Assembly: GCF_010365785.1 (NCBI RefSeq)
Contig: NZ_CP048387.1
Coordinates: 558,001-622,000, forward strand
Origin: Spiroplasma sp. TIUS-1
GTDB taxonomy: Bacteria > Bacillota_I > Bacilli_A > Mycoplasmatales > Mycoplasmataceae
DNA: 64,000 nt
Direction: 5' to 3'
In this document: positions 1 to 64,000 of the stretch, piece after piece
Layout of the letters: every line of letters starts with the position of its first letter
How positions within the stretch are numbered: position 1 is the first letter of the stretch
Program-made: the position numbers and the translations under genes
Notes under the pieces: model-generated
Told to the model about the DNA's origin: nothing
The model's input: the letters and a program-made list of their open reading frames with translations, nothing else
Database searches by the model: none

Positions 1-276
1 TCTTTGATCTTCTTCATAATTTGAATCAACTTCCACAATCTCTTTGGGTATAAGCAATTTAGATTTAATTTCAATTAAATACGCCGCCATAATTAAATAT
101 TCACTCGCAATCTCTATATTTAAATTATTTGTTTTATTTATAAATTCAAGATATTGATTTGAAAGATCTAATAAATTAACATCCATAATTGACATGTTTT
201 TTTCACGAATCATTTCTAATAACAAGTCTAATGGACCATTAAAATTATCCAATTTAACTTCATTTCATTTAGACAT
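1..276 (-). CDS. scpA: Segregation and condensation protein A (partial, N-terminal part)
   Basis: This is the N-terminal 92 codons of ScpA, the kleisin subunit that bridges the SMC dimer in the chromosome-condensing SMC-ScpA-ScpB complex. The start shows the family signature FNGPLDLLLEMI near residues 12-23, followed by a segment like DVNLLDLSNQYLEFI. An SD sequence AGAGG lies just upstream of ATG 274-276 and sits in the last codons of the preceding gene, so the two are translationally linked. The C-terminal part, with the winged helix that binds the SMC head, lies beyond the left edge. Codon 4 is TGA read as Trp. Confidence 0.9.
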
Positions 277-278
277 TT

Positions 279-1109
279 TTAACCTCTTTTATCTTTTAAT
301 TTTTTAATCACTTTTGACATATCTTCATTTGTCACGATTGTTTCGTTAATTGCAATAAACAATCTACAAATGTAAATATATAACAAGTCAGATATTGGAT
401 TGATATTATATCTTAAGGAAGGATCAATGAAATCATGTTCCAGCATATTTCTTAATCTTCTGATTAAGTGTCAACCACTTGATTTTGTGAGTACTTCAAT
501 TATACCACTCAGCTCGTTAAATGATATTTTTGATTTTGAAAGAAACTTAATGTTTGGCAGGAAATCTACATAAAATTTAGCCATATACTTTTCATCAGTT
601 TGTACATTTCTTTTATATTTATCATTCATATGAATAGCAATATATGCCAATTTATCAAATACTGTAAATTGATATTTAAAAGTCTCAACTTGCAAGTGAT
701 ACTCATTTGATGTTATCTTACTTTTCTTTTCATAATCTCGTAGTGACTCGTTAGATTTAACTTTTGAAGCTGTATATCTAATTATTTCTTTTACTTCTTG
801 AAAAATATGTTGTTGCATAAAATCACTATTTACAAACATTAGTCTCGTCATGGCATTTTTAATTGCTTCAAAGTAGTTATATAAATTAGTAGTAGTAAGC
901 TTAATATAGTTTTCATCTCTAATATACTGATTCAATTCGATGCCTTGATCTTTAATATAATCATTTAGATTTTTAATTACAACATTGTAATCAAAAATAA
1001 CAGAATCAATATAAGAAATTAAATCATTATAATTTCTACTAAAGTCTGTATTTGATTTTAAAAAAGATTTTTTATCTTGATTTAATTTTCTTAGCTTATT
1101 TAAGTCCAT
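279..1109 (-). CDS. Hypothetical protein with a C-terminal RNxxxH (HEPN-like) motif
   Basis: I do not recognise this 276-residue protein as a named family. It is helical and charged, has no membrane segment, and reads through one TGA (Trp) at 471-473. Residues 220-225 are RNMLEH, which matches the R-N-x3-H catalytic signature of HEPN-fold ribonucleases, and the flanking sequence (HLIRRL before, DFIDPSLRYNI after) is helical and resembles a HEPN context. The gene ends 2 nt before scpA, whose SD it contains, so they are co-transcribed. No nucleotidyltransferase partner of the MNT/HepT type is visible. The HEPN assignment rests on this one motif and is an inference. Confidence 0.7.
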
Positions 1110-1129
1110 ATATGTATTTTAATATAAAA

Positions 1130-1167
1130 AAACTTACTTATGAGTTTTTAAACTAATAAGTAAGTTT
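1130..1167 (-). terminator. Rho-independent terminator after the epimerase gene
   Basis: An 11-bp perfect inverted repeat (AAACTTACTTA / TAAGTAAGTTT) with a 16-nt loop is followed on the minus strand by a T-run. Its distal arm contains the stop codon of the epimerase gene (1134-1136). Confidence 0.75.
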
Positions 1168-1997
1168 GAGCTGTGAGATTCATTTTTTAAAACTTTAACC
1201 ATACCCTTTTTATCTGACAACTCAATTATGTCATCGTTTGCAAAATCAGGAAGTCCATTTCATGGTTCAAAGCATAATCACTTTGTACCTCCATCTTTTG
1301 ATCATAATAACATTGTTTCAAAATCAGAAACCATAAAATCAATTTCTCTACTGCTATCTCTATATTCAACCTTAGTAGAATTCATTTTTATAACAGCAGG
1401 ATTAATGTCAGGACTCCACTTAACATCATTAAGCTTTATTTCATTTGTAGTATACGTTTTGCTATTTAAATCAACAAATCCATTCGGAAATACATTTGTA
1501 AATTTTTCAACTTTGTTATATTTAACTACTCCATCTTTATTTGTTTTAAATGCAGGATGGTGTCCAAAAGAGTAAAACAAATCTTTTGTCTCAGATCTAT
1601 TAATTACTGTATTTCTTATACTTAATTCATTTGAACTTTTTAATTCAAATTCAACTCTCAATTCAAATTCAAATGGGTACATTTTGAATAATTCTTTGTC
1701 TGAAGAAAGCAAAAATGAAACTTTATTGTCTTCTAATTTTTCTATAGTCCATTTGTCAGCAGTATGTCCTTGAACAAATCCATGTTTAGGCATTTTATAA
1801 ATTTTTGATTCATATATGAAACTGTCATCTTTTAATTTACCGCAAATTGGAAATAATATAGGTGAAACTTTATCTCAGCTTCCTTCTTTTTGATAGAGAA
1901 ATTCAGTATTTCCTTTTTTCAAACTAATCATTTCCACTGGATCTGTTTTTAATGAAAGGACTAGATCACCATTATTAATATTAATTACATTAGTCAT
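1134..1997 (-). CDS. Aldose 1-epimerase (galactose mutarotase) family protein
   Basis: This is a 287-residue protein of the galactose-mutarotase superfamily, which interconverts alpha and beta anomers of free or phosphorylated sugars in the cytoplasm. Visible features are the N-terminal LFPICGKL segment, the central YSFGHHPAF motif carrying the conserved histidines, and a C-terminal LCFEPWNGLPD motif that holds the conserved acidic residue, typical of the YeaD/LacX-like branch. TGA codons at conserved Trp positions are read through. The start at 1995-1997 overlaps the 3' end of the upstream transporter by 8 nt, so the two form an operon. That linkage suggests a sugar as the transporter substrate, but this is an inference. 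Confidence 0.85.
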
Positions 1998-3546
1998 ATA
2001 TATTTAAATCCGTATCTTCAAAATCAGAGTTGCTGTGATGAATACTTACTTCATCATTTATTTCTTCAATTGCAACTTGCTCTCTTGCTCTTGAAATAAA
2101 AGTTTTTTGAACTATTTTTTTCATTCTAAACTGTGATTCTGAAATATCATTTTCATCACCAATAACATCTTTTCACCAAAATTGAAAGAAACCAAATCAA
2201 ATTAACAACATACATGCCCCTATTAATAACAGAAAACTACCTAAATCATTAATACTCTCATATTCTTTAAATGACAAGCTTCCGTTAATTTCAATGTGCT
2301 CAACCAATTTAGATGTATTCAATAAAATTGAGTTTGTTGCTCCATGCACAGTAGAAGTGATTATATCTAATAATCATTTGGCCAAAATAGATCCAGTTGC
2401 AATTAAACCCGGTAATGCAATAATTGCTTTTCTCCTAAAGTGTCAACTAATCGATAAACCAAATAATGATTGAAATATTGCAAAGTACATTGCATTACCA
2501 AGCATTAACATAATCAAAAATACAATTCCACTGTGGAAAAAAATTAGGAACATAAATGTTGCAAATAATATTGTTGCCAAAGTCATCATAGAAAAATATA
2601 TACCAATTTTTTTAAAAAATAATCTATATATTGGATAACTTAAAATCATTGGTAGTACAAATGTTGATGCTTTAAATAAAGACAATGTTGATTTAATATT
2701 TTCAATATTAAAACCATCCTTATCCAATAAAGCAATCATTAAGTTCATTGATATATTTGAATTGTTAACTGCAAATACAAATCCTAAAATTATTGACAAT
2801 CATAATAATTTATAACCTATCTTTTTTTTATAAGGCTTTAGTTCAATAAGAACGTCCTCCCCAAACTGACCAGATTGAGAAACATCTTCATCTATTTTAA
2901 ATGTCATAATCAATGAAACTATTAGCATAATAACCATTATTGGAGCTGCTGTATAAATAATTGCATCTCCAAATTCATTTGCCAACGATTGAATAAAGAA
3001 ACCTATTGAGTTACCCAACAAGTAAACTGTACTAATAAAGAATGAAACTGATATTGTTGATATTTTATAATAATGTTGCTCAGCAAAGAAAACTTGTTGA
3101 ATTGTGTAAAGAGCCAATAATCAACCAATCAAAATAACGTTGATTACCAATAGTATAATTGTTGTTTCTGAAAAGTACATTATCAAAACTAATATAAAGT
3201 TAAGAATCTGTAGAAAACCAGTAATAATAAACAGCTTTTTAGCTGAGTGTAATCAGTACCTAATGATTAAGTTGAATATTGGTCTAAATATTGCATTAAA
3301 GAATAATATACCAAATACATACATCATGATAATCACGGGTGTACTTATATTTATATTGTATAAGTTAGAAATTGTATCTTGTAAATTGGAAACTAAAAAC
3401 CCTCCAATTATTCAAAACATTAATGTTTGTAAACAGTAATTAACTGTTTTTTTAACCATTTTTTCTTTAATGATCAGAGTTATAAAAACTCCTACACCAA
3501 CAAGCAATAACAGTGGAAAAATAACCAATAAAGCAAAATTGTCCAT
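1990..3546 (-). CDS. MFS-like multi-pass membrane transporter
   Basis: This is a 518-residue integral membrane protein with about twelve hydrophobic segments, a layout like the major facilitator superfamily: two blocks of roughly six segments joined by a charged cytoplasmic loop near residues 220-250 (rich in E, D, Q and K). The C-terminal tail of about 60 residues is hydrophilic and acidic. An SD (AAAAGGGA) precedes ATG 3544-3546. The stop overlaps the epimerase start, so the pair is coupled. The substrate cannot be read from sequence; sugar transport is suggested only by the epimerase partner. Confidence 0.75.
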
Positions 3547-3634
3547 ATAAATCCCTTTTAAATAATATAGATATTATATCTTAATCATTATTTTCATGCC
3601 ACATTCTTTGCCAACATAGATATGAATCAAAAAT

Positions 3635-3660
3635 AAAAAATCAGCCAAAGCTGATTTTTT
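3635..3660 (-). terminator. Rho-independent terminator after ldh
   Basis: Stem AAAAAATCAGC / GCTGATTTTTT with a 4-nt loop lies just after the ldh stop, with T-rich sequence on the minus-strand exit side. Confidence 0.85.
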
Positions 3661-3666
3661 ATTTAA

Positions 3667-4623
3667 TTATTTAATTGCTGCTTCTGCTGCTTTGTATGAT
3701 TCACGTAATTTAGAGAATGACTCATTAAATTGTTTTTGTTCTTCGTCTGATAATTTTCATTCAATAATTGATTCTCATCCATTTGCTCCAACAATTGCTG
3801 GAACTCCTGTGTAAAGACCTTTATTTCCATATTCACCGTTAACTAAAGCTCCAATCATTAATGATGATCTTTCATTTTTTAAAACCGCTTGTAAAATACG
3901 AGCTAAACAAACTCCAATTCCGTAGAATGTAGCACGTTTTTTTTCTATAATTTTGTATGCCATGTGTACAGCATCTTCTCTAATTTGGTCAAGTTCTTGT
4001 TGCTTAATTTTACCTTCAGCAATATATTCAGCTAATGGTTTACCCATAACTGTTGCTTGTGATCAACATGCAACTGATGAATCACCATGTTCTCCCATTA
4101 AGTATGCATTTACTGAAGTTGGGTGCACATTTAATTTTTCTGCCAATAATCTTCTTAATCTAGCTGAGTCAAGTGTTGTACCTGAACCAATAATTGATTT
4201 TGCATCAAATTTTGTTACATCCTCGTAAACTTTTGTTAATACATCAACTGGATTAGAAGCAATAATTGTTACCCCTTTAAATCCAGATTTTTTAATTTCA
4301 AGTCCAATCGTTTTCATAATTTTTGCATTATCAGCAACCATATCCAATCTTGTTTCACCTGGTTTTTGTGGTCTCCCTGCTGTAATAACTACAACATCAG
4401 CATCTTTACAATCACTGTAATTCCCTGATTTGATACTTGAAAATGAGTTTGGTAATACTGCAAGTGTATCTGCTAAGTCTAATTGGTTACCATCGGCTGC
4501 ATCTTTGAATACGTCAATTAATACATATTCTGAAGCTATTCCTTGGTTAATTGATGCATACATAAATGATGTACCAACGGCACCACAACCAACTAAAACT
4601 ACTTTTTGTCCTTTTCTGTTCAT
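3667..4623 (-). CDS. ldh: L-lactate dehydrogenase
   Basis: This cytoplasmic enzyme (318 residues, normal family length) reduces pyruvate to L-lactate and regenerates NAD+ at the end of glycolysis. The Rossmann motif VGCGAVG is at residues 10-16, the mobile loop GRPQKPGETR carries the substrate-binding arginine, and GEHGDS carries the catalytic histidine. The start at 4621-4623 is chosen over an upstream in-frame ATG because GTAGGAG lies at proper spacing and family alignment begins here. It has its own terminator and a -10 hexamer TATAAT at 4648-4653, so it is probably monocistronic. Confidence 0.97.
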
Positions 4624-4647
4624 AATAAATTCTCCTACATGTAATAG

Positions 4648-4653
4648 ATTATA
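4648..4653 (-). promoter_or_regulatory. Candidate -10 element of ldh promoter
   Basis: TATAAT on the minus strand lies 25 nt upstream of the ldh start codon. A TTGTCA lies upstream but at a spacing shorter than the usual 17 nt, so only the -10 is convincing. Confidence 0.5.
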
Positions 4654-4735
4654 TATAAAAAAACAATGACAAATTACCATTATTCATTTAATAAATTAGA
4701 TATACATTTTTCGCAAAGCTTTCCTTTCAAAAAAT

Positions 4736-4760
4736 AAAAAATAGCAATAAGCTATTTTTT
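4736..4760 (-). terminator. Rho-independent terminator after frr
   Basis: Perfect stem AAAAAATAGC / GCTATTTTTT with a 5-nt loop, immediately downstream of the frr stop, with more T-rich sequence beyond it. Confidence 0.85.
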
Positions 4761-4765
4761 TATTT

Positions 4766-5314
4766 TTAGATTGACATAACTTCTTTTTCTTTTTCAGCAG
4801 ATATTTTATCAATTGATTCAATAAATTCTTTAGTTAATTTATCAACAATTTCCATTACATCTCTTTCTCAGTCTTCGTTTTGCCCTGCAGCTTTAATTTC
4901 TGAATTAGCATCTCTTCTCAAGTTTCTAATTTTTACTCTGTAATTTTCAGTATCTTTTTTAATCTCTTTGACAATTTGTTGACGTGTTTCAGTTGTAAGA
5001 GCTGGAACTTTAACTCTAACTAATCCACCTTCATTAGAAACAGTAACACCCAAATTTGATTTATTGATTGCAGCAGCAACTGGAGCTACTAATGATCTAT
5101 CATATGGAGTTACAACTAATTGTTGTGCCTCAGGTGAAGTTATTGATGCTAAATGTTTAATTGGTGTTGGTGTACCATAGTAATCAACAACAACAGAATT
5201 TAAGATAATACCACTTGCTCTACCTGTTCTAAATTTTGTTAAATGGTCTTCGAACATTTCAATTACGTCAGCCATTTCTATTTTTTTAATTTCAATTATT
5301 TCTTGCATATTCAT
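4766..5314 (-). CDS. frr: Ribosome recycling factor
   Basis: This 182-residue protein (family about 185) splits post-termination ribosomes together with EF-G. The conserved FRTGRAS and YYGTPTPI segments, the LVVTPYDRS block and the C-terminal KIRNLRRDAN motif are all present. ATG 5312-5314 has AAGGA about 9 nt upstream; a second ATG two codons later is a possible alternative. It lies 12 nt after pyrH, the common bacterial pyrH-frr pairing, and is the last gene of its operon. Confidence 0.96.
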
Positions 5315-5326
5315 ATGTTTATTTCC

Positions 5327-6037
5327 TTATTCAATTATTGTCATTTCTGTTTTATTGTTTATTACGTTAACAATATTATTTTTAGCATTTATATCAAATA
5401 CAACTATTGTCATTTTTGCATCTCTACATGTAGATGCCGCTGTTGAATCCATAACTTGTAAGTTTTTGTCAACTAATTCAGTATGAGTTAGATGACTGAA
5501 GAATTTAGCGTTTGGGTTTGTTTTAGGATCTGCATCATAAACACCTTTAACTCCATTTTTTCCCATAAGTATTGCATCAGCTCCAATCTCTATAGCACGA
5601 ATTGCTGCTGCTGTATCTGTTGTAAAGTGTGAGTAACCTGTTCCACCAGCAAACAACACTATATATCCATTTTTAAGTTCTTCACGAGCTTGTATATAGT
5701 TATAAGGAGATGTTAGGGTTTTTATTTCTAATGCAGAATAAACTTTTACCTTATCGTATCCTCTTTTTCTCAAAACACCTGCAAAAGCAATTGTGTTCAT
5801 TATTGTTCCAAACATACCCATAAAATCAGCATCAATTTTATTTAGCTCAAGTGTGCCAGCTAATTTACCTCTTCATATATTACCAGCACCTATAACAACA
5901 CCTATTTCTATACCTTGTTTAGCAAGTTGTATAACTTGATCAGCATAGTTATAAATTGATTCTTTTTCATACATTTCATGCTCACCTTTTAATGATTCAC
6001 CTGAAAGTTTTAACAGAACTCTTTTCAATTTTTTCAT
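5327..6037 (-). CDS. pyrH: UMP kinase
   Basis: UMP kinase (236 residues) phosphorylates UMP to UDP, feeding RNA and CDP synthesis; it is a hexameric amino-acid-kinase-fold enzyme. The N-terminal KLSGESL, the VVIGAGNIWRG loop, the MNTIAF segment and the LMGKNGVKGVYDADP nucleotide-binding block are all present. An SD-like GGTGGG precedes ATG 6035-6037. It sits between the flavin-reductase-like gene and frr, in the same direction. Confidence 0.96.
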
Positions 6038-6065
6038 AAAAAAACCCACCTAATATTTAATAATA

Positions 6066-6656
6066 TTATAATGGTTTTTTATCTAGTTTATAATATTCTC
6101 TGAATTTAATATTAATCGGAGAGATTTTCTTAGAGTTAATAATTCCGTTCTTATCAATGATGTTCTCATTGGCACTAACTTTATTAATCATAAAATTTAT
6201 TGTTACAAAATTATTATTCTCATAATTTATAATTTTTAGAACCGAAAGTTCAAGAACCAACTCTGAATCTTTAAACACAATTAAGTTTTTAAACTTATCT
6301 GATTCAACATATTTAAATCTTGAATTATCAATTATTTTTTTCTTCTCTTTTGGTGTATGAGTTTTCTTGCTTAGCTCTTTAATTAAAGGAACCATAGCAT
6401 GCGATGGAACATTTAAAATAGCTCTATCTGACATTGTTAAGTTTTTGTATGTCAACGACTCTAATGTAGTTGCCACAGAAACAATGTTTTTATACACGAA
6501 GAAAGATGAATAAACTGAAACGTTTTGTTCATAGTTATCTGGATTGTGAGTTGAAATTAAACAAACAGGAAATCCTCAATAAATACTTTGAGAGTTGATT
6601 TGTTTGAATTGATCTACAATTATTTGATCATTTAAATTATTTGTTGAATTAGGCAT
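6066..6656 (-). CDS. Flavin reductase-like (FMN-binding split-barrel) protein
   Basis: This 196-residue protein resembles the flavin reductase/flavoredoxin family that binds FMN in a split beta-barrel. The N-terminal FPVCLISTHNPDNYEQNVS pattern, the VYSSFFVY strand, a TYKNL turn and the AILNVPSHAMV segment follow the order seen in that family, with REYYKL near the C-terminus. Sequence divergence is high and I see no independent cofactor test. AAAGG lies at good spacing before ATG 6654-6656. It is probably co-transcribed with pyrH and frr. Confidence 0.6.
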
Positions 6657-6716
6657 TTAATCAACCTTTCTGTGGTAATTTAAGTATTACCTAACTACTA
6701 TATTTTATAATAAATA

Positions 6717-7280
6717 CTAGATTTTATCAACTCTTTGAGCTGTTTTTTTTCATGTTTCGAAGCTTATTTCTTTTACTTCTTTTCCCATAGATTCTACGTT
6801 TTCAAGTATAATTTTTTCAAATTTTGAACCAATTATAAACGATGTTGACTTCAATTGTTTTCTTTGATTTTTAAACGCAATAAACAATCTTTTTCTATCA
6901 TTATCTAAAATAATTGCTTCTATTTGGTCAATTCTAATTTTGTCACTAAATATATAAATTTCATCATTTGTTATAACAAGAGATATTTTATTAAACAAAA
7001 TCAACATGATTGCAAAAGATATAAAAGTAAGTGCAAAGCCTATTATTAAAAGTATTGTTGAAGACTTTTGGTCTTTAACTGCTAGTGAACTTATTACCAA
7101 TAAAAACATGACTCCCATAAGTGTTATTAGAAATCCAATTATGGGATAATTGACTTCTTTTACTTTTGAATTTAATTTAACTATTTTTACAACATAAAAT
7201 ATTGTTGACAAAAGAACTATTACACCTATAACAATTAGTACTCAAGAAAATGCTACCATTGCTTCGCTTTGAAAATTCAT
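6717..7280 (-). CDS. Hypothetical membrane protein, four N-terminal TM segments
   Basis: This 187-residue protein has about four hydrophobic segments in the first 110 residues, followed by a soluble C-terminal half with a strand pattern (VITNDEIYIFSDKIRIDQI, RLFIAF) reminiscent of small membrane-attached PH-like domains. I do not recognise a family. AAAGAGG precedes ATG 7278-7280, and TATAAT at 7296-7301 is a candidate -10, so this is probably the first gene of the 7280-to-4766 operon (this gene, flavin-reductase-like, pyrH, frr). One TGA (Trp) near the end is read through to the TAG at 6717-6719. Confidence 0.75.
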
Positions 7281-7295
7281 ATATACCTCTTTACT

Positions 7296-7301
7296 ATTAT
7301 A
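7296..7301 (-). promoter_or_regulatory. Candidate -10 element for the membrane protein-pyrH-frr operon
   Basis: TATAAT on the minus strand, 16 nt upstream of the ATG and just upstream of the SD. No strong -35 is evident. Confidence 0.4.
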
Positions 7302-7353
7302 GATTTTATCATTAATTTAAAAGTCACTAGAAGTTTATGCTATCCTAAATAAA

Positions 7354-7376
7354 AAAACGACATATTATGTCGTTTT
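7354..7376 (-). terminator. Rho-independent terminator after tsf
   Basis: 10-bp stem AAAACGACAT / ATGTCGTTTT with a 3-nt loop and a following T-run on the minus strand. Confidence 0.88.
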
Positions 7377-7393
7377 AAAAAATATAAGTCTTA

Positions 7394-8272
7394 TTATTTT
7401 AATTGAGCTGCAACTTCTGCTGCAAAGTCAGTTGTAACTTTTTCAATACCTTCACCAACTTCAAATCTAACCATAGATTTTAAAGTTACCTTTTTAGAAG
7501 ATAATCAAGTTTTAACTTTGACTTTTTCGTCCATTACAAAACCTTGTTCTAGTAAAACAACATCTGAAAGTCTTTTACTTAATTTACCTGCAAGAATACC
7601 TGCTTGAACTTTTTCTGGTTTACCATTTAAATCTGTTGTCTCTTTAATAATGTGCATTTCTGTATCCTTAAATTCTTGAGGTACATCTTCAGTACTTAAA
7701 TATTTAGGAGACATTGCAGCAACGTGCATTGCCAAGTTATAAGCATCTTCTTGTGAAATAACACCTTCAAAATCTAATAATACAGATATTCTTTTATTAG
7801 AGTGATTATAAATTGAAACTGTATGACCTTCTTTAATCATTGCATAAGCTGCTCTTCTGAATTCAATTTTTTCACCAATCGTAGCTGTTGCTGAAAGACA
7901 AGTTTCTTTAATTGTTGATCCATTATTAACTTTAACGTTTAAAGCTTCTTCTGGAGTGTTGAAATCATTATTTAACAATGCATCAGCAATTGACTCAATG
8001 ATATCTAAGAATTTTTTATTTTGTGAAACAAAATCTGTTTCTGAGTTAACTTCGAATACCACAACTTTTTTATTGTTTGATTTTGCGTAAGCAACACCTT
8101 CAGCGGCAACTCTATCTGCTTTTTTAGCGGCTTTAGCTAAACCATTTTCTCTTAATCAAACGATTGCTTTTTCTATATCACCGTTTGTAGCATCAAGAGC
8201 TTTTTTACAATCCATCATACCAGCTGAAGTAATTTCTCTAAGTTGTTTAATTAATTGAGGTGATACTGCCAT
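7394..8272 (-). CDS. tsf: Translation elongation factor Ts
   Basis: EF-Ts (292 residues) is the nucleotide exchange factor for EF-Tu. The N-terminal UBA-like domain with [16 protein letters not shown], the [13 protein letters not shown] motif and the dimerization core with [13 protein letters not shown] are intact. It starts inside the stop of rpsB (TAATG, 1-nt overlap), so its translation is coupled to S2, and it ends at a strong terminator. Confidence 0.97.
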
Positions 8273-9084
8273 TATTTTTTTTCTCCTTCAATTGCTTTAA
8301 TTTCAGTAGTTGAGTTATCAGGTTTGCTTTCTCTCAAGTAATTGTTAACTCTTTCTTCTTTTTTAGGAGCAACTGTTTTTAGCACTGATGGTGCAATTTT
8401 TAACCCCGCACCTTCAGCATAAGCTTCAACAATAATGTTAATTATCATATTGATTGATTCTGAAATATCATCATTTGCTGGAATAATGTAATCAACTAAA
8501 TCTGGGTTTACATTTGTATCACAAATAGCAATAACTGGTATATTTAACTTTCTAGCTTCTTTAACAGCTATTTCGTCATGTTTTGGATCAACAACAAATA
8601 CTGCTGCTGGCAATTTAGACATAAACTTAATTCCACCTAAAGCTCTTTCTAATTTATCTTTTTCTTTTCTAATTAAGATTTGTTCTTTTTTAGGTCTTAA
8701 TGAAATTTTTCCTGTTTTGATTTCATTTTCAATATCTCATAATGCTTTAATACGCAATGAAATTGTTTTCATGTTTGTAAGTGTTCCACCTAATCAACGT
8801 GAATCAATGTAAAAATTTTGGATTCTATTAGCTCCCTCTTTTACTCCTAATTGTGCAACTGGCTTAGTTCCAACAAAAATAATTTTTTGTTTTGCTTTAC
8901 CTAATTCAGACACAAATTTTTTTGCTTCTTCTAATTTTTCAACTGTTTTAGTTAAATCAATTATGTGAGTTTTATTTTTAGCACCATAAATATATGGTTT
9001 CATTTTTGGATTCCAAACTTTTGTTTGGTGCCCATATTGACATCCTGCATTTTGCAGATCATCTCTAGATACTTTTGTTGACAT
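8272..9084 (-). CDS. rpsB: 30S ribosomal protein S2
   Basis: S2 (270 residues) binds the 30S head and recruits S1-like factors. Family landmarks [20 protein letters not shown], the [10 protein letters not shown] segment and [13 protein letters not shown] are present, followed by a short charged C-terminal tail of about 35 residues. The start at 9082-9084 has AAAGGAAAAG upstream; an in-frame ATG ten codons earlier (9112-9114) lacks an SD and lies outside the family alignment. Upstream is a structured leader (9085-9222). Confidence 0.96.
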
Positions 9085-9222
9085 CTTTTCTTTTCCTTTT
9101 CGTTGTTCTTCCATTTAGTTCTAAAGAGCACCACCCCTTGTTTATACAAGTAAGCACTAGGCACTCAAATTCCTAAGTGTGTTTCGTTAAATTAATAATC
9201 GATACAATATTAATTATATATA
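9085..9222 (-). promoter_or_regulatory. Structured 5' leader of rpsB-tsf (candidate S2 autoregulatory RNA)
   Basis: In the transcript, GAGUGCC (9166-9160) can pair over all seven positions (two G-U) with GGUGCUC (9132-9126), enclosing an inner hairpin CUUG-UAUAAA-CAAG (9150-9137) and a G-rich stretch (GGGGUGG). The SD follows about 25 nt later. A TATAAT (9214-9219) could serve as -10. Autoregulation by S2 is an inference from position and folding. Confidence 0.45.
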
Positions 9223-9224
9223 AA

Positions 9225-9250
9225 AAAATAATCTCAATTGAGATTATTTT
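9225..9250 (-). terminator. Rho-independent terminator overlapping the rpmA stop
   Basis: 26-bp perfect palindrome centred on CAATTG (AAAATAATCTCAA / TTGAGATTATTTT), followed by seven T on the minus strand. It contains the rpmA stop codon at 9244-9246. Confidence 0.85.
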
Positions 9251-9534
9251 GTTTCTTGAGGAACAACAATAGCTTTTGTTCTTCCTTTACCAAATTTTTG
9301 ATATTTAACAATTCCTGAAACTAGTGCAAATAGTGTATCATCCCCACCACGTCCTACGTTATCACCAGGGTGAATTTTTGTACCACGTTGTCTAAAGATA
9401 ATTGAACCTGCATTTGCAAATTCTCCATCTGCTTTTTTTGCACCCAATCTTTTTGATTCTGAGTCACGTCCATTTCTTGTAGACCCAACTCCTTTTTTAG
9501 AAGCAAAATACTGTAGCCCTAATAAAAATCTCAT
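9244..9534 (-). CDS. rpmA: 50S ribosomal protein L27 with cleavable N-terminal extension
   Basis: L27 (96 residues) reaches into the peptidyl-transferase centre with its N-terminus. Here the mature [15 protein letters not shown] sequence is preceded by [10 protein letters not shown], the Firmicute/mollicute-type extension that must be removed by the Prp cysteine protease at the LQYF-ASKKG junction. The body shows the usual [15 protein letters not shown] and [11 protein letters not shown] motifs. It lies 3 nt after prp and is the last gene of the rplU-prp-rpmA operon. Confidence 0.97.
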
Positions 9535-9537
9535 AAC

Positions 9538-9852
9538 TTATTCCTCCATTATTTTTAAATTCTTTGGATATTGAACTTCGATTGTTTGTAATTGAATTTT
9601 AATAAATAATAACATTCTCTGAAGTTCAAGGTCTTCTTTTTTTAATACTTTAATAATCATTTCATTATCTAAAACTTTTAAATTTACACTTTTGTCTGCT
9701 AATAATTCAAGAGCATTCAAGGCCCCAATCATTATTGCGGTTACTCCTGCACAAATCAAATCATTTCCAAATTTTCCTGCATTTGCATGACCTGTAACTG
9801 TAATTGATTCAATCACATTATTGTTACATTTCTTTATTAAAGTTTTAATCAT
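9538..9852 (-). CDS. prp: Ribosomal-processing cysteine protease Prp
   Basis: Prp (104 residues, YsxB family) removes the N-terminal extension of L27. The catalytic pair is visible: His22 in VTGHANAG and Cys34 in DLICAGVTA, the positions used in Staphylococcus aureus Prp. It sits between rplU and rpmA, its usual place. Only 1 nt separates it from the rplU stop, so translation is probably coupled. Confidence 0.95.
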   Translation of the reverse strand: MIKTLIKKCNNNVIESITVTGHANAGKFGNDLICAGVTAIMIGALNALELLADKSVNLKVLDNEMIIKVLKKEDLELQRMLLFIKIQLQTIEVQYPKNLKIMEE

Positions 9853-9853
9853 T

Positions 9854-10453
9854 TTATTTTTTAGCTGGTGCTTTTTTTACTGCAGGTTTAGCTGCTGGTT
9901 TTTTTGGAGCAGCTTTTTTAACTTCAACCGGTTTAGCTGCTGGTTTTTTTACAGCAGGTGCAGGTTTTGCAGCAGGTTTTACACTTACTGATTTTGCAGC
10001 AATTTTAGCTTCAACTTTTTTTGGCTCTGCTTTTACACTTGCTGGTTTTTTTACAGCAGAGGCCGCTTTCACAGCAGCTGTTTTTTTAACAGGTGTTTTT
10101 GCATGTGTTTCATGGATGTGTTCTTTAATAGTTGGAACAGTAATTCCTGAACCATTAATTGAAATACTTTCAATTTCAACTTTTGTATAAGGTTGTCTAT
10201 GACCATATACTTTATTTATATTTTTCTTAGGGTGGTATCTGATAACTCTAATTTTTTTACCTTTACCTTGTTTAAGTACTTTACCAACTACGACAGCCGA
10301 TTTAATCATTGGATCACCAATTTTATCATCAATCATAATTACTTCTGTAAAATAAACTTTTTGCCCATCTTTAGCGTCTAATTTTTCAACGTAAATAACA
10401 TCCTTTTCAGATACCATCAGTTGTTTTCCGCCAGTTTTAATAATAGCAAACAT
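9854..10453 (-). CDS. rplU: 50S ribosomal protein L21 with a long Lys/Ala/Pro-rich tail
   Basis: L21 normally has about 100-105 residues; this protein has 199. Residues 1-101 are a standard L21 core (FAIIKTGGKQ, KVLKQGKGKKIRVIRYHPKK, RQPYTKVEI). Residues 102-199 are low-complexity and strongly basic, made of K, A, P and V with repeats such as KPAAKP and one KPVEVKKA, like a histone-H1-type tail. ATG 10451-10453 follows a good SD (GGAGG); in-frame codons farther upstream belong to the leader RNA. The tail is in frame with no break, so it is not a sequencing artefact of the core. A related tail occurs on L20 in this window. Confidence 0.95.
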   Translation of the reverse strand: MFAIIKTGGKQLMVSEKDVIYVEKLDAKDGQKVYFTEVIMIDDKIGDPMIKSAVVVGKVLKQGKGKKIRVIRYHPKKNINKVYGHRQPYTKVEIESISINGSGITVPTIKEHIHETHAKTPVKKTAAVKAASAVKKPASVKAEPKKVEAKIAAKSVSVKPAAKPAPAVKKPAAKPVEVKKAAPKKPAAKPAVKKAPAKK

Positions 10454-10545
10454 TTTATGTCCTCCGTTTATACTCGCCTTGCATGTGGGTTTAATCCTCT
10501 TGTGTACATGCTTAAAGTGCGGTTGAAACAAATCAACCTTTAAAT
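10454..10545 (-). promoter_or_regulatory. L21-type ribosomal protein leader RNA
   Basis: The 5' region of rplU forms two hairpins on the minus strand: GGTTGA/TCAACC (10538-10521) and GCATGT/ACATGC (10511-10481). These are followed by the conserved-looking stretch AAGGCGAGTATAAACGGAGG directly before the ATG, as in the L21 leader described upstream of rplU in low-GC Gram-positives. It is expected to mediate feedback by L21 or a partner protein. The assignment is from memory of the motif; a covariance search would settle it. Confidence 0.65.
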
Positions 10546-10580
10546 ATTCTATATTATTAATGCTTTAAATTATATTTTTT

Positions 10581-10856
10581 TTAAAAGAGCGGCGGCAAAT
10601 CGTGAGATACTTCTTGCTTAATTAATGCTTTATTTGATTGAGTATTATCATATTCCATTTTAGTTCCACCGATTGTAACAGAAACCTTATCTTCATTCTT
10701 ATGATTAGACATAAAAACAACTCCACTAATAGATCCAATTAAACTATTAATTGCTGTAAATGATGAAGTTATAATACTTGCAATACCGTTTAAAAAACTT
10801 CCAGTCATTGATCCACCATAAACTTTTTGTTTTTCCTTTATGTTCAATTTTTTCAT
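10581..10856 (-). CDS. Bacteriocin-like peptide with double-glycine leader
   Basis: This is a 91-residue peptide. Residues 1-15 (MKKLNIKEKQKVYGG) look like a class II bacteriocin double-glycine leader, normally cut after GG by a C39-peptidase ABC exporter. The remaining 76 residues begin with a Gly/Ser/Ile-rich hydrophobic stretch with GxxxG spacings, then a charged segment (NHKNEDK) and end in HDLPPLF. It has an excellent SD (GGGAGG) 9 nt before ATG 10854-10856, so it is surely translated. No immunity gene or C39 transporter is adjacent; rsmI lies upstream behind its own terminator and the rplU operon follows. Whether it is antimicrobial is unknown. Confidence 0.65.
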   Translation of the reverse strand: MKKLNIKEKQKVYGGSMTGSFLNGIASIITSSFTAINSLIGSISGVVFMSNHKNEDKVSVTIGGTKMEYDNTQSNKALIKQEVSHDLPPLF

Positions 10857-10885
10857 TTAAATTTCCTCCCTTATCTATAACGTCA

Positions 10886-10921
10886 AAAAAATGAAAAATA
10901 TTTTATTATTTTTCATTTTTT
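10886..10921 (-). terminator. Terminator at the 3' end of rsmI
   Basis: 15-bp inverted repeat (left arm 10886-10900, right arm 10907-10921) with a 6-nt loop and T-run on the minus strand. It overlaps the last codons of rsmI and separates it from the bacteriocin-like gene. Confidence 0.7.
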
Positions 10922-11787
10922 CATAAGTCATATAAATAATTTCTATCAACATCATAAATTGCAACTATTTCTTTAATAGCTTGAGTTGATTTAATTCCTT
11001 GATTTACAAGAAAATTAACTTTTACTAATAATTCTTTATCACTCAATTTTTTAGCTTGCTGATGTTTATTTGTTTTAAAAACAACACATACCTCTCCTTT
11101 GTCTACAAATTCACTTGAATTAATATATTCACTGACTTCATTTATAGATCCACGAATAATTTCTTCATTTATTTTTGTAAGCTCGCGAGCTACTGTAACT
11201 TTAGACTCAGGAAAGTGATTATTAATTATTTTAATTGTGTCTTTGATTCTATGTATTGATTCATAAAAGCAAATCAATCTTTCATTTGAGTTTCCCACAG
11301 CGTTTTTTAATTGATCAACTAGTTTAGTTTCTTTTTTATCCAAAAAGCCTACAAATATATATTCATAGAAATACTGTGATGATGCAATCAGAGTATGGTT
11401 AATTGCTGTAGAACCACCAATACATACAATGTTTACATTCATTTGTTTATCTCAAATAAGGTGCTCAATTAGCCTCATTCCAGGATCTGACATACCAGGG
11501 AGTCCAGCATCCGATATAATTGCAATATTGTTATTTGCATTTAGACTATTAGTAATAGTGTCAGAGAGACTTAGTTCATTAAACTTGTGCAGTGAAACTA
11601 AGTGCTTTTTAATTGAAAAATTATTTAAAAGTACTTTACTAGTTCTAGTATCTTCACAATAAATAGTTTCGACACTATTCAATATTTCGATTGATCTTTT
11701 AGACATATCACCTAAGTTTCCAATTGGTGTAGAAACAACATAAATAGTTGGTCAATTATTTTTGTATGATTTTTGAATATTTAACAT
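10906..11787 (-). CDS. rsmI: 16S rRNA 2'-O-ribose C1402 methyltransferase RsmI
   Basis: RsmI (293 residues) uses SAM to methylate the 2'-OH of C1402 in 16S rRNA. Tetrapyrrole-methylase-fold motifs are clear: STPIGNLGDMS near the start, YCEDTRTSKVLL, SDAGLPGMSDPG, then FYESIHRI and VARELTKINEE. Two TGA codons (near 11452 and 10921) are read as Trp; ignoring them splits the gene. GGAGG precedes ATG 11785-11787. It follows greA closely. Confidence 0.95.
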
Positions 11788-11798
11788 AATTCCTCCAA

Positions 11799-11823
11799 TA
11801 AAAAAAAAAAAAACCATAGGTTT
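11799..11823 (-). terminator. Short-stem terminator after greA
   Basis: 5-bp stem AAACC/GGTTT with a 3-nt loop followed by a run of more than ten T on the minus strand. The short stem makes it weak, so read-through into rsmI is likely. Confidence 0.45.
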
Positions 11824-12298
11824 ATTTTATAGATTTAATTTGAATTTCATATGGTTGTTGGATGTTCTTTATTTTTACAACATCTCCAACTTTTTTACCT
11901 AAAATTGCTTCTGCAATAGGTGACTCGTTTGAAATTTTATTAAGAAATGGATCTGCTTCAATTGGCCCTACAATATAAAATGTATAAGTTTTTTTATTTT
12001 TTTTGTTTAACAACTCAACTTCTGTTCCAACTGCAACAAGTTTTTCTTTTGATGTAGATTTTTTTTCATCAATAATTGAAGCTTTTCTAATTTGCGCTTC
12101 AAGTTCTTTAATTCTTGCTTCTACTTCTGCTTGTCTATTTCTAGCTGCATCATAATCAGCATTTTCACTTAAATCCCCTTGTGCTCTAGCTTCAACTAGT
12201 TCTTCGATTACTTTTGGTCTTACAACTGTAATTAAATTATCTAATTCAATTTCTAATTGTTTAAGACCTTCTTTGGTTAAGATTACTGCATTGTCCAT
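11822..12298 (-). CDS. greA: Transcription elongation factor GreA
   Basis: GreA (158 residues) enters the RNA polymerase secondary channel and stimulates cleavage of backtracked RNA. The N-terminal coiled coil carries the acidic tip motif GDLSENADYDAARN, and the C-terminal FKBP-like half ends with SPIAEAILGKKVGD and VKIKNIQQPYEIQI. A promoter candidate lies upstream (12325-12353). Confidence 0.96.
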   Translation of the reverse strand: MDNAVILTKEGLKQLEIELDNLITVVRPKVIEELVEARAQGDLSENADYDAARNRQAEVEARIKELEAQIRKASIIDEKKSTSKEKLVAVGTEVELLNKKNKKTYTFYIVGPIEADPFLNKISNESPIAEAILGKKVGDVVKIKNIQQPYEIQIKSIK

Positions 12299-12324
12299 TT
12301 TTTCATTTCCTTTTAACTTGGTTT

Positions 12325-12353
12325 ATTATACCTAAATATTTATTTGAAACAAA
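12325..12353 (-). promoter_or_regulatory. Candidate promoter of greA
   Basis: On the minus strand TTTGTT (12353-12348), a 17-nt spacer and TATAAT (12330-12325) lie about 27 nt upstream of the greA start. Confidence 0.5.
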
Positions 12354-12371
12354 AAGAAAGAACTAAGTTCT
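12351..12371 (-). terminator. Terminator after the large lipoprotein gene
   Basis: AGAACT-T-AGTTCT hairpin (12359-12371) followed by a T/C-rich tract on the minus strand, 7 bases beyond the facing edge of the lipoprotein gene. The stem is short. Confidence 0.45.
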
Positions 12372-12380
12372 ATCAATTTG

Positions 12381-15299
12381 TTATTTTTTATTAATTTTAA
12401 TTATTACGTGTCTAATCGATTTGTCATACATTTCAGATGAATTTCCATAAACATCTCAAGTTTTGACATGTAAATACATAGCATTATCATTTGTATTACC
12501 CTGCTCAAAAATTTCAACTTGCTCTGCTTTAAAACTTGGTATAGTTAGTGAGTTTCTATGAAATAAGTTATTTGTAATATTATATACATTGTAATTTAAT
12601 CACTTTTGTTCTTGTTCTTTAGTTGCACCAACAACATTATTTTTATCAAGAAATCCTCATGATTCAATATCTTTAGGAACACTATTTCCATCTAATAAAA
12701 TTTTATTAAACATATTTTTTTGTACTTCGTTATTTGCAAAATCAATTTCATGCATTGGCCCTGATCCTGAATGAGATGAAAACCCTATTTCAGAAGTTAA
12801 GTCCAAAAAGTACGCATTATCAATTACTTGAATCTTATCTTTTTCTGGTAAAGTCTCAGCAATTAGTTTATCACCTACTTCAATAACCTTTGTATTATTA
12901 GTAATACCTGGATTTCCCGTTCAATCTTTATCATAGTTAACTCTAACTTGTTTTTGTTCCATCTTGGCATTAAGATTGGCAGGAATATTTGATCCCTGAT
13001 AGTTACTCAACATCATTCTAGCTCATATCTCTGTAACTTTTTTTAAAATATCATTACCGTAAATTGCTCTAATATTTTTAAATGATTTAGTATCTGGTAA
13101 TTCATTAAATCTATCTGATTTTTGTAACGTAAAATCAAAATATTTATTTTTATCATGAGGACCCATTAAAAAGTCTGCACCACTAGTCAAATAATGGTTT
13201 GGATCTGTAATTGGAATACCTCCTTTATTAAATGTCCCCAAAGCTTGTTGGGTTAAAATATTTTCATAACTATTATATTCTAATTCTTCTTCTGGTAGTA
13301 CTTCATTATCTCTAGATATAAATTCGTTCGTATTCCCTACAATTAAACCCATATAATTATTTGTATAATGATCTAAAAAATGTTGATGACCAAAATAGTC
13401 ATCTCACTTTTCAGTTGGGTTTTTTTCTATGCTAACTCACATAGGAAATTGGAAAGAATCAGTTCGAGGCAGTATTTTAAGCGATTCAAGTTCCTTTTTT
13501 GCAGAAACAGTTAAAGCATAAGAAATAGTAGATATTTGATTTGATTTAAAATTATCTGGTATCTTTCCCGGTTTTACTGTTCCAGCCTCTCCCATATGTT
13601 TCCACCAATTCATTGTTCAATTATTTTTGTCTTTAATTATCTCTGCAAATTTTTTTCTTAATTCAATATTATTATCAAAATTACTATTACCAATTGGTTT
13701 ATTTATAACAAATTCTTCAATTGTTTCTGGTTTTGTTATTTCTCCATGAAAAACATCAAAACCCTTAGTAATTGATGATTTAATATCTGCATTACTTGAT
13801 AATACAATTGGTTGATCCAATATCAATCCACCAAGACCTTGTTTTAAAAGTGTTGTATCTTTATTTTGCCCACCCATTTTAGAAAGATCTATTTTTGCCC
13901 CCTCAAACATAAAGTTAAAAGGAATACTAATTCAATCCTCTTGTGCTGATTTACCTGGGTATTTTGGCGCGGAAACATATGTTTCATTATGTATAAAAGA
14001 AAAACCTTTTTCTCCAGTTACAATAATTGAAGACTTTTTATTGGCAATAGGTTCTATTTTAAAGTTAACAACTTCTTCTTTTACCTCATATTCTTCTATT
14101 TTTTTAAAAAATGACGAAATAGCTTCTTGTTGTTCTTTATCATCTCAAAAATTTTCATAATAAGTTTCGCCATTATCTAGCATAACAGTATAGTGAATAC
14201 CAGCTTTTAATTCGCTTTGTGAAAATTCAGAAACAATATCTTCTATATAATTTTTTACATAATTAATTGGAAAATCAACTTTATAATCGTCATCCATATC
14301 CTTAAAATTATATTTATAATTTGTTATTGATAGTTCGTCGAGTTTATAGTTTCTATCTTCATCTTCTGGACTACGACCACCTGGTTCAGCTGGAGCCAAT
14401 TTTGAATTTTCATCATGTTTTATAAAGTAACTATATTCACCTTTTACAGTTCAATTATCTGGAGTTGATTTTCCAGTTGATTTGACTAAAACTGTAATTT
14501 TGCTATCAGAATCGAGATTATAAAAATTATCAACAATTTTTTGAACATTTTTTTGATCTTGTTCTCATTTCACACCATTTAAAAATATATCATAGTGCGT
14601 TCCCAATTCAAAATCATATCGAGTTGTACCATCATATGTAATTTTTCTATTAATCAAATTAACAACATAATTACTCAAAAATGTTTCTTTGTTTACTAAA
14701 GCTAAATCATTTGTTGGATCAAAGTTATATACATTATTTTTTGGAATTTTCATATTTGAAATATCAACTGGATTTAAAGCCTTTTTCACTTCTACTTGAT
14801 GAACTTGAACGTTAAATGACTTATTTTTAATGTCTGGAACTATTGAAGTTTTTGTGCTTTCATTTCAATATTCAAAATCAATAGTTGCATTTTCAATATC
14901 CTTAGAAATTCATGTATCAGAAAAAATTCTTAAACTCACATTAGAACTACCTGGCTCATTACTTATTTCTGAAATTCCAATTAATTGAGCTTTTTCTTCT
15001 CCACCTTCTATTGCCTCTCTAACTATATCGTTACCTGTTATTTTTCATCTAATAACATACCCTTTTAGAGGATTTTTAATTTTAATATCTACTATTTTAT
15101 TATTTGAACGAGGGGAACTTGTTTCTCCTTGTTTTGTAGGATCTTCCTGCGCATCAATATAAATTGCATTATTATTTACACCCGAAATAGCAATTTCTGT
15201 ATCGCCCAAAGAAAAATTACAAGCCGTTAAAATTATTGAACTTGATAACGGAATTGTAGCCATTGTAGAAATGAATAATAATTTTAATAATTTTTTCAT
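12381..15299 (-). CDS. Large surface lipoprotein with duplicated module, unknown function
   Basis: This 972-residue protein has a 26-residue lipoprotein signal peptide ending in lipobox LTAC (Cys27), so it should be lipid-anchored on the outer face of the membrane. The body is hydrophilic with no other membrane segment. Two regions look like copies of one module, around residues 205-295 and 345-430: each has a NYV..I segment, a G-T/I-HY strand (ELGTHYDIFLNG, KAGIHYTVMLDNG) and a following acidic helix. It reads through several TGA codons, all in the same frame. Its start lies 24 nt after the uvrC stop with SD TAGGAG, so it may be transcribed with uvrC. It could be an adhesin or binding protein; I cannot say which. 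Confidence 0.85.
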
Positions 15300-15323
15300 G
15301 TTCTCTCCTAAATAAAACTGTTT

Positions 15324-16889
15324 TTATTTGAATATTTTTTTCTCATGCTTATTTCTATAATTTGTAATTGCAAAATTATGAACGCGTTCTTGAAAAGAAT
15401 ATAATACCTTATACAAATTAGTTTTATAGTTTAATTTTATCATTATATTTTCTGAAATAACTATTGTATCTGTTTTGTGATTAGAGTTTTTTTGGAGTCC
15501 AATAACAAAAATATCTAATTCTAAATCTCGTAGAATTTCTTTTGCAGCATTTAATTGAATTATTCCACCGTCAACAATAATAAGATCTGGTAATTCAGAT
15601 TTATTTATTAATTTCTTTTGATATCTTCTATATAAGATATCTTTCATGCGATTATAGTCACCTTTTTCTTCAATATCGATATTTCATTTCCTAAAGTCTT
15701 TTTTTGATGGAACATTATTTTTATAAACAACCATAGCTCCAATTACTACATCATTTGATAAGTTTGCAATATCAAAAATTTCAATTGTATGAGGATATTT
15801 TTTCATACCAATAATTTGTTTCAATTCTGTAAGTGTATTGTAATTTATTGAGTCTTTATTTGAATTATAAAATTCTTCAGAATTTGTTTTTGCTAACTTC
15901 AAAAGTTCTTTTTCTACCATTGTGACTTTATCATTAATACTAAATAACTCTACCAATGTTTCACTTACAAGTTCAGTTGGTATAGTCACAATATCAGGTT
16001 TCATATTTTTTGAATAAAACTGAGTGATAAAGCTTTCAAATGCTTCATCGATTTCTTGTCCATTTAACTCATACGATTCTTGAAATGTATGTTGAAATTT
16101 ACCACCTAAATAAAATAATATTGTAAATACAATGTGTGTATCATTTGCAAAGAAGTTGATAACATGTCTATCTTTGTTTTCTTTTAATAATACATTTTGT
16201 TTTTGAACAAAAAAACCAATATGATTTATCATTTCCTTTATTTTTTGAGCTTGTTCAAACTGTAAATTACTTGCCGCTTTATTCATTCTAGTTACTAAAA
16301 TATTTTCTACATTATTAGTTTTGCCTTTAAAGAATTCTTTAATATTTTTTATTTGTTTATCATAAATTTCTTTTGAGACAACTTTAAAACAACCACCAAG
16401 ACACTGATCAATATGATAATAGATACACGGAATACCAGTTTTGCCTTTGCATCTTTTTAGCGGATAAATACTTTGTAAAATATTCAATATTCTCCTAGCA
16501 CTTGTACCCTCTGGGAATGGACCAAATGTATTTTGATATTTTTTAGATTTATAATTTCTGTGATATTCATATTGAGGGTCTTCTGATTTTGTAATTGAAA
16601 TATAGGGATAAGATTTGTCATCATTTAAAACAATGTTATATCTTGGTTTATGTGTTTTAATTAAAGTTTCTTCAAGTAGTAAGGCTTCTTTTTCACTATT
16701 ACAAATCATTGTTTTTATATCACTTATTTCTGATACTAATTTAGATGTTTTGTAATTTTGAGATTTTAAAAAATACTGGCTAACACGCTTTTTCAAGTTC
16801 TTTGCTTTACCAATATATATTATTTTATTGTCCTCATTGAAATATAAATAGCAACCAGGCTTTTCAGAAATATTTTTTAAATCAATCAT
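15324..16889 (-). CDS. uvrC: Excinuclease ABC subunit C, lacking the C-terminal HhH domain
   Basis: UvrC makes both incisions around UvrB-marked DNA damage. The N-terminal GIY-YIG nuclease (KPGCYLYFNEDNKIIYIGKAKNLKKRV), a UVR-type motif near LQFEQAQKIKEMI that contacts UvrB, and the RNase H-like endonuclease domain with IEIFDIANL and LPDLIIVDGG are present. The protein ends at 521 residues right after the HNFAITNYRNKHEK helix. The tandem helix-hairpin-helix region that usually follows (family length about 590 or more) is absent, and the stop is a true TAA. SD TTGGAGAT precedes the start. Confidence 0.93.
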
Positions 16890-16913
16890 TTTATCTCCAA
16901 TACTATTTTAAAT

Positions 16914-16949
16914 AAAAAAAGATATTTAATCTAAGATTAAATATCTTTT
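16914..16949 (-). terminator. Rho-independent terminator overlapping the ftsK stop
   Basis: 15-bp perfect stem (16918-16932 with 16934-16948) and T-run on the minus strand, spanning the ftsK stop codon. Confidence 0.82.
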
Positions 16950-19830
16950 AAAGATCTTCTTTTTTTAAGAAAACTTCTCTAGGTTTTGCTCCATTTTGAG
17001 GTCCAATAATTCCTTCTTCTTCAAGCTGATCAATTATTTTTCCTGCACGGTTATAACCGATTGAAAATTTTCTTTGTAATAACGAAGTGGAAGCTTTTTG
17101 TTGATCAACAATAAACCTAATAATTTCTTTAAGCATTGGATCAGAATTTGAGCTTCCTCCTTGTGAAGACGAACTTCCATCTTGTGACATTGAAATTTCT
17201 TCTTGTTCATATTCAGCGTCAAACATTTGTCTTTGTTGTTTAGCACAATGCTCAACTATTTTTTCAATTTCATCATCTGATATGTATGCTCCTTGAGCAC
17301 GTAATAATGATGACGATCCAGGTGGCATGTACAACATGTCTCCTCTACCAACTAGTTTTTCAGCACCTACTTGATCAAGAATTGTACGTGAGTCAATCTG
17401 TGAAGTTACTGCAAATGAAATACGTGTAGGAATATTTGATTTGATAACACCAGTAAGAACATCAACTGATGGTCTTTGTGTTGCTACAATCAAATGAATC
17501 CCCGCTGCTCGGGCCATTTGTGTTATGCGCATAATTGCCTCTTCAACACCTTTTCTGTCTCCTGTCATCATTAAGTCAGCAAGCTCATCAATAATAACAA
17601 CAATAAATGGTAATTTCATTGTGATATCTTTTTGTTTGTTATTAAAACCTTCAATATTTTTTACTGCATTTTGAGTAAATAACATATAACGTCTATCCAT
17701 CTCATTAATAACTTTTTTTAAAACATTGCTTGCTAACAACATATCATTAATAACTGGAGTTAATAAATGTGGAATATTTGCATACGCTGCAAGTTCAACT
17801 TTTTTAGGGTCAATCATAATAAATTTAACTTCATGAGGTTTTGCTCTCATCAATATTGAAGCAATTAATCCGTTAATCATAACTGATTTACCAGATCCAG
17901 TTGATCCAGCAACAAGTAAATGAGGCATTTTATCCAATTCACCAAATAACACTTCTCCAGTAACTGATTTACCAATTGCAAATAATAACTTTGAATTTGC
18001 TTTGTTTAAAGGTGGATTGGCTATTACACCTTTCATAGGAACAGCTAAAGGTGAAGTATTTGGAACTTCTATACCTACAGCCGCTTTACCTTGAATTGGA
18101 GCTTCTATACGGACATTTTGAGAGGCTAATGTTAATTTTAAATCATTTTCTAATTTAGTAATTGAGTTAACACGTGTTCCAGGTGCTGGGGTAATTTCAA
18201 ATTTAGTGATTGTTGGACCAGTATTGATATGAGTTATTCTTGCATCAACTTTAAATTGTTGTAACAATAAATTTATATTTGCTGCTTTAATTTCATTTTC
18301 AGCAACCTGTGAAGCCATTGCATTTGCACTATTTTTATCTTCTGCAAGAATGCTCATTGGAGGTAAGATATATGATTTATTTACAAACATTGGTTCTTGT
18401 TCTTTTGGTTTAACTTCAACCTTTGAAGCAACTTGTTTTGGTTCTTGTTGAATGTGGTTTATTGGATTTGATTTAATAATTGGAGAACTATAATTTCTAT
18501 TTTTGTATTGATCTTCAATTTCTTTTATTTCAACATTTTCTTCTTCTACTTCCATCAAGAAACTATCTAATGACGTTTGACCTGGATGATTTGCAGACTT
18601 AGCAACTGATTTTTTTTGCATTGGAGATATAGATGTATCTATTGAATATCCCTCATCACTAGTAATAACTTTTTTTGATGGTGTTGAAATTGATGTTGAA
18701 ATTACTTTTTTTTCTAAATTTTCATAAACATTAATTTCTTTTGTTTTTTTAAGACTCTGAGTATTATCTTTTAATGAATAAAATTCAGAGTCATTATTAT
18801 CAAAGTAATCACTTCTTTCAGTTAAAAATCCACTATCTATTTGTTTAGCACTATTAAAGACAATAGAACTAGGAGCTGAAGCACTTGCAATAAAACCTAA
18901 GTCATCAAAATCCATATCATTGTCAAAGTTATTATTTTTATTTTTTGTATAACTAGGGAATTCAATTGTTATATCACTTGCATTTGATGTTGATGCAACT
19001 TCTTCGTTGTCAATATCTCCACGTAAATTAAGTACATTAACTATTCCACCTCTTTTTGAAGAACCATTTATTTTTGATTTAACTGACAAAATTTTAAGAC
19101 GCTTATATTTTCTTTCTTTAAATTTTGGTCCTCATTTTTTACCAGGTCATCAGTATAAAGGGTGTCCAAAAAATATCCAAATTATTGTTAGAACAAAAGT
19201 TAATATTGAAATAATTCAAGCAATTGGTGTTGTTAGGTATGAAAATACACCAGTTAAGAAAGTACCAATAACTCCTCCACCAGCTCAAGCATTTCAAAAT
19301 GTTCCACTTTCTGAAATAAAGAAACTCTTTGGAGGGTTTGTTTTTGAAAATAATGATTTGTCTAATCAATGTTTTGTATATAAATCAAATGAGTTTTGAA
19401 ATATGTTTTTGTCTCAAAACTTATTATACATTGGGTTAAATTCATTACCATAATCTATGAATGAATTTATGAAAAAAATTGTTGAAGATATTAAGAAGCA
19501 AATTGAAACAAATACGACTGCAACTATAAATAAAAATCTCTTTTTAAATTTAATCTTTAATCCACAAAATATTAAAATACTTGTAATAAAAAGTATTAAA
19601 TAAATTGCGTACTTAAATCATCCAAATGGAAAAGCAAAAAATATTTCATCAATAAATCTTCCTATCATAGTCAATCTAAATGTTGCCATTATTGTGACAA
19701 ATAGTATTAATAAAGATGAAACAATTCACTTAATTGAATCAGGTTTTTTTTGTGTTCTATTAACACTAAAAGCCATTGTATAGTCATTTGGATCATTGTT
19801 GTTCATGTTACTTGTGTTATTATTCATCAT
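16948..19830 (-). CDS. ftsK: DNA translocase FtsK/SpoIIIE
   Basis: FtsK (960 residues) is a membrane-anchored ATPase that pumps DNA during division and resolves chromosome dimers. The N-terminus has about four membrane segments (residues roughly 35-215), then a variable acidic, Ser/Asn-rich linker of about 300 residues. The RecA-like motor follows, with Walker A AGSTGSGKSV, Walker B FIVVIIDELADLM and QRPSVDVLTG. A C-terminal gamma winged helix (LLQRKFSIGYNRAGKI) completes it and normally reads polar DNA motifs. AGGAG precedes two tandem ATG codons; the first (19828-19830) is used here, the second is equally possible. Confidence 0.95.
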
Positions 19831-19880
19831 TTTCTCCTACAAATTTTTTAGTATCATATTTATATATTATAAATGATAAA

Positions 19881-19909
19881 AAAAATAAACCATTATAGGG
19901 TTTATTTTT
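19881..19909 (-). terminator. Rho-independent terminator after the RNase J homologue
   Basis: Stem AAAAATAAACC / GGTTTATTTTT with a 7-nt loop, overlapping the stop codon at 19902-19904. Confidence 0.78.
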
Positions 19910-21623
19910 TATTATTATTTGTCATCGGCTTTGGATTGTAATGCTTTGATTCATCAATCTCATTAATAGCTATCAATACTATGGGTTTTTTACCAGTTTC
20001 TTGTTTAACAATTGTTCCGATTTTAAATTGTAATGTTTTTTTAATTTCATCCAAACTAAAAGTTTTAGGATCTTTTTTAAATTCAGCAGCTGCTACAAAT
20101 AACTCATCAGCAACCAATTTTTGTGTAAGTTTAAAAATTGGTGAATCTTCAAACACATAAATTAATCCTCTCATTTGAATGTCAATCAATGAAACAATTT
20201 GTTTAGTCTTTAAGTCAATGTTAACTCCCATTACCAATACACCATTTGATGCCAACTGGTGTCTTTCATTGACAACTACCGAAGAAACTCCTCCAGCCCC
20301 AATAGCATTTACAAATGAATCTCCAGCTTTAATTTTCTTATTACCAAATACTATTTTTCCATTGGTAGCTTTTAAAATTTGTCCGTTACTTATCAGCAGT
20401 GTATTTTTTTCATTAACTCCTGCTTCAATTGCTGCTTTTTCAGCTAACAAGAAATTTTTAAATAAACCCTTAATTGGTATGAAATATTTTGGTCTAAAAA
20501 TATGAGTCATTAGCTTAATATCTTCAAATGAAGCTCTCATTGTTCAAAGAGTTCTGTCAGATAAAGACATTACTCTAGCATTAGTTCTAGCTAGTTCATC
20601 AAGTGTTTGAGCATGCCTTTTTTCAACACCTGCAATTGGTGGTGTTGCAAGAATGATAAAGTCTTTTTCATTAAATGAAATGAAATCTTCACTTTCATGG
20701 GCCATTTTCTCAAGTCTAGAATAAAGAGCATCCCCTGTTCCGTTAATAATAACAACACAGTTTGGATATTTTTCAATTTCGCTTGTTGGAATAATATCTC
20801 CAGGCTGTAAGTCTAAATCTTTTTGTACTAATTTTGAATTAACAATGTTAAACATTGTCTTACCATAGACTCCAACTTTTCTTCCAGCATCTTTTGCTTC
20901 TTTTATAATTTCATAAACTTTATAAATATCTTCTTCAAAAATACCAATAATTAATCTAGAAGATAAATCCTTCATAGGACCTTTAATGTATTTTTGGATT
21001 CTATGATTTGGCATTGTAAAGTCAATTCTTTCAGCATATTCAGAGTCACTAATAAACGCTAATATACCTTGTTTTGATAAATCATTTACTCAAAGAGTAT
21101 CAGCTTCAAATGAATATTCCGAATTTGCTTGAATCATATAGTCACCCATATATACAATAGTTCCTTGATCAGTAACAACTGCAAAACCAAATGTATTTGG
21201 AAATGAGGCTGTTGCTTTAAACACATGAATCTCAGCATTTGCAAATTTAATTGCATCCTTATTTTTAATTGTTTTATATGAACTAGCATTATGCTTAATT
21301 TTTTGTTTTGTGATTCTGTCTCTTAATAAATCAACTGCAATTTCACTGCAGTAAACAGTAACATTTGGAAGTTCTTTTAAAAGATTACCTATTCCACCAG
21401 CATTATAAATTGATGGATTTGATAAAAACACCCCTTTTATTTTATCCTCATTTTCTTTTAAGTATGTAAAGTTAGGAACTACTTGGTCAATCCCAAGTTG
21501 TGTTTTTTCTGGGTACTTCAAACCACAGTCAAATATATAAATTTCATTTTCTATTTCGATACAGAATATATTTTTACCTTTTTCATCTTGCCCACCAAGA
21601 GCAAAAAAATTAATTTCTTTCAT
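19902..21623 (-). CDS. RNase J family protein with degenerate metal site (RNase J2-like)
   Basis: This 573-residue protein aligns along its whole length with RNase J (beta-lactamase, beta-CASP and C-terminal domains), but the catalytic motifs are gone. The HxHxDH metal loop is replaced by NPSIYN at residues 69-74, the following THS by TAS, the HTSGHGG loop has no histidine, and PxHGE is PIKGL. Only the Asp of GDY and SDS remain. It therefore should not cleave RNA by the usual mechanism and probably acts as a structural partner of an active RNase J encoded elsewhere, as RNase J2 does in Firmicutes. AAAAGGAG precedes the start. It has its own terminator. Confidence 0.85.
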
Positions 21624-21812
21624 TGTGTAACTCCTTTTATTTAATTTTTAAGTAATCGAATTAATGTTATAAATATTCTACTATACAAAAATGAAAATGA
21701 AAATAAAGTATTGCAATTAATTGATAAATTATGTCTCTTAGAGCTTATAAGCTAATAATCTTAGTATAAATATTTTTCTATTGTCTCAAATTCATATTAA
21801 TTTAAATATTAT

Positions 21813-23096
21813 TTATTTTTTAATACTTGGAATCAAAATTAATATTGCAGTAATTAAAAATGTCCCTACTACAAATATTGGAATTGTGATTCACAGTCAA
21901 ACCAAATCAAGTATTACTTTTTTATCAACAGAAATGATTACAAATAAAGTTGGGATATACGCAAAAAATGTTGTAATTACACATAGGAAAATTGCTTGTT
22001 TAAATATATGTCAAATAATACCATTTTTCTTATAACCCATTATCATAAGTGTCTTATAGGTATTGATGTTTTCAATTATATAAATTGATGTACTTGATAT
22101 AGACATTGCTAACGAATAAACACCAACCACAATAACAATTATTTTTCCCAAGAATGCAAGTCCATTTGCATAAATTTGATTTGGGTCAGTTTCGATATAT
22201 GTACTTGAAAATTGGTTTCCAAAATCTAAAAAAGAAAATGAATATGAAGCAAAAAAGGCAGTTATTATGTACATAATTGAAATGTTTAATAGTTTGTCTT
22301 TTGAATAATCAAATTCCTTTAAACTAAACACTGTACTTTTACTATTACAAAATATTATAGTTAATAAGAAAAAAATTAATTTTGATAAAGGCTTAATTAT
22401 AAAGGCAATTGATAATATTAAAAACAATCCTCCAAATAAATATGTTGCTCCATTTATTTCTGGATTTGATAAATAAATTCCTATAGAAGATGCCATTAAC
22501 AATAGTGAAATAACTATAGAAACTATTATGAAAATAATTTTATTTTTTCTTGAAGTAATTTTTTTTGTATTTACTACATTAATCTTTGAAGTTGAAACAA
22601 ACAATAAAAATAATACAAATAAAGTTGCAACTAAAATATAAATTATAACTTGAATTGGGTTAATAACTAATTTAAATGACTCTTTTAAAATTTGATCATT
22701 TATTAATAGATTTATAAAAATTTTTGATAACGGAAATGAAATAATATAAGAAAGAACTATAAACGGTAATATAAATATAATATTTTCATAGAATATTATT
22801 TTACGAATTTGACTATTCTTAAATCCCAATATTCTAAAATCATAGTACTGATCTCTCTTTAATTCAAAATTCGTACTTGCTGTTATTTTGACCATTATTA
22901 TTGATATCAAAAAAACCATAGCAAAATATATTACTGTAAATCCTGAAGCACTAGATTCCTCTTCTTTCATAGCTAATGTTGATATAAATATATTTAGAAA
23001 TGTTGATATAAATGTTGAAGCTAAAAAAATTATAAAAAATGTTGATAAAGAAATTTTTCAATTTCTTTTTACTTGTTGAAACGCAGTTCTAAACAT
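21813..23096 (-). CDS. FtsX/MacB-like ABC transporter permease
   Basis: This 427-residue membrane protein has about eight hydrophobic segments, with one near the N-terminus after a short basic start ([14 protein letters not shown]), as in FtsX-type permeases. It overlaps the upstream ATPase gene by 8 nt, so the two form one transporter. There is no large extracellular domain, so a lipid, peptide or immunity role of the LolCD/BceAB class is more likely than a MacB pump. One TGA (22011-22013) is read as Trp, and the stop is TAA 21813-21815. Confidence 0.8.
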
Positions 23097-23805
23097 TTTT
23101 GAATAATGTTTCCATTTTTGCTTCAATATCTTTAACATCCATTTTTTCATTTATTGATTCAACTTTTTTTTCATCAATAAAAATTACCACATCCATCCAT
23201 TTAGCAACCATTGGATCGTGTGTTACAACTACAAGAGTTTTATTAAACTCTCTAGAATTGCTAATCAATTCCTTTATTATGATGTCTCTAGTCATCATGT
23301 CTAATGCGCCAGTTGGTTCATCAGCAAAAATTAAATCATTATTACCAATTAGAGTTCTTGCAATTGCTACTCTTTGTTTTTGTCCACCACTAAGTTGACT
23401 TATTTTTTTATTTAATAAATTTTTTATATTTAATTTTTCACAAATATTTGCTAATTTATTTGCATCAATTTTTATTTTATTTATATCTTGAATTAGAGAT
23501 ATGTTTTCAGTTATTGATAAATAATCCACTAATTTATAGTCCTGAAAAATATATGATATATTTTTTGATCTAAATTCTGTAAGTTTTGGTTCTTTGATTG
23601 AATTTATGACAGTACCATTAACTCATATCGATCCTGTATCTGGAACATCCAATCCAGACATCAAATTCAATAAAGTCGTTTTACCTGATCCACTGTAACC
23701 CATAATAGCAACCGTTTTGCCTTTTGATATTGATAGGTTTATATTTTTTAATATATTATTTTTAGTTACATTTTCCAATGAAATGATTATTGACTTGTTC
23801 GTCAT
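23089..23805 (-). CDS. LolD/MacB-type ABC transporter ATPase
   Basis: This 238-residue ATPase has Walker [11 protein letters not shown], signature [13 protein letters not shown], Walker [13 protein letters not shown] and switch VVVTHDP, in the order and length of the LolD/FtsE/MacB class. SD AAGGAG precedes ATG 23803-23805. It is the partner of the permease that overlaps its 3' end, and it follows a small membrane protein gene by 29 nt. Confidence 0.9.
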
Positions 23806-23834
23806 ATGTTGTCTCCTTAAGTTTTTTTTGATAT

Positions 23835-24320
23835 TTAAATACTTAATTTTGGAGGAGCAATTACCTTATTAATGGTTAACTTATTATTCTGATTAATTTT
23901 GGAGACTATAATTAAATAACTGTTATCAAGTCATTTTTTTAAACTAAATATCGTTCTATTGAAATATCGTTCTATCGTTAAAAAATTTTTAACTATAAAT
24001 ATAATCACCTTGTCAAAAAAAGCAAAGTATAAATAAGCAATTAATATTAAATTTATAATTAAAATTAAATTTATAGAAATAATAAAAAGTGAAATACACA
24101 TTAGTATTAATCATCACAAAATAAAAATTACTGGTGAAAACACGATTAAAAAACTATATTTAGCTAAAATTTTTAATGGTTTTTTTGTAGGTTTAAATAT
24201 AACAATTTTATACACAATAAATAAAGGTATTAACAATAAAAAATTAAAAGACATAAGTAAAATCATTAATATTAAAATGAATAATTTTTTAATTTTATTT
24301 TTATCGCATTTCAAGTTCAT
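23835..24320 (-). CDS. Hypothetical small membrane protein
   Basis: This 161-residue protein is seen only when TGA is read as Trp: two consecutive TGA at 24111-24116 and another at 23931-23933. It has a basic start ([12 protein letters not shown]), three or four hydrophobic segments up to about residue 105, and a basic C-terminal tail. GAGG lies 7 nt before ATG 24318-24320. It precedes the ATPase-permease pair in the same direction, so it may be an accessory subunit. I recognise no family. A 16-bp near-perfect tandem repeat (23946-23977) encodes part of the tail. Confidence 0.6.
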
Positions 24321-24427
24321 AATTACCTCAGTGTCTATAAATTATATCAAACCATTTTCTTTTATTGCTTCCCAAAGCGATAATGAAAAAAAGTTTTTAT
24401 TAGTTTTTAATATTATAAATATTAAAA

Positions 24428-24449
24428 AATAGAACCATATGGTTCTATT
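24428..24449 (-). terminator. Rho-independent terminator of the large-loop ABC operon
   Basis: 22-bp palindrome AATAGAACCAT / ATGGTTCTATT followed by an AT-rich tract on the minus strand, 39 nt after the permease stop. Confidence 0.65.
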
Positions 24450-24487
24450 AATAACCTTCTGTTTTATTAATTTTATACATAAATTAC

Positions 24488-26785
24488 TTATTTGATAATT
24501 CTTCTATTAAAGATAACTCAAGATAACTCAAGTAAAACACCTGCACTTATAACTAAAATAGATAATGGTATTCAGACATTAAATGTCGAACCAATATATT
24601 CTAATTGACCATCATTTTTACCAAATTTATATATGTCAGCCTTAGTAGGTTTTTCATCATTTAATTTTTTTGTAGGATCTTTTTTTATAGAATCTTCTAT
24701 ATCATCGTCAATTAATTTTTTATGAGTTGCAGATAAACTATCATCGCTACCATTTTTAAATTGAACACTAAAGTTTCTTTCTCCAAATCATTTATCATCA
24801 GTTGAATATGCCACTAATCCATTTAAAATTAATTTATTGGGTGAATTTAACAATCTTATAAATTTAAAATCAATTTGATCATCTTTTAATGAACCACTAT
24901 TATATGTAATTAATTTTTTCATTTTATTTATAAAATCACCTTTATTTACAATTGGATCTTTATCTAAATCTCACATAAGAACATCAGCAAGTCCACTACC
25001 ATTTGGGTTTGGAACTAAATTTAAATAGTTATTAATATTATTTGTATTTTTAATGCTTTCATCAAAACCATATACATATGTTACAAATGGATTAAAAAAA
25101 TCATTTTGACTATTTTGAAATACTTTATTGTAACCAGAATTATAAAATAATGAAGTAAACATCATACCTGGATTAATTAGCATTTTAGTTCTCATTTTTT
25201 TCAAGTATGTTTCTGGATCTATAAGTTGATCATCACTATTAATATTTCCAATATTATATTGAGGCGCATCATTTTTTATATATTCTCTCAAAATATCAAA
25301 ATAAACTTTAAAGAATACTCGTGCTCCATCTGAAGAAACACCTAATCATTTTTTTTCAGTGTCATTAGCATTTGTAGTTAATCACAAGTTTGTATCTGCT
25401 GCACTTATATTTAAGTTATCAGAGTTACTCCCACCAATATCAAATATTGAAGATCTTGGATTAAAAGTTTCATAAGAATTAACATATGAAAATTTTGCTG
25501 TTTGATTTACAATATCAATTATTTCATTCATTTCACTTGTTGCTCAAGATTGGTTTTTTAGAAAATAAATAAAATTATCAAATCCTGTTGCACCAGTAAA
25601 TCTTTTATTTTTATTTGAATCTAAAGTAAAAAATGAATTTTCATAACTTGATTCTTTGTCAGAAATAAATTTTTTATCTAGATTATTAATAACATTAATA
25701 AAATTTAAAACACTATTATTTTTTATTAATTTTAAATACTTATCTTTGTATGTTTTATTTTTTTCATTATTAATAAAATCATTGAAAAAGTGTTCATCAC
25801 TTGTTGATGTAATAAGTGGAAGTTTATTTTCAATAAGTTCTGCAGCCAAACCATTATAAATTAAATCATTTACATAACTTCTAGACATAAATGTCGCTGT
25901 AGATTCTGGTGGATACTTATCTCTTTCATTATTGATATCATAATTTTGTTTTACATTTTTAACAATTACCGCAGTACCTGTCCCTCTTACATCATGTAAG
26001 AAATAATCATCATATAAAGTAAACATTTCAAAAAAACTTGAAGTCTTATCTTTTGAATTTTTTGTATCTTTTGGAAACACTATTGAAACTTGACTATCAA
26101 TAATTCCATTTTCATTTTTATGGTCATTTCTTATTTGATCAAATTCATCTAATATTGCAAATTTTTGCATTGTTTTTTTACTAAACTCTTGTTCATTCAT
26201 TACAACATTACTATTGACATAAGAATCAAGTATTGCGAATAAAGGCATTACAGCAAATAAGATACCTATGATAACACCAAAAAATGTTGTTGCAATAGCA
26301 TTTCTAAACGATGCAAATAACAATAAAAAACTCGAAATCAGTACTTCATAGATAAATATTGTTAACATACCAAAGACTAATTGAACAGTTGACATTTGGA
26401 TATATGACACACCTGAGAATAAACCCAAAAAAAACCAAATAAAGAAGAAAAGTATTTCAATAGGTAAAATATACGTTTTTTGAGCAAATAGTCTCTGAAA
26501 AAATATACTATCATTTTTATATCCACTTCTTATTTCTAAATTTGTGACACCCAAATCGAGGTCCTTATTATAAGATGAACCTACAAAAAAAAGATTAAAA
26601 AATGTCACATAAATTAAAAGAAGAGCAAATGATACTCATCCAAATATGGATAAGTTTGCTGATATAATCCCATAAACTGTTGATCCTACAAAGGCTAAGA
26701 TAAATATGCAGAATAATACAATATTAATTTTAGAATAAATTTGATTTAAAACTACTCTCTTGAAAATTGGATAATTATTAAACAT
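24488..26785 (-). CDS. ABC-2-like transporter permease with very large non-membrane loop
   Basis: This 765-residue membrane protein has about six hydrophobic segments in the first 215 residues and one more near residues 735-755. Between them lies a hydrophilic region of over 500 residues, presumably outside the cell. All TGA-split pieces are in one frame, and the stop is TAA 24488-24490. It starts 2 nt after its ATPase gene and has SD GGAG. The layout, with the same ATPase partner type, is repeated at 61904-63646. The function is probably export or surface-protein handling; there is no direct evidence. Confidence 0.75.
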
Positions 26786-26787
26786 AA

Positions 26788-28002
26788 CTATTTTTCTCCT
26801 TTAATTTTGTTTTCATCTAAAACTCGTCCAAATACTTCTTCATATTTAGCATTATATTTTTCATCTTCAACTTCTTTTATCTTGTCATAATCAATACCTT
26901 TAATTTCACGGCCAACTACTTTAATGTAAATTTTTCTCAAATCTTCATTTTTCACGTCAAAATATTCATCATAAACTAATTGGCCATATCCATCTTGTTT
27001 TTTCAATAAAATAGCCCTATTAACAGAATTATTTAATTCATCAATATTATGAGATGTAATAATAATTGTTTTGTTATGTTCTTTACTCAAGTGCTTTAGA
27101 ACCCCCATAAATTCTAATCTAGAATAAACATCAAGGTTTGCTGTTGGTTCATCTAAAATTATGATTTCGGGATTGGTTACAAGCACTGAAAGTAATAACG
27201 CTTTTTTTTGCATACCAGCAGATAAGTCTGAGAATTTGTTTTTTGCATATGGCTTAAGAGTTAAAGCTTCCAAATATAAATTAATATACTTATCTAATTC
27301 TTTTTTATGAACTCCTTTTAACATCGCTGAGTAATATGCAAATTGAACAATATTAAAGTTTTTTGGGTAGTTATTTTGATCAGGAAAAAACGCAATTCTA
27401 CTTAAAGCATTTTTTTCATTTAGTTGTTTACCTTCAAGAGAAACAAAACCTGAGTCTTTTTTAAGTTCATTAAATATTAGTTTAATTGTTGTAGTTTTAC
27501 CTGTCCCATTGTCTCCAATAAAACCAACCATTTCACCTTTCTTAATTGAAAATGAAATATTTTTAACACCACTGCCATTACCAAATTCTTTTGTAACTCC
27601 AGAGACAATAAAATATGGATTTGTTTCTAATCTCATTCTTACAATATTTCTTCCCGAAATTGTTGATTCATCAACAAATTCAACTTTGTCTCTATTTTTT
27701 CTTTTATTTTTTAATGCAACTAATTTATTTTCTTCTTTAATGTCTTTAATGTCAATGGTTTTGATCATATCGATGTCAATTGGTTTTTTGGTATTATTTT
27801 TTTTAAGAACTTCTGAAAGAATTTCTAAGTTATCCCTTTTACCAAACTCATAGTCTTGAATTGCTACAGTAGGGTCAGGCTGATACGGTTTTCTATATAA
27901 ATGAGATTCATTTTGTTCTTTAATATCAAACGCATCATAGTATTCACTCTTTTTAGCATTACTTGGTTGTTGTTCATTTTGATTTTTTTTATTGTCAAAC
28001 AT
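26788..28002 (-). CDS. ABC transporter ATPase with long hydrophilic N-terminal extension
   Basis: This protein has 404 residues, while such ATPases usually have about 240-310. Residues 1-130 are charged, with a repeated-looking IDIDMIKTIDIKDIK segment and no known fold. The ABC domain follows: Walker A GDNGTGKTTT, signature LSAGMQKKALL (SAGM in place of SGGQ, as in ABC-2 drug/polysaccharide exporters), Walker B IIILDEPTANLD and ITSHNIDEL. It ends 2 nt before the permease gene. It is closely related by eye to the partial ATPase at the right edge of the window. Confidence 0.88.
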   Translation of the reverse strand: MFDNKKNQNEQQPSNAKKSEYYDAFDIKEQNESHLYRKPYQPDPTVAIQDYEFGKRDNLEILSEVLKKNNTKKPIDIDMIKTIDIKDIKEENKLVALKNKRKNRDKVEFVDESTISGRNIVRMRLETNPYFIVSGVTKEFGNGSGVKNISFSIKKGEMVGFIGDNGTGKTTTIKLIFNELKKDSGFVSLEGKQLNEKNALSRIAFFPDQNNYPKNFNIVQFAYYSAMLKGVHKKELDKYINLYLEALTLKPYAKNKFSDLSAGMQKKALLLSVLVTNPEIIILDEPTANLDVYSRLEFMGVLKHLSKEHNKTIIITSHNIDELNNSVNRAILLKKQDGYGQLVYDEYFDVKNEDLRKIYIKVVGREIKGIDYDKIKEVEDEKYNAKYEEVFGRVLDENKIKGEK

Positions 28003-28055
28003 GCTCGCTAAATCCTATTAGTTTTAAATATGTATATATTATATATATTTTTGAC

Positions 28056-28076
28056 TATAATATTTTTAAAAGAGGT
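28056..28076 (+). promoter_or_regulatory. trpS -10 element and ribosome binding site
   Basis: TATAAT at 28056-28061 is preceded by TG two bases upstream (TGAC), close to an extended -10. AGAGGT at 28071-28076 lies 8 nt before the ATG. This is the gap between divergently transcribed genes. Confidence 0.5.
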
Positions 28077-28084
28077 ACCCTTAT

Positions 28085-29080
28085 ATGAAAAAAGTAATTA
28101 CAGGAATAACAACAACTGGAACTATAACTTTAGGTAATTATATTGGAGCAATTAAACCAATGTTGGAATTACAAGATGAAAGTGAAATGTATATGTTTGT
28201 AGCTGACCTTCATGCATTAGTAACACCAGGAAATGCAAAGGACTTAAGAGAAAGAATAAGTAACGCATCAGCATTGTATTTTGCTTGTGGTTTCGATTCA
28301 AATAAAACTACAATTTTTATTCAATCAGAAGTACCTGCACATCCACAACTAGCATGAATATTAGGATGTAATACTACAATTGGTGAGTTATCACGAATGA
28401 CACAGTTTAAAGATAAATCGCAGGCTAAAAAATCTAGTAATGGTACCGAAACAATCCCTACAGGATTATTAACTTACCCTACACTTATGGCTGCTGACAT
28501 TCTTTTATACGATATAAATATCGTTCCTGTAGGTAAAGACCAAAAACAACATATTGAACTAACAAGAAATATTGCAACAAGAATGAATAACAAGTATGGT
28601 AAAGATTTATTTACAATACCAGAAGAATATACAACAACTGTTTCTGCTAAAATTATGGATCTACAAGATCCTACAAAAAAGATGTCAAAATCATCTGATA
28701 ACTTAAAATCATTCATTTCCTTACTTGATTCTCCCGAGCTAGCCAAAAAGAAAATAAATTCAGCTGTTACAGATTCTGAAAACCTTATTAAATACGATCC
28801 TGAAAATAAACCTGGTGTTTCAAATTTAATAACAATTTATAGTTCTTTAAAAAACATGGAAATTGAAGAAGTAGTCAAGCATTTTGAGAACCAAAATTAT
28901 GGTGTTTTAAAATTTGAGGTTGGTCAAGTTGTCGGTGAATTACTAGCTGATATTCAATCCAAGTTTATTAAATTAGTTGGGACTAAAGAATTACGTGAAT
29001 TATTAGACAAAGGTAAAAATCGTGCAAATGAAATTGCCAATAAAAAGCTTAAATTTATACAAGAAAAAATCGGTCTATAA
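28085..29080 (+). CDS. trpS: Tryptophanyl-tRNA synthetase
   Basis: TrpRS (331 residues, normal length) charges tRNA-Trp. The class I signature is ITLGNYIGAIKP (TxxxGNY form of HIGH), and KKMSKSSDN is the KMSKS loop. One conserved tryptophan (residue 91, in QLAWILGC) is encoded by TGA at 28355-28357, so the enzyme depends on the reassigned codon it serves. It is followed by a shared convergent terminator. Confidence 0.97.
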
Positions 29081-29090
29081 ACCGATTTTT
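29064..29090. terminator. Bidirectional terminator between trpS and rplT
   Basis: Stem AAAAAATCGGT / ACCGATTTTT with a short loop; A-run on one side and T-run on the other allow use by both converging genes. Confidence 0.85.
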
Positions 29091-29097
29091 ATTTTAA

Positions 29098-30267
29098 CTA
29101 TTTTTTTGACATTTCGTCAGAAATTGAACGCATGTAAATGATCAATTCTTTTTTAGTCATGTCTCTTAAGTTTGCCTTTTGTAATTTTGCTGATAGTTTG
29201 TTTTCTATAGCCATTTTTCTAGTAGTGTTTGAGTGTTTTTGTAAGTCACTTCTTTTTTCTTTAATTGATGCTGATCCATCTAATTTAGATCTTTCATCAG
29301 CTGAAAGTTCTTTAACATTGATTTTTTTAGCAGCTTCAACTTTTTTAGTAGCTTCAGCAGCAGCTTTTTCTGCATTTTTCTTAGCTTCCGCTTCTTTTTT
29401 AGCAGCAGCTTTTGCCTTTTCAGCTTCAACTTTTAGCTTTTCAGCAGCTTTTTTAGCAGCTTCTTTTGCTTTTACATCTGTTTCTGATTTAGCTTTTTCC
29501 TGAATTTTCTTAGCTTCAGCTAATTTTTTTTCAGCCTCTTTTTTAGATTCAATTTCTTTTTTAGCAGCTTCTTTTGCTTTTGCTTCAGCTGCTTTCTTAG
29601 CTTCCATATCAGCAGCAGATGGAGATTGAGTTTTTGCAGCTAATTCTTCTGCATACTTTTTCTCCATTTCTTTTAAAAATTTACTTGCTTCTGATTGTTC
29701 AGCTTTAGTAACTGTTTCAACTGGCTTTGAAGGTTCAGCTTTTTTAACTTCAACTGGTTTAGCAACAGGTTTTGGTGTAACAGCTTTTTTAACTTCAACT
29801 GGTTTAGCAGCTGGTTTTGGAGCCTCAACTTTTTTAACTTCAACTGGTTTAACAACGGTTTTAACTACTTTTTTAGGTGCTTCAACTGGTTTAACTTTAA
29901 CAGCTGGTTTGTTTTCTAATGCTTTTTTAACAATCATAACAATTGCTTCAAATTTTTGAGGTTCATGAATTGCTAATTCAGATAACATTTTACGGTTAAT
30001 GTCAATATTTGCTAATTTAATACCATTAATGAATTTTGAATAACTTAAATCGTATGGTCTAACTGCGGCATTAATACGTACGATTCATAATTTTCTAAAA
30101 TCTCTTTTTCTTAATTTTCTACCAACAAATGCGTAGGCCATTGAACGTTGTACTTGTTCATGAGCTTTTTTATAACTATTTTTCTTTAATCCATAGTAAC
30201 CTTTAGCACGTTTGATTCAACGTTTTCTTCTTGCTCTGGTTACTTTTCCAAATTTTACTCTTGCCAT
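29098..30267 (-). CDS. rplT: 50S ribosomal protein L20 with about 270-residue C-terminal extension
   Basis: L20 is normally about 117-120 residues; this one has 389. Residues 1-120 are a complete L20 ([20 protein letters not shown], then [14 protein letters not shown] and [15 protein letters not shown]), an early 23S rRNA assembly protein and operon repressor. Residues 121-200 are K/P/V repeats containing several copies of KPVEVKK. Residues 205-330 are an Ala/Lys/Glu-rich, probably helical or coiled-coil segment. The last 60 residues look more complex ([31 protein letters not shown]) and may be a small folded end. There is no stop or frame change at the junction. It is the last gene of infC-rpmI-rplT. 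Confidence 0.95.
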
Positions 30268-30285
30268 CTTCTATGTCTCCTTATA

Positions 30286-30474
30286 TTAGATTAGACCTTT
30301 CAATCTTTTCATATCTGTTGGGTGAACAGTAGTTGATTTTTCTAGGTGTCTTTTTGCTTTTGTTGTTCTGTTTTGTGCTAAGTGAGAGCGGTATGCATGC
30401 CCTCTTTTTAAAGTTCCATTAGGTTTCTTTGTAACACGCTTAGCTAGTGCTTTTTTCGTTTTCATTTTTGGCAT
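30286..30474 (-). CDS. rpmI: 50S ribosomal protein L35
   Basis: L35 (62 residues) is a small basic protein of the large subunit, with the usual [14 protein letters not shown] start, [13 protein letters not shown] centre and DMKRLKGLI end. Its SD (AGGAGG) and start lie inside the 3' end of infC, and the stop is 18 nt before rplT. Confidence 0.97.
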
Positions 30475-31036
30475 TGTTTTTACCTCCTGATTTTATTTTG
30501 CTAGGTACGATATACATATCTAGGAATCTATTTGTTAATTTTGGTTCTTTTTCAACTTTAGCTACGTCTTTGACTTTGTCAAAAAATTTGTTAATTGTAT
30601 TTAATCCAAATTCTTGATAAGCAATTTCACGCCCTTTAAATTTAAGTGATACTTTAACTCTATCTCCATCATTTAAAAATTCACGTGCTTTTTTAGCCTT
30701 AACTTCTAAATCGTGATCTCCGATTCCAACAGTTAATCTTATCTCTCTGTTTTCAGTACGTACTTGATTCTTTTTAAGATCTTTTTGTTTACGTTTTTGT
30801 TCGTACTTATATTTTCCATAATCTAAGAACTTAACAATGGCTACTCCATTAGGTTGTAGACCAACTTGCAACATATCTAATGAGCTTTCTTCAGCTAATT
30901 TCAATGCTTCAAATTTGTTAATTGGTCCTTGTTTAGAACCATCTTCATGTATTATTAAAACTTCTCTAGCTCTAATTGCCTTATTTAATGGCTCTACATC
31001 TTTTTGATTACGGTTATTGTTGTTGTTAGGGTTCAA
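30440..31036 (-). CDS. infC: Translation initiation factor IF-3, probable TTG start
   Basis: IF-3 (198 residues) checks start-codon choice on the 30S subunit. The N-domain contains [17 protein letters not shown] and [15 protein letters not shown], and the C-domain has [20 protein letters not shown] and [15 protein letters not shown]. The only start with a well-spaced SD (GGAGG, 7 nt) is TTG at 31034-31036; the in-frame ATG at 31079-31081 is inside the leader hairpin. Rare starts on infC are common and allow IF-3 to repress itself. The C-terminal 12 residues ([12 protein letters not shown]) extend 35 nt into rpmI. Confidence 0.94.
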
Positions 31037-31198
31037 GTTGATTCCTCCAAAATAAAAGTGTGCGATTAAAGCAATCAGCACACTTAGAAAAACAATAATT
31101 AATTAACTTACTTTTTTGTATTAATTAAATCTTGTTCAATACCACGTCCTATATGTAGTGGTGAGCGATTGCTTCTTGCTTTAAACAATTTAATTATA
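31037..31198 (-). promoter_or_regulatory. infC-rpmI-rplT leader RNA (L20-leader-like) with attenuator hairpin
   Basis: A -10 TATAAT (31193-31198) is followed by about 150 nt of untranslated leader. It contains a hairpin ACCAC/GTGGT near 31141-31163 and a terminator-like stem AAGTGTGC..ATT / AAT..GCACACTT (31056-31085) with the T-rich tract TTTTATTTT before the infC SD. This matches the layout of the L20 leader in low-GC Gram-positives, where L20 promotes termination. Assignment by layout, not by covariance search. Confidence 0.6.
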
Positions 31199-31262
31199 TC
31201 TCAATATCTTTTTATATTTATATATTTTTTAAAAAACGGTAACAAATCATTAATATATAAAT

Positions 31263-31916
31263 ATGAAATTAAATGAATATTACTGAAGCCCTACAATTGA
31301 GCTTCGCAAACACAAACATCAATATATAAATGTAGAAAGTCAAATACCGTATGAAATTCCTAGTGTAACAACTCTAGTTTCCCTATTATACCCTTTCCCT
31401 GAGACTAAAATTGATAAAGACATCCTAAGACAAGCAATAGACAAAGGAGTGTGTGTTCATGATCGTATTAGTGAATATATAAAATATGATACAGAATCTA
31501 AATGTAAGCACGTTTATTACAATATTGTAGACAAGACACACCAAACAGAATATAGCTGATTAAAATCTCAATTAGAGCAATTTATTAAAATTAACAAAAT
31601 TACTGAATACTATTCTGAAGTATCAATGGCAAATGATTACTATACTGGTACTTTTGATTTGCTTTATAAAGATAACGATGATTTATGACATTTAGTTGAT
31701 TTTAAAACAACAACAAGGTTTTATAAAGAAAAAGAGAGTTTACAACTTAGGCTATATGAAAAGTTAATTATTGACAACTTTGAAGATGTGCCTTCAATAG
31801 AATCTTTTACAATTTATAATACTAGACACCGTACACAATATGGATTTACAAAAAGAGAATTAGCTGATTCACTAATGGACTTTAATAAAATATGTGAAAT
31901 TAAAAAAATAAAATAG
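31263..31916 (+). CDS. Stand-alone PD-(D/E)XK (RecB/Cas4-like) nuclease-fold protein
   Basis: This 217-residue protein is hidden in a standard-code reading by three TGA codons (residues 8, 99 and 141). Family-type motifs appear in order: GVCVHDRISEYI (the conserved His of the RecB/AddB nuclease class), GTFDLLYKDND (first Asp), LVDFKTTTRF (D-x-K core) and LQLRLYEKLI (Q-x3-Y helix). These suggest a metal-dependent DNA nuclease domain without a helicase. There is no clear SD; an AT-rich -10-like tract lies just upstream, so the mRNA may be nearly leaderless. It lies alone between the infC leader and a PTS operon, which ends at a shared terminator. Confidence 0.75.
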
Positions 31917-31933
31917 TTCTTACGAACTATTTT
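31910..31933. terminator. Bidirectional terminator between nuclease-like gene and PTS EIIC gene
   Basis: 10-bp stem AAAATAGTTC / GAACTATTTT with loop TTAC; A- and T-runs on both sides. Confidence 0.85.
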
Positions 31934-31934
31934 T

Positions 31935-34382
31935 TTATCCTACATATTCTTCTTGTGGATTAACATATTCATCCAACTTAGCCGACTCACCTGTTTTCGT
32001 GAGTTCATCAATGATCTTCATCGCATCTTTTTTGAATGAGAATGTTTTATCATCTGGTTGTAAATCAAGTTGCATTCTATGAATATTATTATCCAATAGA
32101 ACAAATGGAGCGTATATTATAGATTGCATTACGACTACCATTGCTGCAAATACAGCACCCATTCAGCTACCTGTAGCTCAATAGGCACCAAAGATTGGTG
32201 GAGCTGTTCACGGAACAACTACATTTTTATCAATACTAATATCCATTATTCCAAATCCTTGAACCAATACATAAAGACAAACTGCTGCTAATGGTGCCAA
32301 TATGAATGGAGCAAACAGTACTGGATTAAATACAATTGGTAACCCAAATAGAATTGGTTCATTAATTCCAAACAATGCTGGGATTAACGCAATTCTGGTA
32401 ACCATTTTTCAGTTACTTCTTCTAGTTAGGAAAGCAACCATTAATAACAGAGCAAAGGTTCCACCTGCTCCCCCAATATTGATTATGGTATCCATTAGTT
32501 GAGAACCAAAGAAACTATCTTTAAATGATGAATCTGGTGCTCCTGCCCCAAACTTAGTTCACATAAATGCACCAAGAATTGCAGATGAGTTTATCCCACA
32601 TCATCAAATTACAGATGTAAGTGTAATAAATATTGCCACACCTAAAAATAAATTAACTTCAAATAAAAGGTTCATTGGAATTGCTATCATTAAACTTAAT
32701 AATTGTGCAAGAGTCTTAGTTCCCGGAGCAATAAAATTACCTGGCAGATACACCAATAGTGGATCTAAGAAAGGAGTTGTAAATCTAAGTACAATTGAAA
32801 AGAAAGAAACAGATGTTAATAATATAAACATTGGAACTAAAGCATTAAGTGATTTAGCAACTGCATCAGGAATTGATGGTGGTAACTTAAATTTTAATGA
32901 TTCAGCATTATCTAGCATAGAAAATAACTTAACAATAACTATAGGCAGCACAATTGCAGTTAACATTCCTGATGTTCCCATCGCTGCTTCTCAAGCAACA
33001 AGTGAACTTAAAAAATCATTCGATAACAATAAGTATGCAATTGTTGAAGTTATTGTAGAAACTCAAATAACATTTTGATTATAGTTTTTTGACACGTTAT
33101 ATGACATAACTATAACAATATAAAAACCAATAATACCATTTGTTCCAGCCCCAACAACTGTAAAAAATTGGTTTATTCTTGATAACCATAAAATAGCTTC
33201 ATGACTTAATGTGATACTAAAAATATCAACTATAGACCCATCACCAGTTCCAAAAATAACAGTTGAAAATAATGTTGTAAAAGCCCCTAATAAAATAATT
33301 GGAAAAACGGTTAAAAACGTAAGTTTAATTGCATTAAGACTTTTAAATCTTGTTTGAAATGTTTCTACATCAACATAAAATCTCATAATCATTTTTTCTT
33401 TATTTGATCTCAGAGAATCTTTATATTGCATTTTTTCATTCTTTAACTCTTTAATATCATCTTTATAGATTTTGCAGCTTGAATATTTAGAAAACTTAAT
33501 TTGCTTAACAGCCATTTTTTTATCTAATTTATATTCTAATAACTTTTCTTTTGAAATATTTTCTTGAGCTACTAATAAATCAAATTTTGATTTTTGTTCT
33601 TTCATTTCAATTTTGTAATTACTAATTATTTTTGATTTTAAATTTTTATATTTTTTTATTGATTCTGAAATTTTTATATTTAATCTATTTAAATTATCTG
33701 ATTTAATAGACATCTTATTATTTGATTTAAAAGTATTAGAAATTTCTTTAACTTCTTCTAGATTTAATTTTTCTTTTATTTCATATTCACTTTTTAATTT
33801 TGCAAAGCTTTCAAGATATTCTTCATCAGAAATTAAATGAATATTTTTATTCTTTTTTAGTTCAAGAACTTCTACTTCATGATTAAATTTGTCTTCAAAA
33901 TATTTAATTTTAGCTTCATATTTAATGTCTGAAACAACTCTACGTTGTATATTAAAATATTTTTTACTTAAATTATATTTTCCTATTACAAACTTTCTCA
34001 AATGAATATTATTGCTAATGGTTTTCTTTAATTCATCAATATCTGTTTCAACAGTGGCAAGACGTTTCAAGTATTTTTCATTATAGCTATTTATTGTTTC
34101 TTTTTTTTCTTTTTCATAGTCATCGTAAATTTTATTAATATCTTTTTTCTCGACTTTTGCTCGTAAAAGTTTGATGTTAAAGTTTTTATCTAAATTTATC
34201 ATTTTTTCATTTTTTAATTCTTTAAATCTTGGCTTCAATGAATATTTAGAAACATTTGCATCTTTTAATTCAGATTTAATCGATTTAATTTTCTTTGTTA
34301 AATCTTTTTTTTGTTCTAAAAGATTATCTATTTCAACTAAAGCTTTTTCTATATTGCTATATTTTGAAACTCTTCGAAACAT
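31935..34382 (-). CDS. PTS lactose/cellobiose-family EIIC with N-terminal coiled-coil extension (A)
   Basis: This 815-residue protein has two parts. Residues 1-340 are highly charged (K/E/I/L/N-rich), heptad-like and without membrane segments, probably a cytoplasmic coiled coil. Residues 345-790 are a membrane EIIC of the lactose/cellobiose (CelB) family with the diagnostic LIPALFGINEPILFGLPIVFNP segment split over residues near 665-685. The tail is hydrophilic. EIIC proteins of this family normally have 420-450 residues and no such extension. It is the last gene of the operon with EIIB and a second EIIC. TGA codons in one frame are read as Trp. Confidence 0.9.
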
Positions 34383-34423
34383 ACTTACCTCCTTTTCAAT
34401 GTATTTTTATAAATTATTTATTT

Positions 34424-34732
34424 TTATTCTTTTTCATAAAAGGCTATTGCCTTATCTAAGATTGACTTACCATCGATAAAACCATAATCTTGTTTATCAA
34501 TTAACATTACTTTGCATTTCATGTTATCTTGTAATTTATTCAGTTCATAAGCAACTTGTGGTGCTACCAAACATAGGTCGTAACCCTCAGATTCACTTAT
34601 AGCTTCAGCTAAAGTAAACACTTTAATATTTACATCTAAATCTTCTTCAAATGCGTAGTTTAACATTTTTTTAACTACGATAGATGTGCTCATACCTGCC
34701 ATGCAAGTAAGTAGGAATTTGTATTTTTTCAT
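34424..34732 (-). CDS. PTS lactose/cellobiose-family EIIB
   Basis: This 102-residue cytoplasmic EIIB of the Lac family takes phosphate from EIIA and passes it to the sugar bound at EIIC. Cys10 in the LLTCMAGMSTSI loop is the phosphorylation site, and CLVAPQVAYEL matches the second conserved segment (YDLCLVAPQV). It lies between two EIIC genes, 41 nt before EIIC-A and 19 nt after EIIC-B, so it probably serves both. Confidence 0.94.
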   Translation of the reverse strand: MKKYKFLLTCMAGMSTSIVVKKMLNYAFEEDLDVNIKVFTLAEAISESEGYDLCLVAPQVAYELNKLQDNMKCKVMLIDKQDYGFIDGKSILDKAIAFYEKE

Positions 34733-34751
34733 TGCATCTTTTTCTTTCTAT

Positions 34752-36998
34752 TTAAGCATTTAGTTTTTGTTTTTCATCGAATTGTCTTTCCAATTCTTTA
34801 TTTTTTTCATCTTTGATAGTTTCTTGTTCTTCTTCATATGCGTTTCTAAACCTATTTAGTCCTCGACGCTCGATTCTAATCATTTCTCGAACAACATCTT
34901 TTTCAATTGCTTTATTAGCAATTAGAACAACTGGTAAATAAATAAACATTTGACTAGTTAGTCCAACTATTCAAACTAATATAGCGTTTATACTTCCACC
35001 TGTTGACAAGAACGTACCAAATATATTTGGCATAATTCATGGAACAGTTACTGTGGTGTATGGAATAAATCCAGTTATAGTTGCAACATATCCAATCATT
35101 ATTCCAGCAATTGGCGCAAGAATAAATGATATGAAGAATATTGGGTTTAATATAATTGGTAATCCAAATAAGATTGGTTCATTAATACCAAATAAGGCTG
35201 GAATTATTGCTATTCTCGCCATAGTTTTTCATTCAAATCTTCTTGATATTAAAAGAACTACAACTATAAGTGCCAGTGTTGCTCCAGAACCTCCATTTTG
35301 ACCAAACATATCTACAAATGGTTTTGTAAATACATTTTCACCCGTTCCATCTATATTTTCTTTAATTGCTTGTAATTGTAAAGGTTCAACTAATGTAGCA
35401 AGTAGCCCTGAAGCATGAATTCCGAAGAATCATAAGAATTGTCACATCATAATAACTATAGGCATACCTATTGGTCCAGTAACAATTCCAACCAAAGGTT
35501 TTTGAACTGCCAATAGCATTAAGTCATATAAAGAGGTAATACTTATTACTTCTTCAAAAATCTTAACAGGACCGATATATTCTCCCAAGAATAAGATAGA
35601 AACTGAAATACCAGCAAAAATCATACAGATAATAAATATTGATATTGCATTAACAAATGCTGTTGCTAAACTTTTCTCGTAAGCTCGTAAGGCAATTGGA
35701 TTGAATAATCTAGATCTCGAAAATATTTGAAATAGTTTAGTTGTTACCACAGATACTATTATTCCCACAAACATACCTTGAGTACCTAAAACTGAGAAAT
35801 CTTGTGTAAAGTTTGGAGACATCATTAAGAATACTAATATTGTTGAAACAATTGCAGACACTCTATTAATTTTATAAAATGTCGCAAGTGAATAAGTTAT
35901 CGATATAGATAGTAATATACCAAGCATTCCGTAAGTTGACTTATACATTAAATCAAAAGGAATTTTTAATTGATTGATTATATCGTGTGCATTGGTATTA
36001 TTTGCGTCAATAAATAAAGACATAAATCCAGTATTATAATCAAAAAATATTTGAGTCATAAATATTGCAAGAGCTCCAAGTAGAACTAAAGGCATTAATG
36101 CAAAATAACCATTTCTAATAGCATATATAAAACTAATATTTGTAACTTTTCCTGCTGTACTTGAAATAGACAATGTTGCATACTTCATTTTTTCCCTATT
36201 ACTTACACTTCCCTTAATATACGTATATTGATCTTTTAAATCACTAAGTTCTGTTTTTAATTCGGTAATTTGTTTTGCACCAGCATACTTATTTTCATTT
36301 ACAACAAGAAGTAAATTATATAATTTTTCATCATCTGGAGTTTCTAGTCTATTTAATTTATGTGTAGACATTCTTCTGATTTTTCTATTTACGTTTGAAA
36401 TATCAGGGTTGCTTACTTTGAATTCAGTAATAATTTTATAAATTTTATTTTTAAAATATCTCTTAATTCTAAGGAACTCTTCACGAGAATGAGTTGTTTG
36501 TTTGGCAAATTTATAATTATTTTTTGCATCTTTTAACAGTTTTCTTGTCAATGATGAGCGCTTTGTTTTTGCCCATGAATAAGATAACTCTTTAACACGA
36601 TCTTTGTAGATCTCCATTGTCATAAGTTCTCTATTTAATTCTTCAGATAATTTTTCTTGCTGATTTTTATAATTTTTCATATGAGAAGCAAAACTGTCAG
36701 ACATAGCATTAAACAATGTTTCTTTTTCCTCGTTTAAATGTTTTACAGCATTTTCCTTGTCAAATGGACCTAACTCTCGAGTTCGCATTATTTTTTTCTC
36801 TTCAATTCTATATTCTCAAATTAAGTTTTTAATTGATGATTTAAAAAAATTCTCACGAGACTTTTCTGAAATTTTTATGTCTCTAATTTCAGATTTTAAT
36901 CTTGAAATTTCATCGCGAGAAAATTTCATCCTATTTTTCAAAGATGCTTTTTTCTGAAATTTATTTCTTTTCTTTTGCTTAAAAACTAAACCAGCCAT
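34752..36998 (-). CDS. PTS lactose/cellobiose-family EIIC with N-terminal coiled-coil extension (B)
   Basis: This 748-residue paralogue of the EIIC at 31935-34382 has residues 1-270 as a basic, charged, heptad-like extension and the EIIC membrane domain from about residue 280, including IIPALFGINEPILFGLPI. It ends in a charged tail of about 50 residues (EEEQETIKDEKNKELERQ). SD GTAAGGA precedes ATG 36996-36998. The two EIICs differ in the extension more than in the membrane part, judged by eye. It follows the lipoprotein gene in the same operon. Confidence 0.9.
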
Positions 36999-37024
36999 TA
37001 TTTTCCTTACTCTTGTTTTTTTTA

Positions 37025-38395
37025 TTACACTTTTATTACATTTTTATAATCGACACTAAGGTCTACTTGATTTGAATTTAAAAATCTATTTTTACTCTTA
37101 CCACCATCTTTATTATTTATATTTAAGTACTTAGTTTCACCACCAAATTGGCTACCCCTATTTGGATCAGTTATATCTAAAACCATATTCCAATGATCGT
37201 AATGAATATTTTCAATTAAATAATTTGAAAATTTTAAATTCATACTTATACCTGGTTCATTAATAATTTCTTTTTTTAGTTTCACGGTTCTTAAAAGTGA
37301 ATTTGAAAGTCCATAAATAGTTATTGGGTTTATTATTGCACTGTAATAATCAATTAAATCCTTAGGATTCATTCAACGTGCAGGATGATTATCAATGTTT
37401 GATGAATTATCTAAGTAATCAGCAATATCAACATTATGTTCTATATGGTAATATTTTGATTTTACAGGTAATACACTTTGGTTAAATAACTCAGTTCTAA
37501 AAATTTCCATTTGATTTGTTCTTATAATTTCATCATTAAAACTACCAGATTTGCTTTTGTAAGATTCAGGTAAAAATCCAAGTTCAAAAGAAGCTTTTCA
37601 ATATCCATTTAATCAGGTAATCATTCCATCAGTTCTATAAGGTATTGGTTTATCACTATTGTTATTTTTATCAATAACTACAGTGGCATTTTTAAATGAA
37701 ACTATTAGAGCTAATGCCTTTTCAAAATTAGGATTTAAAGGAAGAGAACGTGAAAACTGTATTGTTTTTTCTTCTGGTATTAAAGCATTGTTATTGGCTA
37801 GTCTATCAATTATGTAAGTATAATATTCTTTTAAATCTAAGGTAGTTGATGTATTACTACTTCATTCAGTATTTTTTCCTGTGGCTTCATTTACAAGTCT
37901 TGTTTCAGAAAAGGATCTGAATATATTATTGTACTTATTAAAGTCAGTTGCCATAATTCTCAATATTTCATCATAGATCATAAAGTTTTTCATTGATTTA
38001 ATTTTTTTATATTCTAAAGCTTCATATTCTTCCAAATTTCCAAGTTTAGATTTTAATGAATTCATTTCAATCAAGTCTCTTTTAAAACCATTATTTTCAT
38101 CTTCAGTATATGTAATAATTGTATTTCATTGCATTACATCATATCCATGAGTCATATTCATTTTTTTGTTTTTTGGAAATACAAAATTCATGAATGTAGA
38201 TTTAATTTTTTCGTCGCTCATATCTTTATACTTATTTTCTATTTCCCTAAAAATTGATACATAATCCTTATTAATTTGTTGTTGAAGTATTTGATTGTGA
38301 GTTATTGGAACACAAGAAACAATAGCTGGCAGAGTTGCTGCTCCCACTATTGTTCCTGTTCCTAAAAATGCCAATGATACTAATAACTTTTTCAT
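37025..38395 (-). CDS. Surface lipoprotein in PTS operon, unknown function
   Basis: This 456-residue protein has a signal peptide whose lipobox is IVSC (Cys28), so it should be anchored outside the membrane. The mature part is hydrophilic, rich in N, K, I and Y, with no motif I recognise. It lies between the ROK kinase (13 nt upstream) and EIIC-B (27 nt downstream), so it is co-transcribed with a sugar PTS. A role in sugar capture or as a glycosidase-like surface factor is possible but unproven. Confidence 0.85.
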
Positions 38396-38407
38396 GACAA
38401 GATTTAA

Positions 38408-39364
38408 CTAATATTTAAAACGCTCTTTTGCAAATTCAAATGCTCCAAGTGTACCACTTGAAAATCCCGTTTTAGAGATTTGAACATCTAGATGTTTTCC
38501 AAAATCATTAAGAATATATTTATCAATATGATTTTTTATTATGTTTACTAATTCTTCACCTAATAATGATGGACCACCACCTATAACAAATATTTCAGCA
38601 TCTAAAACATGTTGAATAATTGCAATTTGTTTTGCCAATGGTTCCAATGCTTCAATGAAAATATCTTTTACTTCTTTGTTATTATTATTAAATAAAGGAT
38701 TAATATCTTTAATTGTTAGGTCTCTCCCCAACTCTTTATATAAATTACCCAATTCACTAGTTGATTTTCTTGCAACCTCATTTATTTGTAATTCAATTGC
38801 TGTAGCTGAAGCTGCAGCTTCTAAACAACCATCCAATCCACAATTACATTTGTATTTAGTTTGAAAACCTCCACCATGACCTGGTTCACTTGGTAGACCT
38901 GAACTGTCACCTAATATAAGTGCTTTATTCAAAATAATTCCACCACCTATACCAGTTCCAATTGTGTACATCATCATTGAATTTGGTTTTCTTTTATAAG
39001 CTGATGCTCACTCTCCATAAACTGCTGCTTTAGCATCATTCATAACTGAGACATTTTTAACTTCAAATTCCTTTTGAAATTCTGATTTAATGTCGTAATC
39101 TTTGATATTCAAGTTAGCTGAGAAAATAACTTTTTCAGTAACAGGATCTATTATTCCACACACTGCTAATGCAACAAATGATAATTTTTTTGGTTTAATA
39201 TCCAATTCAATACATTTTGCTACAAATCTTGTTTTAATATTTACTACTAAACTATTCATAGTTTTTGTTTCGACAACAAAATCACCAATAATATCATTTC
39301 CTTTGAAAATAACACATTTAGCAGTTGTTGCTCCCATATCTATTGATAAAGCATATTTGCTCAT
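38408..39364 (-). CDS. ROK family sugar kinase (glucokinase-like)
   Basis: This 318-residue ROK protein lacks a DNA-binding domain and is therefore an enzyme. The phosphate loop is SIDMGATTAKC at the start, TIGTGIGGGIIL binds ATP, EPGHGG carries the sugar-contact residues, and CNCGLDGCLE is the zinc-binding ROK signature. Substrates of the family include glucose, N-acetylmannosamine and allose. Its place as first gene of a PTS operon suggests that it phosphorylates a non-PTS-labelled sugar unit released from the imported sugar. Confidence 0.92.
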
Positions 39365-39396
39365 AAATACCTCTTTTTCAGTTGTTTAATACACTA

Positions 39397-39425
39397 ATTT
39401 TACTATATAAACCCACCTTTTACAA
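39397..39425 (-). promoter_or_regulatory. Candidate promoter of the ROK-lipoprotein-PTS operon
   Basis: TTGTAA (39425-39420), a 17-nt spacer and TAAAAT (39402-39397) on the minus strand, about 33 nt before the ROK start codon. Confidence 0.55.
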
Positions 39426-39434
39426 CCTTTAAAC

Positions 39435-39452
39435 TAATGTAAACCTACATTA
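39435..39452. promoter_or_regulatory. Inverted repeat (candidate operator) next to the ROK operon promoter
   Basis: TAATGTA-AACC-TACATTA, a perfect 7-bp inverted repeat, lies 10 nt upstream of the -35 of the ROK-PTS operon. Its size and place fit a regulator binding site; the regulator is not identified. Confidence 0.4.
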
Positions 39453-39460
39453 AAATAAAT

Positions 39461-39486
39461 AAAAAATAATCCTAGGATTATTTTTT
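39461..39486 (-). terminator. Rho-independent terminator after the EIIA gene
   Basis: 26-bp perfect palindrome centred on CCTAGG with flanking A- and T-runs, overlapping the EIIA stop (39478-39480). Confidence 0.85.
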
Positions 39487-39783
39487 ATCTTTTCAAATAT
39501 CAATAATTTGTACTGATAATTGAATAATTACTTCAGCACTTGTTAAACTATCTTCTGCGTGAATATATAAAACACTATATTCAACTTTTTCTTTATTTGC
39601 TTCTTTTGCAACTACATCCATGTGGAATTTTCTAGCTGATGATAATTCTGATTTTGCTGTTTCAATTAAAGAGTTAGATAAATTAAAGTCTTTACTTTTT
39701 GCAGCTTCAATAGCTTTAAAAGCATTAGATTTTGCACTCGCAGTAGATGTTATTATTCCAAAAGAAATTGCTTCTCAATCCAT
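39478..39783 (-). CDS. PTS lactose/cellobiose-family EIIA
   Basis: This 101-residue EIIA of the Lac family is missed when TGA is read as stop, because codon 3 and a codon near the end are TGA. It is a helical trimer-type protein; His75 in LYIHAEDSL matches the phosphorylated His of EIIA-Lac (usual context VHAQDHL). The rest (IITSTASAKSNAFKAIEAAK) matches the first helix pattern. GGGG-type SD precedes ATG 39781-39783, 11 nt after the ABC exporter gene. It is the only Lac-type EIIA in the window, so it probably supplies the EIIB at 34424-34732, although it lies in a separate operon. Confidence 0.85.
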
Positions 39784-39794
39784 ATTTATTACCC

Positions 39795-41714
39795 CTAAAT
39801 TTGCCCCATTCTATATAGCTTTGCAAATTGTCCTTCTAGTTTCATTAGTTCATTAAATGAACCACTTTCTATTACATTTTTATTTCTACCAATAACATAA
39901 ATTATATCATAGTTAATAATTGTTGATAATCTATGAGCAATTGCCACAGTAGTTCTTCCTTTTGATAGCGCTTCAAATGAAGCCAAAATTTCTTTTTCTA
40001 CAACATTATCTAATGCTGATGTAGCTTCATCAAGAACAATTAATGATGGATTTTTTAAGAACATTCTGGCAATAACTAAACGTTGTTTTTGTCCTCCAGA
40101 TAACATAAAACCTTGTTGTCCTGCAACAGTTTCATAACCATCAGGCATTGAAAGTACAAAGTCATGAAACTTAGCTGATTTAGACGCTGCAAAAACTTCT
40201 TCATCAGTTGCATTTACATTTGTATATCTTATGTTTTCCATAATAGTTCCAAAGAAAATTTGAGGTTCTTGATCAACATAACCAACATGGTCTAAATAAT
40301 TTGTTAATTGATAATCTTTAATATCAACTCCATTTATTAAAACTTGACCTTTTGTAGTATCGTAAAATCTCATTAACATTTTTGTTATTGTTGATTTACC
40401 TACTCCAGATTCACCAACGAAAGCATAAGATTTACCCTTTTCTAGTTTAATGTTTAATCCTTCAATGATTTGTAAATGTTTATCATCTTCAGGATATGAA
40501 AAATCAACATCCCTAAATTCTATAGTTTCAATTTCATCATTAATAGAAGTATCTTTAACTGTAATTGCACCTGGTTTATTTTGAACTAATGATTTGATAG
40601 AAATAATTCTTTCAAGCCTCATCATTGAGTTTGATAATCTTGTTGCAAACCTGAAAATCATCGGAAGTAATTGAGTTAAGTTACTCATCATATATGCTGA
40701 AATTGTAAACGAAGTAATTATTGGAACAAGTTCAGTAATACCCATTCCATGACCAACATGGTGATATAAAATTGCTAAGAATATTGAAAGTACAGGTATT
40801 ACTAATGCGGTTGTAGAAGCTATAACTGCAATCCATGCAGAGTATCCAATTGTTATATCAACACTTTTACCTCAATTTTCATGCTTATCTTCAAAAATTT
40901 TAATTTCTTCATTTTCAGTTCCAGAAGATTTTAATAGTCTAATATTCATAATTCTGTCAGTCATTTCACCATCAATTTTTAAACGGTGATTAAAAGCTGT
41001 AATTAAACTTCTTCTGTAAAGAATAAATATTAAAAACAAGATAATAAATACTACTAGTAAAACTGATGTAATGATTGCTGCTAAGAAAACATCTTGCATA
41101 AACATTGTTGTAATAACTGTAAATAAAAAAATTATTGTATAAAAGAAGTTAATACAAAAGTTAGTTAACATATCACCGGCAACCGTTGAATCTGTCATAA
41201 CCTTTGACATTGTTTCACCCAATACATTTTTTGAATATCAACTCATATCTACACGAATCATTGATTCAACGGTTTTAAGTCTTAGATAAACTTCAACCCT
41301 ATTTTGTAATCTGTGACCAGCATATTCTAAAATTCATTCAGATAAACCCATAAATATTAATAACCCGACAGCAATTCAAACCATTGATGTTCATGAAGTA
41401 TAAACTCCTAGAAACATTGCATGACCCGATTCAGCTGTAACAGATTCAATTAAAACTTTAGATATAATTGGTACAATACCAAATGCAAATCCTTGTAAAA
41501 AAATACTTCCAAAAAATACTAATGATAGAAATCAATGCTTTTTGAATACAGGTAAAATTTGTTTAAAGGCACCCATAAATTTTTTTCATGTGAATGCATA
41601 GTCGCTTTCAAATTTACTAAACAATTTAGGTTTAGTAATTTTTTCTTCAATAACTGACTTAGATACTTGTTTTTCATCTAATTTTTTATCAAATTCCATT
41701 GTAAATTTTTCCAT
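39795..41714 (-). CDS. ABC transporter, fused permease-ATPase half-transporter (A)
   Basis: This 639-residue protein has a charged N-terminus of about 50 residues, six membrane segments and a C-terminal ABC domain with Walker A GESGVGKSTI, signature [13 protein letters not shown] and Walker [13 protein letters not shown], followed by IAHRLSTI. This is the MsbA/MdlB exporter layout; there is no N-terminal C39 peptidase domain. AAGGAGG precedes ATG 41712-41714. It is clearly paralogous to the protein at 59752-61695. The substrate is unknown. Confidence 0.93.
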
Positions 41715-41806
41715 AGTGCCTCCTTATTGATTATTATTATAAATTATTATTAGTGGTATTCTCGATACCTATTGCTATTTTTTTATTTTTAGTGAAAATA
41801 ATACTT

Positions 41807-43081
41807 ATGAGAAACTATATAGAAATTAAAAATAAAAACCTCAAATTGAGTTTAATTTGAATAGGAATATCTATTAATATAATATTCTTCATTTGATTTT
41901 TCATTTCGGGCAATATTGATCCTGCTCCACGATTTCAGGCAATAAGTCACGGTTGGAGGTTTTTAACAACATTGACATTTTGGACAACTCAAGTTTGTGC
42001 CATGAATATTATATTCCCTATTTTGGTGGTTCTAAACGGTAAATGAGGAATTTGAAAGCCACGATATCAAAGTTGAATTTCATTCATGGCTTTTAACTTA
42101 ATGTGTATGATTATATTTTGAGCTGGATTTACTGATTTTAATGTAAGTTCAATTAAAGAAGAAACACCCGTTGGAGATATATCTGCTTATGCAAATGTTA
42201 TTTTTTCAAAACCACATAAATTAATAATTACATTATGAGCACACATGTTTGCTCCACTTGCATCAATTTTTGTATTTATATTTTTTGTAGAAAAATATAA
42301 AATAGATGTTAAGTCATATTACAAAGCTGCATCTCCATTTTGCATTGCTTATCTAAGCGCATGATTTTTAATTAACATTATTAAGATGTTTATAATGTAT
42401 GGTGTTGGTGTTGAAAATATTATGACATTCAAAATTTCTGGAGATTACAATACTGAGTTTCAAGAATTCTATGAAAGGATAAGAACTAATAATCCCGGAT
42501 TTTGAGGTGACATGTCTGTTATTGGATATCTATCTGGACCATACTTTTTCTTTAACTTTGCTTTAGAAGATGATATTGCAAGCAATGGGATGTCTTTGAT
42601 GATGGGAGTTGCATTTGGATCTGTTATTGTGACAATAATTATGCAATATGTAGTAATTGGCTTTGGTAACTTATGGATCAAAAAAAATAACCCAGATACG
42701 CCAATAAGTAATGAATACAATTTCATTGTTGAAAAATATGAGGGACGATCATTTGAAATAATAAAGATTTGTTTTTACATAATAACTTTATCTGCTGGAA
42801 TATTTCAATTAACTCAAACAAATCATTATATTAATGAAAATATCGGATTCATGTATAAAACTGCATACCTAATTGTAGCAGTTTCTATTTTATTAGGTTC
42901 TATGTGTGGAATAATGATTGCATTATTATATATATTAAATATTTATAAAAATCCTTCATGAACATTCTACATATCTTTATGTGTTGGAGGATTGGCATTG
43001 TCATTTTATTTAATAGGAATACCATTATTAATTATTTCAGTATTTTCACTTTGATATAAATCGAATAAAAAAAATCTCTAA
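41807..43081 (+). CDS. Hypothetical multi-pass membrane protein
   Basis: This 424-residue membrane protein has about nine to ten hydrophobic segments and many TGA-encoded tryptophans, so only fragments show in the standard code. The N-terminal part, with HGWRFLTTLTFWTTQ and the following AMNIIFPILVVLNGKWG, resembles mollicute membrane proteins annotated DUF1600; this is a recollection, not a search. The SD is weak. A GTG at 41792-41794 is an in-frame alternative start. It is divergent from the ABC exporter and ends at a shared terminator. Confidence 0.7.
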
Positions 43082-43100
43082 TTTAATTAGAGATTTTTTT
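43068..43100. terminator. Bidirectional terminator between membrane protein and FNT gene
   Basis: 14-bp perfect stem (43068-43081 with 43087-43100) containing the stop codon of the plus-strand gene; A- and T-runs on both sides. Confidence 0.82.
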
Positions 43101-43101
43101 A

Positions 43102-44355
43102 TTAATATTCGTCAGTATGGTGATCCATATCATATTTTGTTTTTGCAAAATATACTGATGTATATTTTATATTAATTAAGTGTAGTAATCCTGGAAGAAC
43201 AATTCCCCCACCGATTCAGTTACCAATTAATGTTGGAATAACGTTAGCAAATATAAATGAACCAATTATAACCATTTGTGTATTAACGTGGAATCCATCT
43301 TGACCAGCATTTAAGAACAATTCTCAAACAAATATTCATAAGAAGAATGTATTAGCAGGTCCATGTTGTAACCCCATCATAACAAACAAGAAGATTGGTA
43401 AACAAATAATAATAACTGTTGTTGATGAATTTTTTGTTGATGCTGTTAGTGGTAATGTTGATGAAACCATTATATTACATAAAATTCCACTTCCTAAACA
43501 AAATAACATTGTTAAGACTACATCTTTAATTGTTATATCAAAACCAGGTGTATCAAAGTCTTGTGCAGATTTAAGTTGTAAAATTCTATCTTTTGCTTCT
43601 TGTGATAAATTTGGAAATAGATCTGATAAAATTTCTTCAGTATATTTATGTTCGTCAATAACATGTCCAATGTTATAAAGTTTGTGAATTCCAATGTCAT
43701 GTGCTTTTCCTAAGAATACACTATCTTCTAAAATTCCAGCCATTGCTGCAATTGAAACAAAAATACCTGTTCCTAAAATATTTCCTAAAAGTACTCCAAA
43801 AATTCCTCTTATGTAGTGATCAATTTTAACTGCACCTTTCATTGTTGGAATTGTTGCTAGAACATGTGAAGTATAAAGACCTCCACCCAAGAATGTAATA
43901 AGAACAATACAAAATGGGAATATGATTGCCATAATCATTCTTTCCATCATTGCAGCGTTATCTCCGCCTAATGACATAACAGCATAAGTACAAGCTGTAT
44001 AACCAAACCCGATAATAAAACCTGATAAAACTCCAAGTAATACTTGTTTAAAGAATGTATACTCCATTTTATGAATTGAAGCTGCAAAACCTCCAATAAT
44101 TCCATCTGTCATGTAACCATGACCTGTCATTACTTTTTCATAATCCATATTCTTTAACTGATTTTCATACTCTAGTTTTGATAATTTTTTTTGTGCAAGG
44201 TCTTTAATGTCGTGGTACATTCCTGTCTTTCCACGTTCTTTTTTAGGAGCCTCATCATTTGGAACTTTAATTTTTTCAATTGATGATTTTTCTTTTATTT
44301 CTTTAGCTTTAGCCACCTTTTTGTTTTCAGTTGGTGACTTTCCTTTTTTAATCAT
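43102..44355 (-). CDS. Formate/nitrite transporter (FNT) family channel
   Basis: This 417-residue member of the FocA/NirC family of pentameric anion channels (formate, nitrite, lactate) is longer than usual; the family normally has about 260-290 residues. The core shows GVLSGFIIGFGYT, FVMMGLQHGPANTFF (family FxxxGFEHSVANM-like, with the conserved His) and NWIGGGIVLPGLLH. An N-terminal charged extension of about 85 residues and a loop of about 60 residues (around 225-285) are extra. It starts 39 nt after thrS, so it is probably read with it. In a lactate fermenter it may export lactate or formate. Confidence 0.88.
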
Positions 44356-44394
44356 TTGCTTAACCTTTTCCTTCTAAAAATTTTTGTAAATATA

Positions 44395-46350
44395 TTAAAT
44401 ATTGTAATACTTTGTTTCAATTTCTTTTACTATTTTTTTAATAAATTCATCTTTATTTACTTTTTCAGTAGATTTTGAACCGTACTTTCTAAAAGAAACA
44501 ACATTATCGTTAATTTCTTCTTCTCCAAGGATAACTTGGTAAGGTATTTTTTTCATTTGAGCTTCACGAACTTTATAACTTAAGCGTTCATCTCTCATAT
44601 CAACATGAGTTCTTATTTGCTTGGTTTTTAATTCTTTTGATAGCTTTAGTGCTGCATCATTAAATCTTTCAAGTACTGGAATTATTTCAATTTGTGTTGG
44701 TGAACATCATAAAGGTAATGCTCCTTTTGTTTGTTCTAATAAAATTGAAATAAATCTTTCATATGTACCAATTAGTCCTCTGTGAATCATAACTGCTCGT
44801 TGAGGTTTCAAATTTTTATCTAAGTAGTTAACATCAAACTTCATAGGTAATAGGAAATCTAATTGAATTGTTGAAACTGTAATCTCATGACCTAAAACAG
44901 TTTTAGCTTGAATGTCTAATTTGGGACCATAGAAAGCTGCTTCACCTTCCATTTTTTTATAATCAACTCCTAAGTCATCTAACACTTCTTCTAATTGTTT
45001 TTCTGCATTATTTCACATTTCATCATCATCATAATATTTTTCTTTATCTTCAGGATCACGTAATGATAGTGAAAGATAATCAATTTTAATTTTGAATGTT
45101 TCTAAAACCTCTTTAATAAGTTCATAACAGTTTTTGAATTCTTCTTTAATTTGATCTGGACGAGCAAATATATGTGAATCTGTTAATTCCATAGAACGTA
45201 CACGTTCTAATCCTACAAGAGCACCTGAAGCTTCATAACGATATAGTGTTGCATGTTCACAGTATCTCAAAGGAAGTTCTTTATAAGATCTTGGTTTATG
45301 TTTAAAAACTTGAATGTGATGTGGACAAGCCATTGGTCTTAAAACCAATTCTTCTTTTAGTTCTTTTTCATTTGGAAGTTTAATTGAGTTAAACATATCA
45401 TCACGATAATGGGCTCAGTGACCTGAAGTTTCGTATAACTCACGTGATCCCAAGTTAGGAGTTTCAATTGGTACGAAATCATATTCAAACTCTTTAGCTT
45501 TTAAATAGTTTTTAATTTCATTTTTTATTGTTGTTCCATTTGGAAGTCAAACAGCCATTCCATGACCTAAAATTGGGTTTATTGTAAAGATATCAAGTTT
45601 CTTACCAATTGTTCTGTGATCCCGCTCTTCACGGTCTTTAAGCATATCTTTAATAGCCTTGATCTCATCAGAATTACCTGTGATTCCATGAATTTTTTGT
45701 AGCATTGCATTATCTGCATTTCCTAATCAATATTCACCTGTTAAATTAATTAATTCAATTTGTTTTAATTTTGCAAAATTTGTAATTAATGGTGCAGTTA
45801 CAACAAAATAGAATTTGTCATATTTAGCAACTGAAAATCCATTTTCTTTTGATTCTTTAATTATGAATTTTGTAAATTCTTTATTACCATAAAATGACAA
45901 TAATTCTTTTTCAAACTTAGAAGCGTCATCTGAAACAAATTCAATTGATTTGCTTTCCTTTAACACTTTAGAAATTTCTTTTTGAATATCTTTTAAATTT
46001 TCAAGTTTAATAGATTCTTTGAATTTAAAAGAAACTCCAAATTCAAAATCATTTATTTCTTTTTTATACATTGATGATATTTCATTATCACTAGACATTT
46101 TTTTTACTGCAATCATTGTTGCCAATTTTGAACTATATTTTTTTGCATATTCAAACTCAACTGATTTATCTGTAATTATTTCTAATTGTGCATCTTTTGT
46201 TACTTTAAAAAATGGTGAAACCATTTTTCCATTAATTTTTGCACCAACACAAACTTTTTTTAAACTAGTAGCAATTGATTCAGCTATATCTAGTACTGAC
46301 ATACCACTGTTTAATTCAAGTTGTTTTCCATCTAAAAGAGATATTTTCAT
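44395..46350 (-). CDS. thrS: Threonyl-tRNA synthetase
   Basis: ThrRS (651 residues) has all domains: TGS (residues 1-60), editing domain, class II catalytic core with [14 protein letters not shown] carrying the zinc Cys and motif 2 at [16 protein letters not shown], motif 3 near [15 protein letters not shown], and the anticodon-binding domain. The start is ATG 46348-46350 with SD GGAGG 9 nt upstream; the in-frame ATG farther upstream would put a terminator hairpin inside the gene. The conserved Trp residues are TGA. Confidence 0.96.
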
Positions 46351-46551
46351 ATTAATACCCTCCATATACAATAATAATTTTATATTAATATGTTTTTGAA
46401 ATAAAAAAAAGATAACCGTTTTTTTACAGTTATCCCTATACACATTTAATAAACACATGAAATATTAGGAGTTTGCTAAATTTATTATTTACTTGACTAT
46501 TTGTGTGGTTTCCCACAACATAATAATACAATAATATTTTTTTTATTTCAA
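46351..46551 (-). promoter_or_regulatory. thrS promoter and leader with terminator-like attenuator
   Basis: On the minus strand TTGAAA (46551-46546), a 17-nt spacer and TATTAT (46528-46523) form a strong promoter about 170 nt before the ATG. The leader begins with hairpin TTGTGG-GAAA-CCACAA (around 46503-46518) and ends with GATAACTGT-AAAAAA-ACGGTTATC followed by eight T (46403-46434), a standard terminator before the SD. UCCUA in the middle could pair with UAGGG at the terminator base, which would give an antiterminator. No T-box consensus is visible. Confidence 0.6.
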
Positions 46552-46557
46552 CTAAGA

Positions 46558-46577
46558 ATAATAAAAATTTTTATTAT
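46558..46577 (-). terminator. Weak terminator-like palindrome after the HAD gene
   Basis: 20-bp perfect AT-only palindrome (ATAATAAAAA / TTTTTATTAT) overlapping the HAD stop. It lacks G-C pairs and a clean T-run. Confidence 0.3.
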
Positions 46578-47443
46578 ATTTTATCTATTTTCATTAACCT
46601 GTTTAAATAATTAGGTACCCCATTTTCATTAACGTTGTCTGTTATTTCATAAGCTAGTTCTTTAATCTCGTCAATAGCATTTCCCATAGCAATAGAATAT
46701 TTTATGTTTTTAAATACTGGTAGGTCATTGTGTTGATCCCCAAAGTAAATAACATTATCAGTTGTAATATTTGTTTTATTTGTTTTATTTAGCACTTTTA
46801 TCAAATGACTTAGTCCTGCAAATTTATCATTTCCCTTAACTATTAAATCAATACTGAATTCATCTCATCATGTTATGTGCATTTTGTCACCAATCAATTT
46901 TTGAAGATCTTTAATGTCTTCTTTATGACTTTCAACGTTATTTAGTGTAAATTGAGATGTTGATTTATTTTTCATATACTCAGGTTTATAAATTAAAAAT
47001 AAGTCATCTCTAGTAATAAATCTTTCAGCCTTTGATTCTTTTAATTCATCTATATCTATAAAATATGATTGTCTAGAATCAGGTGAAGAAATTATGAATT
47101 TCATTTTTCTGTCAGTTAAAAAGTCAATTATCTTTTTTGTTTCTTCTACTGTAAACGAATCAACCACATGACTTTTGTTTTCAATAAAGTCACGAACATC
47201 TGCCCCATTTGTACCGATGTAATATCTTGTATATTCATTATTTGCAGCTCCATAATCATTTGTTAGATAGTCCATTAAACATGATGCATTACCTGTGTCA
47301 ATAACAAAATAAACATTTCTTTTTTTTAGTTCTTCAATTGCTAACTTCATTTCCTTTGATAATCATGGTTTTTGTTTTGAAATCAAAGTACCATCAACAT
47401 CACAAACCACTAATTTTATTTCATTATTATTAATTTTCAACAT
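46574..47443 (-). CDS. Cof-type HAD family phosphatase
   Basis: This 289-residue cytoplasmic phosphatase belongs to HAD subfamily IIB (Cof), which hydrolyses sugar phosphates, PLP or FMN. The nucleophile motif is VCDVDGTLIS (residues near 14-23) and the C-terminal metal motif is YFGDQHNDLPVF, with a large cap domain between. GAGGGG precedes ATG 47441-47443. Two consecutive TGA codons (46862-46867 region) are read as Trp. The substrate is not predictable. Confidence 0.9.
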
Positions 47444-47530
47444 TTTAGCCCCTCTATGAACTTCACAAATTTATTCGTTAATTTTAATCTTTTATTTTGT
47501 TAAAACAATATTTGATTGCCAAAAAATAAA

Positions 47531-47553
47531 ATAAAATAAACCTGTTAAGGTTT
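47531..47553 (-). terminator. Terminator after pyk-1
   Basis: Short stem AAACC/GGTTT with a 6-nt loop followed by T-rich sequence on the minus strand. Confidence 0.55.
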
Positions 47554-47561
47554 AAATTTTA

Positions 47562-48998
47562 TTATTTAACTTTAATTTCTGAAATATTATCGTTGTGTAC
47601 AAATAAGATTGTTTCACCTTTTTTTGCCCCTCAAGCTTTTGCAATCTCAATAATTTCTGATTCTGATTTTTTGAATTTTTCAAAGTCTTTAACTACGTTC
47701 ATGAAGATTGAGTGTCATACACCAAATGCTGTTCATAATTTTTCTTCAGCTGTAACTCCTAAAATAGTTACATTTGGTCTAAATTTTGAAATTGTTTTTA
47801 GTAATTCACCTGTACGAGATGCAACAACTGCATATTCGTATTTACCATCAGTTGCCATTTCAGCTAATTTATTTGCAATAGCTGCTCTTGGTCCACTTGA
47901 TGTTTTTCTTGCAATTTCTAATTGTTTTGCATAGTATAACTTTTTGTAAAATTCAATTTCTGCTCTTTGGTTAATAGTTGACATTGTTTTTGTAGTAATG
48001 AATGGGAAATCACCGTTTGCTGATTCTCCAGATAACATAGTTGCATCAGCTCCTAATTCTGTAGCTCAGTAAACGTCAGTAACTTCAGCTCTTGTAGCTT
48101 GTGGGTTATCTGTCATTGACTCTAACATTTGAGTAGCAACGATAACTAATTTACCTGCTTCTCTACATTTTCTAATGATTTTTTTCTCTCAGTAAGGTAC
48201 TTCTTGGAATGGAATTTCTAATCCTAGATCTCCACGTGCAATCATGATTCCTGCTGATTCTTCAATAATTTCATCGATGTTGTCAATTCCAACTTCTGAT
48301 TCAATTTTTGAAATAATTTGGATGTGTTCTCCATTGTGTGCTTTTAATATATCTTTGATTTCTCTTACATTTGCTGCTGTATTAACAAATGAAGCTGCTA
48401 TATAGTCAATTCCATTTTCAATTCCAAAAATAATATCATTTCTATCTTTTTCAGCTAAGAAATCTAATGAAAATTGAACACCAGGTAAGTTAACACGTTT
48501 GTTATTTTTAACCATGTGTGTATTAAATGCTTCACAAACTACTGTTTGTCCTTTAACTGTTTTAACGTGCATTGTTAATTTACCGTCATCAATTAAAACT
48601 ACATCTCCAGGTTTAACGTCTTTAGCCATGTCATATGACATTTGAATTTCGTTTTCTCCGCATTCTTTTGTTGTAAAGTCGGCTGGGTTTGTGTAAATAG
48701 TTACAGTTGCCCCTCTTTTAATTTCTTGTTTTCCGCCTTTGAATTTACCAACACGAATTTCTGGTCCTTTTGTATCCAATAATATTGAAATTGGTTTGTT
48801 TATTTTTTTTCTAATGTTTTTAACTCATTCGAATCTTTCACCATGTTCTGAAAAGTCAGCGTGTGAAAAGTTCAAACGTACAGTTGTCATACCATTATCA
48901 AATAACTCTTTAATCTTTGCTTCTGAGTGAGTTGATGGTCCTATTGTAGTAATAAGTTTTGTTCTTTTTACTTTACCTGTAAAGTCATAAATCTTCAT
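47562..48998 (-). CDS. pyk: Pyruvate kinase (copy 1)
   Basis: Pyruvate kinase (478 residues) makes pyruvate and ATP from PEP. Visible motifs are [49 protein letters not shown] with the catalytic Lys, [14 protein letters not shown] and the C-terminal domain with [13 protein letters not shown]. It has its own promoter with an extended -10 and SD AGGAG, and lies downstream of a second pyk gene with a terminator between them. Eleven TGA/Trp positions aside, it is intact. Confidence 0.96.
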
Positions 48999-49022
48999 AA
49001 TTTTTCTCCTAAATATAAAATG

Positions 49023-49031
49023 ATTATAGCA
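49023..49031 (-). promoter_or_regulatory. Extended -10 promoter element of pyk-1
   Basis: TGCTATAAT on the minus strand, 25 nt before the start codon: a full extended -10 (TGnTATAAT). Confidence 0.6.
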
Positions 49032-49075
49032 AAACCAAAAAAATTATATATGGGTTAATGATAAATAATTAATAA

Positions 49076-49104
49076 AAAAAGAAATCTTATTTAACTAAGA
49101 TTTC
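49076..49104 (-). terminator. Rho-independent terminator at the pyk-2 3' end
   Basis: 9-bp stem GAAATCTTA / TAAGATTTC with a 6-nt loop, overlapping the pyk-2 stop (49087-49089), then a T-run on the minus strand. Confidence 0.75.
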
Positions 49105-50553
49105 TCATGTTTTATTTTTTCTAGCAACTAAAACTTTTTCACCAATTTCAGCACCTCAATGTTTAGCTATTTCAATTAATTTCTTTTCATCACGGAAAAC
49201 TTCATCGATGTTTTCAACTCTGTTCATAAAGATTGAATGTCATACACCAAATTTTGTATAGTTTTCTTTTGATTCACAAACACCTAAAATAGTTATGTTA
49301 GGTCTAAATTTTGAAATAGTTTTTAATAGAGCACCTGTACGTGAAGCTACAATTGCAAATTCATATTCACCATCTCTAGATTTTTTAGTTAGGTTCTCAG
49401 CAATTTCTGCTTCTGGTCCACTTGATGTTCTTATCGCCATTTCTAACGCTAGATCGTAATATGTTTTTCCATAAAATGCTAATTCAGCACGTTTATCAAT
49501 CATTGACATAACGTTTGTTGTGATTTCAGGATATTTACCTGCAGCAGATTCCCCAGATAACATAGTTGCATCAGCTCCTAATTCAGCTGCTAAATAAACG
49601 TCAGTAACTTCAGCTCTTGTTGGAGCTGGGTTATCTGTCATTGATTCAAGCATTTGTGTTGCCACGATACAGATTTTATTTGCTTTTCTACATTTTCTAA
49701 TAATTCTTTTTTCTCAGTATGGAACTTCATAGTAAGGAACTTCAAGACCTAAGTCTCCACGAGCTATCATAATTCCATCACCTGCTTCAATAATTTCATC
49801 AATATTGATTAGACCAATCTTAGATTCAATTTTAGAAATAATTTGAATTTGCTCACCATTATTAGATTTTAAAATATCTCTAATTTCATTAACGTTTGCT
49901 GCACTGTTTACAAATGAAGCAGCAATGTAATCAACTTTATATTTAGCACCAAAAATTATATCTTCTTTATCTTTAGTACCCAAGAATGGTAATGAAAACT
50001 CTACACCTGGTAAATTAATTCTTTTATTATTTTTAATATCATGTGAGTTAAATGCTTTAACAAATATTTTTTCTTTTTCTACTTTAATAACATCTAATCT
50101 TAATTTTCCATCATCAACCAATACTTGGTTTCCAGGTTTTAAATCCTGAGACATATCATATGAAACGGCAAATTCTTTTGCTCCACATTTTTTATTGTTA
50201 AATGAAGTAACGTCTGAAAGAATTGTAATTTCTTGTCCTGCTACTACTTTTAAAGTCCCTTCAGCATTTGTAGCCAAACGAATTTCAGGGCCTTTTGTAT
50301 CTAGCATAATTGAAACGGGTCTTTTAATGTCTTTTTGAACTGTCCTAATAAACTCAATAGTTTTTAAATGTTGTTCTTGAACACCATGAGAAAAATTTAA
50401 TCTACATACGTTCATTCCATTTTCATATAAAGCCTTTATTTTTTCTACACTGTTTGTAACAGGGCCAATAGTCGTAATTACTTTTGTTCTTTTATTTCTT
50501 TTTTCTAAGAACTCTGGTTCATAGAATTCGAAATCTAATTTTTTATTTTTCAT
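49087..50553 (-). CDS. pyk: Pyruvate kinase (copy 2, in pfkA operon)
   Basis: This 488-residue second pyruvate kinase is intact, with [46 protein letters not shown] and [14 protein letters not shown]. It has about ten extra N-terminal residues relative to copy 1, and many substitutions spread along its length, so this is an old duplication and not a recent one. It starts 2 nt after pfkA and its SD (AAAGGGG) is inside the pfkA end, giving the pfkA-pyk operon common in low-GC bacteria. Confidence 0.95.
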
Positions 50554-50555
50554 TT

Positions 50556-51521
50556 TTAAACCCCTTTATTGATCTTTCTAATAGCGTCATATTCTTGTGT
50601 TCTGTCTTTTGGAGCAGCGTTTAATGTTGATTCAATATCTCTACCAACTAATGTATTTCCATCTAAACCTATGTAAAGTGCTGACTTACCTGCAATCAAT
50701 TGTTCAACAGCATAAATACCAAATCTTGTTGCTCAGTATCTTTCCATTGCTGTGGGTTTTCCACCTCTTTGGATATGTCCTAGAACTGTATGTCTTGAAT
50801 CATATCCAGTTTTTTGCATAATTTCTTTTGCTAATTCTTCTGCATTAAATTGTTTTTCCGAAACTGCAACAATAACACTTCTGTGGTTTCTTTTTTTCAA
50901 TTCGTTTACTTGTGAAATAATTTCTTCTTTTGTCAAAGGAGATTCTTTTGTAGCAATAACTTCAGCACCAGTTGCTGTTGCTCCAAATAGAGTTAAGTCT
51001 CCACATGCATTACCCATTATTTCAACAACCATACAACGATTATGTGAGTCTGCTGTATCTCTAATTGCATCAATTGAATTAACAACTGTATTTAAGGCAG
51101 TATCAAAACCAATTGTTAAATCTGATGAAACAATATCATTGTCAATTGTCCCAGGTAGTCCGATACAGTTAATTCCCATTTTAGATAATTTTTCTGCACC
51201 TTGATAACTTCCGTCACCACCAATTACAACTAATGCTTCAATTTTTAATTTTTTAAGATTTTTAACAGCTACTTCTCTAACTTTTTCTTCTTTAAATTCT
51301 GGAAGTCTAGCAGAACCAATTACAGTTCCACCTCTACTAACAATTGAATCTGCAAATTTTATATCTGCTTTACTGATTTGATTTGTTATTAAACCTTTAT
51401 ACCCATCTTGAACTATTCAAGGTTGAATATTATTAGCAAATGCCGTTTTAATAACTGCAGCAACTGCAGCATTCATTCCTGGGGCATCTCCACCACTAGT
51501 TAATATTGCTATATTTTTCAT
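50556..51521 (-). CDS. pfkA: 6-phosphofructokinase
   Basis: ATP-dependent PfkA (321 residues) phosphorylates fructose 6-phosphate. The ATP loop [24 protein letters not shown] (Mg/ATP), and LPGTIDNDI with the catalytic Asp are present, as are [11 protein letters not shown] and [22 protein letters not shown] precedes ATG 51519-51521. It lies between hpt and pyk copy 2. Confidence 0.97.
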
Positions 51522-51555
51522 GTGTATTTTCTCCAAATATTATTAATTATAATCT

Positions 51556-52140
51556 TTATTTCTCTCAATTTCAATCTTGATATTTTTCAACATCTAAACC
51601 ACCAAGATAAGGAAGGTTTCTTAATCTTTCATCTAAATCAAAACCAAAGCCAACTAAAAAGTCATCTGTTTCCATTTTAATAGCTGTAAAATCGGTTTTG
51701 ATTGATTTATTTCTTTTTTTATTATTTACACGATCAACTAAAGTAACTGTTCTAATTTCCTTAGGATTTCTTAATCCTAAATAATTTTTTACATATTTTA
51801 AAGTTGCACCAGATTCTAAAATATCTTCAACAATCAATACGTGTCTATCTTCAATTGACACATTGATGTCTAATAACATTTTTGGTGTAGCTGATGCTTT
51901 TGTTTTTCCCAAGTACGAAGAAACAAGCATGTATTCAGTAATACATTCAAATTTTAAATGTTGTACCAACTCAGCCATAAAAGGAACAACACTTTTTAAT
52001 ATTCCTATTATTACTAATGTTTGTTCTTTCATTTTTTGTTTTGAATAGTATTTATTTAATTCATCTGCAACTTGTTTAATTTTTATTTGCAATTCTTCTC
52101 TTGTAAATAAAATATCTTTTATTAGTGGATGTTTTTCCAT
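51556..52140 (-). CDS. hpt: Hypoxanthine phosphoribosyltransferase
   Basis: Hpt (194 residues) salvages hypoxanthine and guanine with PRPP, essential where purine synthesis is lacking. The type I PRTase motif HVLIVEDILESGATLKYV is clear, with IGILKSVVPFMAELV before it and DFLVGFGFDLDERLRNLPYLG near the end. Two TGA codons (51571-51573 and 51565-51567) are read as Trp; the stop is TAA at 51556-51558. It is 1 nt after ruvX. Confidence 0.95.
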
Positions 52141-52141
52141 A

Positions 52142-52567
52142 TTAATTTTTCCCCTCTTGTAAATATGTTTCTAAAATAAGTACAGCTGCCATAGTGTCCT
52201 TTTTTTCTTTTCTTTTGTTTTTACTAATACCTAAATCAGACATGATTTCTTTTGCCATACGTGTAGTCATTCTTTCATCAACACGTCTGATTTGATCTTC
52301 GGTAATTTTTGTGTGCTCTAAAATTAAATTAACAATGTGTTCTACCATCTCAATTCTAGGTCCTATTGATCCGTCCATATTATATGGATATCCAACTATT
52401 AGAATTTCAGGTTTATTCTCGTCAATTTCTACTTTAAGTTTTTTAACACCTTCAATATAATTCTCTCGTGTGAAATAAATTGTTTTATTAGGAGTAACAA
52501 TTAGTCCTTGGCTAGTTGCAATACCAATTGTTTTAGAACCCAAATCTAATGCCATGTACTTTGCCAT
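52142..52567 (-). CDS. ruvX: YqgF/RuvX family RNase H-fold nuclease
   Basis: This 141-residue putative pre-16S rRNA nuclease (formerly Holliday junction resolvase-like) has an RNase H fold with MALDLGSKTIGIA (first Asp), ILIVGYPYNMDGS, VDERMTTRMA (Glu) and KKDTMAAVLILETYL (last Asp). ATG 52565-52567 with AGGA upstream is chosen over an ATG 15 codons earlier that would overlap pepO. Only 1 nt separates it from the pepO stop. Confidence 0.93.
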   Translation of the reverse strand: MAKYMALDLGSKTIGIATSQGLIVTPNKTIYFTRENYIEGVKKLKVEIDENKPEILIVGYPYNMDGSIGPRIEMVEHIVNLILEHTKITEDQIRRVDERMTTRMAKEIMSDLGISKNKRKEKKDTMAAVLILETYLQEGKN

Positions 52568-52568
52568 G

Positions 52569-54488
52569 CTATCAAATCCTAATTCTATCTTCAGGTGATT
52601 TATACATCTCATCGCCTTCTTTTAAATTATAAAATTCTTGGAATTCGTCAACATTAACAAGTACACCGTTTACACGGAATTCACTTGGTGAATGAGGATC
52701 AACGTTTATTAAGTATTTAGAAACTTCGGGTGTTTTAATTGATTTTTCAACATTTGCAAATGATCTAAAGTATAAGTCCATATCTTCTGGTTTTTCAGCT
52801 TTTAGTATTTGTAAAGTAGCAACAACTCCTCCTAAATCAGCAATGTTTTCTCCAAGTGTTAAATCACCTTTTACATTAAGACCTTCAACTTTGTATGTTG
52901 AATATTGATCTGATAATTTTTTGGTAATCAATTCAAATTGTTTTCTATCTTCAACAGTTCATCAATCATTCAAATTTCCATTTGAGTCAAATTTAGAACC
53001 TTCATCATCAAATCCATGAATTATTTCATGTCCAATGACTGCGCCTATTCCACCTAGGTTTGTAGCTAGTGAAGCATTATAATCGTAAAATGGAGCTTGC
53101 AAAATAGCTGCCGGGAATGCTATACAATTTTCCGGTGGATTGTAATAAGCATTAACTTCCTGAGGATTCATGTATCATTTATTTAAATCTACCTTACCTG
53201 TTTTCAATTCATTCATTGAAATTTTTCTAAAATGACGTGCAAGTGATAATGAATTTTCAACTAAGTTTGAACCTTCCTCGTATGATTTTATAACTACATC
53301 ACTGTAATCTTCTCATTTGTCCGGATACCCAATTTTTAATGTGTAATTATCCAATTTATGTAAAGCTTTTTTCTTTGTCTCTTCACCCATTCATTCAAGT
53401 TTAGAAATACGTACTTTATACACTTCAATCATCTTATGAATCATATCAATTACATCTTTTTTAGCTGAATCTGAAAAATGCTTTTCAACATATTTCATCC
53501 CTAAAATTTCACCTAAACTACCTTCAACTTTTGCAATAGCTCTTTCACGTAAAGGCTTAGGTTCTTTAACTCCACTAAATACTTTTCCAAAATCGAATCC
53601 AATTTGTCATAATTCTTCGTGCAATGAATTTGAAAATCCAGAAAGAATATCGACTTGCATTAAATCAACTATTACTTCTGAATCAATTGTAGGTAATACT
53701 TTATTCAACTCTTCTAAAAACTTAGGCTCAGAAAGAATTATTTTTCTTGCTACATCTAATCCAGAAGATTTAAAAAATTTATTTCATTCAAATAGCGGGC
53801 AAAGTTTATTTAAGTCTTCAATTGTAACTGGGTTATATTGTTTTTCTACATCTCTACTTTCAACTGGAGTTTTAATTGATTGAGCCATTGTGTGTTCAAA
53901 GTCATATATTTTTTGAACTTTGGCTTCAATAATTTTTTTATCAAGTGTTGGATTAATCATTTTTAATAAATTACCTAAATAAATAAAGTATTCTTTTTTA
54001 ATTTTTAATCCATCTTCTGATTCATCATTATAGTAATCACGAGTACCTAATCCTAATCCCATTGTTGAAATGTATAAGATATTCATTTTTGAATTTTTTA
54101 AATCTTGATCAACACCAAATCCAAAAAATGTTCCCTCAAAATTTTCTCTTAATGAAATTGTTAAATCAGTTAAGTCTTTAACTGATTTATACATTTTTGG
54201 AATTTCTAAAATATGTTTTATAGGATCTAGCCCTAATTTATTTCTTGCATCAAAGTTTAAAAAGTTATTGTACAAGTTTGCAACTTTAACTTCATTGCTA
54301 TTTTCTTTATATTTATTTTTGTTAGTAATCATTTCATCAATAATCAGTCCTACATTGTCTTTAGCTTCTTTTGCTAGTATATGAAAAGACCCTCATGATG
54401 AGTATCCTGTGGGTATTTCAGTTGTAGTTAATCATTCATGATTTACATGACCATAAAAGTCATTTTGCAGTGTTGGTTTTGTTTTCAT
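52569..54488 (-). CDS. pepO: M13 family zinc endopeptidase (PepO)
   Basis: PepO (639 residues) is a neprilysin-family oligopeptidase, probably cytoplasmic since no signal peptide is present. The zinc site is [14 protein letters not shown] (HExxH) with the third ligand in [27 protein letters not shown] is the substrate-binding NAxYxP segment, and the protein ends with RIW, the typical M13 end, which is reached only when the TGA at 52572-52574 is read as Trp. It is the first gene of pepO-ruvX-hpt-pfkA-pyk. Confidence 0.96.
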
Positions 54489-54515
54489 AGGTCCACCTTT
54501 GTTTGAATTAATACT

Positions 54516-54521
54516 ATTATA
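54516..54521 (-). promoter_or_regulatory. Candidate -10 of the pepO-pfkA-pyk operon
   Basis: TATAAT on the minus strand 28 nt before the pepO start. The 237-nt gap to the next gene holds nothing else I can identify. Confidence 0.45.
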
Positions 54522-54700
54522 TATAAATATGAAAATAAAAAATCATATCCACCAAGATATAATTTTATTTATACTAATAATTTTTTTACAAAGTTAAGTT
54601 TTATATTTTTATCAATAGATTTATATTTTTTATTTTATTACTGGCTCTATTAAGTAACTACAAATTATGTTGCCAAAATAAAATAATATGTTTAAAAAGC

Positions 54701-54723
54701 AAAAAATAGCATAGCTATTTTTT
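54701..54723 (-). terminator. Rho-independent terminator after the 6-phospho-beta-glucosidase gene
   Basis: 10-bp stem AAAAAATAGC / GCTATTTTTT with a 3-nt loop, just downstream of the gene's stop. Confidence 0.85.
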
Positions 54724-54725
54724 GA

Positions 54726-56129
54726 TTATAAGTTTTTTCCGTTTGTCTTAATTACATCTTTATATCAAAAGAAACTTTCTTTTCTATGTCTTGACATATC
54801 TTTTAAGTCAAATTCATCTCTATTTACAAAAACAAATCCGTATCTTTTTGTTGAACCTTCATGAGTAGAAATTAAATCTATTGCACTCCATGGATTGTAT
54901 CCCATAATCTCAACTCCATCGTTTAATGCAACTTTCATTTCTTTTAAATGATATTTGTAATATTCAATTCTATATTGATCATCAACTTTTCCGTCAATAA
55001 GCTTATCATGACCTCCAATTCCATTTTCAGTAATTATTAAAGGTAAATTATATCTATCATACAACTCTCTTAAAACATTTCTAAATCCAATTGGATCAAT
55101 TTCTCAACCAAATTGTGTTTTTGTTAGATTATCATTTGGGACTTGTTGATACATTCCTTCCAAACTTCTAATAACTTGTTGGTCTGTTAGCTTTTGCTCT
55201 TTAAATGATTTCTCAGGCATAGCAACAGTACTTGAAGCATAATAGTTGAATGCTATAAAGTCTGGCTTCGCTAATTTATCATTTAGAACATCCATTTCTC
55301 CTTCTTTGATTTCAAACATTGAGTTTTGTTTTTCAAGATAATTTAGTACTAAATAATGATATCTTCCAAATACTGCAACATCTAGAAAAAAGAAATTTCT
55401 CATTATTCTTAAATTAAATGTAGCGGTATTATCAATTGGTTTTGTAGAAGCAGGATAAGCTGGATTTATATTTGGAGCTGGCCCAATTTTACCTTCTTTT
55501 ACCATTTTATGACATAAGATATTTGCCTTAGCTTGAGATAGCATCATATGGTGATTTACTTGGTATTTAGCCTTTAACTTATTGTCGCTTTTACCAAAAT
55601 CAATTCCCACTATTTCACCAAATAACATCATTATATTTTGTTCATTAATTGTTAATCAGTGTTTCACTCTATCTCCAAAGTTTTCAAATAGCACCTTTGC
55701 ATAATTTTCAAATGCATCAACTATTTTTGGATTTAATCAACCGCCATCTTTATCAAGAGCAGCAGGAAGATCAAAGTGAAACATTGTGATAATAGGTGTT
55801 ATTTTAAACTTCAATAGTTCGTCAATTAAATTATTGTAAAACTTAATTCCATCTTTATTTACATCCCCAATACCTTTTGGTATAACACGAGATCATGAAA
55901 TTGAAAATCTGTATGATTTAAATCCCATTTCAGCCATAAGAGCAACATCTTCTTTTCAATGATTAAAGTGATCTGATGCAACTTTAAAATCCGTTGTTCC
56001 TTTTGGTATATTTTTTCTTACATCTTGAACAGATGGACCTTTACCTTCGGCATCTCACCCACCTTCAAACTGGTAAGCGCTAGTTGAACCGCCTCATAGG
56101 AAATCTGTTGGGAATTGTTTATATTTCAT
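54726..56129 (-). CDS. 6-phospho-beta-glucosidase (GH1)
   Basis: This 467-residue glycoside hydrolase family 1 enzyme hydrolyses phosphorylated beta-glucosides imported by the PTS. The N-terminus FPTDFLWGGSTSAYQFEGG, the acid/base glutamate in HWLTINEQN (the family usually has NEP or NEI) and the nucleophile in PLIITENGIGG are present. It starts 2 nt after the beta-glucoside EII gene, with SD GGAGG, which supports the substrate class. Confidence 0.95.
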
Positions 56130-56131
56130 TT

Positions 56132-58630
56132 TTAACCTCCAAGTTTTTTGTTTAATACAAAGTCTTTATTTTTATATTCAAATTCTTTTTTATCAATTAA
56201 TTCATAGCTCAAGTCAACAGCATATAATCCATTTTGATATAATGGTTTGATATCTTTTAGATTACTCAAATTTGTTTCACTTGATACTTTTTCCAATATG
56301 TTTTCTATTAATTTCATGTCTTTCATATTTTGTTCCAAATAAATTTCTTTAATTGCTTCCAGTTCTAAGCTTAACAGTTTAATTTCTTTGTCTAATATTT
56401 CGACTTTTTCATCAATGTTTAATTTTAAATATTTATTTGCATATATATTATATTTATCAACATTATCATAATGATTCATAGCCTTTTTAAATAAAGTCTC
56501 TTTTTTCAAATCGTTTTTTGCAATAATTTGTTGTTTTTGCATTTCTACTCTTTGCAATTTAATGACAGCATTTTCATATTTTTTATAGTTTTCATTTGAC
56601 TTAATATTTTCATAGATATCATTTAATCTACTTTTTAGTTCAGTAACTTCTGATGAATTTCTATCTTTTTGTGTTTGCATAACAAATGCTTTTATTAATA
56701 AGTCATTAGCTTTTTTGATTGAAGTTTTTTCAGTCTTTCTGTCTTTGTAAAGTACAAATGTAATAGCAAAGGCTAGAGCTAGAGTAGCAAATCCTAAACC
56801 CACTGCCAACAATGTTTGAGTAGTTGTTGCAAAACCCATGTACGAAAGTACACCGGTACCAGTTCTTGTTGTTTGTTCAACACCTATTATTCCAGCGATA
56901 ATTCCGACGATTCCAGCAGCTGTACAAGCTTGAAGAAATGGTCATACTTTTGGTAGGTTTATTCCATAAATAATTGGTTCAGTTACTCCAAATATAGATC
57001 CGGGAATTGCACCAAAGGCTGTTGATTTTATTTGTAAATTTTTGGTTCTAATACCTACCGCAATAACTGTACCAATTTGAGCCATTACTGCCAATTGAGT
57101 TACAGCATACATTGTTGATGGATGCCCATTAATCATTTCTTGGCCTAGAGCAGTTACTATTGCCACATGAGTACCAGATAATACTAATGGTTGCCACAAG
57201 AAGGCAAACAATCCTGCCCCAATACCAAATGGTATTTTTTCTAATAACTGAATAAATTCAGATAGTAATTGTTCAACTATCCCTAAAGCAGGACCAATTG
57301 TAAATATCATAATCATAAATGATATAAGCATAACTGATGCTGGTCTAACTACTATGTCTACAGATGTAGGCATTCATGATTTTACTCATCTATCTAGATA
57401 AAATAGTAAGAAACCTGCCGAAATCATAGGTATTACTGTACCCTCATAAGATTTAACTTTCACAGGATTATCAAACAATTTAAATAGTGTTCAGTCTAAT
57501 ACTTGTAAGTGTCTGCTTGTTAATAATAAAGCAAGGAATAGTCCCATTATAGGATCTCCACCTAAATATTTTATTGTGTTATACAAGAATACAAATCCAA
57601 CTAATTCTAGTCCAACTTTAGCAAGAGTATAAAATAATACATCCCATGTTCCATATCCAACTTGTCCAGGATTTTTAAGCAGACCAGTCTGAACAAGTGT
57701 TGCTTGTAAACCAGCCAACAAACCTGTACCCAAAATAATTGGTAATGCAGGAATAATAATACCTGCTATTGCTGGCAAAATTTTATTTTTGAAAGGAATT
57801 TTTTTGGTTCTTAGTAAACTTTGGTCTTTATTAAATGAATCTTCTTTACCTGATAAAATTTTGTCGCATTCCAACTTTATTTTATTTACTTCTCCACCAA
57901 TGATAATTTGTATTTCATCACCGTTTCAATTTATTCCTTTTACAATATTTAATTTTTTTAAACCTTCACTATCAACTTTATCTTTATCAACTATTTTCAT
58001 TCTCAAACGAGTCATGCAGTTATAAACGGATTTTTGATTTGTTCTACCAACCAACTTTAAAATATCATTAGCAATTTTTTCATACTTACCCATTTCTTTT
58101 TGAATTTTTATTCTCTTCTCATTGGAATTGTCAGTTGCTTTTGCTTTCTCATTTGAAGATACAAATTCATATTCAAATTCAAATAATAAATCACCTTGAT
58201 TTACATGATCACTTATATTTTTATTCAAAAATTTAAAACTTTTTAATTCAGTAGTATCAATAACAATAGGTGTTTCTGCTGAAATTTTTTTTGCATCTAA
58301 TAATTTAAGATTTAAATTAGCGATGTGTGTGTGTGTGTTTACTGTTTGACCTACTTTAACTTTCACATCGAAAGGTTTACCATTTAATGAAACAGTTTCT
58401 AGGCCAATATGCATTAATAAATTTATATTATTACTTGAAAAGTAATACGCATGTTTGGTATCAGCAATCATTTCGATTTTTGCATCATTTAATGGTGAAA
58501 AGTATTCTTCAGAATCCGGAATTATAATAATTCCATCTCCAAGCATTTTTTCAGCAAACGTTTTATCGCTACATTTTGTAATATCTAAAACTTTTCCACT
58601 AACAGGGGCTAATATTTTTATTTTATTCAT
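56132..58630 (-). CDS. PTS beta-glucoside-family EII (A-B-C order) with C-terminal coiled-coil extension
   Basis: This 832-residue permease has EIIA first (residues 1-150; LMHIGLETVSLNGKPF with the phospho-His), EIIB next (about 180-260; SVYNCMTRLRMKIVD with the phospho-Cys) and EIIC (about 275-628). EIIC includes LVLSGTHVAIVTALG and FGVTEPIIYGINLP. BglF-type proteins usually run B-C-A. After the last membrane segment there are about 200 charged residues (EVTELKSRLNDIYENI, KIQ/E/L-rich) that look like a coiled coil and are not part of the known EII. SD GAGGAGG precedes ATG 58628-58630. Confidence 0.92.
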
Positions 58631-58643
58631 ATACCTCCTCTCT

Positions 58644-58671
58644 AATTGTTTTTGACAATTGGATAATTATA
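58644..58671 (-). promoter_or_regulatory. Promoter -10 and inverted repeat before the beta-glucoside EII gene
   Basis: TATAAT (58671-58666) lies before AATTGT-CAAAA-ACAATT (58660-58644), an inverted repeat just downstream of the -10 and before the SD. It could be an operator for the adjacent RpiR regulator or a short RNA hairpin. Confidence 0.4.
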
Positions 58672-58704
58672 TTTTTTCAAAAGTAAGGTAAAAATGAAAC
58701 AAAA

Positions 58705-58745
58705 AAACTAGTTTATATTTTTGTTCAAAATAAATAAACTAGTTT
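58705..58745 (-). terminator. Rho-independent terminator of the RpiR gene
   Basis: 12-bp perfect stem AAACTAGTTTAT / ATAAACTAGTTT with a 17-nt loop and a seven-T run on the minus strand. The upstream arm includes the rpiR stop codon. Confidence 0.75.
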
Positions 58746-59494
58746 ATGCTTAGGTTTAATAAATTTGTTAAGATTTTTATTATTTGTTGATGTCTTATTA
58801 ATTGTCTTACCTCAGGAGAATACCCAATTACATCATTCATTACAAAATAATTATTTGGATTTAAAATTCTAACCTTACTCAATTGAGATTTTGTAGAAAA
58901 TACAATGTAATTTAATTTTTTACTAAAAGCTCTTTTGATATATAAATTTGTTTCGTTTGTATCAAGACCTGTAACAAAAAATATCAACAAATCATCATCA
59001 GTTGCCTGATCAATATATCCCTGTTCAATTTTTCTGTTATTAGCATAAAATGTTGGTTTCATTGAAATCAGTCCATGAGCAAATAAATTCATTGACTTAG
59101 GATCAACCTCATAACTAGGAATAATAAATACTTTGTTTGCCAATTTAATCATTTGAGCAAAGCGAGTTAAATATGGAGACATGCTTTCTATGTCATCTTC
59201 TTCATCTATTAGTTGCTTCTTCTTTTCAACTACTTTTTTGTCTCCAATTATTTTTGTTTCATAAAACTCTTGCTCTACCATAAGTCTAATTATCATTTCC
59301 TTATAGCCTGCATATCCAATTTTCTTAGCAAATTGAGTTAGTGTTGATTTATGGATATTTAACTTTTTAGACAGTTCACTACTTGAAGGTAAAATTTTAT
59401 TTGGTTCATTAATTAATAAATATTCAGCAATCAAAAACTCAATACTATTCTGATTTAAAATGATAATATTTTTTAGTTTTTCTTTTACATGCAT
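58739..59494 (-). CDS. RpiR family transcriptional regulator
   Basis: This 251-residue RpiR regulator has an N-terminal helix-turn-helix (residues about 30-70; SSSELSKKLNIHKSTLTQFAKK) and a C-terminal SIS domain that normally binds a sugar phosphate (VFIIPSYEVDPKSMNLFAHGL, DLLIFFVTGLDTNETN). It lies directly upstream of the beta-glucoside PTS gene in the same direction and probably controls it. SD AGAGG precedes the start, with TATAAT at 59514-59519. Confidence 0.92.
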   Translation of the reverse strand: MHVKEKLKNIIILNQNSIEFLIAEYLLINEPNKILPSSSELSKKLNIHKSTLTQFAKKIGYAGYKEMIIRLMVEQEFYETKIIGDKKVVEKKKQLIDEEDDIESMSPYLTRFAQMIKLANKVFIIPSYEVDPKSMNLFAHGLISMKPTFYANNRKIEQGYIDQATDDDLLIFFVTGLDTNETNLYIKRAFSKKLNYIVFSTKSQLSKVRILNPNNYFVMNDVIGYSPEVRQLIRHQQIIKILTNLLNLSIN

Positions 59495-59513
59495 CTTTTA
59501 CCTCTGCCAATAA

Positions 59514-59519
59514 ATTATA
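59514..59519 (-). promoter_or_regulatory. Candidate -10 of the RpiR gene
   Basis: TATAAT on the minus strand, 20 nt before the start codon. Confidence 0.45.
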
Positions 59520-59650
59520 TTAATATTTTATTCCTGTTTAGTCACTTTTAATTTTTATTGTTTTCAAGTGCCAAAAATAAGTTGACTTGTTTTTTTATTT
59601 AAGTTATTTAATTTCTACATATCGTAAAAAACTAAACTCCAATGTGATTA

Positions 59651-59718
59651 TTAAACTAGTTTAAGCTCATATATATTTTAAATTGTTTATTATCTAAGAA
59701 AAATTAAAAGTATATAAT
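59651..59718 (+). promoter_or_regulatory. Intergenic control region: 14-bp palindrome and -10 of the ABC exporter gene
   Basis: TTAAACTAGTTTAA (59651-59664) is a perfect palindrome and shares its TAAACTAGTTTA core with both arms of the RpiR terminator. TATAAT at 59713-59718 lies 34 nt before the ABC gene start. The rest of the 257-nt gap shows nothing else. Confidence 0.4.
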
Positions 59719-59751
59719 TCATAAGTATAGCAAGTGCTAAAAGGAGATTTT

Positions 59752-61695
59752 ATGGCTAGAGAAAATAAGCTTAAGTTTAAAAATTCCAACATCCAAATTG
59801 AAAAGATTCTTCTTGATTCAAAATTAAATGATCAAACGATTAATCAAGAAAAATATGATGAAGAAATAAATAAACTAAAAATAAAAGAAGAAAACTGAAT
59901 TGCAGAAAAAGGAACTTTTTTCTCAATTATTGCTCAATATTATAAAAAGGAATGAAAATTAGGTTTACTATTTTTATTCTTAACAGCAATAACAGCTACT
60001 GTTTCAATAATGCTTCCATTACTTACTCAACAAATGATTAAAGCAATTATGATTGATGTAACTGCTGGTGGAATGGAACAAAGTGGATACTGAGGATTAT
60101 TATGATGAGAATCATTACTAATTGCAGTTGGAATTGTTGTTGGTAATATGTTTATTCAATTTGGTACACAATATATTGGTGTAACAATGGGTAAACGTAT
60201 TGAAATTGATTTAAGGAATAGAGCGCTTGAAGCTTTAATTAGACAAGATATTTCATATTACTCTGATAAAAAAATTGGAGAACTAATAACAAAGGTTGTT
60301 TCTGATACTCAAATTGTTGGGGATCAAGCAGCAACAATCCCTTCTACAATATTGAGCTCAGTATTAACAATTACTGCATCAATGGCATTAATGTTTGTAT
60401 TCCAATCAGTAATGGCTGCATCAATTCTTGGAGTATTTCTAGTAATACTTCTATTTATGACAGTTGCATTTGGTGTTTCTAAAAAAGTTATTACCAAAGT
60501 TCGTACTGTTATTACAGAAATTAATGGTAACGTAGTTGACAGAATTAACAACGTAAGATTAGTTAAATCATCTGGAACTGAACTATATGAAACAGAACGC
60601 TTCAAAGAAGTACACAAAGACTATTATAAATGAACTAAAAAAATGGCTAAAGTTCAAGCAATGATGGTTGTTATATTATTTGGTGGAATTTCATTATTAC
60701 AACTTATGACAGTTGCAATGGCAATGATCATTTATCATGATGCAGGAAAGGAAGCTCTGGCTTTCTTTACAACAGACTTTGCCTCATTTCAAATGGCTCA
60801 AGGAACAATGGTTGGTGCCCTATTCCAAGTTGTAATGTTAACAATGGGAATTGCTCAAGCATCAGTTGCTTCAGTACGTGTTAATAACACAATTGAATCA
60901 TCATCAATCATGGATATGCATTACTTTGACGGAGTTGAAGTTGATAACATATTTGGAGATATTAACTTTAAAGATGTTATGTTTGCTTACCCAGAAAAAC
61001 CAGATAACATTATTTTGCCTAAGTTTAGTTTTAAATTTGAACAAGGAAAATCATATGCTTTTGTTGGAGAAACAGGTTCTGGTAAATCAACAATAGCAAG
61101 AATGTTGTTACGTTTCTATGACCCTACTGAAGGTCAAATTTTAATTAATAAAGACTTGGATTTAAAAGATGTTAAATTATCTACTTACTTAGATCATGTT
61201 GGTTATGTTGAACAAGAACCACAAATTCTATATGGTAATGTTTATGACAATGTTAAATACGGTAGATTTAATGCAACTAATGAAGAAGTTATTGAAGCTT
61301 GTAAAAAAGCAGATCTACATAACTTAGTATCAACTTGATCGCACGGTTATGATACTGTTCTTGGTGAACGTGGATTCATGCTATCTGGTGGTCAAAAGCA
61401 ACGTCTAGTTATTGCTAGAATGTTCTTAAAAGATCCACAATTATTAATTCTTGATGAAGCAACATCAGCTTTAGATAATATTGTTGAAAAAGAAATTCAA
61501 GAAAAATTAAGCGAACTAATGGTTGGAAGAACTTCAGTTACTATTGCGCATAGACTATCTACAATCAAAAATGTTGATCAAATTGTAGTACTTGGTGCTA
61601 ATGGTGGTGGAGTTGTACAAACTGGTACATTTAATGAACTAAAAAATAAACCAGGACACTTCCAAAAACTTTACAAAGCCGGATTAATGGATTAA
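59752..61695 (+). CDS. ABC transporter, fused permease-ATPase half-transporter (B)
   Basis: This 647-residue exporter half has a charged N-terminus of about 60 residues, six membrane segments and an ABC domain with Walker [11 protein letters not shown], signature [13 protein letters not shown] and Walker [13 protein letters not shown]. It is paralogous to 39795-41714, sharing the VKSSGTE-type coupling helix region and the [15 protein letters not shown]-loop. SD AAGGAG precedes ATG 59752-59754. Many TGA-coded Trp. The two paralogues may form a heterodimer or be separate exporters. Confidence 0.93.
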
Positions 61696-61773
61696 AAATA
61701 GTTTACTTACATTAAGTATAAATATTTAAATATAGCAACTAAATTTTGTAGGCAAATCAATTAGATTTATATT

Positions 61774-61805
61774 AAAAAAACGAGTATTTTATTACTCGTT
61801 TTTTT
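61774..61805 (+). terminator. Rho-independent terminator after ABC exporter B
   Basis: 13-bp perfect stem AAAAAAACGAGTA / TACTCGTTTTTTT with a 6-nt loop, 79 nt after the stop codon. It is also suitable for the converging permease transcript. Confidence 0.85.
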
Positions 61806-61903
61806 AATATAAAAATATCATTTATTTCAATAACAACTGCGAATTTCATTGCAATTTTTTTGAACTAAAGTTTACTTTATTAACTCACTAAAATAAACTA
61901 AAA

Positions 61904-63646
61904 CTATATTTTCATTTTTCTTATAAAAATCAAATATCCAATACCCAGAATAACAATTGAAAATATGAATCAACATAAAATAGCTACACTTGTATAAAAC
62001 ATTTTTCCCTCTATTGTTATAGAAATAAAGTTTGATTCATCATATGTTATAAAAATTTCATCTTTTCCGTTTCCATCATCTTTAACATCAGATTTTATTA
62101 TTTGATTTGAAAATGGTCTACTAAAATCATTTTCATTTATTCTATTTCCGACCAAGTCATCCCCAAAATAGTTGTTTGACATAATTTGATTAAACATAAC
62201 TCAAGGATTAGAATACAATTGAACTTTTGCATACCTATAATAAGTATCTAAATCAATTTTTGTATTACTTTTTGCTGGAAAAGGAACATTTATAGCTGCA
62301 TCTAATGCTTTGATAAAACCTGTTTGATAAGTTCTACCTCCAAGAGAAATATTTATTGAACTCAACCAGTCATTATCTTCAGAATTTAATCCAGAAGTTG
62401 AATCTTTAACTCAAGCATTTTCAAAAAAGTTTCACTTATTTCATTGACTTGTTTCTTCAGGCTCTCTATCAAAGGTTATAAATGATGACTTTATAATTCT
62501 TTCAATCAAATTATTAAATCTAATTAGTTCTTTTGTAGATCTGCTATCAGAATTTAATTTATTAATTAATTCATTAAATCCACCTTTTATGTCTAAACCA
62601 AGATGAAGTTTTTCATTTGCACTTACGGAATTTTTTGTATAGTAAATTGAATTTGTTCAAATGTTTTTGCCAAAATCATTAGATTTATTATATGGAGAGT
62701 CTCCCATTGGTTGTAATTTCTTGACCTCTAACAAATATTTAAACAAAGGACTATTTAAATAATCATCATTTGTGTATTTGTAGATACCATCATTTATTTC
62801 TATACCATCACCAGAAAACTCAGTTAACAATCCAGCAATACCTATTGTATAAATATTTTTATCACTTTGAGGTGTTTTACTATTTGCTGTTGTTAAGCTA
62901 ATTGAATCACGTAAATCTTTAAAACTAATAAGCATTTCATGTACAAATCCATCCGGATATTCTTGTTCAATATCTCGTACTTCCTTAGCAATCATATATT
63001 TTTCATAATCACGAAAAATTTGTCTAGATGATGAATAATCTCCAATACCTGAACGACCCATCTCTCACAACATTGACATCACAGGGGTTATCATACCAAA
63101 TATAGCCATTAAACAACCAAAAACTCCTAAAAGGATATTCAAACTAAAAGTAGATAATATTGCTAATACTCCTGACAAAATAAGGTCAAATAATACCAAC
63201 ACAATAAATCCAATTGATAAATTGAATAATATTAGTGAATATACTGGAGATGGAGATATTATTCCAAAAATAATAATAAATAGAGTAAATAAAAATCATG
63301 ATCCAATTGACCATACTTTTGACAGTAATATTCTTTGTCAAAAACCTACAGTACTAGATATTCCGCTTCTTTTTTCTAAACTCATCGTTCCATCAGTAAT
63401 TGACCTTGAAAAATATTTTGAAAAAACTAATAAATTTACAATTGTAATTTGAACAATCCCTATAATATATAAAATAATTCTCATTAGTGAATGGGTTCCA
63501 TTATTCATATCTGAGTCGCCTTGCAAAGCAAGAGTAAATATTGATAATATAGTTACAAATAAAATTATCATTACAACAGATGTAATTCATAAAACTTTTG
63601 ACTTTAATGTAGATTTAAAAAAATATTTAAATATAGTTAATTTCAT
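61904..63646 (-). CDS. ABC-2-like permease with large non-membrane loop (second copy)
   Basis: This 580-residue membrane protein has about six hydrophobic segments in the first 190 residues and one at the C-terminus, with a hydrophilic region of about 340 residues between. It has the same layout as 24488-26785, with a shorter loop. A Gly-containing loop start (WEMGRSGIGDYSSSRQI) follows the sixth segment. It begins inside the stop of the upstream ATPase gene (TAATG, 1-nt overlap). TGA codons are read as Trp throughout, and the stop is TAG 61904-61906. Confidence 0.75.
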
Positions 63647-64000
63647 TATTTGTCCTCACTTTTTGAAAAAATGTTTTTCAATTTAGAAGAATCATAACTT
63701 TTTGAGTCGGATTTTTCATGGTTTATTGTAATGTGCTTTTTATATAGATCTTCAAGTTTTCCGTCTCTCTCAATTGAATATTTGTCATCGTATACAATTT
63801 TTCCATTTTTAATTAAAATTGCCTTATTAATTAAATTTTCCATTTCGTCAATTATGTGGCTAGTGATAACTATGCAAATATCAAGTTCTTTTGCAAGAGT
63901 AAATATGATGTTGTGAAATTCAATTCTTGAGTCTACATCCAAATTTGCTGTTGGTTCATCAAAAGTTATAATTTTGGGATTTGTTATTAACACACTTAAT
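63646..64000 (-). CDS. ABC transporter ATPase (partial, C-terminal part)
   Basis: The last 117 codons of an ATPase whose N-terminus lies beyond the right edge. Walker B is IITFDEPTANLDVDSR and the switch is ICIVITSHIIDEMENL; this part is plainly similar to the ATPase at 26788-28002. It is followed by a charged tail of about 45 residues (KSDSKSYDSSKLKNIF). It overlaps the permease start by 1 nt, so the two are one transporter. Confidence 0.88.
   Translation of the reverse strand, partial: LSVLITNPKIITFDEPTANLDVDSRIEFHNIIFTLAKELDICIVITSHIIDEMENLINKAILIKNGKIVYDDKYSIERDGKLEDLYKKHITINHEKSDSKSYDSSKLKNIFSKSEDK

Follow-up and report, generated by a model that had tools for sequence, protein, structure and literature searches.

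The window analysed here is a stretch of 64,000 nucleotides from Spiroplasma sp. TIUS-1, and the feature under study is a gene for a 91-amino-acid precursor peptide on its minus strand (10856 to 10581, with an ATG start). The open reading frame was confirmed as real, with orthologues in other genomes, and is preceded, 8 nucleotides upstream of the ATG, by the Shine-Dalgarno sequence GGGAGG (10865 to 10870, minus strand), in keeping with the ideal ribosome-binding site described in the first-pass annotation. Upstream lie rsmI (10906 to 11817, minus strand) and greA (11822 to 12298, minus strand), both conserved neighbours; the former was assigned by computed homology to RsmI loci, and its product is presumably the 16S rRNA C1402 2'-O-methyltransferase RsmI. 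The homologous RsmI loci included those of Mesoplasma seiffertii, M. photuris, M. lactucae and Williamsoniiplasma lucivorax, among others, and none from M. mycoides. The conserved downstream neighbour is rplU, encoding ribosomal protein L21 (9854 to 10453, minus strand), followed by prp (9538 to 9852) and rpmA (9244 to 9534). Between the peptide gene and rplU, a candidate L21 leader was detected (10460 to 10534, minus strand; Rfam RF00559, E = 5e-4), with a score of 30.3 bits that is below the gathering score of 36. The RplU encoded in the window carries a long C-terminal extension rich in Lys, Ala and Pro; many relatives have a short L21. Neither an immunity gene nor a C39 exporter adjoins the peptide gene, as had been stated at the outset: its neighbours are rsmI and rplU, and the exporter described below is encoded 61 kb away.

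The first 15 residues of the precursor, MKKLNIKEKQKVYGG (10812 to 10856, minus strand), form a double-glycine leader with predicted cleavage after G15. Leu at −12, Glu at −8, Val at −4 and Gly at −2 and −1 match the double-glycine leader pattern, and the segment has the features by which we recognized such leaders, namely a length of 15 to 25 residues, an end in GG, GA or AG and hydrophobic residues at −12 and −4. In the peptide alignment A1, G15 is invariant, and both the GG and the residues of the leader pattern rank among the best-conserved sites of the peptide. Residues 16 to 51 are Gly/Ser rich and hydrophobic (mean Kyte-Doolittle value, 1.04), which fits the pattern of a leader-like start and hydrophobic segment noticed in the first-pass annotation. 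Within them, residues 19 to 51 (10704 to 10802, minus strand) carry the conserved motif (S/T)G(A/S)(F/L)LxGI and were modelled by AlphaFold2, with low confidence, as one long hydrophobic helix. A conserved hydrophilic stretch around KVSVTIGGTKMEYD follows (10647 to 10688, minus strand; alignments A1 and A5), for which a beta hairpin is predicted at residues 57 to 70 (strands at 57 to 62 and 65 to 70, again with low confidence); the model of the precursor is poor overall, with a mean pLDDT of 55.7. The mature part is near-neutral (charge 0 in the core and −1 in the tail, about −1 overall) and has no Cys. A Pfam search with the peptide returned nothing significant, and no relative of it was found among solved structures. 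Members of the family do score on the bacteriocin-leader models TIGR01847 and TIGR03949. When the complete 811,521-bp genome was scanned strictly for a Shine-Dalgarno sequence and a double-glycine leader in a product of 40 to 150 amino acids, this gene was the only hit; a looser leader scan was run as well, and the genome-wide search for paralogous double-glycine peptides suggested at the outset found none besides this gene.

Conservation of the peptide gene among relatives

A profile search found the peptide in 51 of the 60 genomes of the window's family. The gene order uvrC-greA-rsmI-peptide-rplU-prp-rpmA is retained in most genera, the exceptions being genomes in which the peptide lies beside rplU, after greA (genus g8) or some kilobases from rplU. 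Values of dN/dS between related species (0.02 to 0.42) indicate that the peptide is conserved as a coding sequence under purifying selection. In genus g8, a second tandem peptide with a double-glycine leader directly follows the first, e.g., MQKLSIPATQNIKGGFFWMLIPL in G028; such second peptides are encoded at L281 893-1129 (minus strand), just below position 5804 of L266, at G008:C1:533301-533453 and at G065:C1:261466-261618.

Outside the family, peptides of family f7 have the leader, the helix and a K-G...W-D tail motif in common with the window peptide (profile-profile E = 2e-12), and MPN313-type peptides of family f3 (hhalign E = 4e-8) share with it the leader and the first helix. The MPN313 family (NF045747), known from Mycoplasmoides-type genomes that likewise carry a single-copy C39 exporter, has the same double-glycine leader and hydrophobic segment, but its tail differs, and the window peptide scores 20.7 bits against this model, short of the curated cut-off of 100. 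The MPN313-type locus differs also, adjoining an mraZ-like gene in the 580,076-bp genome. The NF045747 model states neither a function nor a link to an exporter, and in the open-access literature on MPN313, MPN571, MG390 and mollicute double-glycine peptides we found no connection between peptide and exporter.

The single C39 exporter and its fate alongside the peptide

A search of the genome for a C39-peptidase ABC transporter, proposed as a check in the first-pass annotation, returned exactly one Peptidase_C39 match above the cut-off; the genome is thus not one without C39, a circumstance that the annotation had named as speaking against a secreted bacteriocin-like peptide. The match belongs to a 675-amino-acid protein of C39-TMD-NBD architecture encoded outside the window (G000:C1:505809-507836, minus strand), which has the full domain set, including the ATPase motifs GKSGSGKT, FSKGQ and LYILDE. 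Its best library match is NCBIfam NF045998 (Mbov_0121 family peptidase domain-containing ABC transporter), at 308.5 bits and hence below the curated cut-off of 500, and among solved structures, ComA and 4ry2, an ABC-type bacteriocin transporter, come closest to it. The catalytic residues Cys14, His94 and Gln8 were conserved in 46 of 46 exporters (Asp110 in 45 of 46), and the exporter that shares a genome with the window peptide has them intact. C39 was found in 262 of the 298 genomes of the order.

The exporter gene is followed by a gene for a 136-amino-acid single-TM protein and then by ybeY, dgkA, era and recO, with glyS further along; ybeY also neighbours the exporter gene in the relatives inspected, among them the 580,076-bp genome. 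In many genera, the exporter gene and ybeY are separated by a gene for a single-TM protein of 112 to 136 amino acids (G000:C1:505448-505858 in L057; also L149, L256, L257, L259, L260, L261, L262 and L265) that could be an export accessory; the copy in the window's genome had no Pfam or NCBIfam match. Such a protein was considered as an obligate immunity protein and rejected, since the gene is missing from other genera that still carry the peptide. Upstream of the exporter (G000:C1:507944-511786, L057) are encoded a 791-amino-acid protein with an HESGH zinc-metallopeptidase-like motif and a 481-amino-acid protein, neither of which lies beside any other exporter listed.

Peptide and exporter genes were unlinked in every genome examined. 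Among the 60 family genomes, C39 was found in 50, and 49 carried both C39 and the peptide. The state of the peptide was compared between 44 genomes with a full-length exporter, counting as such any uninterrupted frame that has the C39 triad, even if its ATPase part is degenerate (or missing, in G023), and 14 genomes in which the exporter was broken or missing. G007 was set aside because its contigs end at both loci, and G021 was left out and rejected as a case of exporter without peptide because a 40-kb N mask covers the expected peptide position. With a full-length exporter gene, the cleavage site was GG (35 genomes) or AG (9 genomes) in 44 of 44. With the exporter dead or absent, the peptide was lost, frameshifted or mutated at the site in 10 of 14: it was gone from six genomes (G006, G032, G062, G063, G066 and G067), GG had become GV in G022 and EV in G031, and peptide and exporter were both frameshifted in G036. 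In the tenth, G061, the first copy was gone and the second tandem peptide read RG; the second tandem peptide of its sister G028, which has an intact exporter, keeps GG. The G036 peptide frameshift lies at a six-T run (L167 6467-6713) and could reflect decay, phase variation or a sequence error.

An intact GG peptide persisted despite a broken exporter in G009, G016, G064 and G080, where the exporter appears to have been damaged recently or may contain sequence errors. The possibility that the G009 exporter was intact was rejected, as it was resolved into frameshifted fragments. The association between exporter and peptide was significant across genomes (Fisher P = 2e-8), which are related and not independent and of which G016, G036 and G080 have frameshifts that could be sequence errors, and also when lineages were collapsed by hand, without a tree (P = 0.009). 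Several lineages agree on the co-decay, and the residues mutated are the cleavage residues. The co-decay indirectly supports cleavage and export of the peptide, and together with the co-occurrence it favours the earlier suggestion that a distant C39 transporter may export it; that GG is lost in genomes with a dead exporter speaks against the alternative offered beside it, that GG is not a cleavage site.

Exporters with a degenerate ATPase

The exporters of Mesoplasma- and Williamsoniiplasma-type genera (g2, g3, g4, g5 and g10) retain the C39 triad but have no recognizable Walker A or signature motif and no conserved Walker B; Pfam found no ABC_tran in those tested. The ABC_tran score of the exporter in G001, from the window's genus, is below the cut-off, and in G023 (M. 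photuris) the open frame, 388 amino acids long, extends no further than the membrane part. Exporter genes with an intact triad and a degenerate or absent ATPase are those of L253, L252, L255, L261, L260, L149, L358 and L360. Degenerate-ATPase exporters are under purifying selection, with dN/dS of 0.05 to 0.14 in C39 versus 0.17 to 0.27 in the NBD region. The motifs of the window genome's exporter make ATP-driven export plausible there; classical ATP-driven export cannot hold in the genera in which the ATPase is degenerate. Retention of the triad in Mesoplasma-type genera suggests that cutting may outweigh ATP-driven transport, and in such lineages it is possible that cutting occurs without ATP hydrolysis or that an ATPase partner acts in trans.

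The peptide as probable substrate of the exporter

The leader, the exporter with intact catalytic residues, and the co-occurrence and co-decay of the two are well supported, and because nearly all relatives with the peptide also have the exporter and the two tend to be lost together, the peptide looks like the cargo of a widespread mycoplasma exporter and not like an antibiotic. We put the probability that it is the dedicated substrate of the genome's single C39 exporter, encoded at an unlinked locus, at about 80%. How the peptide would be cleaved, exported, located and used we infer as follows. The 15 leader residues, as a helix, would be recognized by the cytosolic C39 domain, which would cleave the precursor behind Gly15, and a 76-residue mature peptide, made up of the hydrophobic helix and the hydrophilic hairpin and tail, would exit the cytoplasm and probably stay at the outer face of the membrane. 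There it may serve a housekeeping function on the producer's own surface instead of killing rivals; this role, which is suggested by its single copy, its vertical inheritance and its tie to ribosomal genes, has by itself slightly less than an even chance. A shade more tentatively still, peptide and C39 protein may form an order-wide core pathway of peptide maturation that minimal cells, too, would have kept. The protease would be its essential component: in several lineages the ATPase has degenerated or been lost while the C39 triad and the GG peptide persist, so that an ABC exporter would have become a leader protease anchored in the membrane.

The first-pass annotation had described the peptide as bacteriocin-like, and a true class II bacteriocin, exported to permeabilize the membranes of competitors, would account for the double-glycine leader, the Gly/Ser-rich hydrophobic segment and the match of some family members to class IIb bacteriocin leader models. 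We regard that role as very unlikely: the peptide is encoded by a single-copy core gene that is inherited vertically and, in many genera, keeps its place among the same housekeeping genes, and its presence in 51 of 60 family genomes is neither patchy nor strain-variable; rsmI and rplU flank it in place of an immunity gene, and the small membrane gene by the exporter is not an obligate immunity gene; the mature part is not cationic and lacks Cys; and selection on it is purifying, not diversifying. Equally improbable is that GG is no cleavage site and the product is a conserved protein of the cytoplasm or membrane, a case that the annotation had also foreseen. The hydrophobic helix could be a mere membrane anchor, the gene lies among translation genes and it is kept in some genomes with a broken exporter, but the GG and leader pattern, among its best-conserved positions, decay upon loss of the exporter, and the gene itself is co-lost with it.

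Unlikely as well, if less so, is a role within the producer's own population, in which the secreted peptide would cause self-lysis or serve as a signal. C39 exporters, such as ComA, the nearest solved one, mature signals too, and uses beyond the killing of rivals have precedents in the bacteriocin-like peptides that are reported to mediate autolysis in Neisseria (PMC11798529) and in HetC, a C39 exporter that is reported to drive cell differentiation in Nostoc (PMC10986499). Against such a role, the peptide gene has neither a receptor nor a regulator linked to it, and the peptide is larger than known pheromones. To our knowledge, two-component receptors are also generally absent from mollicutes.

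We return to the peptide as probable exporter substrate. The window peptide and its presumed exporter have the double-glycine leader and C39-TMD-NBD architecture known from PCAT1, ComA and other peptidase-containing ABC transporters for class II bacteriocins or pheromones. In systems of that type, the genes for peptide, immunity and export are usually clustered and differ from strain to strain, whereas the peptide described here is a single one, unlinked to its exporter and conserved order-wide. According to Breuer et al. 2019 (PMC6609329), the minimal cell JCVI-syn3A keeps protein 0401, a C39-domain exporter of the double-glycine type for which, as in other mycoplasmas, no double-glycine peptide candidate is known; the authors modelled it as an importer of lipoyl-peptides. 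The exporter of the window's genome is of the same C39-domain type as 0401 and NF045998, without reaching the cut-off of the latter, and the peptide family, known here from many relatives, would be a natural candidate for the missing 0401 substrate. C39 exporters are nearly universal in the order, and a double-glycine peptide that decays with them makes the question of the 0401-type substrate directly testable. The pairing, if true, would bring to light a secreted product that belongs to the core of the simplest cells known, and the pseudo-ATPase variants would bring something new to the picture of how C39 exporter proteins work.
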